From assembly GCF_003369835.1 (NCBI RefSeq), contig NZ_QPMJ01000003.1:62001-126000 (forward strand): a stretch of 64,000 nt of DNA, given 5' to 3'. This DNA comes from Halorussus rarus. Its GTDB lineage: Archaea; Halobacteriota; Halobacteria; Halobacteriales; Haladaptataceae. The position numbers and the translations under genes are program-made. The notes under the pieces were generated by a model that saw only the letters and a list, made by a program, of their open reading frames with translations, did not search any database and was not told the origin of the DNA. Positions 1 to 64,000 of the stretch are shown piece after piece. Positions within the stretch are counted from its first letter, which is position 1. Each line of letters begins with the position of its first letter.

Positions 1-1266
1 CACGCCGAGGAGATGGGCATCTACGCCGACCCCGAGGTCGAGATGGGCGAGATGGTCGGCTGGAAGGACGGCGTGGTCGACCAGCTCACCGGGGGCGTCG
101 AGAAGCTCTGCAAGGCCAACGGCGTCGAGCTGATGGAGGGCCGCGCGGAGTTCGCCGACGAGAAGAAGGCCCGCGTGGTCCACGGCGGCGAGGGCCAGGG
201 CTCGGAGACCGTCGAGTTCGAGCAGGCCATCGTTTCGACTGGAAGTCGGCCCATCGAGGTGCCCGGCTTCGACTTCGGCGACGAGCCGGTGCTCGACTCC
301 CGGCAGGCGCTCGCGCTCGACGAGATTCCCGAGAGCCTCGTCATCGTCGGCGCGGGCTACATCGGGATGGAGCTGGCGGGCGTGTTCGCCAAGCTCGGCA
401 CCGACGTCACCGTCGTCGAGATGCTCGACTCCGTGCTGCCGGGCTACGAGGACGACCTCGCCCGCCCGGTCAAGAAGAAGGCCGAGGAGCTCGGCATCGA
501 CTTCCACTTCGGCGAGGCCGCCAGCGACTGGGAGGAGTCGGGCGACGGCATCACCGTCCGGACCGAGAGCGTGGACCGCGAGGCGCAAAGCGCCTCGGAC
601 AGCGCGAACGGCGAAGCCGTGAGCGGCGACGTCTCGGAGTTCGGCGCCGAGAAGGTCCTCGTGGCGGTCGGCCGCGAGCCCGTCACCGACACCCTCGAAC
701 TCGACAACGCCGGCGTCGAGACCGACGAGAACGGCTTCATCCCGACCGACGACCGCGCGCGCACAGAGGTCGAGCACATCTACGCCATCGGCGACGTGGC
801 CGGCGAACCCATGCTCGCCCACAAGGCCAGCAAGGAGGGCCAGGTCGCCGCGGAGGTCATCGCGGGCGAGCCCGCGGCGCTGGACTACCAGGCGGTCCCC
901 GCCGCCGTCTTCACCGACCCCGAAATCGGCACGGTGGGCCTGACTGAGGAGGAGGCCGAGGCGGACGGCTTCGAGCCGGTAGTCGGCAAGTTCCCGTTCA
1001 ACGCCTCGGGCCGGGCGCTCACCACGGGCCACGCCGACGGCTTCGTCCGGGTCGTCGCCGACGAGCCCAGCGGCTTCCTGCTGGGCGCCCAGATCGTCGG
1101 CCCGGAGGCCTCCGAACTCGTCGCGGAGCTCGGCCTCGCCATCGAGATGGGCGCGACCCTGGAGGACGTCGCGGCCACCATCCACACCCACCCGACGCTC
1201 TCGGAGGCCGTGATGGAGGCCGCCGAGAACGCGCTGGGCCACGCCATCCACACGCTGAACCGCTGA
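1..1266 (+). CDS. lpd: Dihydrolipoamide dehydrogenase (E3), 3' part only
   Basis: FAD/NAD disulfide oxidoreductase that reoxidises lipoamide in 2-oxoacid dehydrogenase complexes. The frame is open from base 1, so the N-terminal FAD fold with the redox-active CxxxxC pair lies outside the window. Visible are the NAD-binding GAGYIG motif (residues 117-122 of the fragment), the second FAD contact GDVAGEPMLAHKA, and the C-terminal dimerisation domain with the catalytic HTHPTLSE signature (residues 395-402), which distinguishes lipoamide dehydrogenases from glutathione reductases. Between the NAD and central domains there is a low-complexity stretch (about residues 190-215) whose DNA holds an 8-bp hairpin; family members do not need this segment. 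The class is secure; assignment to a particular complex cannot be made because the upstream genes are missing. Confidence 0.95.
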   Translation, partial: HAEEMGIYADPEVEMGEMVGWKDGVVDQLTGGVEKLCKANGVELMEGRAEFADEKKARVVHGGEGQGSETVEFEQAIVSTGSRPIEVPGFDFGDEPVLDSRQALALDEIPESLVIVGAGYIGMELAGVFAKLGTDVTVVEMLDSVLPGYEDDLARPVKKKAEELGIDFHFGEAASDWEESGDGITVRTESVDREAQSASDSANGEAVSGDVSEFGAEKVLVAVGREPVTDTLELDNAGVETDENGFIPTDDRARTEVEHIYAIGDVAGEPMLAHKASKEGQVAAEVIAGEPAALDYQAVPAAVFTDPEIGTVGLTEEEAEADGFEPVVGKFPFNASGRALTTGHADGFVRVVADEPSGFLLGAQIVGPEASELVAELGLAIEMGATLEDVAATIHTHPTLSEAVMEAAENALGHAIHTLNR

Positions 1267-1435
1267 GTCCGCGCTCCTTCCTGGCCGGTGTTCCCGCGCC
1301 CCGATGGACCGCCCCGACTGCGTCGAGCCGAGCGGCCCGAGGCGGTCCGGCGCTCGACCGGCGGACGTTCTACCCCTCGTCACGGCCCGTTCGGCCGTTC
1401 GTGGCCACTCTTCCGCCCCTTTTCCGCCCGAAAGG

Positions 1436-1444
1436 AATATAACA
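1436..1444 (+). promoter_or_regulatory. TATA-like promoter element of the lipoprotein gene at 1476
   Basis: An AATATAAC element stands in otherwise GC-rich DNA about 36 bases before the ATG. With the usual archaeal spacing of about 27 bases to the transcription start, this predicts a 5' leader of only about 10 bases. Seen by eye only. Confidence 0.5.
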
Positions 1445-1475
1445 CGCTCGACGGAACCGACGTATCAACGGACGC

Positions 1476-2405
1476 ATGAATCGCCGAACCCTCCTCCGAC
1501 GCGGCGTCGCGGCGGCCGGCGTCGTCGGCACGGCAGGCTGTCTCGAGCGGGTCCCCCTGCTGTCGTCCGAGAACTCGGTGACGGTCCCGGACGCCGGGGA
1601 CCCCACCTATCGCCGGTGGCTCCCCGGCACCGACGGGCTCGAATCGGTGGACGGCTACACCGTCCGGTACGAGTCGGTCGCGGACCTGCGGGGGGCACCC
1701 CGCATCGAGGCCGACCGGGACCTCCGGCGGTGGCTCGTCGCGGGCCGACTCGACCGCCTGCGGAAGCGCTGGGACGACTTCGGTATCGGGGTCGAGGACG
1801 TGGAAGACGTCGTCAGACTCGACGGGGCGGCCGACTACGCCGACCCGTCGCCCCGGGCGGACGTGGTCCGGGGCTCGTTCGACCCCGAGGCCGTCGGCGA
1901 GACGCTCGCCGAGAGCGACTTCGACCGGAGCGGGACGTACCGCGGATTTCGGGTCTTCCGACGGGGGTCGCCGCCCCGAGCGACCGGCGTCGGCGAGGGC
2001 GGCGTCGTCCACGTGCGGGCCGAAGCCCCGGAGGGGTTCCTGCGGCGCATCGCGGACGCGAGACGCGGCGAGGCGCCGCGACGTCACGAGACCGACGCCG
2101 ACTTCGGGCGACTGGTCGAGGGGGTCGGCCAGCCCGCCGTCGGGGCGGTCTCGCGTCGCGCGGGCGCGTCGGAGCCGAATCCCGACGCGCTCCTGTTCGA
2201 GGGCGGCGTCGGCGTCGGCAAGGCGTGGTTCGTCGGGGACGCGGCCGTCTACGCCCGCTTCGTTCTCCCGTTCGGCTCCGAATCGGCGGCGGAGACCGAC
2301 CCGGTGCGCGAGGCGATGACCGACGACGACCGGTTCGACGGCGTCGAGGTCTCCCGCACCGGCCGCGCCGTCTTCGCGGACGCGAGGATCGATCTCGATT
2401 CGTGA
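1476..2405 (+). CDS. Tat-exported lipoprotein of unknown function
   Basis: 309 residues. The N-terminus has a twin-arginine signal (NRRTLLRRG), a hydrophobic alanine/glycine/valine core and a lipobox ending in Cys22 (GTAGC). The protein should therefore be exported folded through Tat and anchored by a lipid at the cell surface. The mature part is acidic, has no membrane segment, and I recognise no catalytic motif in it. It stands alone between lpd and a small zinc-finger gene on the same strand. The start is supported by the signal sequence beginning at once and by a TATA-like element just upstream. Function not recognised. Confidence 0.8.
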   Translation: MNRRTLLRRGVAAAGVVGTAGCLERVPLLSSENSVTVPDAGDPTYRRWLPGTDGLESVDGYTVRYESVADLRGAPRIEADRDLRRWLVAGRLDRLRKRWDDFGIGVEDVEDVVRLDGAADYADPSPRADVVRGSFDPEAVGETLAESDFDRSGTYRGFRVFRRGSPPRATGVGEGGVVHVRAEAPEGFLRRIADARRGEAPRRHETDADFGRLVEGVGQPAVGAVSRRAGASEPNPDALLFEGGVGVGKAWFVGDAAVYARFVLPFGSESAAETDPVREAMTDDDRFDGVEVSRTGRAVFADARIDLDS

Positions 2406-2529
2406 GGCGGTCCCGGCGTTCCCGGCTCCGTCGGTAGCGAGCGGAGAACTCCCGTCGAGTCCCGCCGGCATCGGGCCATTCAGGCAACCCTAGCGAACTA
2501 TTATGTTGTTTGATACCGTATCACACGAT

Positions 2530-2742
2530 ATGCCCGACCGCAGTACAACCGGCGGCCTGTCTCCCTTCGAGCGGCTCCGATCGCGCTACGAGGACGAGGA
2601 TCTGGTCTGTCCGAAGTGCGGCTACGACGACGCCGACGGGCGGTGGCTCGCCGCGACCGCGGGCGACCGCGTCCAGTACCGCCACCTCTGTCCGAGCTGC
2701 GGTTACGTCCGGCGTCGGACGTTCCGGTTCGGCGGGGAGTGA
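2530..2742 (+). CDS. Small zinc-ribbon protein
   Basis: 70 residues with two CxxC knuckles (CPKCGYDD near residues 27-33 and CPSCGYVRRR near 53-62), the pattern of a C4 zinc ribbon like those found in many haloarchaeal mini-proteins. The start chosen is MPDRS: a longer frame exists, but its first nine codons run over a TATA-like element (CTATTATG, about 27-30 bases upstream), which fits a leaderless transcript beginning at this ATG. A nucleic-acid or protein-binding role is likely from the fold class; the target is unknown. Confidence 0.75.
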   Translation: MPDRSTTGGLSPFERLRSRYEDEDLVCPKCGYDDADGRWLAATAGDRVQYRHLCPSCGYVRRRTFRFGGE

Positions 2743-2833
2743 CGCCCGCGAACTGATCGCTTCGCCCGCAGTGCCGCCGCCATCGGGCGAATAGGTCGCC
2801 CGCCGACCCCTCGGTTTCGGGTCCGCGACGGAA

Positions 2834-2844
2834 CAGATTTATGT
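2834..2844 (+). promoter_or_regulatory. TATA-like element before the small gene at 2869
   Basis: AGATTTATG lies about 30 bases before the ATG, in the normal archaeal window. A purine-rich GGAGGT also sits directly against the start codon. Confidence 0.5.
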
Positions 2845-2868
2845 TGCGATGGTTGCTCGGTCGGAGGT

Positions 2869-3090
2869 ATGGGACTGTCTGGCCCCGAGGGGTCCTCGGA
2901 GAACGAACACGGCTGGGAGGTCGTCGAGAACATCGACGTCGACGAGCCCGGCGCCGCGGCGAAGAACACCATCTACCGCTGGGTCGACACCGAGGCCGGC
3001 GTTGTGCTGTACTACTTCACCGGCGCCGAGAAGGGCGGGCTGACCGCGGTCCCGCTGGGCCAGACCGACCTGGCGTCCGGCGAGGAGTGA
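2869..3090 (+). CDS. Conserved-looking small haloarchaeal protein, unknown function
   Basis: 73 residues, acidic, with no membrane segment, signal or cysteine. The central part (residues 30-60) reads as a compact beta-rich domain with many aromatic and valine residues (YRWVDTEAGVVLYYFTG). It is preceded by a TATA-like element and a GGAGGT motif touching the start, which together with typical haloarchaeal composition argue that it is a real gene. I do not recognise the family. It lies between a zinc-ribbon gene and a sugar dehydrogenase, with no overlap that would suggest a shared function. Confidence 0.65.
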   Translation: MGLSGPEGSSENEHGWEVVENIDVDEPGAAAKNTIYRWVDTEAGVVLYYFTGAEKGGLTAVPLGQTDLASGEE

Positions 3091-3176
3091 CGCGGGGCGC
3101 AGGACGCGACCGTCGCCGCTCCGGCCGGTCGGGGCCGGCGCGCAGCTATTTCCGTCTGGCCGTCTAGCCGACTCTC

Positions 3177-4589
3177 ATGGATTTCGATTCGGAGCGACGA
3201 CGCTTCCTCGCGGCGGCGGCCGCGACCGGTGCGATGGGGCTGGCCGGGTGTGCGGGCTCTGACGGAGCGCCGGAAGACCGGACCGAGACGACCGACTCCG
3301 GCGCTCCGTCCGAACCGGGGGCGACCGAGACGACCGCTGCGGGCCCGCAGCTCCCCGACGCGGTCGGGCTCGAGACGCTGGCGACGGGGTTCGAAGTCCC
3401 GCTCGACGTGGCGTTCGCGCCCGACGCCGACCGGCGGTACGTCGCCGACCAGCCGGGTCGGGTGTTCGTCCACGATCCCGACGGGCTGCGCGACGAGCCG
3501 TTCCTCGACCTGCGCGAGACGGTCGTCACCGGGTACGAGATGGGGCTGCTCGGCCTCGCGCTCCACCCGGAGTTCGCCCAGAACCGCCGGACGTTCGTCC
3601 GGTACAGCGCCCCGCCGCGGGAGGGGACGCCCGACGGCTACAGCCACACGTTCGTGCTCGCGGAGTTCGAAGCGACCGACGACGGCACGGCGGTCCGCCC
3701 CGACTCCGAGCGGACGATCCTGGAGATTCCGGAGCCCCAGTCCAACCACAACGCCGGGTCCATCGTCTTCGGTCCGGAGGGGTACCTCTACGTCGGCGTC
3801 GGCGACGGCGGCGGGGGCGGCGACCAGGGCACCGGCCACGTCGGCGACTGGTACGACGAGGTCGACGGCGGCAACGGGCAGGACGTCACCGAGAACCTGC
3901 TCGGGAGCGTCCTGCGCATCGACGTGGACAGCGAGTCGCCGGAGGCGACTCGGACGGGAGGCGGTGGAACCGCCGACGGCGAGCCTTCCGGGGACCGCAA
4001 CTACGCCGTTCCCGACGACAACCCGTTCGCGGGCGGCGGCGCGGGACTGCCCGAGCACTACGCCTGGGGCTTCCGGAACCCCTGGCGGATGGCGTTCGAC
4101 CGCGGGCGCCTCCTGGTGGCCGACGTGGGCCAGAGCGCCTACGAGGAGGTGAACCTGGTCGAGCGCGGCGGCAACTACGGCTGGAACGTCCGGGAGGGCG
4201 CCCACTGCTTCTCGGCCGACGAGTGCCCGGACAGCACGCCCGACGACGTCCGGGGCGGCGAACTGCTGGTCGACCCCGTCGTCGAGTACCCCCACTCGGG
4301 AGACGGGGTCACCGGCGAATCGGTCATCGGCGGCAACGCCTACCGGGGGTCGGCGCTGCCGGGCCTGACCGGCGCGTACGTCTTCGCCGATTTGGCGGCC
4401 GAGGGGCAACTGTTGGCCGCGACGCCCGCCGACGAGGGGCTCTGGCCCATCAGCGTCGTGGAGGTGGCCGGCGACGACGCCGGGAAGGTCGGTCGCGTCT
4501 ACTCGTTCGGCCGCGACGCCGACGGCGAACTCTACGTCCTCGCGAACGGCGAGGACGGCGGCGGCCTCCACCGCATCGTGCCGGCCTGA
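3177..4589 (+). CDS. PQQ-type soluble glucose/sorbosone dehydrogenase family lipoprotein
   Basis: 470 residues. A Tat motif (RRRFL) and a lipobox ending at Cys25 (GLAGC) predict a surface-anchored lipoprotein. The mature part is a six-bladed beta-propeller of the GSDH family, from the LATGFEVPLDVAFAPD opening blade through SNHNAG, which carries the His expected at the active site, to the YAWGFRNPWRMAFD and GGNYGWNVREG signatures. Members oxidise aldoses or related polyols; many characterised ones use PQQ and calcium. The substrate here is unknown and a PQQ synthesis pathway is not visible. An insertion near residues 252-266 is encoded by two tandem perfect hairpins. Confidence 0.9.
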   Translation: MDFDSERRRFLAAAAATGAMGLAGCAGSDGAPEDRTETTDSGAPSEPGATETTAAGPQLPDAVGLETLATGFEVPLDVAFAPDADRRYVADQPGRVFVHDPDGLRDEPFLDLRETVVTGYEMGLLGLALHPEFAQNRRTFVRYSAPPREGTPDGYSHTFVLAEFEATDDGTAVRPDSERTILEIPEPQSNHNAGSIVFGPEGYLYVGVGDGGGGGDQGTGHVGDWYDEVDGGNGQDVTENLLGSVLRIDVDSESPEATRTGGGGTADGEPSGDRNYAVPDDNPFAGGGAGLPEHYAWGFRNPWRMAFDRGRLLVADVGQSAYEEVNLVERGGNYGWNVREGAHCFSADECPDSTPDDVRGGELLVDPVVEYPHSGDGVTGESVIGGNAYRGSALPGLTGAYVFADLAAEGQLLAATPADEGLWPISVVEVAGDDAGKVGRVYSFGRDADGELYVLANGEDGGGLHRIVPA

Positions 4590-4649
4590 CGACCCGTCTC
4601 GCGCGGCTCGGCCCGCGGGACTTTACCCCGCCAGTGTCAATACGAGGAT

Positions 4650-5864
4650 ATGGTCGGACTGCCGGACGAGCGCGAGCGCCTCGCGTGGTGGGGCTTCACC
4701 CTGCTGGTCGCGGCCGTGTTCGCGTTCACCCTCTGGGCGTTCGTCGGGACCGTGGTGCTCGGCGTGTTCATCTACTACGGGACGCGCCCGCTCTACCGCC
4801 GGCTCCGGACCGAGTTCACGTCGGACCACGCCGCCGACCTCACCCTCCTCATCGTGCTCGTCCCGGTGTTCGCGCTGGTCGGGTACACCGTCCTCGTCGG
4901 CCTCGACCAGTTGAGCCAGTTGACCGGGACCTACCCGGCGGTGTTTCGCGGCGAGATTTCGGAGTCGCCCGAGGAGGCGACGGGGGCGATCACGAACGCC
5001 ACCGGCGTGCTCGGTTCCGGGTCCGGAGCCGGCGGGATGGGCGAGGCGTTCTCGACGGCCGTCGGGGTCCTGGGCGCCCTGACCGGCGGCCTGGCCCACC
5101 TCGTGCTCTCGTTCCTGCTGGCGTTCACGCTGCTGCGCGAGGACGACCGCATCGCGGCGTGGTTCACCGACCAGTTCGCCCCCGAGGGGTCGGCGGCCTA
5201 CGCCTACGCGGTGTCCGTCGACGAGGACCTCCACACGGTGTACGTCGGCAACGTCCTGACGGTGTTCGCGGTCATCGTGCTGGGTCTGCTCGTGTACAAC
5301 GGCCTCGACGTGTTCTCGCCGTCGACCATCGGCGTGCCCGTCCCGACGCTGCTCGCGCTGCTGACGGGGCTGGCGACGCTCGTGCCCCTCGTGGTCGGGA
5401 AGATAGTCTACGTCCCGGTCGGACTGTACCTCGCCTATCTGGCCGCCACCGGCCCCGGACCGCTCTGGTTCCCGGCGGCGTTCTTCCTCGCCTGCTTCGT
5501 CCTGCTCGACCTCCTGCCGGTCGCGGTCCTGCGGCCCTACATCGCCGGTCGGAACATCCACGGCGGGCTGATGATCTTCGCCTACATCGGCGGCACGATG
5601 CTGTTCGGCTGGTACGGGCTGTTCCTCGGCCCGCTGCTGGTCGTGGTCGGCGTCCACCTCGCCCGCATCGTGCTCCCGGCGCTGGTCCACGGCGACGCGG
5701 TCACCGGCGAGGTGCTGACCGCCGAGTCGCTCGGCACCGACCCGTCCTCGATAGTCGAGAGCCCCGCGACCGACGCCCCGGACGCGGACCCGACCGCCGA
5801 CGAGCGGACGACCGACGGAGGGAAGGCCGACGAGCCCGAATCCCGGCACGAGACCGATGGGTGA
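4650..5864 (+). CDS. AI-2E family transporter (UPF0118-type permease)
   Basis: 404 residues with about eight hydrophobic segments and the family layout: two helices at the N-terminus, a long extramembrane region (about residues 90-140), then a cluster of helices including GVPVPTLLALLTGLATLVPLVVGKI and the GLFLGPLLVVVGVHLARIV region near the C-terminus. Known members export small molecules or exchange ions (some are Na+/H+ antiporters), so the substrate is uncertain. The last 50 residues are a hydrophilic acidic tail. The stop overlaps the next gene by eight bases, so the two are probably co-translated. Confidence 0.85.
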   Translation: MVGLPDERERLAWWGFTLLVAAVFAFTLWAFVGTVVLGVFIYYGTRPLYRRLRTEFTSDHAADLTLLIVLVPVFALVGYTVLVGLDQLSQLTGTYPAVFRGEISESPEEATGAITNATGVLGSGSGAGGMGEAFSTAVGVLGALTGGLAHLVLSFLLAFTLLREDDRIAAWFTDQFAPEGSAAYAYAVSVDEDLHTVYVGNVLTVFAVIVLGLLVYNGLDVFSPSTIGVPVPTLLALLTGLATLVPLVVGKIVYVPVGLYLAYLAATGPGPLWFPAAFFLACFVLLDLLPVAVLRPYIAGRNIHGGLMIFAYIGGTMLFGWYGLFLGPLLVVVGVHLARIVLPALVHGDAVTGEVLTAESLGTDPSSIVESPATDAPDADPTADERTTDGGKADEPESRHETDG

Positions 5865-6561
5865 GGACGCCGACCGGGACGACGATGCGGACGCCTTCCG
5901 GACGCCGGCGGGCCGCGGCCGGGCCGCCTTCGAGATCCGCGGCTCGGAGTTCGTCGGCCACCTCGGGCCCGCGGCCGACCGCGAGGCCGCCGAGGCGTTC
6001 GTCGCCGATGTCCGAAGCGAGCACGCCGACGCGACCCACAACGTGCCGGCCTACCGGGTCCGGGAGTCGGGCGGCCGGTCACAGGCGTCCGGCGACCGGT
6101 CGCGGAGCCGCGACTCCGGCGCCGGCCTGCTCCGGGAGTACGGCGACGACGACGGCGAGCCCTCCGGGTCGGCGGGCAAGCCCGCACTCAACGTCCTCCA
6201 GCGCGAGAGCGTCGAGAACGTCGTCGCGGTCGTGACCCGGTACTACGGCGGGACGAACCTCGGCGTGGGCGGCCTGGCGCGGGCCTACTCCCGGGCGGTC
6301 AAGGCGGCCCTGGACGACGCCGGCGTCGTCGAGCGGCGGCCCCGCGAGCGGTTCGACGTCGCGGTCGACTACGACGACTCGGGGACGGTCCGGGGGATTC
6401 TGGAGAGCGCGGGCGGCGAGGACGGCGTCGAGTTCGACGCCGACTACGCCGAACGCGTCGCGTTCGCGGTCCGGGCGCCGGTCGACCACGCTGCCGCGGT
6501 CCGCGACCGCATCCGGAGCGCGACGAGCGGCCGGGCCGACATCGACGCCGACGCGGAGTGA
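5857..6561 (+). CDS. IMPACT/YigZ family protein (UPF0029)
   Basis: 234 residues. The conserved UPF0029 core is present: a GRAAFEIRGSEFVGHL start, HADATHNVPAYRV, and the glycine-rich VVTRYYGGTNLGVGGLARAYSRAVKAAL motif, split here by the variable segment common in haloarchaeal members. The C-terminal third matches the second alpha/beta domain (DUF1949-like) of YigZ. Eukaryotic IMPACT modulates the kinase GCN2; bacterial and archaeal members have no settled role, although RNA/nucleotide binding has been suggested. The gene overlaps the 3' end of the AI-2E permease by eight bases. Residues 65-95 are serine/arginine/glycine-rich and look like a poorly conserved loop. Confidence 0.85.
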   Translation: MGEDADRDDDADAFRTPAGRGRAAFEIRGSEFVGHLGPAADREAAEAFVADVRSEHADATHNVPAYRVRESGGRSQASGDRSRSRDSGAGLLREYGDDDGEPSGSAGKPALNVLQRESVENVVAVVTRYYGGTNLGVGGLARAYSRAVKAALDDAGVVERRPRERFDVAVDYDDSGTVRGILESAGGEDGVEFDADYAERVAFAVRAPVDHAAAVRDRIRSATSGRADIDADAE

Positions 6562-6581
6562 CCGTGGAAAGTCCCGTCTCC

Positions 6582-7769
6582 TCAGCCGCCCAGCGGCACG
6601 CCGCCGAAGACGACCAGCGCGACCACCCAGTAGGCGACGTAGAGGCCGCCGAGCAGGTAGCCGTGCCACCGCTTCAGCCGACCCTGGTGGAAGAAGTACG
6701 CCGCGAGCGCGGTCACGACGACGACCGCCGGCAGGTGGAACGTCAGCACCGACGACGAGACGGTGACCTCGCTCAGCAGCATGATGACGCCGACGTTGCC
6801 GGTCACCGAGAAGAGCACGCTCCCGATGACGTTGCCGACGCCGATCTCGGGGACGCCCCGCCGAACCGGTTCGAGCGTGAGCAGCAGGTCCTCGAAGGTC
6901 AGGATGGCGGTCAGCACGGTCGCGCCGAAGACGGTCTCGTCGATGCCGAACCCCTCGACGACGACCCCCGACCCGGCCTCGAGCAGCATCGACGCCAGGA
7001 CGATGCCGACCAGCGAGAGGACGGCGAGTCCGACCCACACGAATCCGGACCCGGACCGCCCGGCGATCAGGCGGTCCTCCGGGATGTCGGAGAGCGAGGC
7101 TGGGACGGCGGTTCCGCCGTCCGCCTGTATCGACTCGCCGAGCTCGGTGTTCCGGAAGACGGGGGTCTCGCGCCGGTACTCCCGGACGAGGAAGTAGCCG
7201 AACATCAGGACGAACGACCCGACCAGCAGGACGCCGTGGACGAGCGTCAGCGTCCGCGTGAGGACGAACGGGACCAGCAGCAGCGGCCCGAGCGCGAAGA
7301 GCGCGACGTAGTCGGTCGGCAGGTCCACCGGGAACGGCTCGACGATCGCGGCGAGCGCGAGCGTGATGCCGACGATGGCGAGCCCGGTCCCCAGCGCCGT
7401 CCCGAGCGCGGCCCCCTCGAGGCCGCCCGACGAGAGGACGAGCGCCAGCACCGTGTCGTCGAACTCGAACCCCGTGAAGACGATCGCGAGCGCGAACAGC
7501 GACATCTGCAGGCCGAACGCGGCCCGCGTGAGGTAGCTGATGAGCTTCTCGACGCAGAACGTCATCAGGGCCGCACCGCCCAGGAGGACGAGCACCGCCC
7601 CGACCAGACCCTGGCTCTCGACGAACCCCTCCAACGCGCCTTCGATACCGCCTTCTTCACCCTCTTCGCCCGATTCTCCCGCCTCCTGGGCGAGCGCCGG
7701 CGCGACCGCCACCCCCGCGACGAGCGACGCCACCAGCACGACGCCGAGTACCCTCCCCACCCGTGACAT
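6582..7769 (-). CDS. Na+/Ca2+-exchanger superfamily (CaCA) membrane protein
   Basis: 395 residues with an N-terminal signal-like helix, an acidic glycine/glutamate linker (residues 30-45) and about ten further membrane helices. Two related halves are visible: [21 protein letters not shown] in the first, and [22 protein letters not shown] followed by [17 protein letters not shown] in the second. These correspond to the alpha-1 and alpha-2 repeats that bind cations in exchangers, with acidic residues in the expected places but in a divergent wording. Calcium or another divalent cation in exchange for sodium or protons is the likely activity. A cytoplasmic loop around residues 215-225 is encoded by a 20-base palindrome. 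Convergent with the IMPACT gene. Confidence 0.75.
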
Positions 7770-7972
7770 GGGTCCGAATCACGGCGTCGTCGTACATGTA
7801 TCCTGTACTCCGCATAGCCGAGTCCGTTGAACGAACCTACACGCGCCGACCTCTCCCGTCAGGACGATGCGCTCGTCCCCTCGAGAGACGACGCCCCCGA
7901 CCCCTCGCGGGACGACGCCCCGTCCTCTCCGACACACAAAACATATCGCCGGGAACGCCGAACAACTACGAA

Positions 7973-8431
7973 ATGAGCGACGCCCCCAGCCCCGAGGCCG
8001 AGTCAGCCGGCGAGGACGACGCCGAGGACGACGCCGAGGCGGCCGACGACACCGCCGCCGGCGAGGCCGAGACCGTCGACCTCGACTTCGGCGAGACCGG
8101 CCGCATCCCCGCCGTCGCGCAGGACGCCGACACCGGCGAGGTGCTGATGCTCGCGTACGTCACGGCCGAGGCCGTCGAGCGGACCCGCGAGACGGGCCTG
8201 GCCCACTACTACTCCCGGAGCCGCGAGGAGCTGTGGCAGAAGGGGGCGACCAGCGGCCACGTCCAGCGCGTCCGGGAGGTCCGGGTCGACTGCGACGGCG
8301 ACGCGCTGCTCTACCTGGTCGACCAGGAGGGCGGCGCGTGCCACACCGGCTACGAGTCGTGCTTCTACCGGACGCTCGACGGCGAGGTCGTCGGCGAGAA
8401 GGCCTTCGACCCCGAGGACGTCTACGAGTAA
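7973..8431 (+). CDS. hisI: Phosphoribosyl-AMP cyclohydrolase
   Basis: 152 residues. Third step of histidine synthesis: hydrolytic opening of the adenine ring of phosphoribosyl-AMP, a zinc- and magnesium-dependent reaction. The family motifs are intact: [23 protein letters not shown], the metal site VDCDGDALL, and the second cysteine region [12 protein letters not shown]. The first 40 residues are an acidic, alanine-rich extension not needed by the family. The ATG used follows an AT-rich ACATAT element about 30 bases upstream; in-frame sequence further 5' lacks coding character. This is a one-domain enzyme, not fused to HisE. It is followed after 23 bases by a coiled-coil gene on the same strand. 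Confidence 0.95.
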
Positions 8432-8454
8432 CTCGACGCTACCCACCAAACACG

Positions 8455-9600
8455 ATGAGCGACCAACAGCCCGCGACCGAGACCGACCTGCCCGCGGCGC
8501 TCGCCGACGCCGACGCCGCCTACCGCGAAATCGACGACCGCATCGCCGAGTACGGCGAGGGGACCGTCGAAGCGCTCGCCGACGCCTACGACGAGGCGAC
8601 CCGCCTGCTCGACCGCTACGAGGGCCAGGCCACCGGCACCGGCCGCGAGAACTTCAAGAACTTCATCCAGTTCCAGGAGCAGTTCGGCACGCTCGTCGAG
8701 GACCTGTCCGACGACCTGCCCGAGCGCGACGCCTTCGAGGCCGCGAACGACCGGTTCGACAAGCGCCGGCTGAGCGAGGCCGACTTCGCGGCCGCCCGAG
8801 ACCGCCTCGAAGCCGCGAGCGACATCGCCGGCCTGCTCGACGAGCGCCGCGAGGCGCTGGCCGAGTACCGCGAGGTCCGGCGCGACGTCGGGCGCGCGCT
8901 CGCCGACGTCAGGGAGGAGATCGACGACCGCGAGCGGCTGGTCGAACTCGACGCGGCCGACCTCGACGCGCCGGTCGAGGAGATCCGCGACCCCGTCGAG
9001 ACGTACAACGACGCCGTGAGCGAGGCGTTCGCCGCGTTCAAGGCCGACGCCAGCGCCCGCGAACTGCTGGACTTCCTGGCCGCGACCCGCGACTACTCGC
9101 TGGTCGGGTTCCGCGACCCGCCCGAGAGCCTCCGGCGGTTCGTCGAGTCGAGCGACACCGGCACCGAGCCGGTCCCCGACCTGCTGGAGTACGCCCGCTA
9201 CTCGAACTCCAAGCTCGACCACTACGTCGACGACCCGGCCGCGCTCAAGCGCGCCGTGGCGACAAACGAGACGTACCTCGAACGGCTGGACGCCGAGCCC
9301 CTGCAACTGGCGTGGCCGCCCCAGCCCGCGTCGGAGCTCCGGTGGCGAGTCGACGAACTGGTGTCGGTCGTCGCCCGGTTCGCGCCCGAGGACGTGGTGG
9401 CGGCGCTCCGCGAGGTCCAGTCGGTCGTCCGCGACGAGGAGCGGTTCGAGCACCTCCGGACCGTGGCCGAGGCCCGGACCGAGCTCTCGGCGGCCGAGCG
9501 CGAGAAGGTGGCCAGCGGGGCCGTCGAGGACGAACTCGACGTCCTCCGGGAGCGAAAGCGGCGACTCGAGGAGGCGCTGGCGGAGTACCCCGAGCGGTAG
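8455..9600 (+). CDS. Haloarchaeal coiled-coil protein, unknown function
   Basis: 381 residues, very acidic, no signal or membrane segment. Long stretches (about residues 15-60, 100-190 and 310-375) are rich in Ala, Glu, Arg, Asp and Leu in heptad-like spacing, indicating extended helices or coiled coils. The middle (about 190-300) is more compact and contains proline, tyrosine and tryptophan positions. It starts 23 bases after hisI and may share its transcript, but nothing links it to histidine synthesis. I do not recognise a family with known function; an architectural or scaffold role is only a guess. Confidence 0.75.
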   Translation: MSDQQPATETDLPAALADADAAYREIDDRIAEYGEGTVEALADAYDEATRLLDRYEGQATGTGRENFKNFIQFQEQFGTLVEDLSDDLPERDAFEAANDRFDKRRLSEADFAAARDRLEAASDIAGLLDERREALAEYREVRRDVGRALADVREEIDDRERLVELDAADLDAPVEEIRDPVETYNDAVSEAFAAFKADASARELLDFLAATRDYSLVGFRDPPESLRRFVESSDTGTEPVPDLLEYARYSNSKLDHYVDDPAALKRAVATNETYLERLDAEPLQLAWPPQPASELRWRVDELVSVVARFAPEDVVAALREVQSVVRDEERFEHLRTVAEARTELSAAEREKVASGAVEDELDVLRERKRRLEEALAEYPER

Positions 9601-9632
9601 CGACGGGGAGCGCGAGTCTGGCCGCGACGCGC

Positions 9633-10025
9633 TCAGGGGGCCGGCCGTCCGTAGGCGTCGCGGAGCCGTGCGGCGACGTGGCCCGTGAAACAGCCCACCA
9701 CCCCGGCGATCGGGATGCTCACGACGACGAGGCCGCCGACCTGGAGGGCGGTGAGGAGGGCGTAGTCGATCTTGTACCGGAGCACGTTCGTGGGCAGGAC
9801 GATCCAGTTGTAGCAGATGAGGACCAGCAGCGAGAGCAACACCCCGAGGACCGCCGACGCGGCGCCGTCGACGAACTCGTTCTCGTAGGAGTCGCTGTTC
9901 CAGCCCGCGACCAGTCCGCCGGCGACGAACGAGGCGGTCGAGGGGAGCAGCGAGAAGAGCGGGAAGACGACCGCGAAGACGACGGCCTGGCAGAGGGACC
10001 CGAGGTAGACGGCTTTCCTATCCAT
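9633..10025 (-). CDS. Four-helix membrane protein (DUF5518-like)
   Basis: 130 residues with four hydrophobic segments (about 6-28, 30-46, 58-80 and 92-118) separated by short loops. The glycine-rich FVAGGLVAGW and GVVGCFTGHVAARLRD pieces and the overall size resemble the haloarchaeal DUF5518 membrane family; that match is from memory and not computed. A TATA-like CTATTTACC about 30 bases upstream of the ATG supports the start. Function unknown. It is convergent with the preceding coiled-coil gene and divergent from nothing, since glmM upstream is on the same strand. Confidence 0.7.
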   Translation of the reverse strand: MDRKAVYLGSLCQAVVFAVVFPLFSLLPSTASFVAGGLVAGWNSDSYENEFVDGAASAVLGVLLSLLVLICYNWIVLPTNVLRYKIDYALLTALQVGGLVVVSIPIAGVVGCFTGHVAARLRDAYGRPAP

Positions 10026-10119
10026 TAATCGACATTCATCCGCTCCGGGTAAATAGATTTCTCCGAGAAAAAGCGGGATTCGAACAGCGTCAAGCCGCTC
10101 GCTACCCGGCGCAATCGCC

Positions 10120-11484
10120 CTACGCGTCGGCCTTCGCCGCCAGCAGCTGGCCCTCGAGCTCCTCGGCGAGCTCCTCGGCGCGGTCTGCGTCGCGGGCCTC
10201 GGCGTAGATGCGGACCATCGGCTCGGTGCCGCTTGGCCGTGCCAGCACCCAGGCGTCGCCGTAGTCGATGCGGTAGCCGTCGAGGGTCGTGGTGTCGGCG
10301 TCCGAGTCGGTGGCCTCGCGCTCGGCCGCGGCCAGGATGGCCTCGCGCTCGGCGTCGTCGTCGAACCCGATGTTGATCCGGACGTTGTGGTAGCCGTCGT
10401 AGGGCGCGACCACCTCGCTGGCCGGCCGGTCGGCCAGGAGCTCGAGGAACTTCGCGGCGGTGTAGGCGCCGTCGCGGGCCAGCCGGTAGCCGGGGAAGAA
10501 GATGCCGCCGTTGCCCTCGCCCGCGACCGGGACCGGCCGGTCCTGGCGCCGGAGCTCCCGGATGCGGGTGATGATGTTGGTCGATCCGATGGGCGTGAGT
10601 TCGAGGTAGGCGTCGCGGTCGTCGGCCACGTCGACCAGCCGCTGGGAGACGTTGACCGCCGAGACGACCGCGTCGCCGGGTTCGAGTTCGGCGGCCGCCA
10701 GCGCCGCCAGGGTGGCGTCGCCCTCGACGTACTCGCCGGTCTCGTCGTAGAAGATGGCCCGGTCGGCGTCGCCGTCGTGGGCGATACCGACGTCGGCGTC
10801 GCTGGCCCCCACGAGCCGGCCGAGGTCGCCGAGGTTCTCCGGGACGGGCTCGGGGTCCCGGCCGGGGAAGTGGCCGTCGGCCTGGCTGTTGGCGGTGACG
10901 ACCCGGCAGCCGAGCCGCCGGAAGAACTCGGGGCTGGTGAGCGCGCCCGCGCCGTGGCCCGGGTCGAGCGCGACCGTGAGGTCGGCGTCCGCGATGGTCT
11001 CGCGGTCGACCGCCGCGAGCAGCTCGTCGACGTACGCCCGGCGCACGCCCTCGACGCGCCGGCTCTCGCCGGTCCGGCTCCACGACACCGACTCGAACTT
11101 CTCGGCGAGGAACTTCTGCTCGATGCGCTCGAGCGCCTCGACGGTGAGCTCCACGCCGTCGTCGCCGACCAGTTTGACGCCGTTGTACTCCGGCGGATTG
11201 TGCGAGGCGGTTATCATCACGACCGGAATCCCCTCGCGCTCGGCGTACGCCTGCGCGCCCGGCGTGGGAACGATACCGAGCCGGTCGACGTCCGCGCCGA
11301 CGCTGGCCAGCCCGCTGGCGGCGGCGTCCGCGAGCATCCCGCCCGTGGCGCGGGTGTCCCTGGCGACCCCGACCCGATCGGCCCGCCAGGCCGTCCCCGC
11401 GGCCTTCGCGACCTTGAGCGCGAACTCCGGGGTCAGCTCCTCGTTGGCGACCCCCCGAGTACCACTCGACCCGAACACTTTCAT
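10120..11484 (-). CDS. glmM: Phosphoglucosamine mutase / phosphohexomutase
   Basis: 454 residues, full length for the alpha-D-phosphohexomutase superfamily. The N-terminus KVFGSSGTRGVANEELTPE contains the phosphate-contacting motif, the catalytic serine is Ser94 in TASHNPPEYNG, the magnesium loop is AHDGDADRAIF, the sugar-binding loop is GEGNGGIFFP, and the phosphate-binding loop is RPSGTEPMVRIYAE. The enzyme interconverts glucosamine-6-P and glucosamine-1-P (or mannose/glucose phosphates) for surface polysaccharide and glycoprotein synthesis. GEGNGG is typical of archaeal GlmM, but phosphomannomutase activity cannot be excluded from sequence. A TATA-like element lies about 27-30 bases before the ATG. 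Confidence 0.92.
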   Translation of the reverse strand: MKVFGSSGTRGVANEELTPEFALKVAKAAGTAWRADRVGVARDTRATGGMLADAAASGLASVGADVDRLGIVPTPGAQAYAEREGIPVVMITASHNPPEYNGVKLVGDDGVELTVEALERIEQKFLAEKFESVSWSRTGESRRVEGVRRAYVDELLAAVDRETIADADLTVALDPGHGAGALTSPEFFRRLGCRVVTANSQADGHFPGRDPEPVPENLGDLGRLVGASDADVGIAHDGDADRAIFYDETGEYVEGDATLAALAAAELEPGDAVVSAVNVSQRLVDVADDRDAYLELTPIGSTNIITRIRELRRQDRPVPVAGEGNGGIFFPGYRLARDGAYTAAKFLELLADRPASEVVAPYDGYHNVRINIGFDDDAEREAILAAAEREATDSDADTTTLDGYRIDYGDAWVLARPSGTEPMVRIYAEARDADRAEELAEELEGQLLAAKADA

Positions 11485-11623
11485 GCCTCAGGGTCAGGAT
11501 TCCCGGGCAAAAGTTATTCCGGAGCGTGCCGGCGCGAGCCAGAGGTTCTCAGTCGGCCCACCCGAGCTCGCGGTCGCACGTCCAATCCGAACGTTTTCAC
11601 TCCCGGGCGACCCTCCTTCGGAC

Positions 11624-12610
11624 ATGGGCATCAGCATCGACGAGAAGCGGGTGTACGGCGCCAGCGAGGGGCCGACGCCGGTGTACGTCGCCGGCGAGTT
11701 CGGCGTCGCCCGCGTGGACACCTCCGACGACCTCGTGGGCGAGTTCGGCCTCGCCCGCCGGTGTACGGCCCGCGACGCCGCGGGCCGGGACGGCCGGCTC
11801 GCTGTCGCGACCGACGAGGACGTGCTGGTCGGTGCCGGGGACGACGCCGACGGCGAAAGCACTGCGGCGACGACGTTCGAGGCCCTCGACCTCGGCCCGG
11901 CCGCGGCGGTCGGCTTCGCCCCGGACGGCCGACTGGTGGTCGCCCGCGACGACGGGACGGTCGTCCGGCGAGCGACGGGCGGCGAGACGGCCGACGGGTC
12001 CGAGTCCGGCGACTGGACCGCCCTCGGCGAACTGGCCGGCGTGCGGGCAATCGACGGCGACTTCCTCGCCGCGGAGTCCGGCGTCTACCGCGCCGCGGAC
12101 GACGGCCTGACCCGCGTCGGCCTCGACGACGCCCGGGACGTGACCGCCGCCGGCGTCCCGCTGGCCGCGACCGGCGAGGGCCTGTTCCGGCTCGGCAACG
12201 GCTGGCTGAGCGAGCGCGACGGCGCGTTCCGCGCGGTCGCCGCGGCGGAACCGACCACCGTTGACGACGACCGCCCGACGCTCCCCGAAGCGCACGCCGC
12301 GGGCGAGGACGGCCTGTTCGCCCGCGAGGGCGGCGGTGAGCGAACCGGGGGTGAGGGCGAACGAAGCGAGCCCGAACGACGGCAGACGTCGTCTGCCGGT
12401 AGCTCGCGAGCCTCGGCGGACGACGCGTCCGACGGCGAGTGGCGCGCGGTCGATCTGCCGGTCTCGGGCGACGTCGCGGCGCTGGACCGTGGCGAGGCCG
12501 GCGCCTACGCGGTCACCGAAGACGGGACCTTCCTGCTGACGGTCGGCGACGGCTGGAACCACCAGATACTCGGCCTCCGCGGCGTGCGGGCGGTCGCCGC
12601 GCCGCGGTAG
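11624..12610 (+). CDS. HVO_0234-type beta-propeller protein, unknown function
   Basis: 328 residues with repeated short beta-strand units of the form VxVATDEDVLVG, GFAPDGRLVVARDDGTVV, GDFLAAESGVYRA and YAVTEDGTFLLTVGDGWNH, which read as blades of a WD/PQQ-like propeller. No signal peptide, so probably cytoplasmic. Its neighbourhood and sequence style match a haloarchaeal family I recall as HVO_0234, whose function is not known. Residues about 237-269 form a Gly/Glu/Arg/Ser-rich insertion encoded by three consecutive hairpins, unlike the rest of the protein in composition. The ATG is chosen because in-frame sequence upstream overlaps the promoter of the divergent glmM. Confidence 0.75.
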   Translation: MGISIDEKRVYGASEGPTPVYVAGEFGVARVDTSDDLVGEFGLARRCTARDAAGRDGRLAVATDEDVLVGAGDDADGESTAATTFEALDLGPAAAVGFAPDGRLVVARDDGTVVRRATGGETADGSESGDWTALGELAGVRAIDGDFLAAESGVYRAADDGLTRVGLDDARDVTAAGVPLAATGEGLFRLGNGWLSERDGAFRAVAAAEPTTVDDDRPTLPEAHAAGEDGLFAREGGGERTGGEGERSEPERRQTSSAGSSRASADDASDGEWRAVDLPVSGDVAALDRGEAGAYAVTEDGTFLLTVGDGWNHQILGLRGVRAVAAPR

Positions 12611-12648
12611 GGCGTGCGGAGCGACGAGGCGGACCGCGATACGCGTTC

Positions 12649-12870
12649 TCAGCGCGTCGCGGCGACCAGCAGCACGAAGCCGAGGCCGACCGCGACGAGG
12701 GCGCCGACCCACATCACCACGGCCGCGAGGCTCGCGTCGACGGCCCCGCGGGTCGCCACGGAGACGACGACCAGCAGCATCGCCAGCGAGGCGAACAGCC
12801 CGAACACCAGCGGGACGGCTCTCGACACGACCGCGACTCCGCAGGCCCGCTCGATAAACCTTCGTCTCAC
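12649..12870 (-). CDS. Small two-helix membrane protein
   Basis: 73 residues with two strongly hydrophobic segments (about 14-40 and 46-70) and a basic N-terminus (RRRFIER), so the positive end probably stays inside. Small paired-helix proteins of this kind are frequent in haloarchaea and mostly uncharacterised. It lies alone between the convergent beta-propeller gene and the divergent prs. Function unknown. Confidence 0.6.
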   Translation of the reverse strand: MRRRFIERACGVAVVSRAVPLVFGLFASLAMLLVVVSVATRGAVDASLAAVVMWVGALVAVGLGFVLLVAATR

Positions 12871-12971
12871 GTCGTTCCGGACCGGCCGGGCGCGGACCGG
12901 AATCGATTCGCGTGGAGCCGGGCGAGCGCCGATTGAAAACCGATTTACCCGCCGACGTTCACCCCTCCCAC

Positions 12972-13829
12972 ATGATTGTCAGCGGGTCAGCCTCGCAGGT
13001 GCTGGCGGCCGAACTCGCGGCCGCGCTCGACGAACCCCTCGCCGGCGTCGAGTACGAGCGATTCCCGGACGGCGAACTGCTGGCGGCCGCGCCCGGGGTC
13101 GCCGCGGCGGACGTCGACCGGGTCGTGGTCGTCGCCTCGACCGTCTCCTCGGACGCCCACGTCGAACTCCTCCAGCTGCAGGACGCCGCCCGCGAGTGGG
13201 GCGCCGACGAGGTCGTGACCGTCCTGCCGTACATGGGCTACGCCCGCCAGGACGCCGCCTTCGAGGCTGGCCACCCGGTCTCGGCCCGCGCGGTCGCCCG
13301 GGCCGTCTCGTCGGGCACCGACCGCGTGCTCACGGTCAACCCCCACGAGGACGCGGTCTGCGACTTCTTTTCGGTGCCCGCCGAACCGGTCGACGCCGCG
13401 GGGCGACTCGCCGCCCCGCTGCCCGCCGACCTCGCCGACCCCGTCTTCCTCTCGCCCGACGAGGGCGCGCTCGACATCGCCGAGTCGGTCCGGGACGCCT
13501 ACGGCGCCGGCGCGGTCGACTACTTCGAGAAGACCCGGATCTCGGGGTCGGAGGTCGAACTCACCCCGAGCGACGCCGACGTGGCGGGCCGGGACGTGGT
13601 CGTGACCGACGACATCATCGCCACCGGGTCGACGATGTCGGGCGCTGTCGAGATCCTGGCCGAGAGGGGCGCCGCCCGGGTGTTCGTCACCTGCGTCCAC
13701 CCGATGCTGGCCGCCGACGCCTTCACGAAGCTCTCGAAGGCGGGCGTGGTGGGAATCTACGGGACCGACACCGTCGAGCGGCCGGTCAGCGAGGTGTCGG
13801 TCGCGCCCGTGCTCGCCGAGAAGTTGTAG
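12972..13829 (+). CDS. prs: Ribose-phosphate pyrophosphokinase (PRPP synthetase)
   Basis: 285 residues, typical of the short archaeal class. Makes PRPP from ribose-5-P and ATP for nucleotide, histidine and tryptophan synthesis. Recognised by the FPDGELL motif near the N-terminus, LPYMGYARQDAAFEAGHPVSARAVA with the flexible catalytic loop, HEDAVCDFF, and the PRPP-binding loop VVTDDIIATGSTMSGAVEIL. The ATG at MIVSGS is used; a longer reading begins in the presumed promoter. Divergent from the small membrane protein gene. Confidence 0.95.
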   Translation: MIVSGSASQVLAAELAAALDEPLAGVEYERFPDGELLAAAPGVAAADVDRVVVVASTVSSDAHVELLQLQDAAREWGADEVVTVLPYMGYARQDAAFEAGHPVSARAVARAVSSGTDRVLTVNPHEDAVCDFFSVPAEPVDAAGRLAAPLPADLADPVFLSPDEGALDIAESVRDAYGAGAVDYFEKTRISGSEVELTPSDADVAGRDVVVTDDIIATGSTMSGAVEILAERGAARVFVTCVHPMLAADAFTKLSKAGVVGIYGTDTVERPVSEVSVAPVLAEKL

Positions 13830-13900
13830 GGGCAGTTCGGTGGACTGCTCGATACGTACGCGGTCAACAACTCCTTGTTCGTAGACCTATTAACGGATCT

Positions 13901-14050
13901 ATGGCTCTCTCGGACAACATGGAGGAAGTGGAACCGACGGTGCTCATCGGACTCGGATTCGTCCTCTTTCTGATCCCCGAACCCGCGACGTCTACGCTCG
14001 GTATCGGCCTGATGTTACTGGGTATCGTCTGGTGGATCCAGTGGGCGTAA
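13901..14050 (+). CDS. Very small two-helix membrane protein
   Basis: 49 residues: a short acidic head (residues 1-12) and two hydrophobic stretches (about 13-25 and 32-48) joined by a PEPATST turn, ending WWIQWA. The head would face outside or inside depending on topology. The sequence is far more AT-rich than neighbouring genes and has a clear hydrophobic pattern, favouring a true gene. A second ATG at codon 7 is possible. Function unknown. Confidence 0.55.
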   Translation: MALSDNMEEVEPTVLIGLGFVLFLIPEPATSTLGIGLMLLGIVWWIQWA

Positions 14051-14160
14051 CACCTGTCTACTGAATCCGGTCTACCACTCGAACTTCGCTCTCCGAGCAC
14101 CGCCGGAGTCGAACTGCTGGAAATCCGCCGGGAACCGGAGGAACCCCGTCGGTTCCGACG

Positions 14161-17100
14161 CTACGCCTCGGCTTCCGCCAGCGGCGCGACCGCGATAGTC
14201 ATCTCGACGCCCTCGACGTCCCACGACTTGCGGTGGCCGTCCTCGACGTCGCCCACCTCGTCGGCGCGGACTTCCTCGCGGACGAGGTCCATGCGCTCGG
14301 CGACGAGGTCGGCCACGCGGTCGTCGGCCACGTCGAGTTCGAGGCGGACCCGCTCCTCGATGTCCAAGTCCATCTCCTTGCGCATCTCCTGGACCCGGCG
14401 GATGACCTCGCGGGCGTACCCCTCGCTCTCGATGTCCTCGGTGAGCTCGGTGTCGACGTAGACCACGCCGCGCTGGTCGCCGTCGGCGTCGAAGCCGACG
14501 CCGGTGACGCCCGCGGGCGTCTCGGTGACGAACTCGACCATCTCGTCGGTGAGTTCGACGTCCTCCCCGAGGTCGTCCGCGACCGCGGTCTCGAGCGCCG
14601 CGAGGGTCGGTTCGGCCACGCTGGCGTCGTTGAGCGCCTGCATGACCCGGCCGGCGTCGTCGCCGAACTCCGGACCGAGCACGCTCATGTCGGCCTCGGC
14701 GCTGTACCGGAGCTCGCCCCAGTCGTCGCCGGGCGCGACGACTTCGATCTCGCGGGCGTTGAGCCGGTCGGCCAGCAGGTCGCGGTGGCGCTCGACCGCC
14801 TCGACCGTGCGCTCGTCGTCCGCGGTGACCACGATGCGCGTGACGGGCCACCGGAGCTTGCGCTCGGCCTGCTGGCGGGCGTTCGAGCCGGCCTCCTCGA
14901 TGGCACGCAGCAGCGACACGTCGGTCTCGAGCTGGGCGTCCTCCCAGTACTCGTCGACCGCGGGCCAGTCGAGCATGTGGACCGTGTCGTACCCCTCCTC
15001 GCCGGTGAGGGTGCCGTAGATGGTCTCGGTGACGAAGGGGGCGTACGGCGCCAGCAGCGCGACGACCGTGGTCAGCACCTCGTAGAAGGTGGCGTAGGCC
15101 GCCAGCTTCGAGGCGCTGTCCTCCTCCTCCCACATGCGCTCGCGGACGACCTGGATGTAGAACCGCGAGACGTCCTCGACGACGAACTCCAGCAGCGCGT
15201 CGAGCGCCCGGTCCTGCCGGAACTCCTCCCAGTGGTCGGTCATCTCGGCGACGACCGTCTGGAGCCGGGCGAGCACCCACTCGTCGACCAGTTCGAGGTC
15301 GCCGTCGACGTCGTCGAGCGTGGTCTCCTGCGGGTCGAAGCCGTCGAGCCGCATGTACGGCAGCGGGAACCGGAACACGTTCCAGAGGATGTTGAGGTCC
15401 CGCTGCATCTCGGCGGTCTCGTCCCACGAGAACCGCATGTCCTCGCCCTGCGGGTTAGCCGAGAGCAGGAACATCCGCATCGGGTCCGTGCCGTGCTTCT
15501 CGATGACCTCGTGGGGGTCGACGAGGATGCCCTTGGACTTCGACATCCCGCGGCCGTCGGGCATGTTGGCGTAGCCGTGCATCAGCACCTCCTCGTAGGG
15601 GATCTCGCCGACCGCGGCGGTGCCCATGCCGAGCTGGGACCAGAACCACCCGCGGGTCTGGTCGTGGGCCTCCATGATGAGGTCGGCGGGCCACAGCTCC
15701 TCGAACCGGCTGTCGTCCTCGGGGTAGTCGAGGGTTCCCCACGAGGCGACCGAGGAGTCGAGCCACACGTCGAACACGTCCGGGACGCGGGTGTAGGTGG
15801 TGCCGTCCTCGGTGATGGTGAGGTCGTCGACGGTCCCCTTGTGGAGGTCGACGGAGTCGGGGTCGACGTCCTGGTCGACGCGCTCGGCGAGCTCCTCGCG
15901 GGTGCCGACGACCACGACGTCGTCCATCCCGCCGTCCCAGTCCTCGGGCGTCCAGATGGGGATGGGGATGCCCCAGTAGCGCTGCCGCGAGACGTTCCAG
16001 TCGGGCGCGTCCTCGACGAAATCCCGGAAGCGGTTGTCCCGGGCCCACTCGGGGTGCCACTCGCTGTCCTCGATGTTCTCCAGCAGTTCGTCCTTCACGT
16101 CGGTGATGGTGATGAACCACTGGTCGGTGACGATCTGGATGATGCCGGTGCCGCAGCGCCAGCAGTGGCCGTAGCTGTGGTGGGTCGTGCCCGCCGAGAG
16201 CATCAGGCCCGCGTCCTCCAGGTCGGCGATGATGTCGTCGTCGGCGTCCTTGACGTACTGGCCGGCGTACGCGCCCGCCCGGTCGTCGTAGACGCCGTCG
16301 CCGTCGACCGGACAGAAGATGTCGAGCCCGAGCTCGCGGCCCCGCTCGAAGTCCTCCTCACCGTGGCCCGGCGCGGAGTGGACCAGCCCGGTGCGGTCGA
16401 CCTCGACGTAGTCGGCGGTGTAGACCTGCAGAGCGCCCTCGCCGGCGGGGTGGTCGGGCACTTCCTCGTCGAGCGGGTGGTCGTACTCCCAGCCGACCAT
16501 CTCCTCGCCCGAGAACTCGCCCTCGACCTCGTAGTCGTCGTAGCGGCCCTCCTTCAGGACCTCCTCGACGCAGCCGTCGGCGAGGTAGAGGACCTCCTCC
16601 TCGCCGTCCTTCTCGGCGCGGACCTGCTGGTAGGTCACGTCGCCGTCGACCGCGACGAAGGTGTTTGCGGGGATGGTCCACGGCGTGGTGGTCCAGATGA
16701 CGAGGTAGCCCTCGCGGTCGCGTAGGGGGAACTTGACGTAGATGGAGGGGTCCTCGACGTCCTCGTACTCGACCTCGTTGTTGGCGATGGCGGTCTCGCA
16801 GCGGGGACACTGCGAGATGGAGCGCTGACCCTGCTCGACCAACCCCTTCTCGTGGGCCTGCTCGAAGCCCCACCAGGCGGCCTCCATGTACTCCGGGTTG
16901 ACGGTCTTGTACGGGTTCTCCCAGTCCATCCAGACGCCGAACGACTTGAAGTCCTCCTGGAGGCCCTCGAGCTGCTCCTCGGCGAACTCCTTGCACTCCT
17001 CGATGAAGTTCTCCTCGCCGAACTCCTCGATGTCCTTCTTGTTCTCGAAGCCGAGGTTCTCCTCGACCCGGGTCTCGATGGGCAGGCCGTGCATGTCGTA

Positions 17101-17358
17101 GCCGGGCCGGTCGGTCACGTCGTACCCGCACATTCGGAGGTACCGGATGTAGGCGTCCTTCAGCGTCTTGTTCCAGGTCGTGCCCATGTGGGCCGCCCCG
17201 GAGGTGTACGGCGGGCCGTCGACGAAGAAGTAGTCCTCGCCGTCGGCGCGGTGCTCCACGGTCTGCTCGTAGGCGTCGACCTCGTCCCAGTAGTCGAACA
17301 CCCGGTCCTCGACCTCGTGGGGTTCGTACTGGTCGTCTACTTCGCCGAACCTGCTCAT
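14161..17358 (-). CDS. ileS: Isoleucyl-tRNA synthetase
   Basis: 1065 residues, the size of archaeal/eukaryotic-type IleRS. Class Ia synthetase that charges tRNA-Ile and edits mischarged valine. The HIGH-type motif is the AHMGTTWNK segment after FFVDGPPYTSG near the N-terminus; the KMSKS motif is GRGMSKSKGILVDP. The CP1 editing domain lies between them, with several cysteine knuckles (CPRCETAI, CWRCGTG) that would bind zinc. The anticodon-binding helical domain and a C-terminal beta-rich extension follow. The ATG is preceded directly by a strong GAGGAGGT ribosome-binding site and by a TATA-like GATTTAAC about 27 bases upstream. Confidence 0.97.
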   Translation of the reverse strand: MSRFGEVDDQYEPHEVEDRVFDYWDEVDAYEQTVEHRADGEDYFFVDGPPYTSGAAHMGTTWNKTLKDAYIRYLRMCGYDVTDRPGYDMHGLPIETRVEENLGFENKKDIEEFGEENFIEECKEFAEEQLEGLQEDFKSFGVWMDWENPYKTVNPEYMEAAWWGFEQAHEKGLVEQGQRSISQCPRCETAIANNEVEYEDVEDPSIYVKFPLRDREGYLVIWTTTPWTIPANTFVAVDGDVTYQQVRAEKDGEEEVLYLADGCVEEVLKEGRYDDYEVEGEFSGEEMVGWEYDHPLDEEVPDHPAGEGALQVYTADYVEVDRTGLVHSAPGHGEEDFERGRELGLDIFCPVDGDGVYDDRAGAYAGQYVKDADDDIIADLEDAGLMLSAGTTHHSYGHCWRCGTGIIQIVTDQWFITITDVKDELLENIEDSEWHPEWARDNRFRDFVEDAPDWNVSRQRYWGIPIPIWTPEDWDGGMDDVVVVGTREELAERVDQDVDPDSVDLHKGTVDDLTITEDGTTYTRVPDVFDVWLDSSVASWGTLDYPEDDSRFEELWPADLIMEAHDQTRGWFWSQLGMGTAAVGEIPYEEVLMHGYANMPDGRGMSKSKGILVDPHEVIEKHGTDPMRMFLLSANPQGEDMRFSWDETAEMQRDLNILWNVFRFPLPYMRLDGFDPQETTLDDVDGDLELVDEWVLARLQTVVAEMTDHWEEFRQDRALDALLEFVVEDVSRFYIQVVRERMWEEEDSASKLAAYATFYEVLTTVVALLAPYAPFVTETIYGTLTGEEGYDTVHMLDWPAVDEYWEDAQLETDVSLLRAIEEAGSNARQQAERKLRWPVTRIVVTADDERTVEAVERHRDLLADRLNAREIEVVAPGDDWGELRYSAEADMSVLGPEFGDDAGRVMQALNDASVAEPTLAALETAVADDLGEDVELTDEMVEFVTETPAGVTGVGFDADGDQRGVVYVDTELTEDIESEGYAREVIRRVQEMRKEMDLDIEERVRLELDVADDRVADLVAERMDLVREEVRADEVGDVEDGHRKSWDVEGVEMTIAVAPLAEAEA

Positions 17359-17379
17359 ACCTCCTCTGTGCTCCTACGG

Positions 17380-17388
17380 AGTTAAATC
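17380..17388 (-). promoter_or_regulatory. Promoter and ribosome-binding region of ileS
   Basis: Reading on the minus strand, GATTTAACT lies about 27 bases before the ATG. Unusually for this window a Shine-Dalgarno-like GAGGAGGT also abuts the start codon, so the leader is short but not obviously leaderless in function. Confidence 0.5.
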
Positions 17389-17520
17389 GAGTTCGGTTGG
17401 GCAGTTAGGACTGTAACCGCCCGCGGTCCGGCGACCGACCTAGGGGTGACTCCGGCCGGTCCGGCGGCCGACCGACCGCCCTCGCTTCCGGTCGCCCTCG
17501 TCCTCGCCGTCGACCACACG

Positions 17521-17531
17521 TATTTTTACTA
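17521..17531 (+). promoter_or_regulatory. TATA-like element of the SHOCT gene
   Basis: TATTTTTACTA is centred 27 bases before the ATG at 17553, the classical spacing for a leaderless haloarchaeal transcript. Confidence 0.6.
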
Positions 17532-17552
17532 TCAGCGGTCCAAGCCGTCGGT

Positions 17553-18017
17553 ATGGCCGCGACGCCTCGGGACCGCCTCCTGAAGAACGCCACCGGCATA
17601 GCGAGCACCGTCGTCACCGGCGTCTGGCTCGCCGCCATGTTCACGGGCCAGGACTGGTGGCTCGCGGCGCTGCTGTTCGGCTACATCGTCGTCGTGCCGG
17701 TGGTCGCGATGCTGTTCGGCGACGAGGAGGACGTCGAGGAGTGGTGGGACGACGACGGCGAGGGGTGGTGGGACGACGGCGAGGGCGCGTGGACGGGCGA
17801 ACGCGAGACCGACGAGTCCGACGCCGACGACCCCGCCGAGACCAACAACCGCGACGCGCTGGAGACCCTCCGCGACCGGTACGCTCGCGGGGAACTCACC
17901 GACGAGCAGTTCGAGCGCAAGCTCGAGCGGCTGCTCGACACCGAGTCGCTGGAGGACGTCGAGGACCGCGCGCGCCTCCGCGACGAGCAGACTGAGTCGT
18001 ACGAGCGCTCCTCCTGA
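17553..18017 (+). CDS. Two-helix membrane protein with C-terminal SHOCT domain
   Basis: 154 residues. Two membrane helices near the N-terminus (about residues 12-32 and 37-55), an acidic Trp/Asp-rich linker (WWDDDGEGWWDDGEG), and a short C-terminal helical domain with ALETLRDRYARGELTDEQFERKLERLL, the SHOCT signature. SHOCT domains occur at the ends of many membrane proteins and are thought to mediate oligomerisation or nucleic-acid contacts; no enzymatic role is expected. The start is supported by a well placed TATA element. Convergent with the HAD hydrolase gene. Confidence 0.85.
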   Translation: MAATPRDRLLKNATGIASTVVTGVWLAAMFTGQDWWLAALLFGYIVVVPVVAMLFGDEEDVEEWWDDDGEGWWDDGEGAWTGERETDESDADDPAETNNRDALETLRDRYARGELTDEQFERKLERLLDTESLEDVEDRARLRDEQTESYERSS

Positions 18018-18038
18018 TTTTCGCCGAACTCCCCGCGT

Positions 18039-18689
18039 TCAGACGACGTCGCGGAGCTGCCAGAGCGTCGATACCTCGTACGTCGGCGAGACGTCGGCGT
18101 CGGGCGCCGACCGACCCTCGCGTCGGACGAGCGCGGCGTCGATGCCGGCGTTGTCGGCCGCCGCGACGTCGACCGCGCGGTCGCCGACGTAGAGGGCGGA
18201 CTCGGCGTCGAGCGTCTCCATCGCGGCCTCGACGTTGTGCGGGTCCGGCTTGCGGCGTTCGAGTCCCGAGGGCGTGAACCGACAGCCCCGCACCGTCTCG
18301 AAGCAGCCGGTCAGGTCGAACCGCCGCAGGAGAAAAGAGAGCACGCGCGGGTGGTTGTCGCTGACGACGCCCAGCGGGTGGCTCAGTTCTCGAATCGCGG
18401 CGGCGTCGTCGTACAGCGAGCGGAGCCCCGACCGGATCTCGGCCAGTTGCGCCCGGACACCTTCCCGGGCGGCCTCGGCGCAGAAGGCGTCGCGGTCGAT
18501 GCCGGCCGCCCGGCAGCGCTCGGTGATGGACGAGACGTTGCCCCGGAAGAAGTCGGCGACCACCGTCTCGGGCGGGGCCGACAGGTCGAACCGCCGCTGG
18601 ACCCGCCGCATCGCGTCGGTCATCGCCTCGCGGTCGGGTATCTCTGCGATGACGCCGTCGCAGTCGAACAGTACCGCGTCGTAGCTCAT
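18039..18689 (-). CDS. HAD-superfamily hydrolase (phosphoglycolate-phosphatase-like)
   Basis: 216 residues. Motif I is FDCDGVIAEIPD near the N-terminus (nucleophile Asp in DCDGV), motif II is the VVSDNHP turn, and the metal-binding motif is YVGDRAVDVAAADNAG. A helical cap sits between motifs I and II. These enzymes dephosphorylate small sugar phosphates or nucleotides; the substrate is unknown. The start MSYDAVLF is used because a TATA-like GTTTTACG lies about 29 bases upstream, and the longer reading of 31 extra codons would cross that promoter. Confidence 0.85.
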   Translation of the reverse strand: MSYDAVLFDCDGVIAEIPDREAMTDAMRRVQRRFDLSAPPETVVADFFRGNVSSITERCRAAGIDRDAFCAEAAREGVRAQLAEIRSGLRSLYDDAAAIRELSHPLGVVSDNHPRVLSFLLRRFDLTGCFETVRGCRFTPSGLERRKPDPHNVEAAMETLDAESALYVGDRAVDVAAADNAGIDAALVRREGRSAPDADVSPTYEVSTLWQLRDVV

Positions 18690-18819
18690 CCTGTCTGGAC
18701 GGTATCGCGTTGGGACGTAAAACGCTACCTGATGGGAGGCGCTCGGGGGGTGAGCGCCGCTCACCCCGTGACCGCGACGCATCGAAACGCAGAAGTGTCA
18801 CACCGCTGGCGTCTGAGAC

Positions 18820-19602
18820 ATGGACACCCCCGCGGAGGCCGCGCTGGAGCGCCTCGAGTTCCTGACCGCGTCCCCGAACCGCTATCGGCTGCTGCGGTCG
18901 CTCTCGGAGGGAGCGGCGTCGCCGGACGCGCTCGGCGACGGACTCGACCTCCCGCGGTCGACGCTCCGGCGGAACCTCACCGCCCTCGAGGAGCAGGGGT
19001 ACGTCTCCCGTGCCGTCACGGAGAACCGGTACGAGATCACCGAGGCGGGCGAACTCGCGTGCGACGCGGTCGCCGACGCGCTCTCGACGGTCGACCTCGC
19101 GGCGTCGCTCGGCCCCTTCTTCGAGCGGTTCCCGGCCGAACTCCCCATCGGCACGGACGCGCTGGCGTCGTGCGACATCACGGTGTCGACGACAGACACC
19201 CCGTTCGAACCGCTCTATCACGTCCGCCGGAGCGTGCTGGACGCGACCCGTATCCGGGGGTTCGTGCCGACCATCAATCCGCTCTACCTCGACACGCTGC
19301 GCGAGTGCGTCGACGCGGACCTGACGCTCGACGTCGTCGCGCCGCCGACCGGGTACGAGTCCGCGAGTCCGGACTACGACGAGACGCTCCGTGCGCTCGG
19401 CGCCGCCGAGAACGTCACGCTCCGGGAGTCGTCCGCGGTGCCGGAGTACGCGCTCGGCATCGTCGACGAGACGGTCCTGCTCGGGGCGTTCGACGAGCGG
19501 ATGCGGACCCACTCGGTGCTGCTGGCGCCGTCTCAGTCCGAACTGCTGACCTGGGCGGAGGAGCAGTACGATGACGTCGAGGCCATCGCGACGCCGCGGT
19601 GA
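18820..19602 (+). CDS. Winged-helix transcriptional regulator with FilR1-type domain
   Basis: 260 residues. The first 85 residues form a winged helix-turn-helix: ALERLEFLTASPNRYRLLRSL, recognition region DLPRSTLRRNLTALEEQGYV, and the wing TENRYEITEAGE. The rest (about 100-255) matches the C-terminal domain of archaeal FilR1-like regulators (DUF1724), including DTPFEPLYHVRRSVLDAT and SVLLAPSQSELLTWAEEQ, which is thought to bind a small ligand. Probably a repressor or sensor for an unknown signal. It stands alone, with no obvious target operon; divergent from the HAD hydrolase. Confidence 0.85.
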   Translation: MDTPAEAALERLEFLTASPNRYRLLRSLSEGAASPDALGDGLDLPRSTLRRNLTALEEQGYVSRAVTENRYEITEAGELACDAVADALSTVDLAASLGPFFERFPAELPIGTDALASCDITVSTTDTPFEPLYHVRRSVLDATRIRGFVPTINPLYLDTLRECVDADLTLDVVAPPTGYESASPDYDETLRALGAAENVTLRESSAVPEYALGIVDETVLLGAFDERMRTHSVLLAPSQSELLTWAEEQYDDVEAIATPR

Positions 19603-19706
19603 AGAGCCCCGACCGGCACCCCGGGAGCGCCGGTGTGCGACGCCGGATAGAATCGAACAGCCTCAACCTTGATACGCCGCCCGGCCGAACGGTACCGAAT
19701 ACAACC

Positions 19707-20135
19707 ATGAGCGAAGACGACTGCATCTTCTGCCAGATAGTCGACGGCGACATCCCGAGCCGAACCGTCTTCGAGGACGACACCGCGATGGCGTTCCTCG
19801 ACGCCAACCCGCTGGCGCCGGGTCACACCCTCGTCATCCCGAAGGAGCATTACGAGACCTTAGAGGAGACGCCCGAGGACGTGGCCGCCCACGTGTTCGG
19901 CGTCCTCCACCGGCTCAACACCGCGGTCGAGCACGCCGTCGACGCCGACGGCACCAACGTCGCGTTCAACAACGGCGAGGCCGCCGGCCAGGAGGTCCCG
20001 CACGTCCACGGTCACATCATCCCCCGGTTCGAGGGCGACGGCGGCAACCCCATCCACGCCATCGCCGGCCAGCGTCCGGACCTCTCCGACGCGGAACTCG
20101 ACGAGATCGCCGAGGAGATCCACAACCAGCGGTGA
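19707..20135 (+). CDS. HIT family nucleotide hydrolase/transferase
   Basis: 142 residues. Starts with the zinc-binding CIFCQI motif of Fhit/HinT-like proteins, followed by AFLDANPLAPGHTLVIPKEHYETL and the catalytic histidine triad QEVPHVHGHIIPR. The family cleaves phosphoramidates or dinucleoside polyphosphates. The ATG at MSEDDC is selected because the CIFC motif always lies near the N-terminus; upstream in-frame sequence is not conserved in style. It stands alone, 121 bases before the MinD-like gene. Confidence 0.92.
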   Translation: MSEDDCIFCQIVDGDIPSRTVFEDDTAMAFLDANPLAPGHTLVIPKEHYETLEETPEDVAAHVFGVLHRLNTAVEHAVDADGTNVAFNNGEAAGQEVPHVHGHIIPRFEGDGGNPIHAIAGQRPDLSDAELDEIAEEIHNQR

Positions 20136-20225
20136 GCTGAGCTCGGCCGGCGCGGGACGGCGGCCTGACCCGCGGATTCGGGGTCCTCCGGACGCGCAGC
20201 GACGCGTCGAGCGCCAGCCGCACTC

Positions 20226-20232
20226 TTTTATA
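20226..20232 (+). promoter_or_regulatory. TATA box of the MinD-like gene
   Basis: TTTATAT is about 27 bases before the ATG at 20257 in an AT-rich island, a good archaeal promoter by position and composition. Confidence 0.65.
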
Positions 20233-20256
20233 TCTTCATAGTACAATGTAGGATCA

Positions 20257-21060
20257 ATGTCGTACTCCACCGCAACGCTGGTCGGCGCGACCGGCGGCGC
20301 AGGCGCGACCCGACTCGCAGTCGAACTCGGCGCGACGCTCGCCCGCGACGGCCGGGCGGTCGCGGTGCTCGACGCCGCGTTCGCGACCGAGGGGCTGGCC
20401 CGCCACGTCTCGGGCCGGGTCGACCCGGACCTGACGAAGCTCCTGACCGAGGAGCGAACGCTCGACGACGGTCTCCGCGAGCACTCCGCCACCGCCGACC
20501 TCGACGGCCGACTCGACCTCTGCCCGGTCCACGCACCCTTCGAGCGACTGGCCCGCGCAAAGACCGCCGACGCCGCCCAGCGGTTCGAAGCCCTGCTCGA
20601 CGAGGCGGCCGAGGACTACGACCACGTGTTAGTCGACGCCCCGCCGGTCGCCGCGAATCAGGCCGTCGCCGCCGCGACGGGGGCCGACCGGGTCGCGGTG
20701 GTCGCGCCCGCCAGCGAGCGCGGCGTGGACGCGGTCCAGCGCGCCCGCGGGCGCGTCGCCGACGTGGGCGCGAGCGTCGACGCCGTGGTCGCCAACCGGG
20801 TCGCCGCGGACGCCGACTGGCCCGACCGCGACGGCGATCCCGACCATCCGGTCCGGAGCGCCGACGCCGCCGTGCCCGAGAGCGCGGCGACCGACGCCGA
20901 ATCGGTCCCGGCCAGCGCGCCGGACCCCGAAGCCGGCTTCGCGCCCGCGGTGGCGCGCGCCGCGGAGGTGGTCCTCGGCGTCGAACTGGACCTGGCGTTC
21001 GAGGAACCCGGGCTGCTCGACGTCGAGCCCGACGAACTGCTGCCGGACGCGCTCTCCTGA
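20257..21060 (+). CDS. MinD/ParA-like protein with degenerate P-loop
   Basis: 267 residues with the ParA/MinD fold: an opening strand and loop GATGGAGATR where KGGxGK[ST] is expected, DGRAVAVLDAAFATEGLAR as the switch I region, and HVLVDAPP as the Walker B-like strand with Asp127. In the loop, Thr12 replaces the deviant signature lysine and Ala17 replaces the P-loop lysine, so normal ATP binding and ATP-driven dimerisation are doubtful. The C-terminal region (about 185-230) is an acidic, low-complexity linker followed by a short helical end. It lies close to an intact MinD gene on the other side of tfb. Possibly a non-catalytic partner of that protein; this is inference. Confidence 0.8.
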   Translation: MSYSTATLVGATGGAGATRLAVELGATLARDGRAVAVLDAAFATEGLARHVSGRVDPDLTKLLTEERTLDDGLREHSATADLDGRLDLCPVHAPFERLARAKTADAAQRFEALLDEAAEDYDHVLVDAPPVAANQAVAAATGADRVAVVAPASERGVDAVQRARGRVADVGASVDAVVANRVAADADWPDRDGDPDHPVRSADAAVPESAATDAESVPASAPDPEAGFAPAVARAAEVVLGVELDLAFEEPGLLDVEPDELLPDALS

Positions 21061-21090
21061 ACCGGTTCGGCGGAGCGCCGACGAGCGACT

Positions 21091-21615
21091 TCAGAGCAGT
21101 TCGTCGCGCCCGCTCATCGTCTCCGAGAGGGCGTCGCGCTTGCGGACAGCCGCGTCCTCCTCGCGGGCGAACGCGCCCTCCACGACGTCGCTCGCCCCCG
21201 GGAGCGGGTCGTGGGTCTCGACGAACGCCGCCAGCGCGAACTCCGTCTCGGACGCGCCTGCGAGCTCGCGGGCCTCCGTCCGCGAGAGGTCGGCCGACAG
21301 CCAGTCCCGGAGGATTCGACGGGCCTCGGGCGTCAGGGGCGAGACGCCCTCGCAGCCGAGCAGGTGGAGGGTCTTGGCCGCGGTCACGGGTGCGACGCCC
21401 GCCTCGCGCGCGGCGTCGCCGACCGCCCGGCCGGCGGTGTGCCCCTCCAGCACTGCGGCCGCCGAGGCCGCGTCGCAGGGGAGGTCGTCGGCGAACGCCG
21501 CGAGTCGCTCCCGGAGGTCGGCCGGACTCTCCGCGGTGGCGTCGACCGACGCGACCCCGCGGTCGCGCTGCTCGGTGGTGACCTCGAGCCCGTCGGCGAT
21601 GTCCGAGAGCGTCAC
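21091..21615 (-). CDS. Haloarchaeal helical protein, unknown function
   Basis: 174 residues, acidic, alanine-rich and mostly helical, with no signal, membrane segment or cysteine cluster. The middle (about residues 62-95) contains AVGDAAREAGVAPVTAAKTLHLLGCEGVSPL, which reads like a helix-turn-helix: two short helices around a glycine/valine turn. This makes a DNA-binding role possible but not shown. It ends close to the convergent MinD-like gene and is divergent from tfb, so it sits inside a conserved-looking information-processing neighbourhood. I do not recognise the family. Confidence 0.65.
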   Translation of the reverse strand: MTLSDIADGLEVTTEQRDRGVASVDATAESPADLRERLAAFADDLPCDAASAAAVLEGHTAGRAVGDAAREAGVAPVTAAKTLHLLGCEGVSPLTPEARRILRDWLSADLSRTEARELAGASETEFALAAFVETHDPLPGASDVVEGAFAREEDAAVRKRDALSETMSGRDELL

Positions 21616-21752
21616 GGCCGCAGGTTGTCACGTCACCGACTTAAATTCACCCGTCACTAGACGGGATGATAACGCGACTTCGACCGGAGCGTACCGATTA
21701 CCGGTACGCTCCTCGGCGCGCCGCCGGGCGTTTCTCCGCGAATCGGCGTTCG

Positions 21753-21760
21753 TTTAAATA
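21753..21760 (+). promoter_or_regulatory. TATA box of tfb
   Basis: TTTAAATA lies about 31 bases before the ATG at 21787 and predicts a transcript starting within a few bases of the start codon. Confidence 0.65.
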
Positions 21761-21786
21761 CTATCTCGGGCGAAGTTTCGACTGTG

Positions 21787-22662
21787 ATGAGCGAAGCAAA
21801 CGCGGCGGCCCGGAGCTGCCCCGAATGCGACGGACGACTGACTCCCGACGGCGGCGAGACCGTCTGCGAGAAGTGCGGCCTCGTCGTCTCGGAGGACCGC
21901 ATCGACCGCGGCCCCGAGTGGCGGTCGTTCGAGGACGACGACGCCCGCAAGAAGCGGACCGGCGCGCCGCTCACCCGGTCGCGCCACGACCGCGGGCTCA
22001 CGACCGAGATGGGCCACGGAAACGACCTCCGACTCACCGGACGGAAGCGCCGTCGGGTCGCCCGGATGCGCAAGCACCACGAGCGCTCGCGCATCGGGTC
22101 GAAGACCGAGCGCAACCAGGTGTACGCGTTCACCGAGATCCGGCGGCTGGTCAGCTCGCTCGACCTCTCGAAGAACGTTCGGGACCGGGCCTGCGTCCTG
22201 TTCGAGTCGGCCCAGTCCGAGGACCTGCTCCGGGGCCGGTCGCTGGAGGGGTTCACCGCCGCGGTGGTGTACGCGACCTGCCGGACCGCGTCGGTCTCGC
22301 GCACGCTCGACGAGGTGCTCGAGGTGGCCCGCGCGAGTCGGAGCGAGTTGAAGGCCGCCTACGACGCGATGAACCAGGAACTCGGCCTCTCGACCGGACC
22401 GGTCGACCCCCGCGAGTACCTGCCGCGGTTCGCCAGCAAGCTCGACCTGCCGACCCAGATCGAACGCGAGGCCGCCGACCTGGTCGAACGCGGCCGCGAG
22501 GAGAACCTCATCTCGGGCCGGAACCCCGGCGGGTTCGCGGCGGCGTGCCTGTACGTCGCGGCCCGCGGGACCGACCACCAGCTGACCCAGGCGACGGCCG
22601 CGGAGGTGGCCGACGTGACCCCCGTGACGCTCCGGTCGTCGTACAGGGACCTACAGGACTGA
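21787..22662 (+). CDS. tfb: Transcription initiation factor IIB
   Basis: 291 residues from MSEANA. The N-terminal zinc ribbon has Cys11, Cys14, Cys27 and Cys30, followed by the B-finger/linker with the conserved DRGPEWRSF region. Two cyclin-like repeats follow, each with its signature (LEGFTAAVVYATCRTASVSRTLDEV and PGGFAAACLYVAARGTDHQLTQ), and the second holds the helix-turn-helix that contacts the BRE. It recruits RNA polymerase to TBP-bound promoters. Haloarchaea carry several TFB copies with partly distinct regulons; which one this is cannot be told here. The 3' end overlaps the convergent MinD gene by 12 bases. Confidence 0.96.
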   Translation: MSEANAAARSCPECDGRLTPDGGETVCEKCGLVVSEDRIDRGPEWRSFEDDDARKKRTGAPLTRSRHDRGLTTEMGHGNDLRLTGRKRRRVARMRKHHERSRIGSKTERNQVYAFTEIRRLVSSLDLSKNVRDRACVLFESAQSEDLLRGRSLEGFTAAVVYATCRTASVSRTLDEVLEVARASRSELKAAYDAMNQELGLSTGPVDPREYLPRFASKLDLPTQIEREAADLVERGREENLISGRNPGGFAAACLYVAARGTDHQLTQATAAEVADVTPVTLRSSYRDLQD

Positions 22663-23331
22663 CGCCGGCGAACCGACGACGCGACGCGTCTCTTCTGCGA
22701 GGCCCGCGAACCGCCGAGCCGCGCGGCTCTCCGGCGCGACCGCGGCCACCGGCGAGCCGTGGCGCCCGGCCCGGCGGACCCGGTCGTCGTCGGGCACCGC
22801 CACGACCGGCGCGCCGAGGACCCGCCGGACCTCTCCGGTCGGGGGACGGTCGCCCGCCCGGTTCAGCGCGACCGCGGCCAGTCCGGCGTCGAGTTCGCGG
22901 GCCAGTTCGCGCGTCCGGACGGCGTCGGCCAGCGCGAACTCCCGGGCCGACGTGACCAGGACGCACGCGTCGGCCGCGAGCAGCGGCATCCCCGCGTCGG
23001 CAGCCATCCCGGCGGGGCAGTCGAGCACGACCCGGCCGTAGGCGTCCGCGACCGCTTCGACCGCTCCGACGAGGTCGCTCACGTCGCCGGCGCGCGCTCC
23101 GGCGAGCGTCCGACCGCAGGGGAGCAGGTCGACCGCCCCGTCCTCGCGGACCGCCTCGACCGGGTCGGCCCGGCCGGCCAGCACGTCGTGGAGGTCCGGG
23201 CCGCGGCGGGCGGTCAGGTCGGCCATCGAGAGGTCGGCGTCCACGACCACGGCGTCGAGTTCGCCGCCGAGGTTGAGCGCGACGGTGGACTTGCCGACGC
23301 CGCCCTTCCCGCCCGCGACCGCCAGGATCAC
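22651..23331 (-). CDS. minD: MinD/ParA family ATPase
   Basis: 226 residues from a GTG start. The deviant Walker A is intact: AGGKGGVGKST with Lys9 and Lys14. Next come the switch I segment VVDADLSMADL and the Walker B strand VVLDCPAGM. It is slightly short and lacks an obvious C-terminal amphipathic membrane-targeting helix. The start is set by the GTGA overlap with the stop of the upstream gene, indicating translational coupling. Haloferax has several MinD paralogues, one of which positions motility and chemosensory arrays; this gene lies beside tfb like the copy I recall as MinD1, whose role is unclear. Last gene of a four-gene operon. Confidence 0.88.
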   Translation of the reverse strand: MILAVAGGKGGVGKSTVALNLGGELDAVVVDADLSMADLTARRGPDLHDVLAGRADPVEAVREDGAVDLLPCGRTLAGARAGDVSDLVGAVEAVADAYGRVVLDCPAGMAADAGMPLLAADACVLVTSAREFALADAVRTRELARELDAGLAAVALNRAGDRPPTGEVRRVLGAPVVAVPDDDRVRRAGRHGSPVAAVAPESRAARRFAGLAEETRRVVGSPASVL

Positions 23332-23960
23332 GGCGACCTCCCGGAGCGTCCGACCCCGAGCGCGTCGATGCGCCGGGCCACGGCCGCGAGCGCGGGCCGG
23401 TCGGTCGGCGCCGGTTCGACCCGCGCAGGCGAATCGTCTCTGTCCACGCCCTCGCGTTCGCCGCCACTCCCGCGTTCGCGGTCGTTCCCGCACTCGGACC
23501 GCGCCTCCACGTCCGAGAGCCACGAGTCGACCGCCTCGGGGACCGGCGATTCCCCGTCCGTCCCGGCCTCGACGGTCGGCACGGCGTCGGCGGGCGGCCG
23601 GGGGTCGCCGAGCGACCGGACGACGCCCTCGGGGGACGCGTCGTCGACGACGGCGTCGGCGTCGCGCTCGGCCGCGTGGACGCCGGCTCGCTCGGTCCAG
23701 ACGAGTTCGGCCGGTGGTTCGGCGGGCGGCGCCCGGACCGCGTAGCCGAGCGCGAGGCACTCGTCGGCAGCCACCGCGCCTTCGAACCCGCCGTCGTCCC
23801 ACCCGGCCTCGGGCACGCCCTCCCGGCGCGGCGGCAGGACCGGACCGTCGAGGCGGTTCGCCACCCTGACGCGGCGGGCGGTCGCCGCCGGGTTCCGGAC
23901 GAGCAGTTCCACGAGCGAGACGTCGGCCCGCGATTCGACGCGCCAGTCGAGTTCGACCAT
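23328..23960 (-). CDS. Haloarchaeal protein of unknown function in the minD operon
   Basis: 210 residues. The first 90 residues form a beta-rich domain (VELDWRVESRADVSLVELLVRNPAATARRVRVANRL and so on) resembling an immunoglobulin-like or C2-like sandwich by strand pattern. A middle acidic, proline-rich linker (about 110-175) looks disordered, and the end is a short helix (PALAAVARRIDALGVG). Its stop overlaps the GTG of minD by four bases, so the two are probably translated together and may act together. No family with known function is recognised. Confidence 0.7.
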   Translation of the reverse strand: MVELDWRVESRADVSLVELLVRNPAATARRVRVANRLDGPVLPPRREGVPEAGWDDGGFEGAVAADECLALGYAVRAPPAEPPAELVWTERAGVHAAERDADAVVDDASPEGVVRSLGDPRPPADAVPTVEAGTDGESPVPEAVDSWLSDVEARSECGNDRERGSGGEREGVDRDDSPARVEPAPTDRPALAAVARRIDALGVGRSGRSP

Positions 23961-24038
23961 GGCCGGGGTTCGTCACGTCTTCGGGGATAAAAGTGGGCGC
24001 GCCGACCTGTGGCTCCGTAGCTCCCGGTGCAGGGTAAG

Positions 24039-24893
24039 TCAGATCCGAATCACGGGCCCGTCCAGCCACTGAGCCGCCGACTCCGCGTCTTCGAAGCCGT
24101 CGATCTCTCGCGCAAGCACGAGCGGGGCGTCCATCGCCGCCACTCGCGCGACTGCCAGCGCGGTCTCGGCGGACTCGTCGAGGTCGGCGCGGTTCGGCAC
24201 CGCCTCGCGGGCGTCGGCGAGCGCGTCCCGGAGTTCGTCGGCGAGGTGGTCGCGGGCGGCCCGCCGGAGGTTGTCCGCGCGGTCCGCCAGTCGGAGTCGC
24301 TCGCGACGCTGCTCTCGGTTGGCGCGGGCTCGTTCGCGGGCGCTCGCCAGGGCCTGCTCGGCCGCGATGCGGTCTGTCTGGACCTCCGAGAGCCGGCGGG
24401 TCGCGTCCGCGAGCTCCGACTCGGCCGCGGCGGGGTCGGCGTCCGCGTCGCGGAGCGCCCTGACGCGCCCCTGAAGGGTCGCGACGCGTTCGCGCAGTTG
24501 CTCGGTGGCGTCGCCGGCCTCCGCGACCCGCCGCCGGGCCGCTTCGAGGTCGACCGCCGCCACGTCTAGTTCGTCGAGGCGCGCTTCGACCGCGGCGAGG
24601 TCGTCGGCCTGGGGCGCGACGTGACCCCGGGAGCGGGCCGCCGCCGCCAGGGCCGGCCGGACTGCAACGTCCATTTCGGCGCGAACCACGCCGACGCGGT
24701 CGTGGATGGGCCCGGGCGACGGACACTCGACGGCGAGCGAGGTATCGGCGGCGCTCCGGTCGCGGCCGCCGCTCTCGTCGCGAATCGCGGCGGCGACCCC
24801 CGATGGCGTGACGTCGTTCGCGACTCCGCGGTCGACGCTCCGGAGGTCGACGGCCCGGCCGGTCAGGATTTCGCCGGCGAGGTGCACCCTCAT
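24039..24893 (-). CDS. Coiled-coil protein of the minD operon
   Basis: 284 residues. The N-terminal 95 residues form a mixed domain (HLAGEILTGRAVDLRSVDRGV; PSPGPIHDRVGVV), then a long heptad-rich helix (about 100-215, e.g. RRVAEAGDATEQLRERVATLQ) predicts a coiled coil, and a compact alpha/beta tail follows (ARVAAMDAPLVLAREIDGFEDAESAAQWLDGPVIRI). The start overlaps the stop of the upstream gene as ATGA. Coiled-coil partners are common for MinD/ParA ATPases, so an adaptor role is plausible but is inference. Confidence 0.75.
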   Translation of the reverse strand: MRVHLAGEILTGRAVDLRSVDRGVANDVTPSGVAAAIRDESGGRDRSAADTSLAVECPSPGPIHDRVGVVRAEMDVAVRPALAAAARSRGHVAPQADDLAAVEARLDELDVAAVDLEAARRRVAEAGDATEQLRERVATLQGRVRALRDADADPAAAESELADATRRLSEVQTDRIAAEQALASARERARANREQRRERLRLADRADNLRRAARDHLADELRDALADAREAVPNRADLDESAETALAVARVAAMDAPLVLAREIDGFEDAESAAQWLDGPVIRI

Positions 24894-25228
24894 AGCTCGG
24901 CGTCGCGCATCGCCTCGGCGTCCGGGTGGTCGGTGCCGACCGCGAACTTGGCGTAGGGGGTGCTCGGCCGCTCGCGGTCCTCGTAGGCCGCGGCGGCCTC
25001 CCGAACCGCCTCGGGGACGGCCTCGAACTCGTTGAACGGCGCGGTGCGCTCGACCTGGACGTCGCCGGCGTGCTTCGCCCGGAGCCGGAGCGCGAGGAAC
25101 GCGCCGAGCTCCGTCGCCTCCAGCAGCGCCGCCCGGCCGAACCGCTGGACGACTGTCTCCTCGTGTCCGTTACAGACGTTCCGGAGCGTCTGGCGAGCGG
25201 CCTGCGAGTACGTGACGACCAGCAGCAC
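24890..25228 (-). CDS. First gene of the minD operon, unknown function
   Basis: 112 residues from a GTG start. The N-terminus LLVVTYSQAARQTLRNVCNGHEETVVQRFGRAALLEATELGAFLALRLRAKH reads as a small alpha/beta or helical domain with one Cys and several His residues. The rest is acidic. The GTG is supported by a strong TATA-like element 28 bases upstream, fitting a leaderless transcript. It overlaps the coiled-coil gene by four bases. Function unknown; conserved placement beside minD and tfb is expected from memory of haloarchaeal genomes, not computed. Confidence 0.7.
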   Translation of the reverse strand: MLLVVTYSQAARQTLRNVCNGHEETVVQRFGRAALLEATELGAFLALRLRAKHAGDVQVERTAPFNEFEAVPEAVREAAAAYEDRERPSTPYAKFAVGTDHPDAEAMRDAEL

Positions 25229-25251
25229 GCGAGCAGATTTCTTACCGAATC

Positions 25252-25260
25252 AATTTAAAA
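25252..25260 (-). promoter_or_regulatory. TATA box of the minD operon
   Basis: On the minus strand TTTTAAATT is centred 28 bases before the GTG at 25228, inside a marked AT-rich patch. It should drive the whole four-gene operon. Confidence 0.65.
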
Positions 25261-25286
25261 TTAATCCACTTGGCGGGGATGCGAGT

Positions 25287-25922
25287 CTACCGGCTCCGGA
25301 CCGTCCACTCCCCGTCGTCGAACTCGACGACCGTGTCGAACAGCGAGGTGAGCGTGCTGACGGTCTGCTGGTCGCAGGCGTCGGGGTCGAGGTGGAAGTG
25401 GGCGGTCACGTCGGCCGCGTCGAACCGCCCGGTCAGGACGTGGAGGAACTTGTAGGCGGTCTGGAGGTCGGCGTACTGGAGCAGCGCGGTCAGCGAATCG
25501 AAGCAGGCGACCGTCCGGGCGTCCGAGCCCTTCCAGGCCTTGAGGACCTCGCTGAGCTTGATCCCGAGACCGGTCAGGTCGCCCGGACTCGACAGCGTCT
25601 CCACGACGTCGTCGCTCGAACGGGGCGCGGCGTCGCCGCCGACGCTCGCGGCCGCCGACCGGGTCGTCTCGCCGACGCTGACGAACTGCATGTTCCGCGG
25701 TCGGCCGCCCGCGTGGTCGAGCCAGTCCTGCATGCACGCGTCGGGCGAGCGGGTGTACGTGACCCACAGCACGTTCTCGTCGTCCGTGTCGTCGAGCGTG
25801 AGGAGGTCGAGACACGCCTCGTCGGTCGCCTCGTGGATGGACGGCGCGAGCAGCAAGACGCAAGCGCCCCGCTCGAGGTCGGGGGCGAGCAGGTCGCCTT
25901 CGTCGTTGCCCTCCGTGTGCAT
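25287..25922 (-). CDS. HTR-like / degenerate RecA-KaiC family protein (DUF7504-like)
   Basis: 211 residues with the layout of a single RecA-like domain: an opening strand GACVLLLAPSIHEATDEACLDLL where KaiC/RAD55 relatives have a P-loop, then NVLWVTYTRSPDACMQDWL, a Walker B-like strand TVACFDSLTALLQYADLQTAYKFLHVLTGRF, and the end DDGEWTVRSR. The expected GxxGxGK[ST] is absent, so ATP binding has probably been lost. Haloarchaea contain several such HTR-like proteins near signalling and transcription genes. Its AT-rich upstream region holds a TATA-like element about 80 bases before the start. Function unknown. Confidence 0.75.
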   Translation of the reverse strand: MHTEGNDEGDLLAPDLERGACVLLLAPSIHEATDEACLDLLTLDDTDDENVLWVTYTRSPDACMQDWLDHAGGRPRNMQFVSVGETTRSAAASVGGDAAPRSSDDVVETLSSPGDLTGLGIKLSEVLKAWKGSDARTVACFDSLTALLQYADLQTAYKFLHVLTGRFDAADVTAHFHLDPDACDQQTVSTLTSLFDTVVEFDDGEWTVRSR

Positions 25923-26002
25923 CGGTGATCTCCGTCGTGTCGCGCCGCTTCGACCGCGGCCCAGCGGGCCGAATCAGTTTGTGTTCTACTAAGGGAACCT
26001 AG

Positions 26003-26013
26003 TTTATTTATCT
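26003..26013 (-). promoter_or_regulatory. Probable promoter of the HTR-like gene
   Basis: GATAAATAAAC on the minus strand, in an AT-rich tract of about 60 bases. If used, it leaves a 5' leader of roughly 55 bases before the ATG at 25922. Confidence 0.4.
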
Positions 26014-26043
26014 TCCCCTCTGAATTACCTTACGAGCGACCCG

Positions 26044-26343
26044 TCAACGAAGTTTGTCGACCTCGAAGGCCGCGCCGTCCGTCTCGGGCGTCTCGCCCTC
26101 CGCGTCGAGCAGGTCGACCACGCGCTCGCGGGCCTGTTCGGGCGACTCGGCGACCACGACCAGGCCGTCGGCGCGTTCGTCCCCCGAGGCCCGGTAGGCG
26201 GCCAGCTCGTCGCTCTCGAACTCGGTGGCGTAGGTCCGGAGCACGGTCAGGACCCGCCGCTCGGTCGCGGCGAGGTCGGCCTCGCCCGACTCGAACTCGG
26301 CGAGCGCGTCCTCGACGTTCCGGAGGGCGGAGATGCGGTCCAT
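26044..26343 (-). CDS. Small acidic protein co-transcribed with mcm
   Basis: 99 residues. It begins one base after the mcm stop (TAA-G-ATG), so it is almost certainly in the same transcript and translationally coupled. The first half is helical (DRISALRNVEDALAEFESGEADLAATERRVLTVLRTYATEFE), the second half contains a strand-turn LVVVAESPEQARERVVDLL and an acidic end. No metal-binding or membrane motif. Its position makes a replication-linked role possible, but I do not recognise the family. Confidence 0.75.
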   Translation of the reverse strand: MDRISALRNVEDALAEFESGEADLAATERRVLTVLRTYATEFESDELAAYRASGDERADGLVVVAESPEQARERVVDLLDAEGETPETDGAAFEVDKLR

Positions 26344-26344
26344 C

Positions 26345-28441
26345 TTACGTCGTCCGCAGGTGGTCGGTCGAGGGCTCGTACACCTCGCCCTTTTGCTTGA
26401 GTTTGTCTATCTCGTGTTCGGCTTTCGACTGCTCCATGCCGATCTCGTCGGCGCGGGCCATCACCTCGTCGACGGGCGCGCCCTCCTCGTAGTCGTCCTC
26501 GATCTCGGCGATGAGCTGCTTGAGGTTCTTGATGCGGTCGCGCTGGGTCTTCGACGTCCCGGTCTCGACCACGTCGGCGTCGAACTGGCCGGTCTCGGGG
26601 TCGACGCCGATGTCCTGCAGGCACGACCGGGTGATCTCGACGGCGCGCTCGGCGTCGGCGATTTCGACCTCGTCCGAGAGCCGGACCCGGGCGCTGGCCT
26701 CCGCGAGCCGGACCAGCGCCTCGAGCTGGCGGGCGGTGACCGGGACCGGGGCGTCCTCGTCGGCTCCCTTCGACCGGAGGTCGACGTAGAAGTCCTCGAT
26801 GGTCTCCATCGCCTCGTCGGTCATCGTCGGGAAGCAGTTGCGCTTCGAGTAGGCGATGTACTTCCGCAGGAGGTCCGGTTCGATGGTGGGCGCGACCTCC
26901 TGGGTCTGGTCGTCGACCTCCGCCTGGGAGATGTTCGGCGCACTCATCTCCGTGCGCTGGGTGTTCAGCTGGCCGGCGTAGTTCGTCTGGAGGATGTGTT
27001 CGGCCAGTCGCTTGTCCTCCTCCTCGTTGGGCTCGTCGGTGACGGTGAAGATGAGGTCGAAACGCGAGATGAGCGCGGGTTCGAGGTCGATCTGCTCGCC
27101 GATGGGTTCGTACTGGTCGAACCGCCCGTACTTGGGGTTGGCCGCCCCGAGGAGCGAACACCGGGACTTGAGCGTGGCGTTGATGCCCGCCTTCGAGACC
27201 GAGATCTTCTGCTGTTCGAGCGCCTCGTGCATCGCCGAGCGGTCGTCCGCGGCCATCTTGTCGAGCTCGTCCACCGCCGCGATGCCCTTGTCGGCGAGGA
27301 CCAGCGCACCGGCTTCGAGGGTCCACTGCTGGCCGTCGCCGAAGTCGTCGCGGACCGCAGCCGCAGTCAGACCAGCCGAGGAGGAACCCTTCCCGGAGGT
27401 GTACACCGAGCGCGGGGCGATGTTCTGGACGTACGAAATCATCTGCGACTTCCCCGTACCGGGGTCCCCTATGAGGAGCATATGTAAGTCGCCCCGAATC
27501 CGGGACTCGTCCGGCAGATGTTTAGTCACGCCGGAGAACAGCTGGAGGATCATCGCCAGCTTCTCCTCGTCGTAGCCGTAGATGGCCGGCGCCATCGACT
27601 CGACCATCTGCTCGTAGATGTCGTCCTCGTTCGAGAGTTCGACGATCTCCTTCTTGTCCTCGTCGGTGATGTCCATCTCCTCGAACTCCTCGTCCTCGAT
27701 GGTCACCGACATGCCGTCCATGTACACGTCGAAGACGGCGGACTTGTCCTGGTCGCTGCCCTGCTGTTCGAGGTGGAGGACGCCCGTGACCTTCACGTGG
27801 TCGCCGGGCGTGACCTCGCCCGTGATGTCGTCCTCGATGTGAACGTCGATGCTCTGTGGCGTCTCCCCACCCCGAAGGCCTTCGGGGCTCTCCTGCACGC
27901 GAATCTTCTGGGAGTCGACGAACTCCGACTGGTCGAAGTTGATCTGGAACGGGCCCTGGCGCTCGCAGCCCTGGCACTCGTGGGGCTCCTGGAAGTCGCC
28001 GCCGCTCTGGGGGATGTAGGTCAGCGTGCCGCAGCGCTGGCACTCGAAGGCGGCCTCCTGTATCTTGGGCCGGACGTTGGTCGCCTTCCGGACGATGCCC
28101 TGCACGCTGACCAGCGTGTTGACGTGGCGGGCCCGGATGTCCCGGATGTCGGTCTGCTCGTCCAGGTTCTCGATGCGGACGTGGGCCTGGCCGAGGCTCA
28201 CGTCCACCGGGAGGTCGTAGAGCCGCAGCGCCTCCTCGGCGTACTCGCGAAGCTGTTCGGGCTGCGAGATGAAGTCGTCGGCGAGGTCCGCGTCGTACCG
28301 ATAGAGGTCCGTCCAGTCGACGTACAGCGACCGCTGCTCGTTGGGGTAGTTCTGGGCGAGCTCCCCGATGTCGTCGCTGTAGTACCGCCGGTAGAACTGC
28401 TCGAAGTTGTCGATCAGCTCCGTGTTCTCCGCACGAGCCAT
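26345..28441 (-). CDS. mcm: Replicative DNA helicase MCM
   Basis: 698 residues, the full archaeal length and without an intein. The N-terminal domain holds an OB fold with a C4 zinc finger (CQRC ... CQGC, about residues 130-160). The AAA+ core has Walker A GDPGTGKSQ (about residue 325-332), Walker B AAVDELDKM (about 390), sensor/arginine finger SRFDLIF (about 458), and the C-terminal winged helix ends in GEVYEPSTDHLRTT. It unwinds DNA at replication forks as a hexamer. An 18-base perfect palindrome within the gene encodes SPEGLRGG in the N-terminal half (about residues 183-191). It leads a two-gene operon. Confidence 0.97.
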   Translation of the reverse strand: MARAENTELIDNFEQFYRRYYSDDIGELAQNYPNEQRSLYVDWTDLYRYDADLADDFISQPEQLREYAEEALRLYDLPVDVSLGQAHVRIENLDEQTDIRDIRARHVNTLVSVQGIVRKATNVRPKIQEAAFECQRCGTLTYIPQSGGDFQEPHECQGCERQGPFQINFDQSEFVDSQKIRVQESPEGLRGGETPQSIDVHIEDDITGEVTPGDHVKVTGVLHLEQQGSDQDKSAVFDVYMDGMSVTIEDEEFEEMDITDEDKKEIVELSNEDDIYEQMVESMAPAIYGYDEEKLAMILQLFSGVTKHLPDESRIRGDLHMLLIGDPGTGKSQMISYVQNIAPRSVYTSGKGSSSAGLTAAAVRDDFGDGQQWTLEAGALVLADKGIAAVDELDKMAADDRSAMHEALEQQKISVSKAGINATLKSRCSLLGAANPKYGRFDQYEPIGEQIDLEPALISRFDLIFTVTDEPNEEEDKRLAEHILQTNYAGQLNTQRTEMSAPNISQAEVDDQTQEVAPTIEPDLLRKYIAYSKRNCFPTMTDEAMETIEDFYVDLRSKGADEDAPVPVTARQLEALVRLAEASARVRLSDEVEIADAERAVEITRSCLQDIGVDPETGQFDADVVETGTSKTQRDRIKNLKQLIAEIEDDYEEGAPVDEVMARADEIGMEQSKAEHEIDKLKQKGEVYEPSTDHLRTT

Positions 28442-28557
28442 TCATAGTGGCTTCGGGCCTCACCCTGTAAGAAGTTTCGTAAATGGACCGAAAGTGAAAG
28501 TGACCGCGGGCGTGGCCCAGCGGAAGATACGTATTGGTCGCGTTTCATGAACACGGC

Positions 28558-28953
28558 ATGGCCGACGAGCGCTCACCGTGGCTGGTCCCCGGTCTGCTCG
28601 CGCTCGGCATCGTCGCCGTCGCGGCCGGGAGCGTCGTCGTCGCGTTCGCGACGACCGCGCCGTTCCCCGAACGGCCCCCCGAGAAGCCGGACACCCTCAC
28701 CCGGGAGAACGTCACCGAGTTCGTCCAGCGGTACGAACACGCTCGCGTCTACGACCAAATCGCGGACGGCGCGAACCGGGTCGAGATCGACTGCGAGGCC
28801 GACCTGCTGGACCGGACCGACCGGGGATTCCGCGTCTCGGTCGCGTGCGAGGGGTACGCCAGCGGCCCGAACGTCGACGCCGACTACGCGGCGGAGCCGG
28901 TGACGTACCTCGTCAACGAGAGCGCGACCAGACGACTCGGTCCGGCGGACTGA
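28558..28953 (+). CDS. Membrane-anchored acidic protein, unknown function
   Basis: 131 residues. One hydrophobic segment (about residues 10-32, LVPGLLALGIVAVAAGSVVVAFA) acts as signal anchor; the remaining acidic part carries two cysteines (DCEADLL and VACEGYAS) and would lie outside the cell. The ATG at MADERS is used because a TATA-like GTATTGG is about 27 bases upstream. Divergent from mcm. No recognised family. Confidence 0.7.
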   Translation: MADERSPWLVPGLLALGIVAVAAGSVVVAFATTAPFPERPPEKPDTLTRENVTEFVQRYEHARVYDQIADGANRVEIDCEADLLDRTDRGFRVSVACEGYASGPNVDADYAAEPVTYLVNESATRRLGPAD

Positions 28954-29036
28954 CCGGCCGGTCGACGGTGACCGTCGGCAGCAATCCGCGCTGACGACTG
29001 CCGGACGAATCGCGCCGGCGAGCAGCGTCCGCCGGC

Positions 29037-30452
29037 TCAGTCGTCACCGAGCAACCGGCGACCTGCCGTGACAGCACCGGCGCCCACCAGCGCGCCCAGT
29101 CCGTAGGCGTCGGCGTCCGGCGGCACGCGCTCGCCGACGTCCGCAAGCAGTTCGGACGCGCCGCCGAGCGGTCCCGGCGAGTCCGCCCCGCCGGCGTTCA
29201 GCAGCCACCCGGCCTCGCCGGCGTCGGTGGCGGTTCCGCCGGCGACCAGGAACTCGCCGCCGTCGACGGCGTGCACCGCCCGGCCCTCGCTGTGCTCGCC
29301 GTCGAAGTAGGTGGTCTCCCAGCGGAGTCGCCCGGACGGGTCCGTGCGGAGCACCCAGGCGCCCCGGGGACCGTTTTCCTCGGCGCTCGCCCGCTCGCGC
29401 GTGCCGACGAGCAGGTAGCCGTCGTCGACGGCCGCCACGTCGTGCAGCCAGTTCCACGGGCCCGTCGAGTGGGAGCGCTGCCAGCCGGGGGCCCCGTCCG
29501 CGGCGACGCGCAGGTGCCACCCCCGGCCGTCGTCGTCGACCGCGAACCGGCGATTGCCGAGGGCGACCGCGCCGCCCTCGTCGGCGTGAAGCGCCTCGAT
29601 GCGGCTCCCCTTCCGCACGTCGGCGGTGTATCGCCACCGCGTCGTTCCGTCGGGGTCGAGGCGAACCACGAGAGCGGACTCGCCCTCGCCCGCATCCGGC
29701 CCGCCGGCGTCGCCCCGGTCCGCGGGCGTCGTCGACCCGCCGACGTACCAGGCGTCGCCGGCGGTGCTGACCGCGTTCAGCCGCCCCTCGCGGTCGGACT
29801 CCCCGAGCGTCCGCGCCCAGCGCCGGTGGCCCGCGAGCGAGACGCGGGCGACCCACGGTCGGGAGCCGGCGTCCCGGTCGAGCCGCCGCCGGCCGGCGAC
29901 CAGATAGCCGTCGGGGACGCGGGCCAGCGCGTCGATACCCCCGCTGCCCGCGGTCGGCTGGAGGGTTCGGGTCCAGACCAGTTCGCCCGCCCCGTCGAGC
30001 CGGACCAGCCAGGGGTCGGCCGAGAGCGGTCCCTCGACCCACGGACCCCTCTCCCGGATGTTCGTCGTCCCCGCGAGCACCGCGCCGCCGTCGGGGTGAG
30101 CCGCGCCGGCGGCGAAACTGCTCGCCGCGGCGCCGAGCGTCCGTTGCCAGCGCGGCCGGCCGCTCGCGTCAGTCCGGACGACCAGTCCGCGGTAGTCGCG
30201 CTCACCGGCGATGCCGGCGAGCAGGTAGCCGTCCGATTGCGGGACTATCGCGTCGACATTCGCTAACTCCATCTTCTCGGCGTAGGTCCGGGTCCACGCG
30301 GCTGCGGGGGCGCCGGACGCCGCCGTCTGCGGCGAGCCGTCTGCGCCGCGACCGGTCGTCTCGGCGCCGCGGGCCGCCGCTGCTCGGCCACCGCCGGCCA
30401 TCGTCGCTCCGGCGGCGCCGAGGGTCGCGAGGAACGTCCGTCTGGAGGGCAT
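29037..30452 (-). CDS. Tat-exported PQQ-like beta-propeller protein
   Basis: 471 residues. A Tat signal (PSRRTFLATLGAAGATMAGGG) precedes at least six repeats of the form GGYLLAG ... W-x-R-T/D-x-x-G, for example GLVVRTDASGRPRWQRTLG, PWLVRLDGAGELVWTRTL and GAWVLRTDPSGRLRWETTY. These are typical blades of the DUF/PQQ-like propellers common in haloarchaeal exoproteins. No lipobox cysteine is present, and a hydrophobic C-terminal segment (AYGLGALVGAGAVTAGRRLLG) may be a retention tail. Binding partner and activity unknown. A TATA-like element is 27 bases upstream. Confidence 0.8.
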   Translation of the reverse strand: MPSRRTFLATLGAAGATMAGGGRAAAARGAETTGRGADGSPQTAASGAPAAAWTRTYAEKMELANVDAIVPQSDGYLLAGIAGERDYRGLVVRTDASGRPRWQRTLGAAASSFAAGAAHPDGGAVLAGTTNIRERGPWVEGPLSADPWLVRLDGAGELVWTRTLQPTAGSGGIDALARVPDGYLVAGRRRLDRDAGSRPWVARVSLAGHRRWARTLGESDREGRLNAVSTAGDAWYVGGSTTPADRGDAGGPDAGEGESALVVRLDPDGTTRWRYTADVRKGSRIEALHADEGGAVALGNRRFAVDDDGRGWHLRVAADGAPGWQRSHSTGPWNWLHDVAAVDDGYLLVGTRERASAEENGPRGAWVLRTDPSGRLRWETTYFDGEHSEGRAVHAVDGGEFLVAGGTATDAGEAGWLLNAGGADSPGPLGGASELLADVGERVPPDADAYGLGALVGAGAVTAGRRLLGDD

Positions 30453-30653
30453 GGTCGACGGATTGTCTCATACCGGTAAGGTTCTTGTCGTCCGGGCGTC
30501 GCTTCTCCTGCCGGCGTCCGCCCACTGCCCCTGTGGAACTGTCGGTCGCGTACCCCTGCTGGAGGTCGTCACCATCGACACGACCAGCAGGGCCAGGAGA
30601 ACCGCCGGGACCGCGAGAGCCCGCAGGACTGGCGCTGAACTGTCCCCCGGCTC

Positions 30654-32432
30654 TCAGTCATCGGCCGCGGCGGCGTCGGCCAGCGACGCCGGGTCGACCG
30701 GCGCGTACCTGGTTATCGAGGCGAAGACGTCGTCTTCCATCGCGAACCGCTCGCCCGACGTGACGCCGTAGGCCTCCCGGTCGCCGAACCGGGTCGCGAC
30801 GAACCGCCGGGCGACGAGCGCCTTCCGGCCGTCCTCGTCCTCGTCGATCTGCCACTGGGCTCCTTCCAGCAGTAGCGCCGCGGTGACCACGTCGAAAAGC
30901 AGGTCAGCCAAGCGCTTCGCGTGATACTGGGCGTACTCGTCGTCCTCGGTCGCGAGCGTCCCAAGCGCGGTCTGGAGGTCGCGGAACTGCGACTCGACCT
31001 CCCCGGCCACCCGCTCCAGCGCCGGGTGATCGACGGCGTCGAGCTTCTCCTGCACGTACGGAATCAGCGCCTCGTGGGCCTGCTCGCGCTCCAGCGCCCG
31101 GAGCACGTCGAGCGCGAGGACGTTCGACGGGCCCTCCCAGATGGGGAGCACCTGCGCGTCCCGGAGGAGTCGCTCGGCGGTGTGCTCGCGCACGTAGCCG
31201 TTCCCGCCCAGGATCTCCATCGCGTACGACGTCGTGTCGACGGCCATCCGGCCGGTCCTGTACTTCGCGATCGGAATGAACAGTCGCATCAGTCGGTAGG
31301 CGTCGGAGTCGTCGCCGACGCGCTCGCGCTCGTCCAGCAGTCGGGCGGCCTCGAAGGAGAAGGCGGCCGCCGCCTCGTAGTCGACCGCCATGTCGACCAG
31401 GTCCCGGCGCATCAGGGGGTACTCGTCGATTGGGCTACCGAACGCCTCGCGCTGGGCGGCCCGGACCTTCGCCTCGAGGAGCGCCCGACCCATCACGCCG
31501 ACCGCGCCCGCGGCGTTCGTGAGCCGTTCGAAGTTCATCATCTCGGCCATGTACCGGAACCCCTCGCGCTCCTCGCCGACGAGGTACGCCTCGGCGCCCC
31601 GGAACTCGATCTCGCCGGTCGGGACCGAGATGGTGCCGAGCTTGTCCTTCAGCCGCCGGAAGTGCGCGTCGTTGACCTCGCCGTCGGATATTGTCCGCGG
31701 CACGAGGAACAGCGATAGCCCCTCCACCCCGTCGGGCGCGTCCGGGGTGCGCGCGAGTGCGAGCGCACCCTCGGCGTCGATGTTCGAGCAGAACCACTTC
31801 TCGCCGTACAGCTCGTAGACGCCGTCCTCGTCGGTGGACTCGGCGCGCACCCGGTTGGCGCCCACGTCGGACCCGCCCTGCTCCTCGGTGAGGAACATGG
31901 CGCCCTCGATGTGGTCGTCCAGGTCGCGGGCGGTCAGCCCTTCGAGGTAGTCGCTCAGGGTGCCGTCGTCGAACTTCTCGAGCACGATGGCGGCCCCGGT
32001 GGTCATTGAGACCGGACAGCAGAACCCGATGTCGACGTAGCAGAGCAGCGCCTGCATCGTCAGCGCGTGGGTCAGCCCGACCGGCTCCTCCCGGCCCGGC
32101 GGCGCGTGGAAGGTGTCGTGGGTCAGGCCGAACTCCTCGTAGGCGATCTCCTCCTGCTCACGGAGCAGCGGGTGGTACTCGACCTCGTTGCGCCGCTCGC
32201 CGTACTTGTCGAACGACCTGAGCTCGTGGCCCTCCCGGTCGATGCGGTCGGCGGTGTCGGCCAGCCGGTGGCCGAGCACCTCGCCGAAGTCAGCGAGGAC
32301 GTCTTCGGCCCACTCGAACTCGTCGTCGGGGTACGCGCGCCTGGCCTCGAACTGCAACGTCCGGTCGAGCTCCCAATAGTTGCAGTGGCGTCCCTCGTCG
32401 AGGTCGGCGTAGTCTATCGGCTCGGATGCCAT
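30654..32432 (-). CDS. Acyl-CoA dehydrogenase family flavoprotein (AidB-like size)
   Basis: 592 residues, longer than the typical 380-residue acyl-CoA dehydrogenase and similar in layout to AidB/ACAD long forms. Seen are the FAD-contacting segment FLTEEQGGSDVGANRVRAES, the substrate-domain piece GEKWFCSNIDAEGALALAR, and the C-terminal helical core with RLTNAAGAVGVMGRALLEAKVRAAQREAFG and ILGGNGYVREHTAERLLRDAQVLPIWEGPSNV. It would oxidise an acyl-CoA and pass electrons to ETF; the chain type is unknown. Alone, with a TATA-like ATTTATGAC about 29 bases upstream. Confidence 0.88.
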   Translation of the reverse strand: MASEPIDYADLDEGRHCNYWELDRTLQFEARRAYPDDEFEWAEDVLADFGEVLGHRLADTADRIDREGHELRSFDKYGERRNEVEYHPLLREQEEIAYEEFGLTHDTFHAPPGREEPVGLTHALTMQALLCYVDIGFCCPVSMTTGAAIVLEKFDDGTLSDYLEGLTARDLDDHIEGAMFLTEEQGGSDVGANRVRAESTDEDGVYELYGEKWFCSNIDAEGALALARTPDAPDGVEGLSLFLVPRTISDGEVNDAHFRRLKDKLGTISVPTGEIEFRGAEAYLVGEEREGFRYMAEMMNFERLTNAAGAVGVMGRALLEAKVRAAQREAFGSPIDEYPLMRRDLVDMAVDYEAAAAFSFEAARLLDERERVGDDSDAYRLMRLFIPIAKYRTGRMAVDTTSYAMEILGGNGYVREHTAERLLRDAQVLPIWEGPSNVLALDVLRALEREQAHEALIPYVQEKLDAVDHPALERVAGEVESQFRDLQTALGTLATEDDEYAQYHAKRLADLLFDVVTAALLLEGAQWQIDEDEDGRKALVARRFVATRFGDREAYGVTSGERFAMEDDVFASITRYAPVDPASLADAAAADD

Positions 32433-32623
32433 TTGACTGACCCTTCGGCGGGGTGTGTCATAAATTCACGTCCGGGAGCGAATCGAGGAGCGGTGCTCGG
32501 CGCGTCGTCGCACTCACCGCTGGTCGGTCGAGAGGCGTCACCTCCTGCGTCCTCACCGTTCTCTCGGCGGTTTTCATCGACGATATGCAAGGGCGCGCCG
32601 AGAGGCGCCTGCAGTAAAAGGCC

Positions 32624-32636
32624 GAATGGGACCGCC
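32624..32636 (-). repeat. Partial copy of the tRNA-Pro 3' terminus (direct)
   Basis: Thirteen bases (GAATGGGACCGCC on the plus strand) are identical to 32842-32854, the discriminator/acceptor end of tRNA-Pro with its flank. A T-arm-like piece with one inserted base follows at about 32688-32705, separated from it by two hairpins. Confidence 0.6.
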
Positions 32637-32777
32637 GGAACTTCGCTTCGCTCGTTCCGAGCCTTGCCTCACTTCGTTCGGCAAGACGCCCGGATTCTGA
32701 ACCGTCGCAAGACGGTCCGGGCGTGCGGCCTTCGGCCGTTCCGGGCTGCGACTTGCGGGGTTCGAATCCTCTATTCG

Positions 32778-32792
32778 CCCATTCTGCCGACG
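32778..32792. repeat. 15-bp inverted copy of the tRNA-Pro 3' end and flank
   Basis: Perfect reverse complement of 32834-32848, which covers the last four tRNA bases plus 11 bases of 3' flank. The two arms enclose 41 bases, so they can pair into a hairpin immediately after the tRNA. Confidence 0.8.
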
Positions 32793-32844
32793 TGGAATGA
32801 GGCTCGCGCACGCTACGCGGCGCTCGCGGACTGCGTCGGCAGAA

Positions 32845-32917
32845 TGGGACCGCCCGGATTCGAACCGGGGTTATCGGCACCCAAGGCCGAAAGGATACCA
32901 AGCTACCCCACGGTCCC
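32845..32917 (-). tRNA. tRNA-Pro (anticodon UGG)
   Basis: 73 bases, no intron, CCA not encoded. Acceptor GGGACCG pairs with CGGTCCC, with A73 as discriminator. The anticodon stem TCGGC/GCCGA encloses the loop CTTGGGT, with TGG at positions 34-36. The T-arm is CCCGGTTCGAATCCGGG. A TATA-like GCTTTACA lies about 31 bases upstream. Reads all CCN or CCA/CCG proline codons depending on modification. Confidence 0.95.
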
Positions 32918-33010
32918 GCACCAGACAGTAGCGCGGGAGTGACTGTAAAGCGTTTCGTTTGGAGCGGCGAACCGCCCGACCGCATCCTTACGCAACCGCC
33001 GTCATGGCGG

Positions 33011-34846
33011 TTACACGCCCCAGATGGCCGCGATGCCGGCGGTCGTGGCGATGGCGAACAGGACCTGGAGCGGCGCGCCCACGCGCACGTAGTCGGTGAA
33101 CTTGTAGCCGCCAGGCCCGTAGACGAAGAGGTTGGTCTGGTAGCCGACCGGCGTCATGAACGCCGTGGAGGCCGCGAACGTGACCGCCAGCACGAACGAG
33201 AAGGCGTTGCCGCCCAGCTGGACGGCCGCCTCGGCCGCGACCGGAATCATCAGCACGACGCTGGCGTTGTTGCTGACGACGTTGGTCAGGACGGCCGTCA
33301 CGACGTAGAACAGGCCGAGGACCGCGACGGCCGGCAGGACGTCGGCCGAGAGCACCAGCAGGTCGGCGATCAGGTCGGCCGCGCCGGTCTCCTCCATCGC
33401 GATGCCGAGCGGGATGACGCCCGCGAGCAGGAAGATGACGTCCCACTCGACGGCGTCGTACACCTCCGGGGGTTCGAGCACCCCGGTCAGCACCATCACC
33501 AGCGCGCCGGCGAGCGCCGACACCATGATGGGGAGCACGTCGAGCGCGGCCACCCCGACGACGGCCGCGACGATGCCGATGGCGAGCGGAATCTTCGACT
33601 CGCGGTAGTCCGGGCGCTCGACCTCCTGGGCCACGATGAAGTCGCGGTTGGCGTTGAGCCGGCCGATGCTGTCCGGCGTCGCGTAGACCAGCAGCGTGTC
33701 GCCCACCTGGAGCTCGGCGTGGTCCATGCGCTTGCGGATGTACTCCGGGCCGCGCCGGAGGGCCAGCACCGTCGCGTCGTAGCGGTCCCGGAAGTTGGCG
33801 GAGGCCAGCGTCTCGCCGACCAGCGACGACCGGGGCGCGACCACCACCTCCACCAGGTTGCGGTCCCGGTCGGCGGTCTCGAGCTCCTCCTCGGTCACGT
33901 CGGCGTTCGGGACCAGCGCGAGCCCCTCGGCGTCGATGAGGTCGAGCAGCGTGTCGCGGTCGGTCCGGACCGCGAAGATGTCGTCGGCCTGTATCTCCTT
34001 CGGGCCGAGCGGCTCGGCGAACGTCTGGCCCCCGCGGACGAGCTGGACGAGGTCGACGTCGAGGTCGGTCTCGGCGAGGGCGTTCGCAACGGTCCGGCCG
34101 ACCAGCGGCGAGTCGGCCTGGACGACCACCTCGGTCAGGTACTCCTCGAGCTCGAACTCCTCGGTGAGGTCGTCCTCGGGCGGGATGCGCGCGGGAGTGA
34201 GCCACCGGCCGACCGTCATCAGGTACGCCGCGCCCACGACCGAGACGATGGCCCCGAGCGCGGTGAACTCGAACATCGAAAAGGCGTGGAGCTCCGGGAA
34301 CAGCTCGGGGTTCTGCGCGCCGAGTCGGGCCGCGAGGTCGCTGGCCAGGATGTTGGTCGAGGTGCCGATGAGGGTGAGCGTCCCGCCGAACATCGAGGCG
34401 TACGACAGGGGCAACAGCAGCTTCGAGGGAGAGGTCTTGCCCTCGTGGGCGAGGTCGGTCACCATCGGCATCAGGATGGCGACCGCCGCCGTGTTGTTGA
34501 TGAACCCGGAGATGGAGCCGACGACGCCGACGGTCGCGCCGAGCTGGCGGGTCTCGTCGTCGCCGGTGAACGCCGCGATCTTCCGGCCGAGGATCTGGAC
34601 CGCGCCGGTGCGCTGGACCCCGTAGCTCAGGATGAACATCGCCAGCACCGTGATTGTCGCGGAGCTGGCGAACCCCGAGACGCCCTCGGCCGGCGACACC
34701 CCGGTCCACGGTTCGAGCACCATCAGCGCCACCATGATGCCGATGGCGGTGATGTCGATGGGGACGGGTTCGGTGGCGAACAGCGCCAGCGCCGCGAGCA
34801 CGACGAGGAAGACGACCGCTATCTCCGGCGTCAGCGAGAGTACCAC
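33011..34846 (-). CDS. SLC13-family permease with two central TrkA-C (RCK-C) domains
   Basis: 611 residues. Two membrane halves (about 1-195 and 405-611) flank a cytoplasmic region holding two copies of the RCK-C domain (about 215-300 and 305-385). Substrate-site motifs SGFINNTAAVAILMPMV with GTSTNILASDL in the first half, and TNVVSNNASVVLMIPVA with TPVGYQTNLFVYGPGGY in the second, are typical of the divalent anion:sodium symporter / ArsB-NhaD superfamily. Related proteins carry sulfate, phosphate or dicarboxylates; RCK-C domains suggest ligand gating. Alone between tRNA-Pro and a HalOD1 gene. Confidence 0.9.
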   Translation of the reverse strand: MVLSLTPEIAVVFLVVLAALALFATEPVPIDITAIGIMVALMVLEPWTGVSPAEGVSGFASSATITVLAMFILSYGVQRTGAVQILGRKIAAFTGDDETRQLGATVGVVGSISGFINNTAAVAILMPMVTDLAHEGKTSPSKLLLPLSYASMFGGTLTLIGTSTNILASDLAARLGAQNPELFPELHAFSMFEFTALGAIVSVVGAAYLMTVGRWLTPARIPPEDDLTEEFELEEYLTEVVVQADSPLVGRTVANALAETDLDVDLVQLVRGGQTFAEPLGPKEIQADDIFAVRTDRDTLLDLIDAEGLALVPNADVTEEELETADRDRNLVEVVVAPRSSLVGETLASANFRDRYDATVLALRRGPEYIRKRMDHAELQVGDTLLVYATPDSIGRLNANRDFIVAQEVERPDYRESKIPLAIGIVAAVVGVAALDVLPIMVSALAGALVMVLTGVLEPPEVYDAVEWDVIFLLAGVIPLGIAMEETGAADLIADLLVLSADVLPAVAVLGLFYVVTAVLTNVVSNNASVVLMIPVAAEAAVQLGGNAFSFVLAVTFAASTAFMTPVGYQTNLFVYGPGGYKFTDYVRVGAPLQVLFAIATTAGIAAIWGV

Positions 34847-34904
34847 GTCCGGTTACAAGTCGGGGCGAGGGCAAAAAAGATGTGAATGCGGTACCTGGCG
34901 AACG

Positions 34905-35204
34905 TCACTCGCGCTCCCACACCGCAATCCGGCCGTCGCCGTCGACGGTGACCAGGAGCCCGTCGATTGTGAACTCGAACCGCCAGCGGCCGTCGCGCGA
35001 CCGGCGCTCGAACAGCGCGTCGAGCGCCTCGAGGTCCACCGCCTCGTACAGCTCGAAGTCGGCGTCGGTCGGGTCCACGCCTTCGGCCGCGGCGACCGCG
35101 TCGATGACCGTCTCGCTGAGCGACGCGTCGCCGGCGGTGTCGTGGAAGGTCTCGTGAATCGGCGTCTGCCCCGAACGGAGCGTATTCCCGTCTGCTGTGG
35201 CCAT
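34905..35204 (-). CDS. HalOD1 output-domain protein
   Basis: 99 residues matching the haloarchaeal output domain 1 pattern: an N-terminal helix ending ASLSETVIDAVAAAEGVDPTDADFELYEAVDLEALDALFERR and a strand pair FEFTIDGLLVTVDGDGRIAVWE. HalOD1 occurs alone or fused to response-regulator receivers and is presumed to be a signalling effector; its target is unknown. A TATA-like CTTTAATGG lies about 30 bases upstream. Confidence 0.85.
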   Translation of the reverse strand: MATADGNTLRSGQTPIHETFHDTAGDASLSETVIDAVAAAEGVDPTDADFELYEAVDLEALDALFERRSRDGRWRFEFTIDGLLVTVDGDGRIAVWERE

Positions 35205-35305
35205 CGACAGGGAGTTCTATCTTTCCGACCATTAAAGCCCGTCAGACGCTCGTCTGACGCGCGGCGGCGCGGCTCCTCGACGCATCGCCGAGAGGCAGTA
35301 CGGCG

Positions 35306-37360
35306 TCAGTCCTCCTCGCCGTGGAGTTCGAGTTCGGCCACGATCTCGTAGGGGTGGCTGTCCTTCCGGATGCCGTCGAGGATCTTGAACGCCTCGTCGG
35401 GCGCGAGGAAGTGGGTGGTGACGACCCGGCCGAGGTCGGTCGGCTCCAGTCCGTCGATGAAGCCGTACTCCAGTAGCTTCCCGAGCGCGTGCTTGGTCGG
35501 GATCTCGCCGATCATCCGGTCGTTGAGCCGCTTGGCCCGGCCGCCCGCGACGGTGATGTTCGCCAGCGTCTCCTCGACCGCGGCGCTCTCGTCGTACAGC
35601 GTCCGGACGTCCTCCATCTCGCCCTTCAGCAGCTTGAACGCCACCTCGTCCTCGGTCATCTCCATGCTGTTGTGGTAGCCGGCGTCGGGCTCGACCAGGA
35701 CGTACACCTTCCCGCGGTCGTGGTAGTCGGGCCGGCCCGCCCGGCCGAGCATCTGGTGGAACTCCTGGACCGAGAGCCACTCGATGCCCATCGCGAGCCG
35801 GTCGAAGATGACCTGCGAGGCCGGGAAGTCGACCCCGGCCGCGAGCGCGGCGGTCGTCACCACGGCCGCGAGGTCCTGGTTCGCGAACATGCGCTCGACC
35901 TTCTTCCGGCGGCCGTAGTCGAGGCCGGCGTGGTACGGCGCGGAGCTGTACTCCAGCCGGCGGGAGATCTCGTGGCACCGCCGCCGGGAGTTGGTGAAGA
36001 TGATGGTCTGGCCCCGGTAGCCCTGCGAGGACTTGCTGTCGTACTCTCGTTTCACCAGCTTGTTCTCGATGTCGGGCTTCTCCTGGCCGTCGGCGAAGGT
36101 GACGTGGCGTTCGAGGGGCACCGGCCGCTCCTCGAACTCGACGAGGTTGGCTTCGAGGGACTGCGCGAGGTCGCCGGGGTTGCCGACGGTCGCCGAGAGG
36201 TACACCCACTGGGCCCCGCCGTAGCCGTCGCGGCGCTGCCGGCGCTGCTCGGCGTAGTGTTTCAGGCGCGCGATGAGCCCGTCGAGCCGGTGGCCGCGCT
36301 CCTGCTCCTTGAGGGTGTGGACCTCGTCGATGACGACCGTCCCGATGTCGCCGAGGTCGCGGCCGGTCCGGAGCGCGTGGTCGATGCCCTCGTAGGTGCC
36401 GACGATGACGTCGGCGTTCGGGTCGAAGGCGTGGCCGTCGTCTCTGACCCGGCTCGCGCCCACGCGGATGGTCACGTCCACGAGGTCGCCGTACTCCTCC
36501 TCGAAGTCCTCGTGCTTCTGATTGGCCAGCGCCACGAGGGGAACCAGGAACAGCATCTTGCCCCTTCCGTCGAGCACCCGGTCGATGCCGGTCATCTCGC
36601 CGACCAGCGTCTTGCCGGTCGCGGTGGCGCTCACCACCAGCTGGTCGTCGCCGTCGAGCAGCCCGTTCTCGACCGCGAGGCTCTGGACCGGCAGCAGCTC
36701 GTCGAACCGGTCCTCCAGCAGGTTCTGGATGCCCGGATGGAGCCCCAGCGAGTCGACCCGGACGTTCTCGACGTCCTCGACGTTCGCGCTTATCTCGTCG
36801 AACTTGGTGAGGTCGGGGTCGAGCTGTCCCTTCAACAGGTTCGTGATCCGCTCGAGGTCCTGGACCTCCAGCAGCAGCTCCTCGAGCCGGTCCTGGGCCT
36901 CGCGGGTCATGTCGCCCTGGAACGAGAGCTGGCGCTCCAGCTCCTCCTTGGCGCAGTCGGGACAGATGTGCTCGTCGCCCGTATCGACCGCGGTCTCGCT
37001 CGTGATTGGCGAGTACCGCCCGCTCGACGCGCAGAACCGACAGGTGCGGACGGCCTTCGCCTCCAGTTGGTAGCCGTCGAGCATCTCCTGGAGCTCCTCG
37101 CGGCCCTCCGGCGAGGTCTGCTCGGAGATGCGGATGCGGTCGGCTCTGCGCGCGATCTCGACGAACTGGTCGGGGTCGCGCGGCTCCTCGCTGGTCCCGC
37201 GCTTGACGCGGAACCTCCCGGGCCGGGGCCCGGCGCTGGTCTCCTTGAGTTCGAGTTTCGCTTGGAAGACGCGCTCGCCGTCCCGGTTCACCACGGCGGT
37301 GTAGTGACCCGACGACTCGTGGAGGAACAGCGCGTCGACCTGCGGGACCTGCTTCGACAC
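35306..37360 (-). CDS. DEAD/DEAH-box superfamily 2 helicase with N-terminal zinc domain
   Basis: 684 residues from a GTG start. The N-terminal 200 residues carry CRFCASSGRYSP and HICPDCAKE (a C4 zinc finger) and a coiled helix. The helicase core has motif I SATATGKT (about residue 247), motif II IDEVHTL (about 347), motif III SAT, and motif VI QMLGRAGRP (about 540), in the order of Ski2/Hel308-like enzymes. The GTG is preferred over an upstream ATG because a TATA-like CAAATAC lies 26-27 bases before it; the extra 70 codons of the longer frame cross the promoter. DNA repair or RNA processing role, unspecified. Confidence 0.9.
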   Translation of the reverse strand: MSKQVPQVDALFLHESSGHYTAVVNRDGERVFQAKLELKETSAGPRPGRFRVKRGTSEEPRDPDQFVEIARRADRIRISEQTSPEGREELQEMLDGYQLEAKAVRTCRFCASSGRYSPITSETAVDTGDEHICPDCAKEELERQLSFQGDMTREAQDRLEELLLEVQDLERITNLLKGQLDPDLTKFDEISANVEDVENVRVDSLGLHPGIQNLLEDRFDELLPVQSLAVENGLLDGDDQLVVSATATGKTLVGEMTGIDRVLDGRGKMLFLVPLVALANQKHEDFEEEYGDLVDVTIRVGASRVRDDGHAFDPNADVIVGTYEGIDHALRTGRDLGDIGTVVIDEVHTLKEQERGHRLDGLIARLKHYAEQRRQRRDGYGGAQWVYLSATVGNPGDLAQSLEANLVEFEERPVPLERHVTFADGQEKPDIENKLVKREYDSKSSQGYRGQTIIFTNSRRRCHEISRRLEYSSAPYHAGLDYGRRKKVERMFANQDLAAVVTTAALAAGVDFPASQVIFDRLAMGIEWLSVQEFHQMLGRAGRPDYHDRGKVYVLVEPDAGYHNSMEMTEDEVAFKLLKGEMEDVRTLYDESAAVEETLANITVAGGRAKRLNDRMIGEIPTKHALGKLLEYGFIDGLEPTDLGRVVTTHFLAPDEAFKILDGIRKDSHPYEIVAELELHGEED

Positions 37361-37384
37361 GGTTCGGAGTAATAGCTCGCAGTA

Positions 37385-37392
37385 TTTGAGCG
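37385..37392 (-). promoter_or_regulatory. TATA-like element that fixes the helicase start
   Basis: On the minus strand CAAATACT sits about 27 bases before the GTG at 37360, so a leaderless transcript would begin at or next to that codon. Confidence 0.5.
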
Positions 37393-37608
37393 GTTCGGAA
37401 CCGCGAACCCGGCGACTCGCCCGCTGCGGCCCGGAGATTCGCGACGGGCCACTCCCGGACGTTCCTCGTTCGATTCCTCCGCAATCCGACACGGAAATGC
37501 AGCCATACTCGATGATAAGCCGACAATAACCACTGGGCCCAGCCGTTATTCCGGAGCTACCGCTCGGCAACCGGCAAATAACAAAGACCGATTCGTGGTA
37601 AGCGCCGG

Positions 37609-37803
37609 ATGCGCACAGACCGACAAACCATGAGGGGGAGACACAACACGCGGTTACCAGAGCGGTTCGACGAACAAGTGACGCTTGAAATCGAGGACGA
37701 CGCGGACGGCACGCCGACCATCCGGATGCAGGACGAGTCGGCGGCCGACGCGTGGATCTCCGCCGACATCAAGGCCCTCGTCTCGCTCCCCGAGTACGAG
37801 TAA
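37609..37803 (+). CDS. Small hypothetical protein
   Basis: 64 residues, N-terminus basic and C-terminus acidic, with a DEQVTLEIEDDADGTPTIRMQDESAADAWI strand-turn-strand centre. Preceded by AAATAACA about 30 bases upstream, which fits a leaderless transcript from the first ATG; a second ATG seven codons later is also possible. Divergent from the helicase gene. I do not recognise the family; short WI-containing acidic peptides of this kind are common in haloarchaea. Confidence 0.6.
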   Translation: MRTDRQTMRGRHNTRLPERFDEQVTLEIEDDADGTPTIRMQDESAADAWISADIKALVSLPEYE

Positions 37804-37848
37804 CGACCTCGACGCCTGCCTCGTTCTCGCCTGCTATTCCTCCGCCGA

Positions 37849-38223
37849 CTACTCCACCAGTTCGATCTCGTCGTCGCCGTTCGGCACCGCACAGAGGAAC
37901 GCGCCGGGCTCGTCGCCCTCGTTGCGGTACCAGTGGACGACGCCCGCGGGGATGAGCAGCGAGTCGCCCTCGCTGACGGTGTACTCCTCGTCGCCGATTC
38001 CCACGGTGTACTGGCCTTCGAGGACGTACTGCTCGTGTTCGACCTCGTTGGTGTGCTCGGGCACCGACGCGCCGGGGTCGAGCTCGAACCGGCGGATGGC
38101 GAAGTTCGGGGCACCCCGGCTCTCGTCGACGAGCACGCCCTTGCGCATCCCGTCGGCCGCGCCCACGTCCTCGTACTCGACGTCCTCGTTCCGACGAATC
38201 AGCGGCTTTGGTTGCTGACTCAT
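37849..38223 (-). CDS. Single-domain cupin protein
   Basis: 124 residues. Cupin motif 1 is seen as SVPEHTNEVEHEQYVLEGQY (His-rich metal site with a Glu) and motif 2 as GDSLLIPAGVVHWYRNEG. One conserved beta-barrel; it may bind a metal and a small ligand, or act as an isomerase or dioxygenase. No neighbour explains a substrate. TATA-like CTTTTTACG lies 28 bases upstream, between it and the tnpB 3' end. Confidence 0.88.
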   Translation of the reverse strand: MSQQPKPLIRRNEDVEYEDVGAADGMRKGVLVDESRGAPNFAIRRFELDPGASVPEHTNEVEHEQYVLEGQYTVGIGDEEYTVSEGDSLLIPAGVVHWYRNEGDEPGAFLCAVPNGDDEIELVE

Positions 38224-38313
38224 GGGCGGGGGTACGCGCGGCAGTCGTAAAAAGCTGCGTCGAGCCGACGGACCGGACGAGGGGTGCGGTGAATCGGGAC
38301 CAGACTCGGCGAC

Positions 38314-39573
38314 TCAATCGGACTTCGGCGCCTCCGAGATCTCCGCGTAGGGCGTGAACCCGTCGTCGGGGGTCACCACGCCCGACCGGAGCGCGCAGGC
38401 CGCGGCGCCGAGCCCCCGCGAGGACAGCGGGCCGCGGCGCACGCACCGGAACGCGATGTTCTTGGCGGCGTTGTAGTCGTCGTGGGCCGACGCCTCGCAC
38501 TTCAGGCACTCGAACTGCCGACGCTCGAGGTCGCGGTTCTGCGGATGGGTGAACCCGCACTCCATGCACCGCTGGCTGGTGTACTCGGGGTTGACCTCTA
38601 CGACCGCGATGCCACGCTCGGCGGCGCGGTACTCCACGAACGAGAGGAGTCGCTCGAACAGCCACTCGTGGAGCGGGCCCGCCTCGGGGAGCAGTTCGCG
38701 GACCTCGCTCAGTTCGCCGAACGCGATGAGCTCGCAGTCGTACTCGTCGGCCTCGTCGACGATGCCGTTGGCCACCTCGTGGAGGCGCTGGCGGACGAAC
38801 CCGTCGAGCCGCTCGCCGGCCTGCCGGAGGGTCCGGGCCGCGCTCCGGGTGCCGGTGGCGTCGAGCGACGCTCGGACCCGCTCGAACTCCTCGCGGCGGT
38901 GGTTGAGCTCGCCCGCGTCGAAGAACCGGGCGGTGCTGGTGACCGCGAGGTTCTCGACGCCGAGGTCGACGCCGAGCACCGTCGCGCCCTCGGTCGGCGG
39001 GTCGACCGCCGGGCTGGGCGTCCGGAATCCGAGGTGGAAGGTGAACTCCCCGTCGCGGTAGTGGAGGGCGCTCTTGGCCGGCTCCCAGCTCTCGTCGTCG
39101 AGGTACTGCGACTGGTAGCCGCCGTCCGCGGGGAGGTCGAACTCGCACCGGACGCGCTCGCCGGTCGTGGTGAGGCTGACCGTCCGGTCGTCGAACACCG
39201 TCATCGTCCGGGTGTCGAACGCGACGGTCGGGGTGGTGAACTCGGGCTTGCCGCCGTCGGGCCAGCCCGACGAGCCGCCGGTCGCGTCGCTCCCGGCGAC
39301 GCCGTCCCGCTGGCGGCTGCGCTTGATGGCCTCGGCCGCGCGGTGGGTCGCCAGCACGGCGTGCTGGCTCCCGAGGTCGGTCTCCTCCCGCAGGCGGTCG
39401 TACGCGAGCTGCTGGACCTCGCTTCTCGTGTGACAGACACCCCAGGCCTCGTTGACCGCGAGCTGGCAGCCGCGCTTCCACTCCTCGACCAGCTCCCGAA
39501 GGCGTGTGGCGTCCGTCGGAGACACGGAAAGTCCGGTTACTGCCGTCCGTCTGCAATATTCGGTGTCTGCCAC
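38314..39573 (-). CDS. tnpB: TnpB RNA-guided nuclease, IS200/IS605 (IS1341-type), stand-alone
   Basis: 419 residues from a GTG. The RuvC-like catalytic acids are all present: Asp203 in GVDLGVENLA, Glu287 in IAFGELSEVR and Asp366 in HDDYNAAKNIA. The zinc finger CMECG...CLKCE is intact, so the protein may be active. Its partner tnpA is absent. A reRNA (omega RNA) is expected from the tnpB 3' end and right end; GC-rich pairing segments lie near 38411-38433. The neighbouring cupin promoter lies within about 70 bases of the stop. Confidence 0.92.
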   Translation of the reverse strand: MADTEYCRRTAVTGLSVSPTDATRLRELVEEWKRGCQLAVNEAWGVCHTRSEVQQLAYDRLREETDLGSQHAVLATHRAAEAIKRSRQRDGVAGSDATGGSSGWPDGGKPEFTTPTVAFDTRTMTVFDDRTVSLTTTGERVRCEFDLPADGGYQSQYLDDESWEPAKSALHYRDGEFTFHLGFRTPSPAVDPPTEGATVLGVDLGVENLAVTSTARFFDAGELNHRREEFERVRASLDATGTRSAARTLRQAGERLDGFVRQRLHEVANGIVDEADEYDCELIAFGELSEVRELLPEAGPLHEWLFERLLSFVEYRAAERGIAVVEVNPEYTSQRCMECGFTHPQNRDLERRQFECLKCEASAHDDYNAAKNIAFRCVRRGPLSSRGLGAAACALRSGVVTPDDGFTPYAEISEAPKSD

Positions 39574-39609
39574 GTTGTACGTCAGTGTCTCAGGGGGCCT
39601 CTTGAATAC

Positions 39610-39645
39610 TTTGACTTGGCCGCAAGGCCTAAGTTAATCCGATTA
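39610..39645. mobile_element. Possible left-end hairpin of the tnpB element
   Basis: Just upstream of tnpB, an imperfect palindrome (TTGGCCGCAAGGCCTAA) lies in an AT-richer patch. IS200/IS605-family ends carry short subterminal hairpins, so this is a candidate left end; the exact boundary is not defined. Confidence 0.4.
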
Positions 39646-39727
39646 TCGGCCCTTCGAAATCCGACGGTACGCGTCGACGCCTGCTCGCGGCCCTACTGTT
39701 AAGAGCCTGCCACAGCTAACCACACGT

Positions 39728-40912
39728 ATGAGAAGCTTCACGGTCGGGCGGGCGTTCGGCATCCCCATCAAACTCGACCTGACGTTCCTGCTCATCCTGC
39801 CGGTGTTCGCGTGGCTCATCGGCTCGCAGGTGGGCCTCTGGGTGGACAACCTCAACTTCTTCCTGGACCCCGACCTCAGTCGGACCGCGCTCACGACGGG
39901 CAACCTGCAGTGGATTCTGGGCGCGGCCGCCGCCGTCGGGCTGTTCGCGGGGGTGGTGCTCCACGAGCTCGGCCACTCGCTGGTCGCGATGCGCTACGGG
40001 TTCCCCATCGACTCCATCACGCTGTGGATCTTCGGCGGCATCGCCCAGCTGACCGAACAGCCCGAGAACTGGAAGCAGGAGTTCGCCATCGCCATCGCGG
40101 GGCCGGCGGTCAGCGTCGCGCTGGGGGTCGTCTCCTACCTGGCGCTGTTCGCGGTCCCGGACGGGCTGCCGACGGTCCGGTTCCTCTTCGGCTACCTCGC
40201 GCTGATGAACGTCGCGCTGGCGGCGTTCAACCTCCTGCCGGGGTTCCCGATGGACGGCGGCCGGGTGCTCCGCGCGATCCTGGGCCGGACCCGGTCGTTC
40301 GCCGAGGCCACCCGGATCGCCGCCGAGGTGGGCAAGCTGTTCGCCATCCTGCTCGGCCTGTTCGGCCTGTTCGGCAACTGGCTGCTCATCGGCATCGCCT
40401 TCTTCATCTACATCGGCGCGACCAGCGAGGCCCAGCAGACCGTGATGAACGCGGCGTTCCGCGACGTGCGGGTCCGGGACGTGATGACCTCCGCGGACGA
40501 CCTCGATACGGTCGAGCCCGACATGTCGGTCGCCGACCTGATGGAGACGATGTTCCGCCAGCGCCACACCGGCTACCCGGTACTCGAGGACGGCGAACTC
40601 GTCGGGATGGTGACCCTCGACGACGCCCGCGAGGTGACGGAGGTCGAGCGCGACGCCTACACCGTCGCGGACGTGATGAGCCGCGACCTCAAGACGATTC
40701 CCGCCTCCGACGACGCGATGTCGGCGTTCGAGAAGATCCAGCAGCACGGCGTCGGCCGCCTGCTGGTCATCGACGCCGAGGGCGAGCTCACCGGGCTGGT
40801 CTCGCGGACCGACCTGGTGACCGCCTTCGACATCATCCAGAAGAGCGGCCGGGCCGACCGGATCACCCCCGCCGACCAGCCCGTGAGCGAGGCCGAGCGG
40901 CCCTCCAGGTAG
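39728..40912 (+). CDS. Site-2 protease family (M50) metalloprotease with CBS pair
   Basis: 394 residues. Six or so membrane helices; the zinc motif HELGHSL (about residue 80) and the third-ligand motif NLLPGFPMDGGRVLRA (about 172-185) are intact. Two CBS domains follow (about 250-370: VRDVMTSADDLDTVEPD... and VADVMSRDLKTIPASDDAM), probable adenine-nucleotide sensors. It would cleave transmembrane substrates within the membrane. One base separates it from the next gene. TATA-like GTTAAG is about 27 bases before the ATG. Confidence 0.92.
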   Translation: MRSFTVGRAFGIPIKLDLTFLLILPVFAWLIGSQVGLWVDNLNFFLDPDLSRTALTTGNLQWILGAAAAVGLFAGVVLHELGHSLVAMRYGFPIDSITLWIFGGIAQLTEQPENWKQEFAIAIAGPAVSVALGVVSYLALFAVPDGLPTVRFLFGYLALMNVALAAFNLLPGFPMDGGRVLRAILGRTRSFAEATRIAAEVGKLFAILLGLFGLFGNWLLIGIAFFIYIGATSEAQQTVMNAAFRDVRVRDVMTSADDLDTVEPDMSVADLMETMFRQRHTGYPVLEDGELVGMVTLDDAREVTEVERDAYTVADVMSRDLKTIPASDDAMSAFEKIQQHGVGRLLVIDAEGELTGLVSRTDLVTAFDIIQKSGRADRITPADQPVSEAERPSR

Positions 40913-40913
40913 C

Positions 40914-41633
40914 ATGTGCGGCAGACTCTCGCTGTTCGCGCCGCCCGGCCTGCTCGCCGAGCGGTTCGACGCCGACCCGGTCCGCGAGCTCGACCCCCGG
41001 TACAACGTCGCGCCCGGTCAGGACCACCCGGTCGTCCGGAACGACGACCCCGAGTCAATCCGCTTCCCGACGTGGGGACTCGTCCCGACGTGGGCCGACG
41101 GCCCGTCGTCGTCGGGGCACGTCAACGCCCGGGCCGAGACGCTGACCGAGAAGCCCAGCTTCCGCGAGGCGTTCGCCGAGCGCCGGTGTCTGGTCCTCGC
41201 GGACGGCTTCTACGACTGGAAGGGGACGCCCACCGGCAAGCAGCCCTACCGGGTCGAGCGCGAGGACCGCGAGCCGTTCGCGCTCGCGGGCCTGTGGGAG
41301 CCGGCACCGGGCGCGGACGACGGGGACGAGGGGAGTGCGAACGAAACCGACGGCGCCGGCGCGACCTTCACCGTCGTCACCACCGAGCCGAACGCCGTCG
41401 CCGAACCGGTCCACCACCGGATGCCGGTCGTGCTCGACCCCGAGGGCGAGCGCCGCTGGCTCCGCGAGGACGACCCCGAGGCGCTGACCGACCTGCTCGG
41501 CCCGTCGCCGACCCCGGAGATGCACGCGTATCCCGTTCCCTCGGCGCTCGGCGACCCCGCGAACGATTCGCCAGACCTGGTCGAGGAAGTGCCGGCCGAG
41601 GAGGACGTCCAGACCGGCCTTGACGAGTTCTGA
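40914..41633 (+). CDS. SRAP / HMCES-YedK family protein
   Basis: 239 residues. Cys2 follows the initiator Met (MCGRLSLF), as required for thiazolidine crosslinks to abasic sites; the N-terminal Met must be removed. Other family residues are visible in RYNVAPGQ, HVNARAETLTEKPSFREAF, ADGFYDWKG and VHHRMPVVL. It protects single-stranded abasic DNA. Residues about 127-145 are an acidic insertion. One base downstream of the M50 gene, so the two are co-transcribed, though no functional link is known. Confidence 0.93.
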   Translation: MCGRLSLFAPPGLLAERFDADPVRELDPRYNVAPGQDHPVVRNDDPESIRFPTWGLVPTWADGPSSSGHVNARAETLTEKPSFREAFAERRCLVLADGFYDWKGTPTGKQPYRVEREDREPFALAGLWEPAPGADDGDEGSANETDGAGATFTVVTTEPNAVAEPVHHRMPVVLDPEGERRWLREDDPEALTDLLGPSPTPEMHAYPVPSALGDPANDSPDLVEEVPAEEDVQTGLDEF

Positions 41634-41657
41634 GTCCCCGGGACCGCGACCCCGTCG

Positions 41658-43481
41658 TCAGGGCCGGTCGCCGACCGTCGCCTCGTTGTACTTCTGCTTG
41701 TAGCTCCCGCCGACGCCGAACTTCTGGAGGTCGGCCCACTGGTAGTGGAACCGCTCCTCGCTCTCGTGGTACACCGGGAGGTTCGCCATCGCCTCCCAGT
41801 TGGCCTCCTCCATGGTGATCGCCGCCTCGGTGCGCACCTGCCGGGCCTGGTCGGTCGGTGCGGGGTTGTTCTGTATCTTCTGCCACGCCTGGATCGCCCG
41901 CTGGGCCGACTGGGAGTCCTCCGGCCAGTTGTTGTACGACTCGGGCGCGCCCAGCGAGGGGTCCGACGTCGCCGGGTTGAGGTGCTTGACGAACGCGTCG
42001 GGTGCGGCCCACGGCACGATCCAGCCCAGCGTGAACGCGTCGACGTTGCCCTGTCGGACCTGCTTGAGCAGCGCCGAGAACGGGGCGACCCGCATGTTCA
42101 GGTCGATGTGGGCGCTGGCGAGCTTGTCCCGGAGGAGCTGGCCGACGCTCTGCCACGCCTGCGAGGACTCGTAGGCGATGAGCTCGAACGAGTACTTGTT
42201 GTTCGGGCCGTAGCCGGCCTCCTCCATCACCTGCCGGGCCTGGTCGAGCTGGGTCTGGTCGTACCCGTACGGGTAGTTCTGCTCGGCGTGCTGCTCGTAG
42301 GCCGACGCCCCGCCGGGGTACACCGGCGGCGCGGTGTAGTGGTAGGCCGCGCTGCCCCGGCCCTTGAACACCTGGTCGATGACCTGCTGCTGGTTCATCG
42401 CGTAGGCGGTCGCCTTCCGGGCCGGTTCCTCGACCCGGGTCATGTTGAACCCGATGTAGAAGACGTTGAGCGTGACCACCGAGAGGTAGTCGAGGGTCTC
42501 GCCGTTCCGGGCCGGCCCGTACGTGCCGACCTCCCGGCCCTTCTCGTCGGTGTTCTCGACGCTCACCTTGCTCTGGTCGTACCGGGAGGTCGGGATGGTG
42601 AACGCGTCGGCGTTCCGGTTCATCGCGTAGTTGTACCGGGCGTTCGGGCTGGTGATGATCTGCCAGTGGACCCGGTCGACCCGCGGTCCCGTCCCGTGGT
42701 AGTTCTCGAACGCCGAGACCACCGCCTCGGTCTCGCGCGACCAGTTCTCGAAGGTGAACGGGCCGGCGCCGACGGGGTTCGCGGTCGCGAACTGCTGGTA
42801 GTCCATCCGGCCGTCGTACCCCTGGATGTCCCCGACGATGCCCTCGGGCACGGCCGCGAACTGGTTGTTGGCGAGCACCTGCAGCACCGACGCGAACGGC
42901 TGCTCGATGTTCAGCCGGACCGTGTAGTCGCCGACCGCCTCGACGCCCATCGACTCCGGGACGTACGCGCCCTCGTCGTCGGTCTCGTGGACCACGCCGA
43001 CCGACGTGAGGATGTCCGCCTTCGCCCGGGAGTTGTCCGAGGCGGCGAGCCGCTCCCACGAGTAGACGATGTCCTGGGCCGTCACCTCGTCGTCGTTGTG
43101 GAACTGCACCCCCTGCTTGAGGTCGAACGTGTACGTCGTGAAGTCGTCGGACCGCTCGTACCCCGCGGCGATGAGCGGTTCGACCGGGATGCCGCCGTCG
43201 GGCCAGTTCAGCAGGCCGTCGAATATCTGTCCCGTGACCTCGCCCGACGCCGTGTCGGAGGCCTTCACCGGGTCGAGCGTGCTCATCGACTGGTTGATGA
43301 GCCTCAGCGTCCCGCCGGACTGGCCCTGCGTCGTCGTCTGCTGGTCGGTCACTTCGCCGTCGCTCTCCGCCGCGCCCGTTCCCGTCAGCGCGACCGACGC
43401 CCCCGCCGCCCCGGTCGCCCGGAGGAACCCCCGCCGGGACACGTCGCCGTCGGCCCGCTCCGCGTCGTTGTTGGTAACCAT
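41658..43481 (-). CDS. Orphan family-5 (peptide/nickel) ABC substrate-binding protein
   Basis: 607 residues. The Tat signal is VSRRGFLRATGAAGASVALTGTGAAES; no lipobox Cys follows, which is unusual for a haloarchaeal binding protein. The mature part has the SBP_bac_5 layout: YTFDLKQGVQFHNDDEVTAQDIVYSWERL, the ALNQQ/QVIDQVF segment, and the C-terminal WIVPWAAPDAF region. Substrate (oligopeptide, dipeptide or nickel chelate) unknown. No permease or ATPase genes are adjacent, so the transporter must be elsewhere if it exists. Start chosen at the ATG just before the Tat motif. Confidence 0.85.
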   Translation of the reverse strand: MVTNNDAERADGDVSRRGFLRATGAAGASVALTGTGAAESDGEVTDQQTTTQGQSGGTLRLINQSMSTLDPVKASDTASGEVTGQIFDGLLNWPDGGIPVEPLIAAGYERSDDFTTYTFDLKQGVQFHNDDEVTAQDIVYSWERLAASDNSRAKADILTSVGVVHETDDEGAYVPESMGVEAVGDYTVRLNIEQPFASVLQVLANNQFAAVPEGIVGDIQGYDGRMDYQQFATANPVGAGPFTFENWSRETEAVVSAFENYHGTGPRVDRVHWQIITSPNARYNYAMNRNADAFTIPTSRYDQSKVSVENTDEKGREVGTYGPARNGETLDYLSVVTLNVFYIGFNMTRVEEPARKATAYAMNQQQVIDQVFKGRGSAAYHYTAPPVYPGGASAYEQHAEQNYPYGYDQTQLDQARQVMEEAGYGPNNKYSFELIAYESSQAWQSVGQLLRDKLASAHIDLNMRVAPFSALLKQVRQGNVDAFTLGWIVPWAAPDAFVKHLNPATSDPSLGAPESYNNWPEDSQSAQRAIQAWQKIQNNPAPTDQARQVRTEAAITMEEANWEAMANLPVYHESEERFHYQWADLQKFGVGGSYKQKYNEATVGDRP

Positions 43482-44148
43482 TGCCACTCGCGAATCGGGA
43501 GAGTCGCGGAAGAAACCTGCAGGTCGTTTTCCACGGCGCCGAGAGAAACGCCGGATTTCCGATTGCGGCCCTAACAGAAACGTCCCGTCGGGGGACCGCC
43601 GGACCGCGCGGTGGTCGCGGAGTACCAAAGAGGGAGAGTGAGGAAGGGGGACGCATCGAATCGGTCGCGGAGAACCGAAAGGAGATAGCGAGACTGCACG
43701 GCGCCCCGGAACGAGAACTTTCGCGGGAGGGTTGGTGACACGACGGCGGGAGGCCAGCCCGCCACCAGAGCCTCCGGCGACGCCGGCGGCCGTCCGTTGC
43801 ACGCTCTGCGCCCGAGCCGTCGGGCGCATCTACGTCTGATGGCCGATTCGGACTTTGTTATGGGCCGTGTTCCCGGCGGCAGGTCGCGGTTGTGGCGGGT
43901 TCAGTTGCGGGCTGACCGGACGTTTACGTCGGCTGAACCCGGCGTTCCGGAGAACGATCGCCGAAACAGTTCAGATGAGTAATGAATCTAGACGGAACTC
44001 TGCCTCGACTGTAGAAGCGTCGGATGGTGGACGATCCAGATGCGAGAATCGGACCCTGCGAGGCGCGCAACGAAGCGAGCACGTCTCGCAGGGTTCGATT
44101 CTCGCACCGATGGACTGTCGGCTCCTCGCTTCGTTCGTCGCCAGAAAG
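43482..44148. other. Non-coding interval upstream of the binding-protein gene, ending in a tRNA-like fold-back
   Basis: About 670 bases. The binding-protein promoter must lie near 43500-43560, but no clear TATA box is visible. Between 43620 and 44000 I see no gene I can support; short frames read as low-complexity Arg/Ser sequence. The last 120 bases hold the tRNA-His-derived hairpin. Confidence 0.5.
44041..44106. repeat. Inverted pair of tRNA-His 3' ends (22-bp arms)
   Basis: Arms 44041-44062 and 44085-44106 are reverse complements with one mismatch. The right arm contains the T-arm and part of the acceptor of the neighbouring tRNA-His; 16 bases (TGCGAGAATCGAACCC) are identical to the tRNA at 44156-44171. 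The 22-base loop holds a CAACGAAGCGAG motif also seen elsewhere in the window. Confidence 0.8.
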
Positions 44149-44222
44149 GTCCAGGTGCGAGAATCGAACCCGCGTCTCAGCCTCCACAAGGCTGAAGGAT
44201 GGTCCACTACCCCAACCCGGAC
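44149..44222 (-). tRNA. tRNA-His (anticodon GUG), G-1 encoded
   Basis: 74 bases including the extra 5' G-1 that faces C73. Acceptor TCCGGGT pairs with ACCTGGA. Anticodon stem CAGCC/GGCTG encloses TTGTGGA with GTG at 34-36. T-arm GCGGGTTCGATTCTCGC. No intron; CCA not encoded. A TATA-like TATTTTAATT lies about 31 bases upstream, in an AT-rich gap. Confidence 0.95.
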
Positions 44223-44402
44223 ACGTACGTGGGGATAGTCGCCAGGAATTAAAATACGTTACGACTCCGCGCGATACTGGCAGTCGGTCACAGGCGGCGC
44301 GGTACCGGACGACCGCCGCGTCGTCGCCGACGCAGGCGGCCGCGCCGGCGCTGCCGGGCGACGACACCCTTTTGGGCGCCAGCACCCAACCAACGCCCAA
44401 GC

Positions 44403-44858
44403 GTGGCCGTCACAGACAAGATCTACGTCAAGAATCACCGCCAGATCGGCTCCCAGCTCGAGACCAACATCCCCAAGGGAGCGTTCAAGGGCGCGACCCT
44501 CGACATGCTGTTCCAGGGCGAGAACCTGGCGCAGCTCGACGACACGACCCAGGAGCGCGTCCTCGACTTCGCCGAGGACTTCCTCGACTGCGACTGCCAG
44601 TCCAACCCCTACTGCGGCTGCGCCGAGAAGAAGTTCATGCGCTACCTCCTCCGACTGCGCGAGCAGGGGCTCGGCCCGGAGGCCGTCGTCGACGTGATGA
44701 CCGACGACTACATGGTGTACGCCTACCCCGGCGACATCCTCTCGTTCCTCGACGACTCGGTCCGGACGCTCGAGGCGGTCGAGGAGCTGGCCGACGTGGA
44801 GGGCGACGAGGAGGCGGCGGCAGAGGCCCGCGAGAAGAAGTCGACGCTGTCCGGGTAG
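44403..44858 (+). CDS. DUF5814-like cysteine-rich haloarchaeal protein
   Basis: 151 residues from a GTG, with a TATA-like CTTTTGGG about 30 bases before it. The N-terminus VTDKIYVKNHRQIGSQLETNIPKGAFKGATLDMLFQGE is basic and conserved in style, followed by DCDCQSNPYCGCAEKKF, a Cys-rich knot that may bind zinc or an iron-sulfur cluster, and an acidic helical end. I recall similar proteins as DUF5814, in some cases fused to helicases, but cannot verify. Convergent with the CopG-like gene. Confidence 0.65.
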   Translation: MAVTDKIYVKNHRQIGSQLETNIPKGAFKGATLDMLFQGENLAQLDDTTQERVLDFAEDFLDCDCQSNPYCGCAEKKFMRYLLRLREQGLGPEAVVDVMTDDYMVYAYPGDILSFLDDSVRTLEAVEELADVEGDEEAAAEAREKKSTLSG

Positions 44859-45269
44859 TCACCCGATGCGGTAGGTGTCGTCGGTGTCGAGCTCGTCGTC
44901 CAGGTCCTCGAGATGGACGACCTCCTCGACGTCGTCGCGCTCCTCGACCTCCTGCTGGAGGCGGCTCGCGTACTGCTTGTACTCCTGGAGCTGCTCGCGG
45001 AGGTGCTCGGCCTCGAGTTCGAGGCGCTCGTGCTCCCGGACGAAGCTCTTGGGCACCTCGACCTTCGGGGGGAACTCCGCGCCGTCGGTCTCCTCGCCGA
45101 TCTCGCTCTCCGGGACGACCTGGACCCGGCCGTCGTGGGCCACCAGCGTGTCCACGTAGTCGCGGAACACCGCCGAGAGCGAGATGTCCCGCTCCTCGGC
45201 GATCTCCCGGAGCGTCTCGAAGGAGTCCTCGTTGACCCGGAAGGAGATGGTCTTGTTCTTGTTACCCAT
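44859..45269 (-). CDS. Ribbon-helix-helix (CopG/MetJ-type) regulator with coiled-coil tail
   Basis: 136 residues. The N-terminal GNKNKTISFRVNEDSFETLREIAEERDISLSAVFRDYVDTL matches the strand-helix-helix of ribbon-helix-helix DNA-binding proteins. A heptad-rich helix (about 80-112, RLELEAEHLREQLQEYKQYASRLQQ) probably mediates dimer or higher assembly, and the end is very acidic. Target unknown; it may control itself or the convergent neighbour. TATA-like CCTTAAG is about 29 bases before the ATG. Confidence 0.8.
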   Translation of the reverse strand: MGNKNKTISFRVNEDSFETLREIAEERDISLSAVFRDYVDTLVAHDGRVQVVPESEIGEETDGAEFPPKVEVPKSFVREHERLELEAEHLREQLQEYKQYASRLQQEVEERDDVEEVVHLEDLDDELDTDDTYRIG

Positions 45270-45627
45270 TGGTGATACGTCGCACGCCGGACCACTTAAG
45301 GATTGGCAGCGCCCCGCTCGGTCCCGCGGAATCGACTCCCGGGCGCGCCGACTCGGCCGCGACTCGGCCTAACCCCGAATCTACGTGCTCGACGCACTTT
45401 ACTTCGACCCCGATTCCGTTCGGCCGAGAACGGGCTGGCCTCCTCTTGAGTACCCGGTTCCTACCGTCGCGTATGACGACTTCCGAGCGGTATAGCTCCC
45501 CGCACGCTCGACTGACCCCGCCGCGCGACCGACGCGGTCCTCCGCGGGTTCGACGCGTCCGGCCGTGCCCCCGCCGGGGTTCGCCCTCCGACCAACGCGA
45601 CGACCCGCCGGTGCCGGAGGTCGAATC
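45270..45627. other. Upstream region of cydA, 358 bases without a firm gene
   Basis: Holds the promoter of the CopG-like gene on one strand. On the other, a 53-codon frame (45472-45634, beginning MTTSERYSS) overlaps the GTG of cydA by seven bases; its composition is Arg/Pro-rich and unlike haloarchaeal proteins, so it is listed here and not as a gene. AT-richer spots near 45395 (ACTTTACTTC) and 45490 (GGTATAGC) are candidate cydA promoters; a long leader is possible. Confidence 0.45.
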
Positions 45628-47079
45628 GTGGTAGACCCGGCGCTCGCGAGCCGGCTTCAGTTCGCGGTGACGACCGTCGTCCACATCATCTTCCCCGTGA
45701 TGAGTATGGGGCTCGCGCCGTTCCTCGTCTACTTCACGTGGAAGGAGGTCCGGACCGGCGAGGCCCTCTACGAGCGGCTCCGGCGGTTCTGGACCAAGAT
45801 CTTCGCCGTGAGCTTCGCGGTCGGCACCGTCACCGGCCTGGTGCTGGAGTTCGAGTTCGGCACCAACTTCGCGGCGTTCTCGGCCGCCGCGGGCGAGCTG
45901 TTCGGCGGCCCGCTCGCGGTCGAGGGGATGATGGCGTTCTTCCTCGAAGCCACCTTCCTCGGGGTGTTCGTCTTCGGCCGCGAGCGGGTCTCCGACCGGC
46001 TCTACTTCCTGTCGTCGGTCATGGTCGGGCTCGGCACGTGGCTGTCGGCGGTCTGGATACTGGTCGCCAACTCCTGGATGCAGACGCCCCGGGGCTACGA
46101 GCTCGCCCGCGAGAGCGGCCGGCTGACCGTGCTGCTCACCGACCCCATCGCCGCGTACGCGAACCCCCGCTTCCCCTGGATGTTCGTCCACATGCAGAAC
46201 GCCGCGGTCCTCTCGGTGGCGCTGTTCATGGCGGGCGTCGCGGCCTACCACGTCTACCGGCGCCGGCACCTCGGCGTGGTCGACGGGGGCAACCTCGACG
46301 CCGAGTTCTGGCGGGCGACCCTGAAGGTCGCGCTGGTCGTCCTGCTGATCACCGCGCCGCTCCAGGTGCTCCACGGCGACGCGTACGGCCGCCACGTCGC
46401 CGAGACCCAGCCCCAGAAGTTCGCCGCGATGGAGGCGGTCTGGGAGACCGACAGCTACGTCCCCGAGTACATCGTCGCGTTCCCGACCAGCGTCGACGAC
46501 CTGCTCAACCCCCGGGCGAAGGACATCTTCGGCATCGGGATTCCGGGCGGGGCGTCGTGGCTCGCGTCGGGCGGGAACGCCCAGGCCGAGATCACCGGCC
46601 TGAACGAGTTCGAGGGCTCGCCGCCGGTCGCCGTCGTCTTCTGGTCGTTCCGGGCGATGGTCGCGCTCGGGTTCTGGTTCGTGCTGTTGGCGTTCTGGGC
46701 GGGCTACCGGTGGCGGACCGGCGAACTGTTCGAGGACCGCCTGCTCCACAAGGCCCTGATGGCGTCGTCGGTGCTGGGTATCCTCGGCGTCGAACTCGGC
46801 TGGATCGTCACCGAGGTCGGCCGCCAGCCGTGGGTCATCCAGGGCGTGATGCGGACGACCGAGGGCGTCTCGCCCGGTCTCACCGGCACGGAGGCGACCC
46901 TGACGCTGGCGGGGTTCGTCGGCGGCTACCTCGTCCTGCTGTCGCTGTACACCTACGTCGTCGGCCGACTGATCCGGCGCGGGCCGGAGACCGAGGACGG
47001 GGCCGAACCGACCCTCCCGGACCGCGAGCGCGACCCCGGCATCGCGCCGGCAGCGACGGAGGTGAGCGAGGATGATTGA
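45628..47079 (+). CDS. cydA: Cytochrome bd-type ubiquinol/menaquinol oxidase subunit I
   Basis: 483 residues from a GTG with a GGAGG site about eight bases upstream. The N-terminal helix VTTVVHIIFPVMSMGLAPFL contains the His ligand of a haem, NSWMQTPRGYEL is the periplasmic-loop signature, and the GRQPWVIQGVMRT segment near the C-terminus is the conserved quinol/haem region. About nine membrane helices. With subunit II it reduces oxygen to water at high affinity without pumping protons. A short Q-loop form is present, as in most non-enterobacterial members. Overlaps cydB by eight bases. Confidence 0.95.
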   Translation: MVDPALASRLQFAVTTVVHIIFPVMSMGLAPFLVYFTWKEVRTGEALYERLRRFWTKIFAVSFAVGTVTGLVLEFEFGTNFAAFSAAAGELFGGPLAVEGMMAFFLEATFLGVFVFGRERVSDRLYFLSSVMVGLGTWLSAVWILVANSWMQTPRGYELARESGRLTVLLTDPIAAYANPRFPWMFVHMQNAAVLSVALFMAGVAAYHVYRRRHLGVVDGGNLDAEFWRATLKVALVVLLITAPLQVLHGDAYGRHVAETQPQKFAAMEAVWETDSYVPEYIVAFPTSVDDLLNPRAKDIFGIGIPGGASWLASGGNAQAEITGLNEFEGSPPVAVVFWSFRAMVALGFWFVLLAFWAGYRWRTGELFEDRLLHKALMASSVLGILGVELGWIVTEVGRQPWVIQGVMRTTEGVSPGLTGTEATLTLAGFVGGYLVLLSLYTYVVGRLIRRGPETEDGAEPTLPDRERDPGIAPAATEVSEDD

Positions 47080-48064
47080 ACCGTCTCCCCTCCGGACCGT
47101 CTGGTTCGGGGTGGCGCTCTCGGACCTCTGGTTCGTCGTGGTGTTCTGGTTCCTCGCGATGTTCCTGTTCCTCGACGGCTGGGACTTCGGGGTGGGCGCC
47201 GTCTTCGCGCTCAGAGACGACCGCCACGAGCGCGAGCAGTGCCTCGCGGCCATCGGCCCGTTCTGGGACGGCAACGAGGTCTGGCTCGTCGTCTTCGGCG
47301 GCGGCCTGTTCGCGGCGTTTCCGGCGGTGTACGCCGCGCTGTTCAGCCGCCACTACCTCCTGCTGTTCGGCGTCCTCGGGACGCTCATCCTCCGCGGGAT
47401 GGCCCCGGAGTTCTACGAGCAGCGCGAGGACGAGGCGTGGCGGCGGTGGTGGGGCCGGGCGTTCGTCGCCGGCAGCGTCGGCGCGCCCTTCCTGCTGGGG
47501 GTGTTCGCCGGCAACTGGCTGCTCGGAGTCGACGGCGTCGCGCTCGCCTCGGTCGTCGTCGGCCTCGCCGTGATCGCACTCAACGTCGCGTCGGGCGCGG
47601 CGTTCCTCCGGCTGAAGACCACCGGCGGGCTCCGCGACGAGATGCCGGCGCTCGGCGTCCGGGCGGCGGCGGCCTACCTCGCGCTCGTCGTGGTCGCGCT
47701 CGGCCTGCTGGCGCTCCGCCCCGGGTTCGGGGACGCGCTCCTGACGCCAGTCCCGGCCGCGCTCGTGGCCGGCTCGGTCCTGCTCGGGGTCGGCTACGTC
47801 CTGGCGGCCCGCCGGGACCGCCCCTACGTCGCGCTCGGCGCGGCGGGCGGACTGACCGGGGCGCTGGTCGCGCTGGTCGCGGCGCTGCTGTACCCGACCG
47901 TCGAGCCGATGACCGGCCTGACCGTCGAGGAGGCCATCATCGGCGCCCCCGCGGTGGAACTGCTGACCGTCGGGGCCGCGCTCCTCATCCCGCTGGTGCT
48001 CACCTACTTCGCGGTGCTGTACTCGGCGTTCAGCGGCCCCATCGACGCCGAGGAGTCGTACTGA
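47072..48064 (+). CDS. cydB: Cytochrome bd-type oxidase subunit II
   Basis: 330 residues, about eight membrane helices. The family signature FLFLDGWDFGVGAVFAL in the first helix, the GPFWDGNEVWLVVFGGGLFAAFPAVYA segment and RGMAPEFYEQRED are all present. No cydX-like small subunit or cydDC assembly transporter is seen nearby. The start codon lies within the last codons of cydA, so translation of the two is coupled. Confidence 0.95.
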   Translation: MIEPSPLRTVWFGVALSDLWFVVVFWFLAMFLFLDGWDFGVGAVFALRDDRHEREQCLAAIGPFWDGNEVWLVVFGGGLFAAFPAVYAALFSRHYLLLFGVLGTLILRGMAPEFYEQREDEAWRRWWGRAFVAGSVGAPFLLGVFAGNWLLGVDGVALASVVVGLAVIALNVASGAAFLRLKTTGGLRDEMPALGVRAAAAYLALVVVALGLLALRPGFGDALLTPVPAALVAGSVLLGVGYVLAARRDRPYVALGAAGGLTGALVALVAALLYPTVEPMTGLTVEEAIIGAPAVELLTVGAALLIPLVLTYFAVLYSAFSGPIDAEESY

Positions 48065-48198
48065 GTCGCGCGCCGAGAGCTCTCGGTCCCGCGGCGACCT
48101 CTTCCGTCTCGAGGCCGACGTCCCCTTCCCGGTCGTTCGTCGGTATCCCGCTCCGCCGTCCCGACCGCTTGGTACTCGCTCCGCCGCTCCGACCGTTG

Positions 48199-48208
48199 GG
48201 TATTTACT
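48199..48208 (+). promoter_or_regulatory. TATA-like element of the SMP-30-like gene
   Basis: GGTATTTACT is centred about 28 bases before the ATG at 48232, the standard leaderless spacing. Confidence 0.55.
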
Positions 48209-48231
48209 CGTCAGGATTGTCGATAGTTCGC

Positions 48232-49317
48232 ATGGTTATCAGGTTCCTGCGCGACCATCCGGTGCTGAGCGGCGGACTGCTCGTCGGTGCGGCGTTCGGC
48301 GTCGGTTCCGCGATCGACTCGCGGCTCGACCCCGCCGCGTGGCGTCCGCCGGACCCGCCCGACCTGCGCGGTGCGCTCGCGCAGAACCGCGCACTGACCG
48401 GGTCGGAAACCGTCGTCACCTGCGAGGGGCCGGAGGACGTCGCCTTCGACGACGAGGGCCGCCTCTACACCGGCGTGGCCGACGGCACGGTCAGGCGGAC
48501 CGTCGACCCGGTCGACGCCGACGCGACCGACGCCGCGCTGGAGGTGTTCGCCCGCACCGGCGGGCGACCGCTCGCGCTTGAGTTCGACGGCGACGACCTG
48601 CTCGTGTGCGCCGAGGACGCCGGCCTGGTGTCGGTCGGGCCGGACGGCGACGTCGAGACGCTGGCGACCCGGGCCGGCGGTCGTTCCATCGCGTACGCCG
48701 ACGACCTCCACGTCGCCGACGACGGGACGGTCTACTTCTCGGACGCGACCGTCCACGACCAGTACCAGGACGAACTGTTCGAGCTGCGGGACACCGGGCG
48801 GCTGCTGGCCTACCACCCCGACGAGGGGGAGACGACCGTCGAACTCGACGGGCTGGGGTTCGCGAACGGCGTCGCGCCCGGCCCGGACGGCGACTCGCTG
48901 CTGGTCACCGAGACCTCGCGGTACCGCGTCACCCGCTACTGGCACCGCGGCGACCGCGAGGGAGAGTCCGAGTACTTCGCCGAGAACCTCCCCGGATTCC
49001 CCGACAACGTCGACGCCGCCGGCGACGGAAGCTACTGGGTGGCGATTCCGGCTCTCCGCGACGAGACGATCGACCGGATTCACCGCCATCCGTGGGTCGT
49101 CCGCCAGCTCGGGAAGCTCCCCGAATCGGTCCTCGGGCAGGTCGCCGGTGAACCGTACGGACTGGTGCTCCGACTCGACGCCGACGGCGACGTCGTCGAG
49201 AGCCTCCACGACCCCACGGGCGGCGTGTTCGGCGTCACGTCCGCAACGCCTCGCGACGGCGCGCTCTACCTCGGGACCCTCTTCGGGAACCGCGTGGTCC
49301 GGTATCCGACGGAGTGA
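48232..49317 (+). CDS. SMP-30/strictosidine-synthase-like membrane-anchored propeller protein
   Basis: 361 residues. A single hydrophobic segment (about residues 9-27, HPVLSGGLLVGAAFGVGSAI) anchors the protein; the rest is a six-bladed propeller of the SGL/strictosidine synthase type (GPEDVAFDDEGRLYTGVADG, YADDLHVADDGTVYFSDAT, GLGFANGVAPGPDGDSLLVTET, NLPGFPDNVDAAGDGSYWVAI). The conserved residues suggest a calcium-dependent lactonase or esterase; substrate unknown. A TATA-like element fixes the start. Confidence 0.85.
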   Translation: MVIRFLRDHPVLSGGLLVGAAFGVGSAIDSRLDPAAWRPPDPPDLRGALAQNRALTGSETVVTCEGPEDVAFDDEGRLYTGVADGTVRRTVDPVDADATDAALEVFARTGGRPLALEFDGDDLLVCAEDAGLVSVGPDGDVETLATRAGGRSIAYADDLHVADDGTVYFSDATVHDQYQDELFELRDTGRLLAYHPDEGETTVELDGLGFANGVAPGPDGDSLLVTETSRYRVTRYWHRGDREGESEYFAENLPGFPDNVDAAGDGSYWVAIPALRDETIDRIHRHPWVVRQLGKLPESVLGQVAGEPYGLVLRLDADGDVVESLHDPTGGVFGVTSATPRDGALYLGTLFGNRVVRYPTE

Positions 49318-49386
49318 CCGCGCCCGGAGCGTACCGGACCCGGCCGGACCGGACGTAGACCTCGGCCGTGTGTTCGCGGTCAGGAA

Positions 49387-49394
49387 TTTTATAC
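49387..49394 (+). promoter_or_regulatory. TATA box of the MscS gene
   Basis: TTTTATAC is centred about 27 bases before a GTG at 49418 and selects that start over longer in-frame readings. Confidence 0.6.
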
Positions 49395-49417
49395 TCGCGT
49401 CCGTCGTGGTCCTCCAA

Positions 49418-50251
49418 GTGACAGTTCCGGACGCGCCGGTCGTCCTCCTGCAGGTCGACGTCTCGGACCTCGCTCTCGGCGGCTACATCGACCTGCTCTG
49501 GGACGTCGCGGTGTTCGTCGTCGTGTTCGCCGCGCTGTACCTGGTCGGGCGGAAGGTCGTCGTCCCGCTGGCCGAACGGGCGTTCGCCACGCGGCGGATC
49601 CAGGAGACCATCGCCAGCGCGCTGGTGCGGATCGTCCACGTGGCGGTGTTCCTGGCGGCGCTCCGGCTCGCGCTCGACACGGCGGACTACGGCTACCTGC
49701 TGTCGATTCCGCCGACGGTCATCGCCGCGCTCACGGTGGCGGCTGGGTTCGCCAGTCGCGACATCGCGGCCAACCTCGTCGGCGGCGTCTTCATCGTGAC
49801 CGACCCGAAGTTCAACATCGGCGACTGGATCCGGTGGCAGGACAAGGAGGGCGTCATCGAGGACATCAGCTTCCGGGTGACCCGGGTCCGGACCTTCGAC
49901 AACGAACTGCTGACCGTCCCGAACTCCCAGCTCGCCACCAACGCCGTAGTGAACGCGGTCGCCAAGTCGCCCCGGCGCATCTCCCACACCTTCCACGTGG
50001 CCGACGACGCCGACCTCGGCGAGGTGGCGTCGCTGCTCGTCGCGGAGGCGAAGGCTCACGACGACGTCCTCGACCGGCCGACCCCGACCGTCCGGGTGGT
50101 GAACCTCGACAACGGCCGGGCGGGCGTCCAGGCCAGGTACTGGATCGACAAGCCCTCACGCGAGGCGTTCGTCACCATCCGGTCGGAGTACCTCCAGCGG
50201 GTCAACCGGCGGCTCAACGAGGCGGGCATCGAACTGCCGCAGAACTGGTAG
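49418..50251 (+). CDS. Small-conductance mechanosensitive channel (MscS family)
   Basis: 277 residues from a GTG. Three membrane helices (about 20-40, 65-85 and 92-115), then the beta domain with GGVFIVTDPKFNIGDWIRWQDKEGVIEDISFRVTRVRTFDNELLTVPNSQLA, the MscS signature, and a C-terminal alpha/beta domain. It opens under osmotic downshock to release solutes, an important task for a salt-in organism. The gene is alone, between the SMP-30-like gene and a YjiH-type gene. Confidence 0.92.
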   Translation: MTVPDAPVVLLQVDVSDLALGGYIDLLWDVAVFVVVFAALYLVGRKVVVPLAERAFATRRIQETIASALVRIVHVAVFLAALRLALDTADYGYLLSIPPTVIAALTVAAGFASRDIAANLVGGVFIVTDPKFNIGDWIRWQDKEGVIEDISFRVTRVRTFDNELLTVPNSQLATNAVVNAVAKSPRRISHTFHVADDADLGEVASLLVAEAKAHDDVLDRPTPTVRVVNLDNGRAGVQARYWIDKPSREAFVTIRSEYLQRVNRRLNEAGIELPQNW

Positions 50252-50299
50252 TCGGGCGGTCGAGCGAAGCACCGAACCGGGTCTCGTCGCGGCCGAACG

Positions 50300-50307
50300 T
50301 ATAAATC
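50300..50307 (+). promoter_or_regulatory. TATA box of the YjiH-type gene
   Basis: TATAAATC lies about 58 bases before the ATG at 50362, predicting a 30-base 5' leader, longer than for most genes here. Confidence 0.55.
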
Positions 50308-50361
50308 ACCCTCCGTTTGTCGGGCGAGCACTGATGGGGAACCGGTGCAGTACGAGTGGTA

Positions 50362-51783
50362 ATGTCTACCGAAAGCCGGGAGACGTGGACCGTCGACACC
50401 GAACCGTCAGTCAGGCGCATCGACGACGTGGACCTCAACGAGTTCGCCACCGGGCCCATCGTCAAGTTCGTGGCCGCGTTCGCCGTCGGCGCGTTCTTCT
50501 TCCTCCTCCCGGTACCCTGGGAGGGGAGCATCACCGTCCCGTTCGACATCGCCGTCTCGTACCTCACCGAGAACTTCCCGGACGCGGTCGGGCTCTACGC
50601 GATGGCTATCATCGTCGCGGGCGCGGGGCTGACCACGCTCGCGAGGCTCGGCGTCGACGAACTCGGGCCGGTGGACCTCGACTACTTCGACAGCTCGAAC
50701 GCCTTCTGGGCGCTCCGCGTCGCGGGGGCGCTGCTCGCCCCGGTGATGTTCCTCCGCGCCGGCCCCGACTGGCTCTGGGCGCCCGGCATCGGCGGGTTCA
50801 TGTGGACGACGCTGGTGTACAGCGTCGGCGTCATCATCCCCATCGGCGCGGTGTTCATCACAATCTTCGTGGAACTGGGCGGCCTGGAGTTCGTGGGCAC
50901 CCTCGCCCGGCCGGTGATGCACCCGCTGTTCAAGGTGCCGGGCCGGGCCGCCCTCGACAGCCTGGCGTCGTGGGTCGGCTCGTACAGCGTCGGCCTCTAC
51001 GTCACCCGGAACGTCTTCGAGCGGGGCGGGTACAACAAGCGGGAGGTGTTCACCATCGCGACCTGCTTCTCGACGGTGAGCATCGGGTTCGTCGGCGTCG
51101 TCGCCAGCACGCTCGGGATGCTCCGGCTGTTCCCGGTCATCTTCGGCGCGTACTTCGCCTGCGTGGTCATCTGCGCCGTCATCCTGGTTCGGGTGCCGCC
51201 CATCAGCACCACGCCCGAGGAGTACATCGCGGACCCCGACCCCGAACTCCCCTTCTCGGGATCGCCCGGCGACTACGTCCGGCTCGCGCTCAGCGAGGCG
51301 GTCGGCAAGGCCGAGGAGGGCGAGACGTTCCTCGAGGCCTCGAAGCGCGGGTTCGTCGACGGGCTGAAACTCACCAGCCTCATCCTCGGCACCATCCTCG
51401 CGGTCGGCCTGGCGGCCGTGCTGGTCTCGGAGTACACTCCGACGTTCGAGATCATCGGCGCTCCCCTCGCGCCCGTGCTGGCGGCGCTCGGCCTGCCCAG
51501 CGCCGAGACCATCGCGCCCGCCGTCCTGGTCGGCATCACCGAGATGTACGTCCCGGTCCTGCTGGCGGCCGAGGCCGCGCCGAAGGCGAAGTTCTTCATC
51601 GCGGTGCTGTCGGTCTCCCAGCTCATCTTCTTCTCGAGCGTCGGCCCGATGATCATGGACATGTTCAGCGACGTCCCCGTCCGGTTCCGCGACCTCGTGG
51701 CGCTGTTCGTCATGCGGACGGTCATCCTCGTGCCGGTCATCGCCGGGATGACCCACCTCGTCGCGGCGCTCGGCCTGCTGTAG
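50362..51783 (+). CDS. YjiH-family membrane protein (nucleoside-recognition/Gate type)
   Basis: 473 residues, about ten to eleven membrane helices. The family features are the N-terminal FATGPIVKFVAAFAVGAFFFLLPVPWEGSITVPFDI, the SYSVGLYVTRNVFERGGYNKREVFTIATCFSTVSIGF gate-like segment, and the C-terminal PAVLVGITEMYVPVLLAAEAAPKAKFFIAVLS piece. The YjiH family has no proven substrate. Placement next to hut genes, here and in other genomes as I recall, makes histidine or urocanate uptake a reasonable hypothesis. Convergent with the HTH regulator. Confidence 0.8.
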   Translation: MSTESRETWTVDTEPSVRRIDDVDLNEFATGPIVKFVAAFAVGAFFFLLPVPWEGSITVPFDIAVSYLTENFPDAVGLYAMAIIVAGAGLTTLARLGVDELGPVDLDYFDSSNAFWALRVAGALLAPVMFLRAGPDWLWAPGIGGFMWTTLVYSVGVIIPIGAVFITIFVELGGLEFVGTLARPVMHPLFKVPGRAALDSLASWVGSYSVGLYVTRNVFERGGYNKREVFTIATCFSTVSIGFVGVVASTLGMLRLFPVIFGAYFACVVICAVILVRVPPISTTPEEYIADPDPELPFSGSPGDYVRLALSEAVGKAEEGETFLEASKRGFVDGLKLTSLILGTILAVGLAAVLVSEYTPTFEIIGAPLAPVLAALGLPSAETIAPAVLVGITEMYVPVLLAAEAAPKAKFFIAVLSVSQLIFFSSVGPMIMDMFSDVPVRFRDLVALFVMRTVILVPVIAGMTHLVAALGLL

Positions 51784-51803
51784 GCCGGCGCTGAATCCTC
51801 TAC

Positions 51804-52448
51804 TTATAGGTGATCGATGAGCGCCCGCACCAGTTTGTTCTCCGCGCGCCGGAGGTGCTCCTCGAGGGTGCGGCGCTCGATGCCGAGTTCGGCCGCGACG
51901 TCCGCGGTCGTCACGTCGCGGGGAATCCGGTAGTACCCGAGGTCGGTCGCGGTCGCGAGCGCCTCGCGCTGGCGGGGCGAGAGGTCGGGCAGCGCCGAGT
52001 CGAGCGTGAGCAGCGGCCGGTCGGCCGCGACCGACTCGACCTCGCGCTTGGACTCGACGGTCACGCTGTGCTCGGCCGCCACGTCCCGGTAGAAGTCGGT
52101 GAGACTGCCCGGATCCAGCGCCAGCACCCGACACCACTTCACGCCGCGCTCGTACCGGAGCGGCGGGACGAGCAGGCAGCCGTGGGCCGCGAGCACCGTC
52201 TCGATGTTGTCGGGCTCCCGGTCCTTCAGGCAGTCGGCGGTGATGAGCAGTCGCTCGTCGCCCTCGACCAGACGCTCCCGGACGCCGACCGCTTCCTCGA
52301 CGTGGGCGACGACCTCCTCGCCGCCCGCACCGCTGACGTGGAGCAGGTCGCAGTGGTCGTTGCACCAGAGTTCGACGGTGGTGTCGGTGCTGGTCGTGGC
52401 CTCGGCGTACGCGCCGGGGTGGTCGATTCCGAGCACGGCCTCGTGCAT
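51804..52448 (-). CDS. HTH-10 (Bat-type) regulator, probable regulator of the hut genes
   Basis: 214 residues. The C-terminal domain (about 160-214) is the Bat-type helix-turn-helix: LSPRQREALATATDLGYYRIPRDVTTADVAAELGIERRTLEEHLRRAENKLVRAL. The N-terminal 155 residues form a ligand-like domain (VELWCNDHCDLLHVSG..., RLLITADCLKDREPDNIETVLAAHGCLLVPPL) with several Cys and His that may bind a metal or ligand. It is divergent from hutU with 87 bases between them, so control of the hut operon is the natural inference, not proven. A TATA box 28 bases upstream fixes the start. Confidence 0.85.
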   Translation of the reverse strand: MHEAVLGIDHPGAYAEATTSTDTTVELWCNDHCDLLHVSGAGGEEVVAHVEEAVGVRERLVEGDERLLITADCLKDREPDNIETVLAAHGCLLVPPLRYERGVKWCRVLALDPGSLTDFYRDVAAEHSVTVESKREVESVAADRPLLTLDSALPDLSPRQREALATATDLGYYRIPRDVTTADVAAELGIERRTLEEHLRRAENKLVRALIDHL

Positions 52449-52471
52449 CGACCGGACGTTGCCGGCCGTGG

Positions 52472-52485
52472 TACTTAAATACCTC
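52472..52485. promoter_or_regulatory. Near-palindromic TATA element in the regulator/hutU gap
   Basis: The near-palindromic sequence spelling roughly GTACTTAAATACC can serve as a TATA box on either strand; on the minus strand it is 28 bases before the regulator's start. Confidence 0.55.
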
Positions 52486-52503
52486 TCCGTAGGGCGGTAT
52501 TCA

Positions 52504-52511
52504 GCTATTTG
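52504..52511 (+). promoter_or_regulatory. TATA-like element of hutU
   Basis: GCTATTTG lies about 28 bases before the hutU ATG and 25 bases from the divergent element, so regulator binding here could control both directions. Confidence 0.45.
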
Positions 52512-52535
52512 CGTCTCGCGCCCGAACGATGTGGT

Positions 52536-54341
52536 ATGAGCGAAGGCCAACCGGAACAGCCAGGCGAAGAACGCGGCGACGCCGAGTCGGTGGACGAACA
52601 GGAGGTCGGAGCCGAATCGACGTGGGACATCGGGGAGCCCAGCGACCAGTGGAAGGAGTACCGGGGCGCGCCCACCGGTACCGACATCGAGTGCGAGGGG
52701 TGGCGACAGGAGGCCGCGCTCCGGATGCTGAACAACAACCTCGACCCGGAGGTGGCCGAGAAGCCCGAGGAGCTGGTGGTGTACGGCGGCACCGGTCGGG
52801 CCGCCCGGTCGTGGGACGCCTACGACGCCATCATGGCCGAACTGCGCGACCTGGACGACACCGAGACCCTGCTGGTCCAGTCGGGCAAACCCGTCGGGCG
52901 GTTCGAGACCCACGAGATGGCGCCGAGGGTGCTCATCGCCAACTCGAACCTCGTGGGCAAGTGGGACGACTGGGAGCACTTCCACGAGCTCGAGGCGAAG
53001 GGGCTCATCATGTACGGCCAGATGACCGCGGGGTCGTGGGCGTACATCGGCACCCAGGGCATCATCCAGGGGACCTACGAGACCCTCGCGGAGCTGGCCG
53101 AGCAGCACTACCCCGAGAACGATGGTCTCGAAGGCAAGATCGTCGTCACCGGCGGGCTCGGCGGGATGGGCGGCGCCCAGCCGCTCGCGGTCACGATGAA
53201 CCACGGCGTCTGCATCGCCGCGGAGGTCGACGAGGAGCGCATCGACCGCCGCATCGAGACGGGCTACTGCCAGGAGAAGACCGACGACCTCGACGAGGCC
53301 ATCGAGAAGGCCAGAGCGGCCGCCGAGGCCGGTGAAGCGTACTCCGTGGGCGTCCACGTGAACGCCGCCGACATGCTCGAAGGGATGCTGGAACGCGACT
53401 TCGTTCCCGACGTCGTCACCGACCAGACCAGCGCCCACGACGAACTCGAGGGCTACTACCCCTCGGGCTTCACGGTCGAGGAGGCCGACGAACTCCGCGA
53501 CGAGGACCCCGAGACGTACGTCGAGGAGAGCCTCGACACGATGGAGCGCCACGTGCGGGGAATCCTCGACATGCAGGACGAGGGCGCAATCGCCTTCGAG
53601 TACGGCAACAACATCCGCGGGCAGGTCGAGGACCACCGCGACATGGACGAGGCCTTCGACTACCCCGGGTTCGTGCCCGCCTACATCCGGCCGCTGTTCT
53701 GCCGCGGGAAGGGCCCGTTCCGGTGGGCCGCGCTGTCGGGCGACCCCGAGGACATCCGCCGGACCGACGAGGCCGTCAAGGAGCTGTTCCCCGAGAAGGA
53801 CCACCTCCACCGCTGGATCGACCTCGCACAGGAGCGGGTCGAGTTCCAGGGCCTCCCGTCGCGGGTCTGCTGGTTGGGGTACCAAGCCGCCGACGACGAA
53901 GACGGTCTCACCGAGCGCGCGCGGTTCGCGCTCCGCATCAACGAACTCGTGAGCGAGGGCGAGATTTCGGCGCCCGTCGTGGTCACCCGCGACCACCTCG
54001 ACGCCGGGAGCGTCGCCAGCCCCAACCGGGAGACAGAGGCCATGCGCGACGGCTCGGACGCGGTCGCCGACTGGCCGATACTGAACGCCCTGCTCAACTG
54101 CGCGGCCGGGGCCGACATCGTGTCGGTCCACGACGGCGGCGGGGTCGGCATCGGCAACGCGCTCCACGCCAACAACCACGTCGTGCTCGACGGGTCGGAC
54201 CTCGCCGCCGAGAAGGCCCGGCGGGTGTTCACCACCGACCCCGGCACGGGCGTCATCCGCCACGCCGACGCGGGCTACGACGAGGCGCTGGCCGAGGCCG
54301 ACGAGTCGAACGTCGCGGTACCGATGCGGGACCGAGAATGA
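52536..54341 (+). CDS. hutU: Urocanate hydratase
   Basis: 601 residues. Second step of histidine breakdown: adds water to urocanate to give imidazolone propionate, using tightly bound NAD+ as an electrophile. NAD-binding and active-site segments are visible: [57 protein letters not shown] and [23 protein letters not shown]. About 45 residues of acidic extension precede the conserved start ([31 protein letters not shown]). It overlaps hutG as ATGA. Confidence 0.96.
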
Positions 54342-55354
54342 CCGACCTCCGACGCACCTACGACTGGATGGGACCCTCAACAGACGCCAACGACGAACAG
54401 TTCGGCCACGTGGTCGAACTCGCGAGCATCGCCGACGCCGACCGCTTCGACGCCGTGCTGGTCGGCGAACCGTTCGACCGGGCGGTCATCGGTCGGAAGG
54501 GCGCCGCCGAGGGGCCGGCCGCGCTCCGCCGGCACCTCGCGGGCACCAAGACCCACCACTTCGACGCCGGCCCGGTCGGTTCCGTCGCCGACCTCGGCGA
54601 CGTGACGCCGGGGGACGGCGAGGTCGAGTCGGTGGCCGACCTCCAGGCCCGCGTCCGGACCATCGCCGAGCGGGTCCACGACACCGATTCCCTCCCGGTG
54701 TTCCTCGGGGGCGACAACTCGCTGACCTACCCGAACGCCGCGCCCCTGCTCGACGAGGGAAGCCTCGGCGTCGTCAACTTCGACGCCCACCTCGACGTCC
54801 GGGAGGTCCGCGAGGGCCGCGGCCCGACCAGCGGAACGCCGTACCGCCAGCTCTACGAGGACGGACTCGACGCCTACGCCTGCGTCGGCGCGCGCCACTT
54901 CGAGACCTCCACGAGGTACGCCGAGTACGTCCGCGAGCGAGGCGACGAGGTCGTCACGGCCGAGGAGGTCGGCGACGACACCGTCGCGGCCGTGGATCGG
55001 GCGCTCGACGCGATGGGCGACGTCGACGCCGTCTACGTCAGCGTCGACCTCGACGTGCTCGACGCGCCGGCCGCGCCCGGGGTGAGCGCGCCCACGCCGG
55101 GCGGCGTCTCGACCCGGGAACTGTTCCGCGCCCTTCGACTGCTCGGCAACGAGGACCGCCTCGCCGGCTTCGAGGTCGTCGAGTGCGCGCCGCCGCTCGA
55201 GTCCGGCACCGCGAACCTGACCGCGACCGCCGGGTCGCGAGCGGTCGCCCACCTGCTCAGCGCCCGGCCCGAGGACGATTCGGGCCGGAGCGAGTCGAGC
55301 GACGGACCTAGCGACGAGGACGTCGACTTCGGCGGGACGGGAGGGCGACGATGA
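54338..55354 (+). CDS. hutG: Formimidoylglutamase
   Basis: 338 residues of the arginase/ureohydrolase fold. Binuclear manganese ligands are in GGDNSLTYP (Asp), FDAHLDVR (Asp/His) and [15 protein letters not shown] (two Asp). GGDNS rather than the arginase GGDHS is the wording of HutG-type enzymes. It cleaves N-formimino-glutamate into glutamate and formamide, the last step of the pathway. The C-terminal 25 residues are an acidic tail. Overlaps hutI as ATGA. Confidence 0.94.
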
Positions 55355-56631
55355 CCCTGACCGCGGTCGTCCACGACGCCGCGGAGGTCGTCACGCTCGA
55401 ATCCAGTGAGGACGACCCGGAGAGCGCGAGCGACGGCGAGGACGACGAGACCGACGGCATCGGCGAGACGCGACTCGGTATCTACGAGGACGCCGCCGTC
55501 GCCATCGAGGACGGCGAGGTCGCCCGCGTCGGTCCGACCGGCCCCGTCACCCGGGAATTCCCGCCGGAGAACGCGGCCTACACGGTCGACGCGACCGGGA
55601 AGTCGGTGATTCCCGGCTTCGTCGACCCCCACACCCACGCGCTGTTCGCGGGCGACCGGGCCGACGAGTTCGAGGCCAAGCTCCGGGGCAAGACCTACCA
55701 GGAGATCTTAGAGGAGGGCGGCGGCATCCTCCGGACGGTCCGGGCCGTCCGCGAGGCGAGCGACGAGGAACTGCTCGACAACCTGCTGGGCCACCTCGAC
55801 GCGATGCTGGCCCACGGGACGACCACCGTCGAGGTCAAGTCGGGGTACGGCCTCGACACCGAGACCGAACTCCGGGTGCTCGACGTCATCGACCGGGCCG
55901 ACGACGCCCACCCGGTCGACGTGGTCCCGACGTTCATGGGTGCCCACGCGGTGCCCGAGGACCGCGACGCCGACGACTACGTCGACGAGGTCATCGACGA
56001 CCAGCTCCCCGAGGTCGAATCGCAGGGCATCGCCGAGTTCTGCGACGTGTTCTGCGAGGAGGGCGTCTTCGACGTCGAGCAGTCCCGCCGGGTGCTCGAG
56101 GCCGGTAAGGACGCGGGCCTGACCCCGAAGGTCCACGCCGAGGAGCTGGCGCACATCGGCGGAACCCAGTTGGCGGCCGAAGTCGGGGCCGCGAGCGCCG
56201 ACCACCTGCTCCACTCGACCGAGGAGGACATCGCGGCGCTCGTCGAGAGCGACGTGGTCCCGGTGCTGCTCCCCGGCACCGCCTTCGGCCTGGGCGCCGG
56301 CTACGCCGACGCCCGCGCCTTCGTCGAGGCGGGCGCCGACGTGGCGATAGCGACCGACTTCAACCCCAACTGCTACAGCCAGAGCATGGGCTTCGCGGCC
56401 TCGCTCTCCTGCGTCGAGATGGGGATGACGCCCGCCGAGGCGCTCGTGGCCGCCACGACGAACGCCGCGGCCGCGCTCGACCTGCCCGAGACGGTCGGCA
56501 CCCTCCGGCAGGGCGCGCCCGGCGACCTGGCGGTGCTCGACGCGCCGAGCCACGTCCACGTCCCGTACAACTTCGGCGTGAACGCGGTCGGAACGGTGCT
56601 GAAGGGCGGCGAGGTGGTCCACGGTGGCTGA
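55351..56631 (+). CDS. hutI: Imidazolonepropionase
   Basis: 426 residues of the amidohydrolase fold. HxH metal site is in [22 protein letters not shown], the third His is in [16 protein letters not shown], the active-site Asp is in [18 protein letters not shown]. Residues about 15-45 are an acidic insertion in the N-terminal beta-sandwich. Hydrolyses imidazolone propionate to formimino-glutamate. Third gene of the operon. Confidence 0.95.
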
Positions 56632-56667
56632 CGGCACGGTCGCCCGCGCCCGACGGGGTGATTCACC

Positions 56668-58296
56668 GTGACTGAGACCGGGTCGGCCGGCGACTCCGAA
56701 CCGGTACGGGCCGACGGCGAGAGCCTGACCCCGGAGGACGTCGCCCGGGTCGCCCGCGAGGACGCCAGGGTGGCCGTGCCCGAGACGGCCCGCGAGCGGG
56801 TCCGGACCGCCCGCGAGCGCGTCGAGGAGGTGGTCGAGTCCGGCGAGGTCGTCTACGGGCTCAACACCGGCTTCGGCGAGCTCGTCGACGAGCGCATCCC
56901 CCAGGAGGACATCGAGCAGCTCCAGCTCAACCTGGTCCGGAGCCACGCCGCCGGCGCGGGCCGGGAGCTCCGCCGCGAGGAGGTCCGGGCGATGCTCCTG
57001 GGTCGCGTCAACGCGCTCGTCAAGGGCCACTCGGGCGTCCGGGAGGTCGTCGTCGACCACCTCGTCGCGATGCTGGACGAGGGCGTCCACCCGGTCGTGA
57101 AGTCCCGGGGCTCGCTCGGCGCGAGCGGCGACCTCGCGCCGCTGGCCCACCTCGCGCTCGTGCTGGTCGGCGAGGGTCGGGCCGACGTCGAGGTCGAAGA
57201 TAGCGACGACGGTGACGCGGGCACCGAGCGCCTGCCAGGCGACGAGGCGCTCGCGGCCGCGGGCCTCGACCCCCTGACGCTCCGGGCCAAGGAGGGGCTC
57301 GCGCTCATCAACGGTACCCAGCTCTCGGCCGGCCTGGCGGCGCTCGCGGTCGTCGACGCCGAACGCGCGGTCCGGGCGGCCGACGTGGCCGGCTCGCTCA
57401 CGACCGAGGTGACGATGGGCACCACCGCCTCCGCGGACGACTCCATCGCCCGGGTCCGGCCCCACGACGGCCACGCCGCGAGCGCCCGCAACGTCAAGCG
57501 ACTGACCGCAGACTCCGAGATCGTCGAGTCCCACCGCAACTGCGACCGGGTACAGGACGCCTACTCCATCCGCTGTCTCCCGCAGGTCCACGGCGCGGTC
57601 CGGGACGCGGTCGACCACCTCAGGGACGCGGTGGAGGTGGAACTCAACAGCGCGACGGACAACCCGCTCATCTTCGACCCCGACGACACCGACGGCCGGG
57701 CCTCGGGCACCGAGAACGCGGCGGTGCTCTCGGGCGGGAACTTCCACGGCGACCCGCTCGCGCTCCCGCTGGACTACCTCACCAACGCGGTCACCGAACT
57801 CGCGGCCGTCTGCGAGCGTCGGGTCGACCGGATGGTCAACCCCAACGTCCAGGAGCCCCACCTGCCGCCGTTCCTGACCGAGGGCAGCGGCCTGCGCTCG
57901 GGCTACATGATCGCCCAGTACACCGCGGCCGCGCTCCTCAACGAGAACCGCGCGACCGGCCGACCGTCGATGGACAACACCCCGGTCAGCGGCAACCAGG
58001 AGGACCACGTGAGCATGAGCGCCCAGAGCGCCTTCGACGCCCGGGCGGCCGTCGAGAACGCGACGACCGTGGTCGGCATCGAACTGCTCTGCGCCGCGCA
58101 GGCCGCCGAGTTCATCGAGGAAGGTCTCGCCCACGGCGTCGGCACCGGCGCGGCCTACGAGGCGGTCCGCGAGGCGGTGCCGCCGCTGGTCGAGGACCGG
58201 CCCATCTACGAGGACGTCGAGCGGGCCGACGCGCTGGTCGCGTCGGGACTGCTCGAAGAACGGGTCGAGGCCGCGCTCGGCGAGTCGCTCGACTGA
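56668..58296 (+). CDS. hutH: Histidine ammonia-lyase
   Basis: 542 residues from a GTG. The MIO cofactor forms from Ala152-Ser153-Gly154 in GSLGASGDLAPLAH, the signature of the family; other active-site pieces are VYGLNTGFGELVD, NGTQLS, and ENRATGRPSMDNTPVSGNQEDHVSM. Removes ammonia from histidine to give urocanate. An acidic insertion lies near residues 175-190. It is separated from hutI by 36 bases and closes the operon. Convergent with the DoxX gene. Confidence 0.97.
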   Translation: MTETGSAGDSEPVRADGESLTPEDVARVAREDARVAVPETARERVRTARERVEEVVESGEVVYGLNTGFGELVDERIPQEDIEQLQLNLVRSHAAGAGRELRREEVRAMLLGRVNALVKGHSGVREVVVDHLVAMLDEGVHPVVKSRGSLGASGDLAPLAHLALVLVGEGRADVEVEDSDDGDAGTERLPGDEALAAAGLDPLTLRAKEGLALINGTQLSAGLAALAVVDAERAVRAADVAGSLTTEVTMGTTASADDSIARVRPHDGHAASARNVKRLTADSEIVESHRNCDRVQDAYSIRCLPQVHGAVRDAVDHLRDAVEVELNSATDNPLIFDPDDTDGRASGTENAAVLSGGNFHGDPLALPLDYLTNAVTELAAVCERRVDRMVNPNVQEPHLPPFLTEGSGLRSGYMIAQYTAAALLNENRATGRPSMDNTPVSGNQEDHVSMSAQSAFDARAAVENATTVVGIELLCAAQAAEFIEEGLAHGVGTGAAYEAVREAVPPLVEDRPIYEDVERADALVASGLLEERVEAALGESLD

Positions 58297-58351
58297 GCCC
58301 TCGCTCGGTCTATCGACCGACGCCGATGGCGAGGCCGACGGGGCGTCCCCG

Positions 58352-58882
58352 TCAGCCAAGCAGGTACCGGAGCCAGCCGTTCCGCCTCACGATCGCCGTC
58401 TCCTCGAGCGCCTCGTCGAGGCCGAGGATGCGGCCCGCGCCGAACGCCCCGAGGCCGAACAGCAGCATCGCGTAGACGACGTGGTCGTCGATGACGAGGC
58501 CGTTCTCCAGCGGCAGGCTGGCCGCCCAGTAGAACAGCATCATCACCGCACCCCAGAACGCGCTCCACCGGACGAACGCCCCGAGGAGCAGCGCGAGGCC
58601 GACCAGCGTCAGGCCCCACTGGTTCAGCGGGTCGATCAGCCAGAGCCAGTCGCCGGCCATGGTCGTCCAGACGCCGCTGAAGGGGTTGCCCGCCGGGATG
58701 GCGTTGCGCAGGAAACCCTCGGCGGACCACGCCGGGTCGAGCACCTTCGTGACGCCGGCGTAGAACAGCGTCCAGCCCATCACCAGCCGGAGCGCCAGCA
58801 GCGCGTAGCCGACCCACGTCTCGGAGTACTCGAAGTTGGTGCGTCGGCCGAACAGTTCGGTCTCGAGTTCGCGGGTGGACAT
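58352..58882 (-). CDS. DoxX/DoxD-family membrane protein
   Basis: 176 residues with four membrane helices in the DoxX layout: YALLALRLVMGWTLFYAGVTKVLDPAW, a helix around WGLTLVGLALLLGAFVRW, GAVMMLFYWAASLPLENGLVIDDHVVYAMLLFGLGAFGAGRILGL. Related to the thiosulfate:quinone oxidoreductase subunit, but widespread and often of unknown role in redox-stress response. Nothing nearby suggests a sulfur function. Confidence 0.85.
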   Translation of the reverse strand: MSTRELETELFGRRTNFEYSETWVGYALLALRLVMGWTLFYAGVTKVLDPAWSAEGFLRNAIPAGNPFSGVWTTMAGDWLWLIDPLNQWGLTLVGLALLLGAFVRWSAFWGAVMMLFYWAASLPLENGLVIDDHVVYAMLLFGLGAFGAGRILGLDEALEETAIVRRNGWLRYLLG

Positions 58883-59017
58883 GGTCGGTCACCTCACGTG
58901 CGATACTCGTTCCGGAGAGACCTTCAAACGGCGGCGCGAATCCCAGAACCTGGAAATCGGGTCGTAACCGGGCAAAAAGTGTTCCGGTCGTTTCCGGCGC
59001 GCGGGAGGCGGGGACCG

Positions 59018-59025
59018 ATTTATGG
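59018..59025 (+). promoter_or_regulatory. TATA-like element of the UspA gene
   Basis: GATTTATG is centred about 28 bases before the ATG at 59049. Confidence 0.5.
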
Positions 59026-59048
59026 GTTGGGGGTACATATCACGAAAC

Positions 59049-59453
59049 ATGTACCGGATACTCGCAGCCATCGGGACCGACGAGGACCGCGCGCTCGAAC
59101 AGGCGAAGGCCATCGCCGGCCTGCCCCGCGACGGGGACGTCTCGGTCACGCTGTTCCACGACTTCGACGACACCAACCCGCAGGGAGCGTCGGTCCACCA
59201 GGTCGCGGCGGTGCGCCGGGCGGCCGAGTACCTCGAGGACGAGGGCATCGAGGTGACGTACGCCGAGTCCAGCGGCGACGCCGCCGAGGCCATCCTCGAC
59301 ACCGCCGACGAGACCGACGCCGACCTGCTGTGTCTCGCACCCCGCGGGCGGACCCCGGCGGGGAAGGCGCTGTTCGGCAGCGTGACCCAGCAGGTGCTGC
59401 TCGAGGGGTCCCGGCCGACGCTGGTCGTCGGGGCCGGCCAGTTCAGCGAGTGA
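59049..59453 (+). CDS. Universal stress protein (UspA family)
   Basis: 134 residues, single domain. Opening strand YRILAAIGTDEDRALEQAKAIA, then LCLAPRGRTPAGKALFGSVTQQVLLEGSRPTLVV, with the G-2x-G-9x-G-[ST]-like nucleotide-binding stretch in a divergent form (GRTPAGKALFGSVTQ). The start at MYRILA is used because a TATA element lies 28 bases upstream. Binding of ATP is likely; its role is unknown. Confidence 0.88.
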   Translation: MYRILAAIGTDEDRALEQAKAIAGLPRDGDVSVTLFHDFDDTNPQGASVHQVAAVRRAAEYLEDEGIEVTYAESSGDAAEAILDTADETDADLLCLAPRGRTPAGKALFGSVTQQVLLEGSRPTLVVGAGQFSE

Positions 59454-59469
59454 TCGGTCGGTCGAGCGG

Positions 59470-59790
59470 TCAGTCGGCCGTCCCGCGCGCCCGGCGGTCG
59501 ATCTCCTCGGCGTCGTCGCTGTCGGACGACTCGCGGCCGTCGCCGGCCGCGCGGTCGTCCGTCACCCCGTCGGCGACCCGCTCGTCTCCGTCGTCGGCAC
59601 TCCGACCGCCGGCGCCGGACGCCCGGAAGAGACCGTGCTCCTCGCAGTCGTACACCTCGCGGGCGACGTGTTCGCACGGCCGCCCGCAGTCCAGGCAGCG
59701 GGCGGTCGGCTCCTCGACGTCGGTCGCGGCGTCCATCTCGCGATACACCTCCCGCCACCCGGCGCTCGGCGACTCGCGGTCGTCAACCAT
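59470..59790 (-). CDS. Small zinc-binding protein with acidic tail
   Basis: 106 residues from the ATG that overlaps the preceding gene by eight bases. A metal site is visible as ARCLDCGRPCEHVAREVYDCEEHGLF (C-x2-C-x3-C-x8-C-x2-H). The last 45 residues are Asp/Arg-rich and look disordered. Two overlapping zinc-finger genes suggest joint translation. Function unknown. Confidence 0.65.
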   Translation of the reverse strand: MVDDRESPSAGWREVYREMDAATDVEEPTARCLDCGRPCEHVAREVYDCEEHGLFRASGAGGRSADDGDERVADGVTDDRAAGDGRESSDSDDAEEIDRRARGTAD

Positions 59791-60028
59791 CCCGACCTCC
59801 GGCGTCTCCGCTGCAGGGATCGGCCCTCGCACGGTCGGCAGTGCTCGATGTGACGCCGTCGCCGCCGCACCGGAAGCACCCCTCGCGGAGTCGCGGGTCG
59901 GTGGTCTCGAGGCCGCACCGCTCGCACCGCCAGTAGCGGTGGTCGCGGTCGCCGTCGCTGTCCCGGCCGACGTACGGGCCGGTGACCGTCCCGGTACTTT
60001 CTTGTAATCGTGGCGTATTCGTAGCCAT
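59783..60028 (-). CDS. Small zinc-ribbon protein
   Basis: 81 residues. A ribbon of the C-x2-C ... C-x2-C type is seen in HRYWRCERCGLETTDPRLREGCFRCGGDG. The C-terminus is short and variable. Its last bases overlap the next gene by eight. Possibly nucleic-acid binding; no partner known. Confidence 0.65.
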   Translation of the reverse strand: MATNTPRLQESTGTVTGPYVGRDSDGDRDHRYWRCERCGLETTDPRLREGCFRCGGDGVTSSTADRARADPCSGDAGGRDG

Positions 60029-60223
60029 TGGGCTGCTCGTTCGTGGGGCACGCCCAGCGTCCGGGTGCTGGTACCACCCGGCGCGTTTCGACGCGCGGTC
60101 GCTGGGCTACTTGTCGCGCTATTCTCTCTGATCCTCGGTAGTTCCCTGTCTCCCCGTCACCCCCGAAAGGCGGTTCCGCGCCGATTCAGCCGCGTCGCAC
60201 CGAACCCGAGCCCGGAGTGTGAG

Positions 60224-60922
60224 CTACGCCTGCGGTTCGGGCTCGGTCGCGCCGTCGGATCCGGCATCGGCCGTCTCGCCCTCGACGTCGGCGTCCTCGC
60301 CGGTCCCGCTCTCGGCGGCCGCCTCGCTGTCGTCGGCGTCGCCGGCGCTCGGTCCGTCGTCGAGGCTCTCGAGCGCCGAGATGACCGTCTCGCGGTAGCG
60401 GTCGAGCGGGATATCGTACTCCTCCTCGGCCATCCGGGCGTACTCGTTGGTGTCGTCGTCGAACGCCTCGATCCGGTCGAGGGTCTGCTCGGCCGTCTCG
60501 ACCACCCAGCGGTCGCGGGTGGCGGCGTCCACCGTCGTGATGGACTCGGGTCGCACGGAGACGTTGACGTTCCCGTCGTCGGTCTCGTAGGTCCGGGGCT
60601 TGCCGGCGATGGCGACGTAGGCCGGCGGTTCGAGCTCGCGGAGCATGCTCGCGGCCTCGGGCTGGTACTGGCCGGCGTAGACGAAGAACGGGTCGCCGTT
60701 CGGGTCCACGACCCGGCCCTGCCAGTACTCGCTGTCCTCGCCGACGTCCTCGGTCTCGGTCAGCGTGCCGGCGATGAAGATGCGGTTCGCGCGGGCGCCG
60801 GTCGGCAGCAGGACGTACACCGGGGCTCGCTCCTCGTCCGATTCCTTGAACGTGTGGGTCGCGTCGTTGAACTCGTCGGCGAACACGCGCCGGGCGACCT
60901 CTCTGGTGGGTGTTCCGCTCAT
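60224..60922 (-). CDS. RPA-associated protein (archaeal RPA-family, COG3390-like)
   Basis: 232 residues. The first 150 residues are an OB-fold-like beta domain (VYVLLPTGARANRIFIAGTLTE, GDPFFVYAGQYQPEA, PPAYVAIAGKPRTYETDDGNVNVSVRPESI), followed by a helical region and an acidic disordered tail (about 190-232). Such proteins are encoded with RPA and bind it. The start is one base after the RPA stop (TGA-C-ATG), so the two are coupled. In Haloferax this pair takes part in ssDNA protection and repair. Confidence 0.88.
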   Translation of the reverse strand: MSGTPTREVARRVFADEFNDATHTFKESDEERAPVYVLLPTGARANRIFIAGTLTETEDVGEDSEYWQGRVVDPNGDPFFVYAGQYQPEAASMLRELEPPAYVAIAGKPRTYETDDGNVNVSVRPESITTVDAATRDRWVVETAEQTLDRIEAFDDDTNEYARMAEEEYDIPLDRYRETVISALESLDDGPSAGDADDSEAAAESGTGEDADVEGETADAGSDGATEPEPQA

Positions 60923-60923
60923 G

Positions 60924-61901
60924 TCACATCGACCTCGCTCTGATGAGGACGTCTTCGGCATCCGTCGGCCCGGCGAGCTCCTCCATCTCGTCGACGAGGA
61001 GGTACCGGCCCATCGTGGGGCCGGCGACGCGGTAGTAGAGGCCGAGGGTCTTCTCGCGCATCTCCTCGGCGACGACGGTCGTGTCGAGCGCGTCCATCGC
61101 CATGTCCTGTGCTTCCTGGAGGCCGATGCCGGTCAGCTCCTCGGTGGCCTCCTTGTCGAAGATGACCTCGTGGACCTCGACGCCGTCGTCGAGGACCCCC
61201 TTGATGCGGAGGTCGAACTCGCCCTCGACCTCGCCGTGCTCGGAGCACCGTCCGTTCTGGAGGACGCGGGTGCAGCCCTCCTCGGGGCAGCGCTTGATGA
61301 GCCCGGACCCGCTCTGGATGTCCACCAGCGCGCCCGTCACCTCCTCGGTGTTGTCGCCGACCTCGATGTCCTCGTCGAGCTCCTCGACGGTGGTCGTCCG
61401 GTTGAGCTTCACCGAGTAGTCGCCCTGGTACTCGTCGGAGACCAGGTTACCGAGGCGGTAGACCGTCCCCTCCTCCAGCTCGGGGAGGTCGGAGTCGGCC
61501 CACTTGGTGAACTTGATGGTGCCCGTCTCGTCGCCGATCAGGCCGACCTGTCCGACGGCGTCGCTCCGGGGCTCCCAGAGGTCGACGACCTTGGCGGTGA
61601 GGGCGAGCCACATCTCGTCCTCGTCCACGTCCTCGACGTTCATCTCCTCGGAGCCGCCGCCCCCGCCGCTCCGGACGTCGTCGCGCTCGAGTCCCGCTTC
61701 GTCGAGGTAGTGACTGACGACGCTCCGGCGGGCCTCCTCGATGGGCACCCGGTACTCGTTGACGAGGTTGTCGAGTCGCTCCTCGACCTCCTCGACTGTC
61801 AGGTCCAAGTGTTCGGAGAACTGTTCGCGTACGTCTTCCGCGTGCTGGCGCACATCGCTCATTGTCGAATCCGTCTCCGCGTCGTTTTCTTCGGGAGACA
61901 T
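60924..61901 (-). CDS. Replication protein A (ssDNA-binding, single-OB plus zinc finger form)
   Basis: 325 residues. N-terminal helical region (DVRQHAEDVREQFSEHLDLTVEEVEERLDNLVNEYRVP), then an OB fold (MWLALTAKVVDLWEPRSDAVGQVGLIGDETGTIKFTKWADSDLPEL), and a zinc finger RCPEEGCTRVLQNGRCSEHGEVEG with a second OB-like region after it. A typical euryarchaeal RPA. TATA box lies 27 bases upstream. First gene of the two-gene operon. Confidence 0.92.
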   Translation of the reverse strand: MSPEENDAETDSTMSDVRQHAEDVREQFSEHLDLTVEEVEERLDNLVNEYRVPIEEARRSVVSHYLDEAGLERDDVRSGGGGGSEEMNVEDVDEDEMWLALTAKVVDLWEPRSDAVGQVGLIGDETGTIKFTKWADSDLPELEEGTVYRLGNLVSDEYQGDYSVKLNRTTTVEELDEDIEVGDNTEEVTGALVDIQSGSGLIKRCPEEGCTRVLQNGRCSEHGEVEGEFDLRIKGVLDDGVEVHEVIFDKEATEELTGIGLQEAQDMAMDALDTTVVAEEMREKTLGLYYRVAGPTMGRYLLVDEMEELAGPTDAEDVLIRARSM

Positions 61902-61923
61902 GCGACGGGTTAGTGCGCTATGG

Positions 61924-61932
61924 TATAAAAAC
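61924..61932 (-). promoter_or_regulatory. TATA box of the RPA operon
   Basis: Minus-strand TTTTTATACC is centred 27 bases before the ATG at 61901; among the clearest promoters in the window. Confidence 0.65.
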
Positions 61933-61994
61933 CTCGGTGTCCCCGGAGTGAAAGTGAAACTGAAGCCGTCGACCCGTCTCGCCCGGCTTCGCGG

Positions 61995-62672
61995 CTACCG
62001 GGCGTCGAGCGCGAGCGCCGCTCCCAGCCCCACGAGGAGCGACCCCGAGACCCACCGGAGACCGTCGGCGAGGCGGGGCCGGGCGCGGAACGCCGACCGG
62101 ACCCCGCCCGAGAGCAGGCCGACGGTTCCGAGATAGGCCGCGGTCAGCGCGGCGTAGGTCCCGCCGAGCGCGAGCATCTCGGGGATGGGAGTGGCGCCCG
62201 AGGCGGCAGGTCCGCCGCCGGCGCCGACGAACTGCGGGAGGAACGCGAGGAAGAACAGCGCGACCTTCGGGTTGAGGACGTTGACCGTCACGCCCCGGAG
62301 GAAGCCGCGACGGAGGTCGGGGGCCGCCTCACCGCCCTCGGGCAGCCCATTTTCGTCGCTCACCAGGTCGAGGTCCTGGCCCCGCCACAGCGTCTTCGCG
62401 CCCAGATACACGAGGTAGGCCGCCCCGGCGTACTTGACCGCGGCGTAGGCCAGCGCCGAGGCCCGGAGGAGCGCCGCGAGGCCCAGCGTCGCCGCGGTGG
62501 TGTGGACCAGGATGCCCGTGCTGACCCCCAGCGCCGAGGCGAGGCCGCCGCGCTTGCCGGTCGAGACGCCCTGCGTGAGCACGAAGACGGTGTCCGGACC
62601 GGGCGTCAGGATGAGGGCCATCGCGGCCGTCACGAACAGGAGGTAGGCCTGGAGGTCGATGCTCGGGAGCAT
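61995..62672 (-). CDS. LysE/RhtB-family amino-acid exporter
   Basis: 225 residues, six membrane helices. N-terminal signature LILTPGPDTVFVLTQGVSTGKRGGLASALGVSTGILVHTTAATLGLAALL, then GAAYLVYLGAKTLWRG and GVTVNVLNPKVALFFLAFLPQFV are the family motifs. Exports amino acids or derivatives; the substrate is unknown. Alone. Confidence 0.92.
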   Translation of the reverse strand: MLPSIDLQAYLLFVTAAMALILTPGPDTVFVLTQGVSTGKRGGLASALGVSTGILVHTTAATLGLAALLRASALAYAAVKYAGAAYLVYLGAKTLWRGQDLDLVSDENGLPEGGEAAPDLRRGFLRGVTVNVLNPKVALFFLAFLPQFVGAGGGPAASGATPIPEMLALGGTYAALTAAYLGTVGLLSGGVRSAFRARPRLADGLRWVSGSLLVGLGAALALDAR

Positions 62673-62778
62673 TCGCGTGGGTCGGCTATCGGGGATAGCG
62701 GAAATAAGCGTGGCGCTCGCTGCGAGCCGCGACGGACCGACCGCACGGTTCTTGGCGCCGGTCGCGCTATCACTTCCC

Positions 62779-63021
62779 GTGTTCCCCGGACCGGACGACC
62801 CCGAGGCCGACCGCGACCTCGAGAGTGGGCTCCGGGGCGTCTCGCCCGCGACGCTCCGGGCGTTCGTCCTCCTCGCGGTGTTGGTGCAGGCCGGACTGTT
62901 CGCCCTCGCGCTCGGGGGACTGCTCGTCGCGTTTCGCGGTCAGCGACTGCTCGGCGGCGCGCTGGCGGTCGGGGGAGCGCTCGCGCTCGCGTTCTCGGTG
63001 GTTCTCTACAGGCGACGTTGA
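62779..63021 (+). CDS. Small two-helix membrane protein
   Basis: 80 residues from a GTG. A hydrophilic head (FPGPDDPEADRDLESGLRGVSPATLRA) is followed by two membrane helices (about 28-48 and 55-76). Haloarchaeal small membrane proteins of this shape (I recall DUF7322) have no known role. An in-frame start further upstream exists but crosses non-coding sequence. Confidence 0.6.
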   Translation: MFPGPDDPEADRDLESGLRGVSPATLRAFVLLAVLVQAGLFALALGGLLVAFRGQRLLGGALAVGGALALAFSVVLYRRR

Positions 63022-63077
63022 GGCGGCCCCGCCCGACGAACAAGACCTAACTTCGCCGGACACGAACCTCTCTCCAC

Positions 63078-63356
63078 ATGGACGACCGCCTCGAAAGCTT
63101 CCTCCGCTCGAAGATCCGGTCGGCGGGGCGACAGTACGCCGACGCCAAGCGGGCCTACGCCAACGCCCGGAAGGCCGCCCTGGCCGACCTCCCGCAGGAC
63201 GCCGAGGGGAAGGCGCGAATCGTCTGCCGCCGGTACGCCGAACGCCGGGCCGTCGAACTCGACGCCAGGGCACGGCCCGCCTGCTTCGACCCCGACCACC
63301 CCGACTGCGAGGGGTGCGTCCGCGACGTGCGCGACGGTCGGGTCGAGACGTGGTGA
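63078..63356 (+). CDS. Small Cys-rich haloarchaeal protein (DUF7091-like)
   Basis: 92 residues. Helical, basic N-terminal half (RLESFLRSKIRSAGRQYADAKRAYANARKAALADLP), and a C-terminal cysteine/acid cluster (ARPACFDPDHPDCEGCVRDV) that may bind a metal. It ends two bases before manC, suggesting co-transcription. Function unknown. Confidence 0.7.
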   Translation: MDDRLESFLRSKIRSAGRQYADAKRAYANARKAALADLPQDAEGKARIVCRRYAERRAVELDARARPACFDPDHPDCEGCVRDVRDGRVETW

Positions 63357-63358
63357 CG

Positions 63359-64000
63359 ATGCGGAACGCGGAGACGACGACCGTCGCGACCGACGGGGGA
63401 CGCGACGACTCGCTCGACCGACCGGTGGTCGCGCTCGTGATGGCCGGCGGGACCGGCACCCGGCTCTACCCCGCCAGCAGGTCGGACCGCCCCAAGCAGT
63501 TCCTCTCGCTCGGAAACGGGGATGACGGCGCGGGTGCGGCCGATGACTCACTGCTCTCGCAGACGGTCTCTCGGGTCAGTTTCGCCGACGAGGTGTACGT
63601 CTCGACCGCCGAAGCCCACGCCGACCGCGTGCGCGAGGCGGTGCCCGAGGCGGGCGTCCTCGTGGAACCCGCCGCGAAGGACACCGGGCCGGCGCTGGTC
63701 TACGCCGCCCACCGCGTGCGCGAACAGGTCGGCGACTGCGTCCTGCTCTGCGTGCCGAGCGACCACCTGATCGCGGGCGACTTCGCGTCCGCGGTCCGGA
63801 CCGCGGCCCGCGCTGCAGCCGAAACGAGGGGGCTTGTCGCGTTCGGCGTCGAACCGACTCGTCCCGCCACCGGCTACGGTTACATCGAACCCGACGAATC
63901 TGCCGGCGAGTGGGCCGAGATCGAGCAGTTCCGGGAGAAGCCCGACCGGGCGACCGCCGAGCGGTTCGTCGACCGAGGTTTCTACTGGAACGCCGGACTG
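63359..64000 (+). CDS. manC: Mannose-1-phosphate guanylyltransferase, 5' part
   Basis: The first 214 codons; the gene runs off the right edge. The nucleotidyltransferase signature VMAGGTGTRLYPASRSDRPKQFLSLG is complete, followed by VSFADEVYVSTAEAHADRV, EPAAKDTGPALVYAA and CVPSDHLIAGDFASAVRTAARAA and GYGYIEPDES. It makes GDP-mannose from mannose-1-P and GTP for glycosylation. An acidic insertion lies near residues 52-60. The first 22 residues before the signature are a haloarchaeal extension. Confidence 0.92.
   Translation, partial: MRNAETTTVATDGGRDDSLDRPVVALVMAGGTGTRLYPASRSDRPKQFLSLGNGDDGAGAADDSLLSQTVSRVSFADEVYVSTAEAHADRVREAVPEAGVLVEPAAKDTGPALVYAAHRVREQVGDCVLLCVPSDHLIAGDFASAVRTAARAAAETRGLVAFGVEPTRPATGYGYIEPDESAGEWAEIEQFREKPDRATAERFVDRGFYWNAGL

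Follow-up and report, generated by a model that had tools for sequence, protein, structure and literature searches.

Nearly all haloarchaea examined carry, just downstream of many of their tRNA genes, small hairpin-forming DNA cassettes that each end in a copy of the 3' end of that same tRNA and that are gained, lost and reshuffled, a class-wide genomic feature of which no description was found in the open-access literature searched. A covariance model detects the family in 189 of 194 Halobacteria genomes (E of 0.01 or better, up to 23 matches per genome). A unit, typically 110-160 nt, comprises a trailer hairpin (h1), an inverted copy (I) of the T-arm and acceptor of the host tRNA that is usually decayed, a conserved hairpin core (CNAGTCGCAgCCCG...CAGGaCCGTCTNG), and a direct copy (D) of the host tRNA from G52/T54 to its 3' end, often with some trailer. 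I and D pair, so that I-core-D is one long imperfect hairpin with an outer T-arm stem, an unpaired spacer, an inner covarying stem with fixed mismatches, and a variable tip. Units are present singly or in tandem arrays.

The window (the whole stretch of 64,000 nucleotides that was analysed, positions 62,001 to 126,000 of contig NZ_QPMJ01000003.1 of Halorussus rarus, assembly GCF_003369835.1) lies in a 4.37-Mb genome with 45 detected tRNA genes. Both tRNA genes of the window are on the minus strand, so that downstream means falling coordinates, and the features of their flanks are as follows.
32845-32917, minus strand: tRNA-Pro(TGG) gene (ARAGORN and Rfam RF00005), of which the T-loop-to-3' end (GGTTCGAATCCGGGCGGTCCCA on minus) is the sequence that the unit copies.
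32778-32848, minus strand: trailer hairpin h1, with perfect 15-bp arms at 32834-32848 and 32778-32792 that include the last four tRNA bases; DNA fold -25.2 kcal/mol, z -5.4.
32757-32769, plus strand: inverted T-arm copy (arm I), GGGGTTCGAATCC on plus and GGATTCGAACCCC on minus.
32691-32770, minus strand: hairpin core with both T-arm halves (GATTCGAACCCCGCAAGTCGCAGCCCGG...CCGGACCGTCTTGCGACGGTTCAGAATCC), matched by covariance model R1 (G000:C3:94691-94770, in the numbering of this genome and contig; 78.7 bits, E 3e-18), although this sequence is one of the 10 in the model; DNA fold z -3.3.
32688-32703, minus strand: T-arm part of direct copy D, with one extra base in the T-loop (GGTTCAGAATCCGGGC).
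32664-32684: inserted small hairpin that splits the direct copy (TTGCC...GGCAA).
32637-32658: second inserted small hairpin (GGAAC...GTTCC).
32624-32636, minus strand: acceptor part of direct copy D plus 3 trailer bases (GGCGGTCCCATTC), 13/13 identical to the tRNA end.
44148-44221, minus strand: tRNA-His(GTG), with its own unit.
44085-44108, minus strand: inverted arm I of the tRNA-His unit (GGTGCGAGAATCGAACCCTGCGAG), which forms a hairpin with D; DNA fold z -4.6.
44035-44062, minus strand: direct copy D of the tRNA-His unit (CTCGCAGGGTCCGATTCTCGCATCTGGA).

The initial annotation had noted a 13-base direct copy, a T-arm copy with one inserted base, an opposite-orientation T-arm and a perfect 15-bp inverted repeat behind tRNA-Pro, and all four are present. 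Its suggestion of a recurring haloarchaeal tRNA-flanking element is supported, but its picture of scrambled pieces is wrong: the pieces form an ordered unit with a conserved hairpin core between an inverted and a direct copy of the same tRNA end, and the direct copy, not the inverted one, is the better preserved part. The Pro unit is a partly decayed example whose direct copy is split by two inserted hairpins. No Rfam or ARAGORN hit was found that would indicate a hidden plus-strand tRNA at 32620-32790.

The genome was examined for copies of 12 or more of the last 30 bases of each tRNA within 300 nt downstream. Inverted copies are present at 3 of 45 tRNAs (0.00 expected) and direct copies at 11 of 45 (0.03 expected), with 0 and 0 upstream; a looser first pass had shown 14 of 45 tRNAs. 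In four Halorussus genomes, one of them only partly sampled, the counts are 8 inverted and 39 direct of 141 (0.05 and 0.03 expected). By gapped local alignment, 43 of 140 tRNAs score 13 or more downstream against 1 of 140 upstream, and tRNA ends tested against the flanks of other tRNAs score as high in only 0.8% of pairs. Against 2000 dinucleotide shuffles of the 300-nt flank, the direct copy of tRNA-Pro is reached once and the inverted copy 28 times, whereas for tRNA-His (44149-44221) both are reached 0 times. Taken alone, the inverted T-arm of tRNA-Pro is therefore only mildly unusual, but coincidence of GC-rich palindromic flanks is refuted by the genome-wide excess of direct copies (more than 300-fold) and by the class-wide covarying family.

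Side-by-side comparison of the flanks shows one plan: tRNA, h1, inverted T-arm (GATTYGAACC), core, then GGTTYRAATCC running on into the rest of the 3' end of the same tRNA. Of 108 tRNAs with a close copy of their own acceptor end, 76 also carry the core. Among all copies, the identity with the tRNA usually stops sharply at G53-G50 (8-12 nt beyond position 61 in 66 cases), at a median of 130 nt from the tRNA. Copies that stop at the 3' side of the T-loop mostly belong to a second, shorter hairpin type; in the genome of the window, a shorter type (ACCnTCGCGAACAAACCGCGTTCGCTCGGT or similar) lies between inverted and direct copies of the tRNA acceptor end at three loci (L012, L019 and L038), with the copy starting near position 61. 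The T-loop class of the copy agrees with the tRNA in nearly all core-bearing cases. Arm I carries the T-loop base of its own tRNA (A-A 37, G-G 15, mismatched 3; p 7e-11), and its acceptor part, although decayed, fits its own tRNA better than other tRNAs (p 6e-7). In one locus (L229) it is, by inspection, a perfect 22-nt reverse complement of a tRNA-Arg end.

These inverted arms would be well explained if the units were mutational by-products, made by replication template switching or rolling-hairpin copying at the palindromic tRNA end and multiplied by direct-repeat slippage, with no dedicated enzyme. The strict Watson-Crick pairing described below and a recent tandem triplication are also in keeping with this. 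However, a conserved core shared by unrelated tRNAs and by nearly all Halobacteria cannot be made from the tRNA itself and must come from elsewhere, and the copy begins at a fixed place. Template switching remains a live alternative, though an unlikely one.

The covariance model aligned 125 matches. In the inner stem (helix 2), GCNAG/CTNGC, 93% of cells are paired, several pair types are found at two neighbouring positions, and 0 of 500 shuffles reach any of the five measures. This control does not correct for relatedness, but 41 and 55 double-change cells at two neighbouring positions are hard to explain otherwise; the outer stem of the model is mis-registered by one to two columns, and pair counts for helix 1 are disregarded. 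As single-stranded DNA, both I-core-D and h1 of the window's Pro unit fold better than shuffles, but one short unit from another genome does not (z -0.6). The hairpin loops of h1 and of the core tips in most units are very often mirror-type purine-rich strings such as GAGCGAAGCGAG or CGAACGAAGTGAG, also seen in other haloarchaeal palindromes.

The compensatory changes could instead reflect selection on RNA, if the unit were transcribed with the tRNA and its two hairpins acted as a terminator, trailer-processing signal or decoy for tRNA-end enzymes. The position 3' of the tRNA on the same strand, the class-wide retention, and the well-folding h1 that directly follows the tRNA are consistent with such a function. 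However, G-U pairs make up only 1.0% of pairs in the covarying stems against 3.0% in tRNA acceptor stems of the same genus, which suits DNA-level pairing somewhat better but is weak evidence on its own; the units are patchy within one genus, those of Pro, His, Tyr and Ser being absent in a congener and that of Phe in another; and the core also occurs away from tRNAs. An RNA-level function is possible but doubtful. The units did not score above the gathering threshold of any Rfam family, only tRNAs and one unrelated leader being matched.

In a phylum-wide sample, 23 of 24 Halobacteria and 0 of the other 124 genomes match the model. A stricter pattern, scanned over one genome per species for 84,980 species, hit 36 places, all haloarchaeal, of which 31 lie 3' of an intact tRNA on the same strand; 25 of those repeat at least 10 exact bases of its end. 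The other five lie at broken or partial tRNA 3' ends. Of the best non-own loci, 29/29 lie directly 3' of a tRNA on the same strand. In two congeners, 32 of 36 matches lie within 1 kb 3' of a tRNA on the same strand (chance 0.7%); of the remaining four, one is at an unlisted tRNA-Pro, one at a tRNA-Glu 3' fragment, and two belong to or resemble a dispersed repeat. A dispersed palindromic repeat of roughly 200-300 nt (GGTGGACTGAAAGGGGCCG...GGGGGCTTTCGA) holds the same hairpin core away from tRNAs (loci L057-L064 and L066 of the genome of the window, e.g. L062 at about 1375-1600); there are 17 matches in that genome, and 36 of 59 Halobacteria genomes match all or part of it. The core may thus be a general mobile hairpin module for which tRNA ends are one preferred site.

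Units lie outside intact tRNAs and so are not tRNA introns. In one haloarchaeal MAG (loci L218 and L240) a tRNA-Asp is interrupted at the T-stem by a bare core, and a second copy is reduced to the acceptor 5' strand plus core; the interrupted gene is the only match to the tRNA-Asp 5' half found in that MAG, and may represent an assembly fault, a pseudogene or an intron-like state. At another locus (L209, about 3500-3860), a tRNA-Thr gene not called by ARAGORN seems to carry a short hairpin insertion in its D-arm and is followed by a normal unit.

Within Halorussus, units differ in presence, number and core at the same tRNA. At tRNA-Tyr the segment that follows the tRNA directly in one species follows an extra unit in another, and at tRNA-Val a related h1 is joined to different cores in different species. 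In a closer pair of species (G071 and G101), the second tRNA-Gly unit is wholly different between identical flanks, tRNA-Ser has order P-Q in one species and Q-P in the other, tRNA-Val has X-Y-X' against Y-X, and tRNA-Ile has its two h1 segments exchanged around the same core. Tandem arrays include three identical 122-nt units behind one tRNA-Phe and A-B-A-B arrays behind tRNA-Gly and tRNA-His. All of this turnover is bounded at D, as expected for recombination between D copies, whether homologous or site-specific. In one genome (G176, loci L085 and L130), the same long variable tip with extra nested hairpins is found in units of tRNA-Leu and tRNA-Arg, suggesting core exchange between different tRNAs.

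Classical integration at tRNA 3' ends, the usual att sites in archaea, is well known (PMC8371274, PMC3119063) but does not account for these units. If they were scars of tRNA-integrating elements, D would be the att copy left by proviruses or plasmids with tyrosine integrases, and the rest a leftover element end. A 3-kb insert with a 369-aa tyrosine-integrase-like ORF (locus L189, 475-3706) indeed lies between a unit-bearing tRNA-Gly and a 42-nt tRNA-end copy followed by a second, near-identical unit, but this integrating element duplicates 42 nt and apparently contains the unit as passenger, so the two are distinct. Uniform units of 110-160 nt with a covarying core and tandem arrays are not expected from random deletions. 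No match was found in viral contigs or phages, and plasmids gave one weak hit to a tandem unit query and scattered partial hits to the dispersed repeat. This origin is considered improbable.

We tentatively favour the interpretation that the family behaves as a non-autonomous mobile or selfish cassette. Seeding into a new tRNA would be site-specific at the T-loop, most likely by a recombinase acting on the folded I-core-D hairpin as integron integrases act on attC, after which ordinary recombination between the repeated D copies would expand, shrink and shuffle the array while the tRNA stays intact. This inference is made because the layout of the hairpin appears to match that of attC and because the copy starts at a fixed T-loop position. 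However, no enzyme was identified, the array flanks not having been annotated gene by gene, and no excised circle or single-strand intermediate is known. Reordering of units at D needs only homologous recombination between direct repeats and does not itself show site-specific recombination. Insertion by crossover in the T-loop would give the tRNA the acceptor end of the cassette, so that movement between different tRNAs needs an extra correction step, and yet long-tip core variants are shared by Leu and Arg units. No cassette was seen to carry a gene. A more far-reaching possibility, considered unlikely, is that Halobacteria carry a class-wide recombination system, separate from integrons, in which a recombinase uses folded single-stranded hairpins (I-core-D) as donor sites and the T-loops of tRNA genes as receiver sites, building and shuffling cassette arrays behind tRNAs without harming them.

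A conspicuous, rapidly rearranging architecture is present next to essential genes in nearly all Halobacteria sampled. It offers a ready marker system for strain-level change, makes testable whether hairpin-based single-strand recombination exists outside integrons, and warns that tRNA 3'-end repeats in haloarchaea are not proof of provirus integration. Small palindromic, non-autonomous elements are already known, but the tRNA-specific double copy and the cassette arrays have no precise counterpart known to us.

Like integron attC sites and gene cassettes, the units have an imperfect hairpin made of an outer conserved box, an unpaired spacer, an inner box with fixed unpaired bases and a variable tip; the outer box repeats the target-site sequence, and units in arrays separated by the site are replaced and reordered at site boundaries. 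They differ in that the target is the tRNA T-loop, a different one per locus, the outer box is the tRNA T-arm (GGTTYRAATCC) rather than GTTRRRY, no integrase gene was seen as part of the units and no coding cassettes were seen, and the family is found in Halobacteria only. REP/BIME and other short palindromic repeats are likewise short non-coding imperfect palindromes with many copies per genome, found in clusters and likely moved in trans, but the units are bound to tRNA 3' ends rather than dispersed without a fixed gene target (although the core module alone is also dispersed), each carries direct and inverted copies of the end of its host tRNA, and the core is class-wide. MITEs with target-site duplication are also small, non-coding, flanked by a duplicated target sequence and probably non-autonomous; here the duplicated target is a fixed 22-25-nt gene part with an inverted copy inside, arrays are formed, and no parent transposon is known, without a search for one by sequence. 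Tyrosine-integrase att sites at tRNA 3' ends (e.g. SNJ2-type haloarchaeal elements) share the target region, the direct repeat of the tRNA 3' end bounding the insert, the restoration of the tRNA by an identical 3' end, and the displaced copy downstream, whereas the units are 110-160 nt, have no integrase within them, possess an inverted tRNA arm, and are found at many different tRNAs in one genome with the same core. CRISPR arrays and casposon target duplications share the alternation of a repeat (here the tRNA end) with different inserts, but the inserts in the haloarchaeal arrays are related hairpins, not captured foreign DNA, and the repeat is a gene end.

Follow-up and report, generated by a model that had tools for sequence, protein, structure and literature searches.

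A hairpin unit behind tRNA-His of Halorussus rarus and its counterparts at the 3' ends of haloarchaeal tRNA genes

Why should the 3' end of a tRNA gene be repeated, once inverted and once directly, a short distance behind the gene itself? This question is raised by the tRNA-His (GTG) locus in a 64,000-nt stretch of Halorussus rarus DNA (contig NZ_QPMJ01000003.1, positions 62,001 to 126,000), the whole of which is referred to here as the window. The gene lies on the minus strand at 44149-44222, with G-1 at 44222 and C73 at 44149 as read from the sequence; ARAGORN placed it at 44148-44221 and RF00005 scored it at 46 bits. A first-pass annotation had described a near-perfect inverted repeat of the tRNA 3' end behind this gene, and had proposed that it was an integration scar, a structured trailer that steers tRNA 3' processing, or a decoy for tRNA enzymes.

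The inverted repeat is present where it had been described. The two 22-nt arms with one mismatch and a 22-nt loop (44041-44062 and 44085-44106) were found again, but the stem runs further inwards: a repeat search delimited arms of 28 nt, 89% complementary, around a 10-nt loop (44041-44068 and 44079-44106). The first arm is separated by 40 nt from the 3' terminus of the tRNA, the distance originally estimated. An identity of 16 bases to the tRNA had been claimed, whereas the inverted copy of the tRNA 3' end extends over 18 nt without a mismatch (44091-44108, 100% complementary). The final bases of the tRNA also recur as a 22-nt direct copy with 2 mismatches (44035-44056, 91%). As had been predicted for a read-through transcript, the segment folded as one long hairpin, with folding z-scores of -6.7 (tRNA strand) and -6.0 (opposite strand), and none of 200 shuffles was equally stable on either. 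We also aligned the last 30 nt of each tRNA locally against the 400 nt downstream of it, with 1804 comparisons with tRNAs of other isotypes as the null. The tRNA-His 3' end scored 17.5 (direct) and 20 (inverted) against its own downstream region; in the null, the 99th percentile was 13 and the highest scores were 18 (direct) and 15 (inverted). By the folding and alignment nulls, the repeat thus exceeds chance.

Behind tRNA-His on the minus strand, four parts follow one another: a 33-nt trailer, x, with a short hairpin (CTTTCTGGCGACGAACGAAGCGAGGAGCCGACA..., 44116-44148, read from the sequence), which resembles elements behind other tRNAs; the inverted copy of the tRNA 3' end (44091-44115), in which the 18 of 18 matching positions are followed by a 2-nt insertion and then GTCC; a 34-nt core hairpin of the class termed type II below (44057-44090); and the direct copy (44035-44056). 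The interval from the tRNA to the direct copy is about 90 nt, and the locus holds a single unit. The second tRNA of the window, tRNA-Pro (TGG; ARAGORN, 32845-32917, minus strand), is followed by a unit of the same kind, in which an inverted T-arm and a type II core precede a directly repeated tRNA-Pro 3' end (32691-32770, minus strand), with a trailer hairpin at about 32771-32844. This unit, which lies 75 nt downstream of tRNA-Pro, matched a covariance model of the type II units (R1) with 56.5 bits at G000:C3:94691-94770, and it was one of the training rows of that model. The window also contains a TnpB-type gene (Cas12f1-like_TNB, OrfB_IS605; 38314-39573, minus strand), with no apparent connection to the tRNA units.

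The first description implied a feature unique to tRNA-His, and this did not hold. In the same genome, 14 of 44 tRNAs have copies of their own 3' ends downstream with scores above the 99th percentile of the null (13), where about 0.4 would be expected, and upstream of the tRNAs the sole comparably high score came from a tandem Asp gene. Loci were sampled in two further genomes as the best 30 of 44 matches (G049, from a second family) and the best 30 of 49 matches (Haloferax denitrificans), each with tRNA-His added. The threshold was exceeded by 13 of the 31 tRNAs examined in G049 and by 13 of the 32 examined in Haloferax denitrificans, at least three of the latter (Val-gac, Asp-gtc and Gly-gcc) being genuine tandem genes. 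These results show that about one third of the tRNAs in the three genomes examined have units, with arms that fit their own tRNA. In a phylum sample, two of 33 lay above the threshold, both of them in genomes marked as belonging to the order of the window.

The units share a common order, in which the tRNA is followed by x (a trailer, usually a hairpin), A' (an inverted copy), a core hairpin and A (a direct copy), and they typically measure 100-170 bp. A' is an inverted copy of the T-arm that matches most closely over the T-loop and inner T-stem, and A runs from the T-loop through the discriminator base (about 22 nt). Among 105 copies, the mean identity of A to its tRNA was 0.896, 44 copies being perfect, and none was followed by CCA, so the copies derive from the gene and not from the mature tRNA. 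Units were extracted by requiring an inverted arm matching at least 8 of 11 positions within 130 nt, and the resulting 90 rows include duplicates and a few doubtful entries, such as one from L058 and the second of those for Gly-tcc in G049. Cores were typed on 95 rows with a core of at most 75 nt, or 82 after near-identical rows had been removed. In these 82 non-redundant units, the core types are common to unrelated tRNAs and genera: 18 were type I (CAC GCGAGAC...GTCTCGC AGTCGG), 31 type II (NNNAGTCGC...CGTCTNNN), 26 type III (CAGGGAG...CGACCG) and 7 other. In the first unit of L150, behind tRNA-Phe of G049, the trailer includes a near copy of the anticodon-arm region of tRNA-Phe; some copies therefore reach well upstream of the T-loop.

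When the R1 model was run against the 4.37-Mb genome of the window, 11 places were found at E<1e-4, each with a tRNA 41-170 nt upstream of it; five of these places had served as training rows. Across a 119-genome phylum sample, R1 matched 20 of the 22 genomes of the order (the window's own and 19 of 21 others) and none of the 97 genomes outside it, of which 18 were listed as such and 79 were placed outside by the sort order of the table. For the 29 best matches that had loci outside the window's genome, ARAGORN placed a same-strand tRNA 32-437 nt upstream of 26. The exceptions are L294, which by reading adjoins an apparent intron-bearing tRNA, and L308 and L311 (match at 1501), which by eye are orphans with tRNA-Phe-like and tRNA-Ala-like 3' ends and no adjoining tRNA; in these two, elements have possibly integrated between a tRNA and its tail. 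A corresponding model of the type III units (R2) gave 23 matches in four further genomes, all of them behind a tRNA at a distance of 35-301 nt, with 21 finishing in a copy of that tRNA's 3' end; no training row stood under the G handles of these genomes, although some rows came from named contigs of unassigned handle.

At tRNA-His itself, 27 of the 58 loci examined have the unit by our criteria, in a biased sample in that 22 of the 58 were obtained with a pattern that requires it, and the window and L009 (identical to L072) have it besides. The hairpin is thus not absent from all relatives; such an absence, along with no transcription across the segment, would in the annotation's terms have made it a random relic. 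Carriers among the 22 stretches belong to Halorubrum, Halostella, Haloarchaeobius, Natronococcus, Haloferax, Haloprofundus, Natronorubrum and Halorussus. Haloarchaeobius showed three tandem matches to the tRNA-His unit pattern, and tandem repeats of trailer plus unit occur in the relatives L019, L051 and L052. Rfam 15 returned only tRNA at gathering score for the window stretch and 10 further loci, and nothing for 6 more loci. The literature searched, which mostly lay outside subscription journals, yielded no account of the hairpin units.

Is the hairpin maintained as RNA? Matches between the arms follow from copying and are no proof of selection, and we therefore examined the core stems, which are not copied. 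Alignments used 12 of 18 type I rows, 28 of 31 type II rows (the window's flipped unit, described below, was left out) and 20 of 26 type III rows, the others being dropped by core length or class. Paired cells made up 92.5%, 94.4% and 94.0% of the stems of types I, II and III, with covariation scores of 0.455, 0.468 and 0.371 against shuffle means of 0.233, 0.123 and 0.166, respectively. For each type, none of 500 shuffles attained the score; these counts are not probabilities, since the shuffles leave relatedness in, yet slid structures, which keep the relatedness, scored far lower. One pair of the type II core was seen as C-G, U-A, G-C and A-U, and the internal mismatches of the core hairpins are conserved.

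The two strands also differed. With 10 tRNA-Tyr rows of the window's genus excluded from the strand and G.U figures, the hairpin in the tRNA sense was stabler than its complement in 53 of 72 units and less stable in 18 (p 2e-6). The sense bias was -3.6 kcal/mol, as compared to -1.25 in dinucleotide shuffles (p 1e-6), which thus are themselves somewhat biased. The energy bias was marginal when counted per tRNA species (p 0.044). G.U pairs outnumbered A.C in the arms by 17 to 6 (p 0.035), a difference that was not significant for distinct events (15 versus 7, p 0.13). Selection on the RNA of the tRNA strand thus receives moderate support. As a structure, then, the proposed trailer is borne out by covariation, sense-strand bias and conserved mismatches, while its part in 3' processing stays a proposal; for a decoy, we found no evidence.

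We also considered whether A' guards the folding of the tRNA against the copied acceptor strand, and rejected this idea: in 73 precursors, scrambling A' led to no significant change in pairing of the tRNA with itself (p 0.64) or with the copy (p 0.09). In these thermodynamic folds, which are not co-transcriptional and are left uninterpreted here, the 5' acceptor strand of the tRNA paired with the copy at 0.67 and with its own 3' strand at 0.17.

The unit at tRNA-His in the window differs from its counterparts in orientation. It matched R1 with 54.5 bits on the plus strand and 35 bits on the minus strand, that of the tRNA, whereas the other strong units of this genome match on the tRNA strand. 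By pattern, the type II core is reversed only in this one row and forward in 14 rows. The arm that matches the tRNA perfectly is the upstream one. Because the reversed core and the perfect upstream arm both fit such a history, the hairpin may have been flipped by recombination between its arms, after which the downstream arm would have decayed.

Gain and loss of units can be followed at the tRNA-Tyr locus of 18 genomes of the window's genus, 13 of which are occupied by eye (12 by score) and 5 empty. G003 carries a 160-bp insert and G012 is empty, and the flank after the copy in the former is the flank after the tRNA in the latter (local score 162, control 37.5); G008/G001, G015/G012 and others agree. 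Whole units are therefore gained or lost precisely at the 22-nt tRNA end. The inserts are 106-270 bp long and, together with the space of about 90 nt between tRNA and copy in the window, contain no integrase or element body. The ends of units vary, with several unrelated x sequences, and tRNA-Tyr of G016 is followed by two different units in tandem. Consecutive units behind Arg-CCT and Ser-TGA of G049 have the same x and A' and different cores, which indicates core exchange. The copies in Haloprofundus L052 have a CCCGGAC end where the host tRNA has CCTGGAC, a mismatch that suggests transfer between lineages. Any function of the units is dispensable, because many tRNAs and whole loci (e.g. the 5 of 18 at tRNA-Tyr) are without them.

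In five genomes (L067-L071 in G005, G011, G017, G016 and G008), tRNA-His is directly followed by other sequences in the form of large insertions, and small reading frames in some of them look zinc-finger-like or HNH-like by eye. The 19-20 kb examined for each of the five contained no second copy of the tRNA-His end, the stretch of G005 being one without the tRNA.

The closest counterpart in a known system is found in E. coli, where the 178-bp repeats of tyrT/tyrV with RttR (rtT) have the same order of parts in tandem: tRNA, trailer, inverted 3'-end segment, structured core and direct copy. Repeats of the tyrT type were described in the 1970s-80s; termination occurs inside them, and rtT RNA affects the stringent response. 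RefSeq places rttR ("small RNA RttR") behind tyrV in E. coli, and the tRNA-Tyr 3' end recurs there as three direct copies at 178-nt spacing, each preceded by an inverted segment (12/14) that pairs with the copy at 10 of 10 positions in the predicted fold. Several differences were also evident. The E. coli repeats occupy one locus, whereas the haloarchaeal units occur at many tRNAs per genome; the E. coli copy includes an encoded CCA, which the haloarchaeal copies lack; the Tpr ORF is annotated within the E. coli repeat; and a single E. coli unit folds better in antisense (-54.9 versus -50.3). The RtT family gave no match at the window locus up to E 10 and none at gathering score in 10 further loci. 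Because Rfam returned no match other than tRNA at gathering score, the relation to rttR is one of architectural likeness and not of family membership. The units may also resemble integron attC sites, with an inverted and a direct site around a hairpin and a GTT-type core.

Taken together, these observations make it likely that the hairpin behind tRNA-His is one of a set of haloarchaeal "tRNA-tail cassettes", that is, recombining non-coding units with a selected RNA hairpin that would form a putative RNA tail. Such a unit would be transcribed by read-through from the tRNA promoter. The established enzyme tRNase Z would free the mature tRNA, and the part behind it would be left as a structured tail, comparable to E. 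coli RttR as annotated. Through recombination between the copies of the tRNA end, units would multiply, exchange cores or be lost, with the tRNA always left intact, and the putative function of the tail would be useful but dispensable. A wider proposal, which we put forward tentatively and regard as somewhat doubtful, is that short taxon-wide cassettes, each encoding a structured RNA, insert between a tRNA and its flank, adopt the 3' end of that tRNA, move and are reshuffled among loci through recombination at the universal T-arm and are transcribed as tails, E. coli tyrT/rttR being of the same design.

The main rival to the tRNA-tail cassette is that the units are remnants of integrated tRNA-targeting elements that have lost their bodies, with x and A'-core as the two ends. 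The direct repeat that bounds the tRNA-Tyr insertions resembles the product of a tyrosine-recombinase attachment site, and the archaeal attachment duplications share with the units a tRNA 3'-end direct repeat, a whole tRNA and precise presence or absence; to this extent the "integration scar" of the annotation was apt. Integration with 3'-end repeats is documented in haloarchaea: in Haloquadratum, a 52-kb island at tRNA-His has the 3' end of that tRNA repeated over 43 nt at its terminus (PMC3119063), and Haloferax gibbonsii shows tRNA-targeted integration and partial tRNAs directly adjacent to full ones (PMC7921747). The latter are probably direct copies of tRNA-tail units, although the passages available from that source mention neither an inverted copy or core hairpin nor any families or structure. 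In addition, the orphan units L308 and L311 adjoin DNA that looks foreign by eye and have no tRNA. Attachment duplications nevertheless differ from the units, which are typically 100-170 bp without an integrase or element body, have an inverted copy and a covarying core, and are found many to a genome. The same three core types at many tRNAs, and core covariation with conserved mismatches, are not expected of debris. A viral origin was rejected, as the tRNA-His end, core I and core II each had 0 matches in viral contigs as exact patterns, which distant versions could escape. Overall, we consider the remnant explanation unlikely.

Still less probable, in our judgement, is that the units are selfish palindromes of the REP/MITE type that prefer tRNA 3' ends and take these ends as their arms, the structure being maintained through a transposase or through repair templated on the hairpin and not through an RNA function. 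REP and BIME palindromes are likewise short, intergenic, modular and dispersed, rttR is listed as REP-containing in PMC12306157, and the core swaps between units with identical x and A' (G049 Arg-CCT and Ser-TGA) would suit such elements. Core II, moreover, does occur with other arms in the own genome: R1 matches of lower score, at about 25-32 bits and for the most part covering core positions 11-61, place it in a larger dispersed repeat off tRNAs. By contrast, the full-length strong matches are tRNA-linked, and strong outer-arm matches lie almost only behind tRNAs; the tRNA-specific outer arms and the location at tRNA 3' ends set the units apart from REP and BIME. Palindrome repair explains neither the preference for one strand nor the conserved internal mismatches, and no transposase was identified. 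A chance palindrome or a one-off template switch at tRNA-His, to which the decayed and flipped state of the window copy might point, has next to no credit left and is refuted by the recurrence at 14 of 44 tRNAs of the genome and by core types common to several genomes.

What looked like a minor hairpin has thus led to a family of structured elements that, in the haloarchaea examined, accompany about one tRNA gene in three; the non-haloarchaeal genomes sampled lack it, and no Rfam model of it was found. With its many loci, the family offers a tractable system, in Haloferax, for probing the role of the E. coli tyrT repeats and RttR, and makes approachable how a sequence acquires arms that fit whichever tRNA it joins. 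If transcribed, the units would constitute a new class of archaeal small RNAs linked to tRNA expression, and if the wider proposal is true, tRNA tails may be a general, overlooked type of prokaryotic non-coding RNA locus.

Several further observations were made on the repeats and motifs encountered. Eight weaker core II matches of the own genome (L273-L275, L277-L280 and L282; G000 positions C3:344991, C2:1036006, C1:349724, C2:367671, C1:695215, C2:386290, C2:1157193 and C1:381442) lie within a multi-hairpin dispersed repeat off tRNAs, which mostly terminates in GGCGGGGGCTTTC or similar; the identified neighbour of the repeat at L274 is a DUF7351/DUF7347 regulator. A loop motif, GARCGNAGYGAG, recurs in x and core hairpins (e.g. 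window 12358-12370 and 44125-44137) and is common in the haloarchaeal non-coding DNA examined; it was not found in the literature searched. An R-Y pair at the tip of this hairpin alternates between A-U and G-C, and the tip may include tandem sheared G.A pairs and a GNA triloop. Many haloarchaeal megaplasmids (including L226-L230) carry a different dispersed repeat (GTCGTGGCTGCGCGCGCAGCGAAGCGAGCACGGAGCGG...), which has an exact 22-mer in common with core II. A plasmid reservoir of the units was rejected, because the plasmid matches to this 22-mer belonged to the different repeat in the five regions read. L117, on the Haloarcula halophila plasmid NZ_CP119561.1, holds a real core II: at about 1930-2065 the unit splits a tRNA-Cys-like gene between the 5' T-stem and the T-loop, in a 20-tRNA array next to a TROVE-domain gene.
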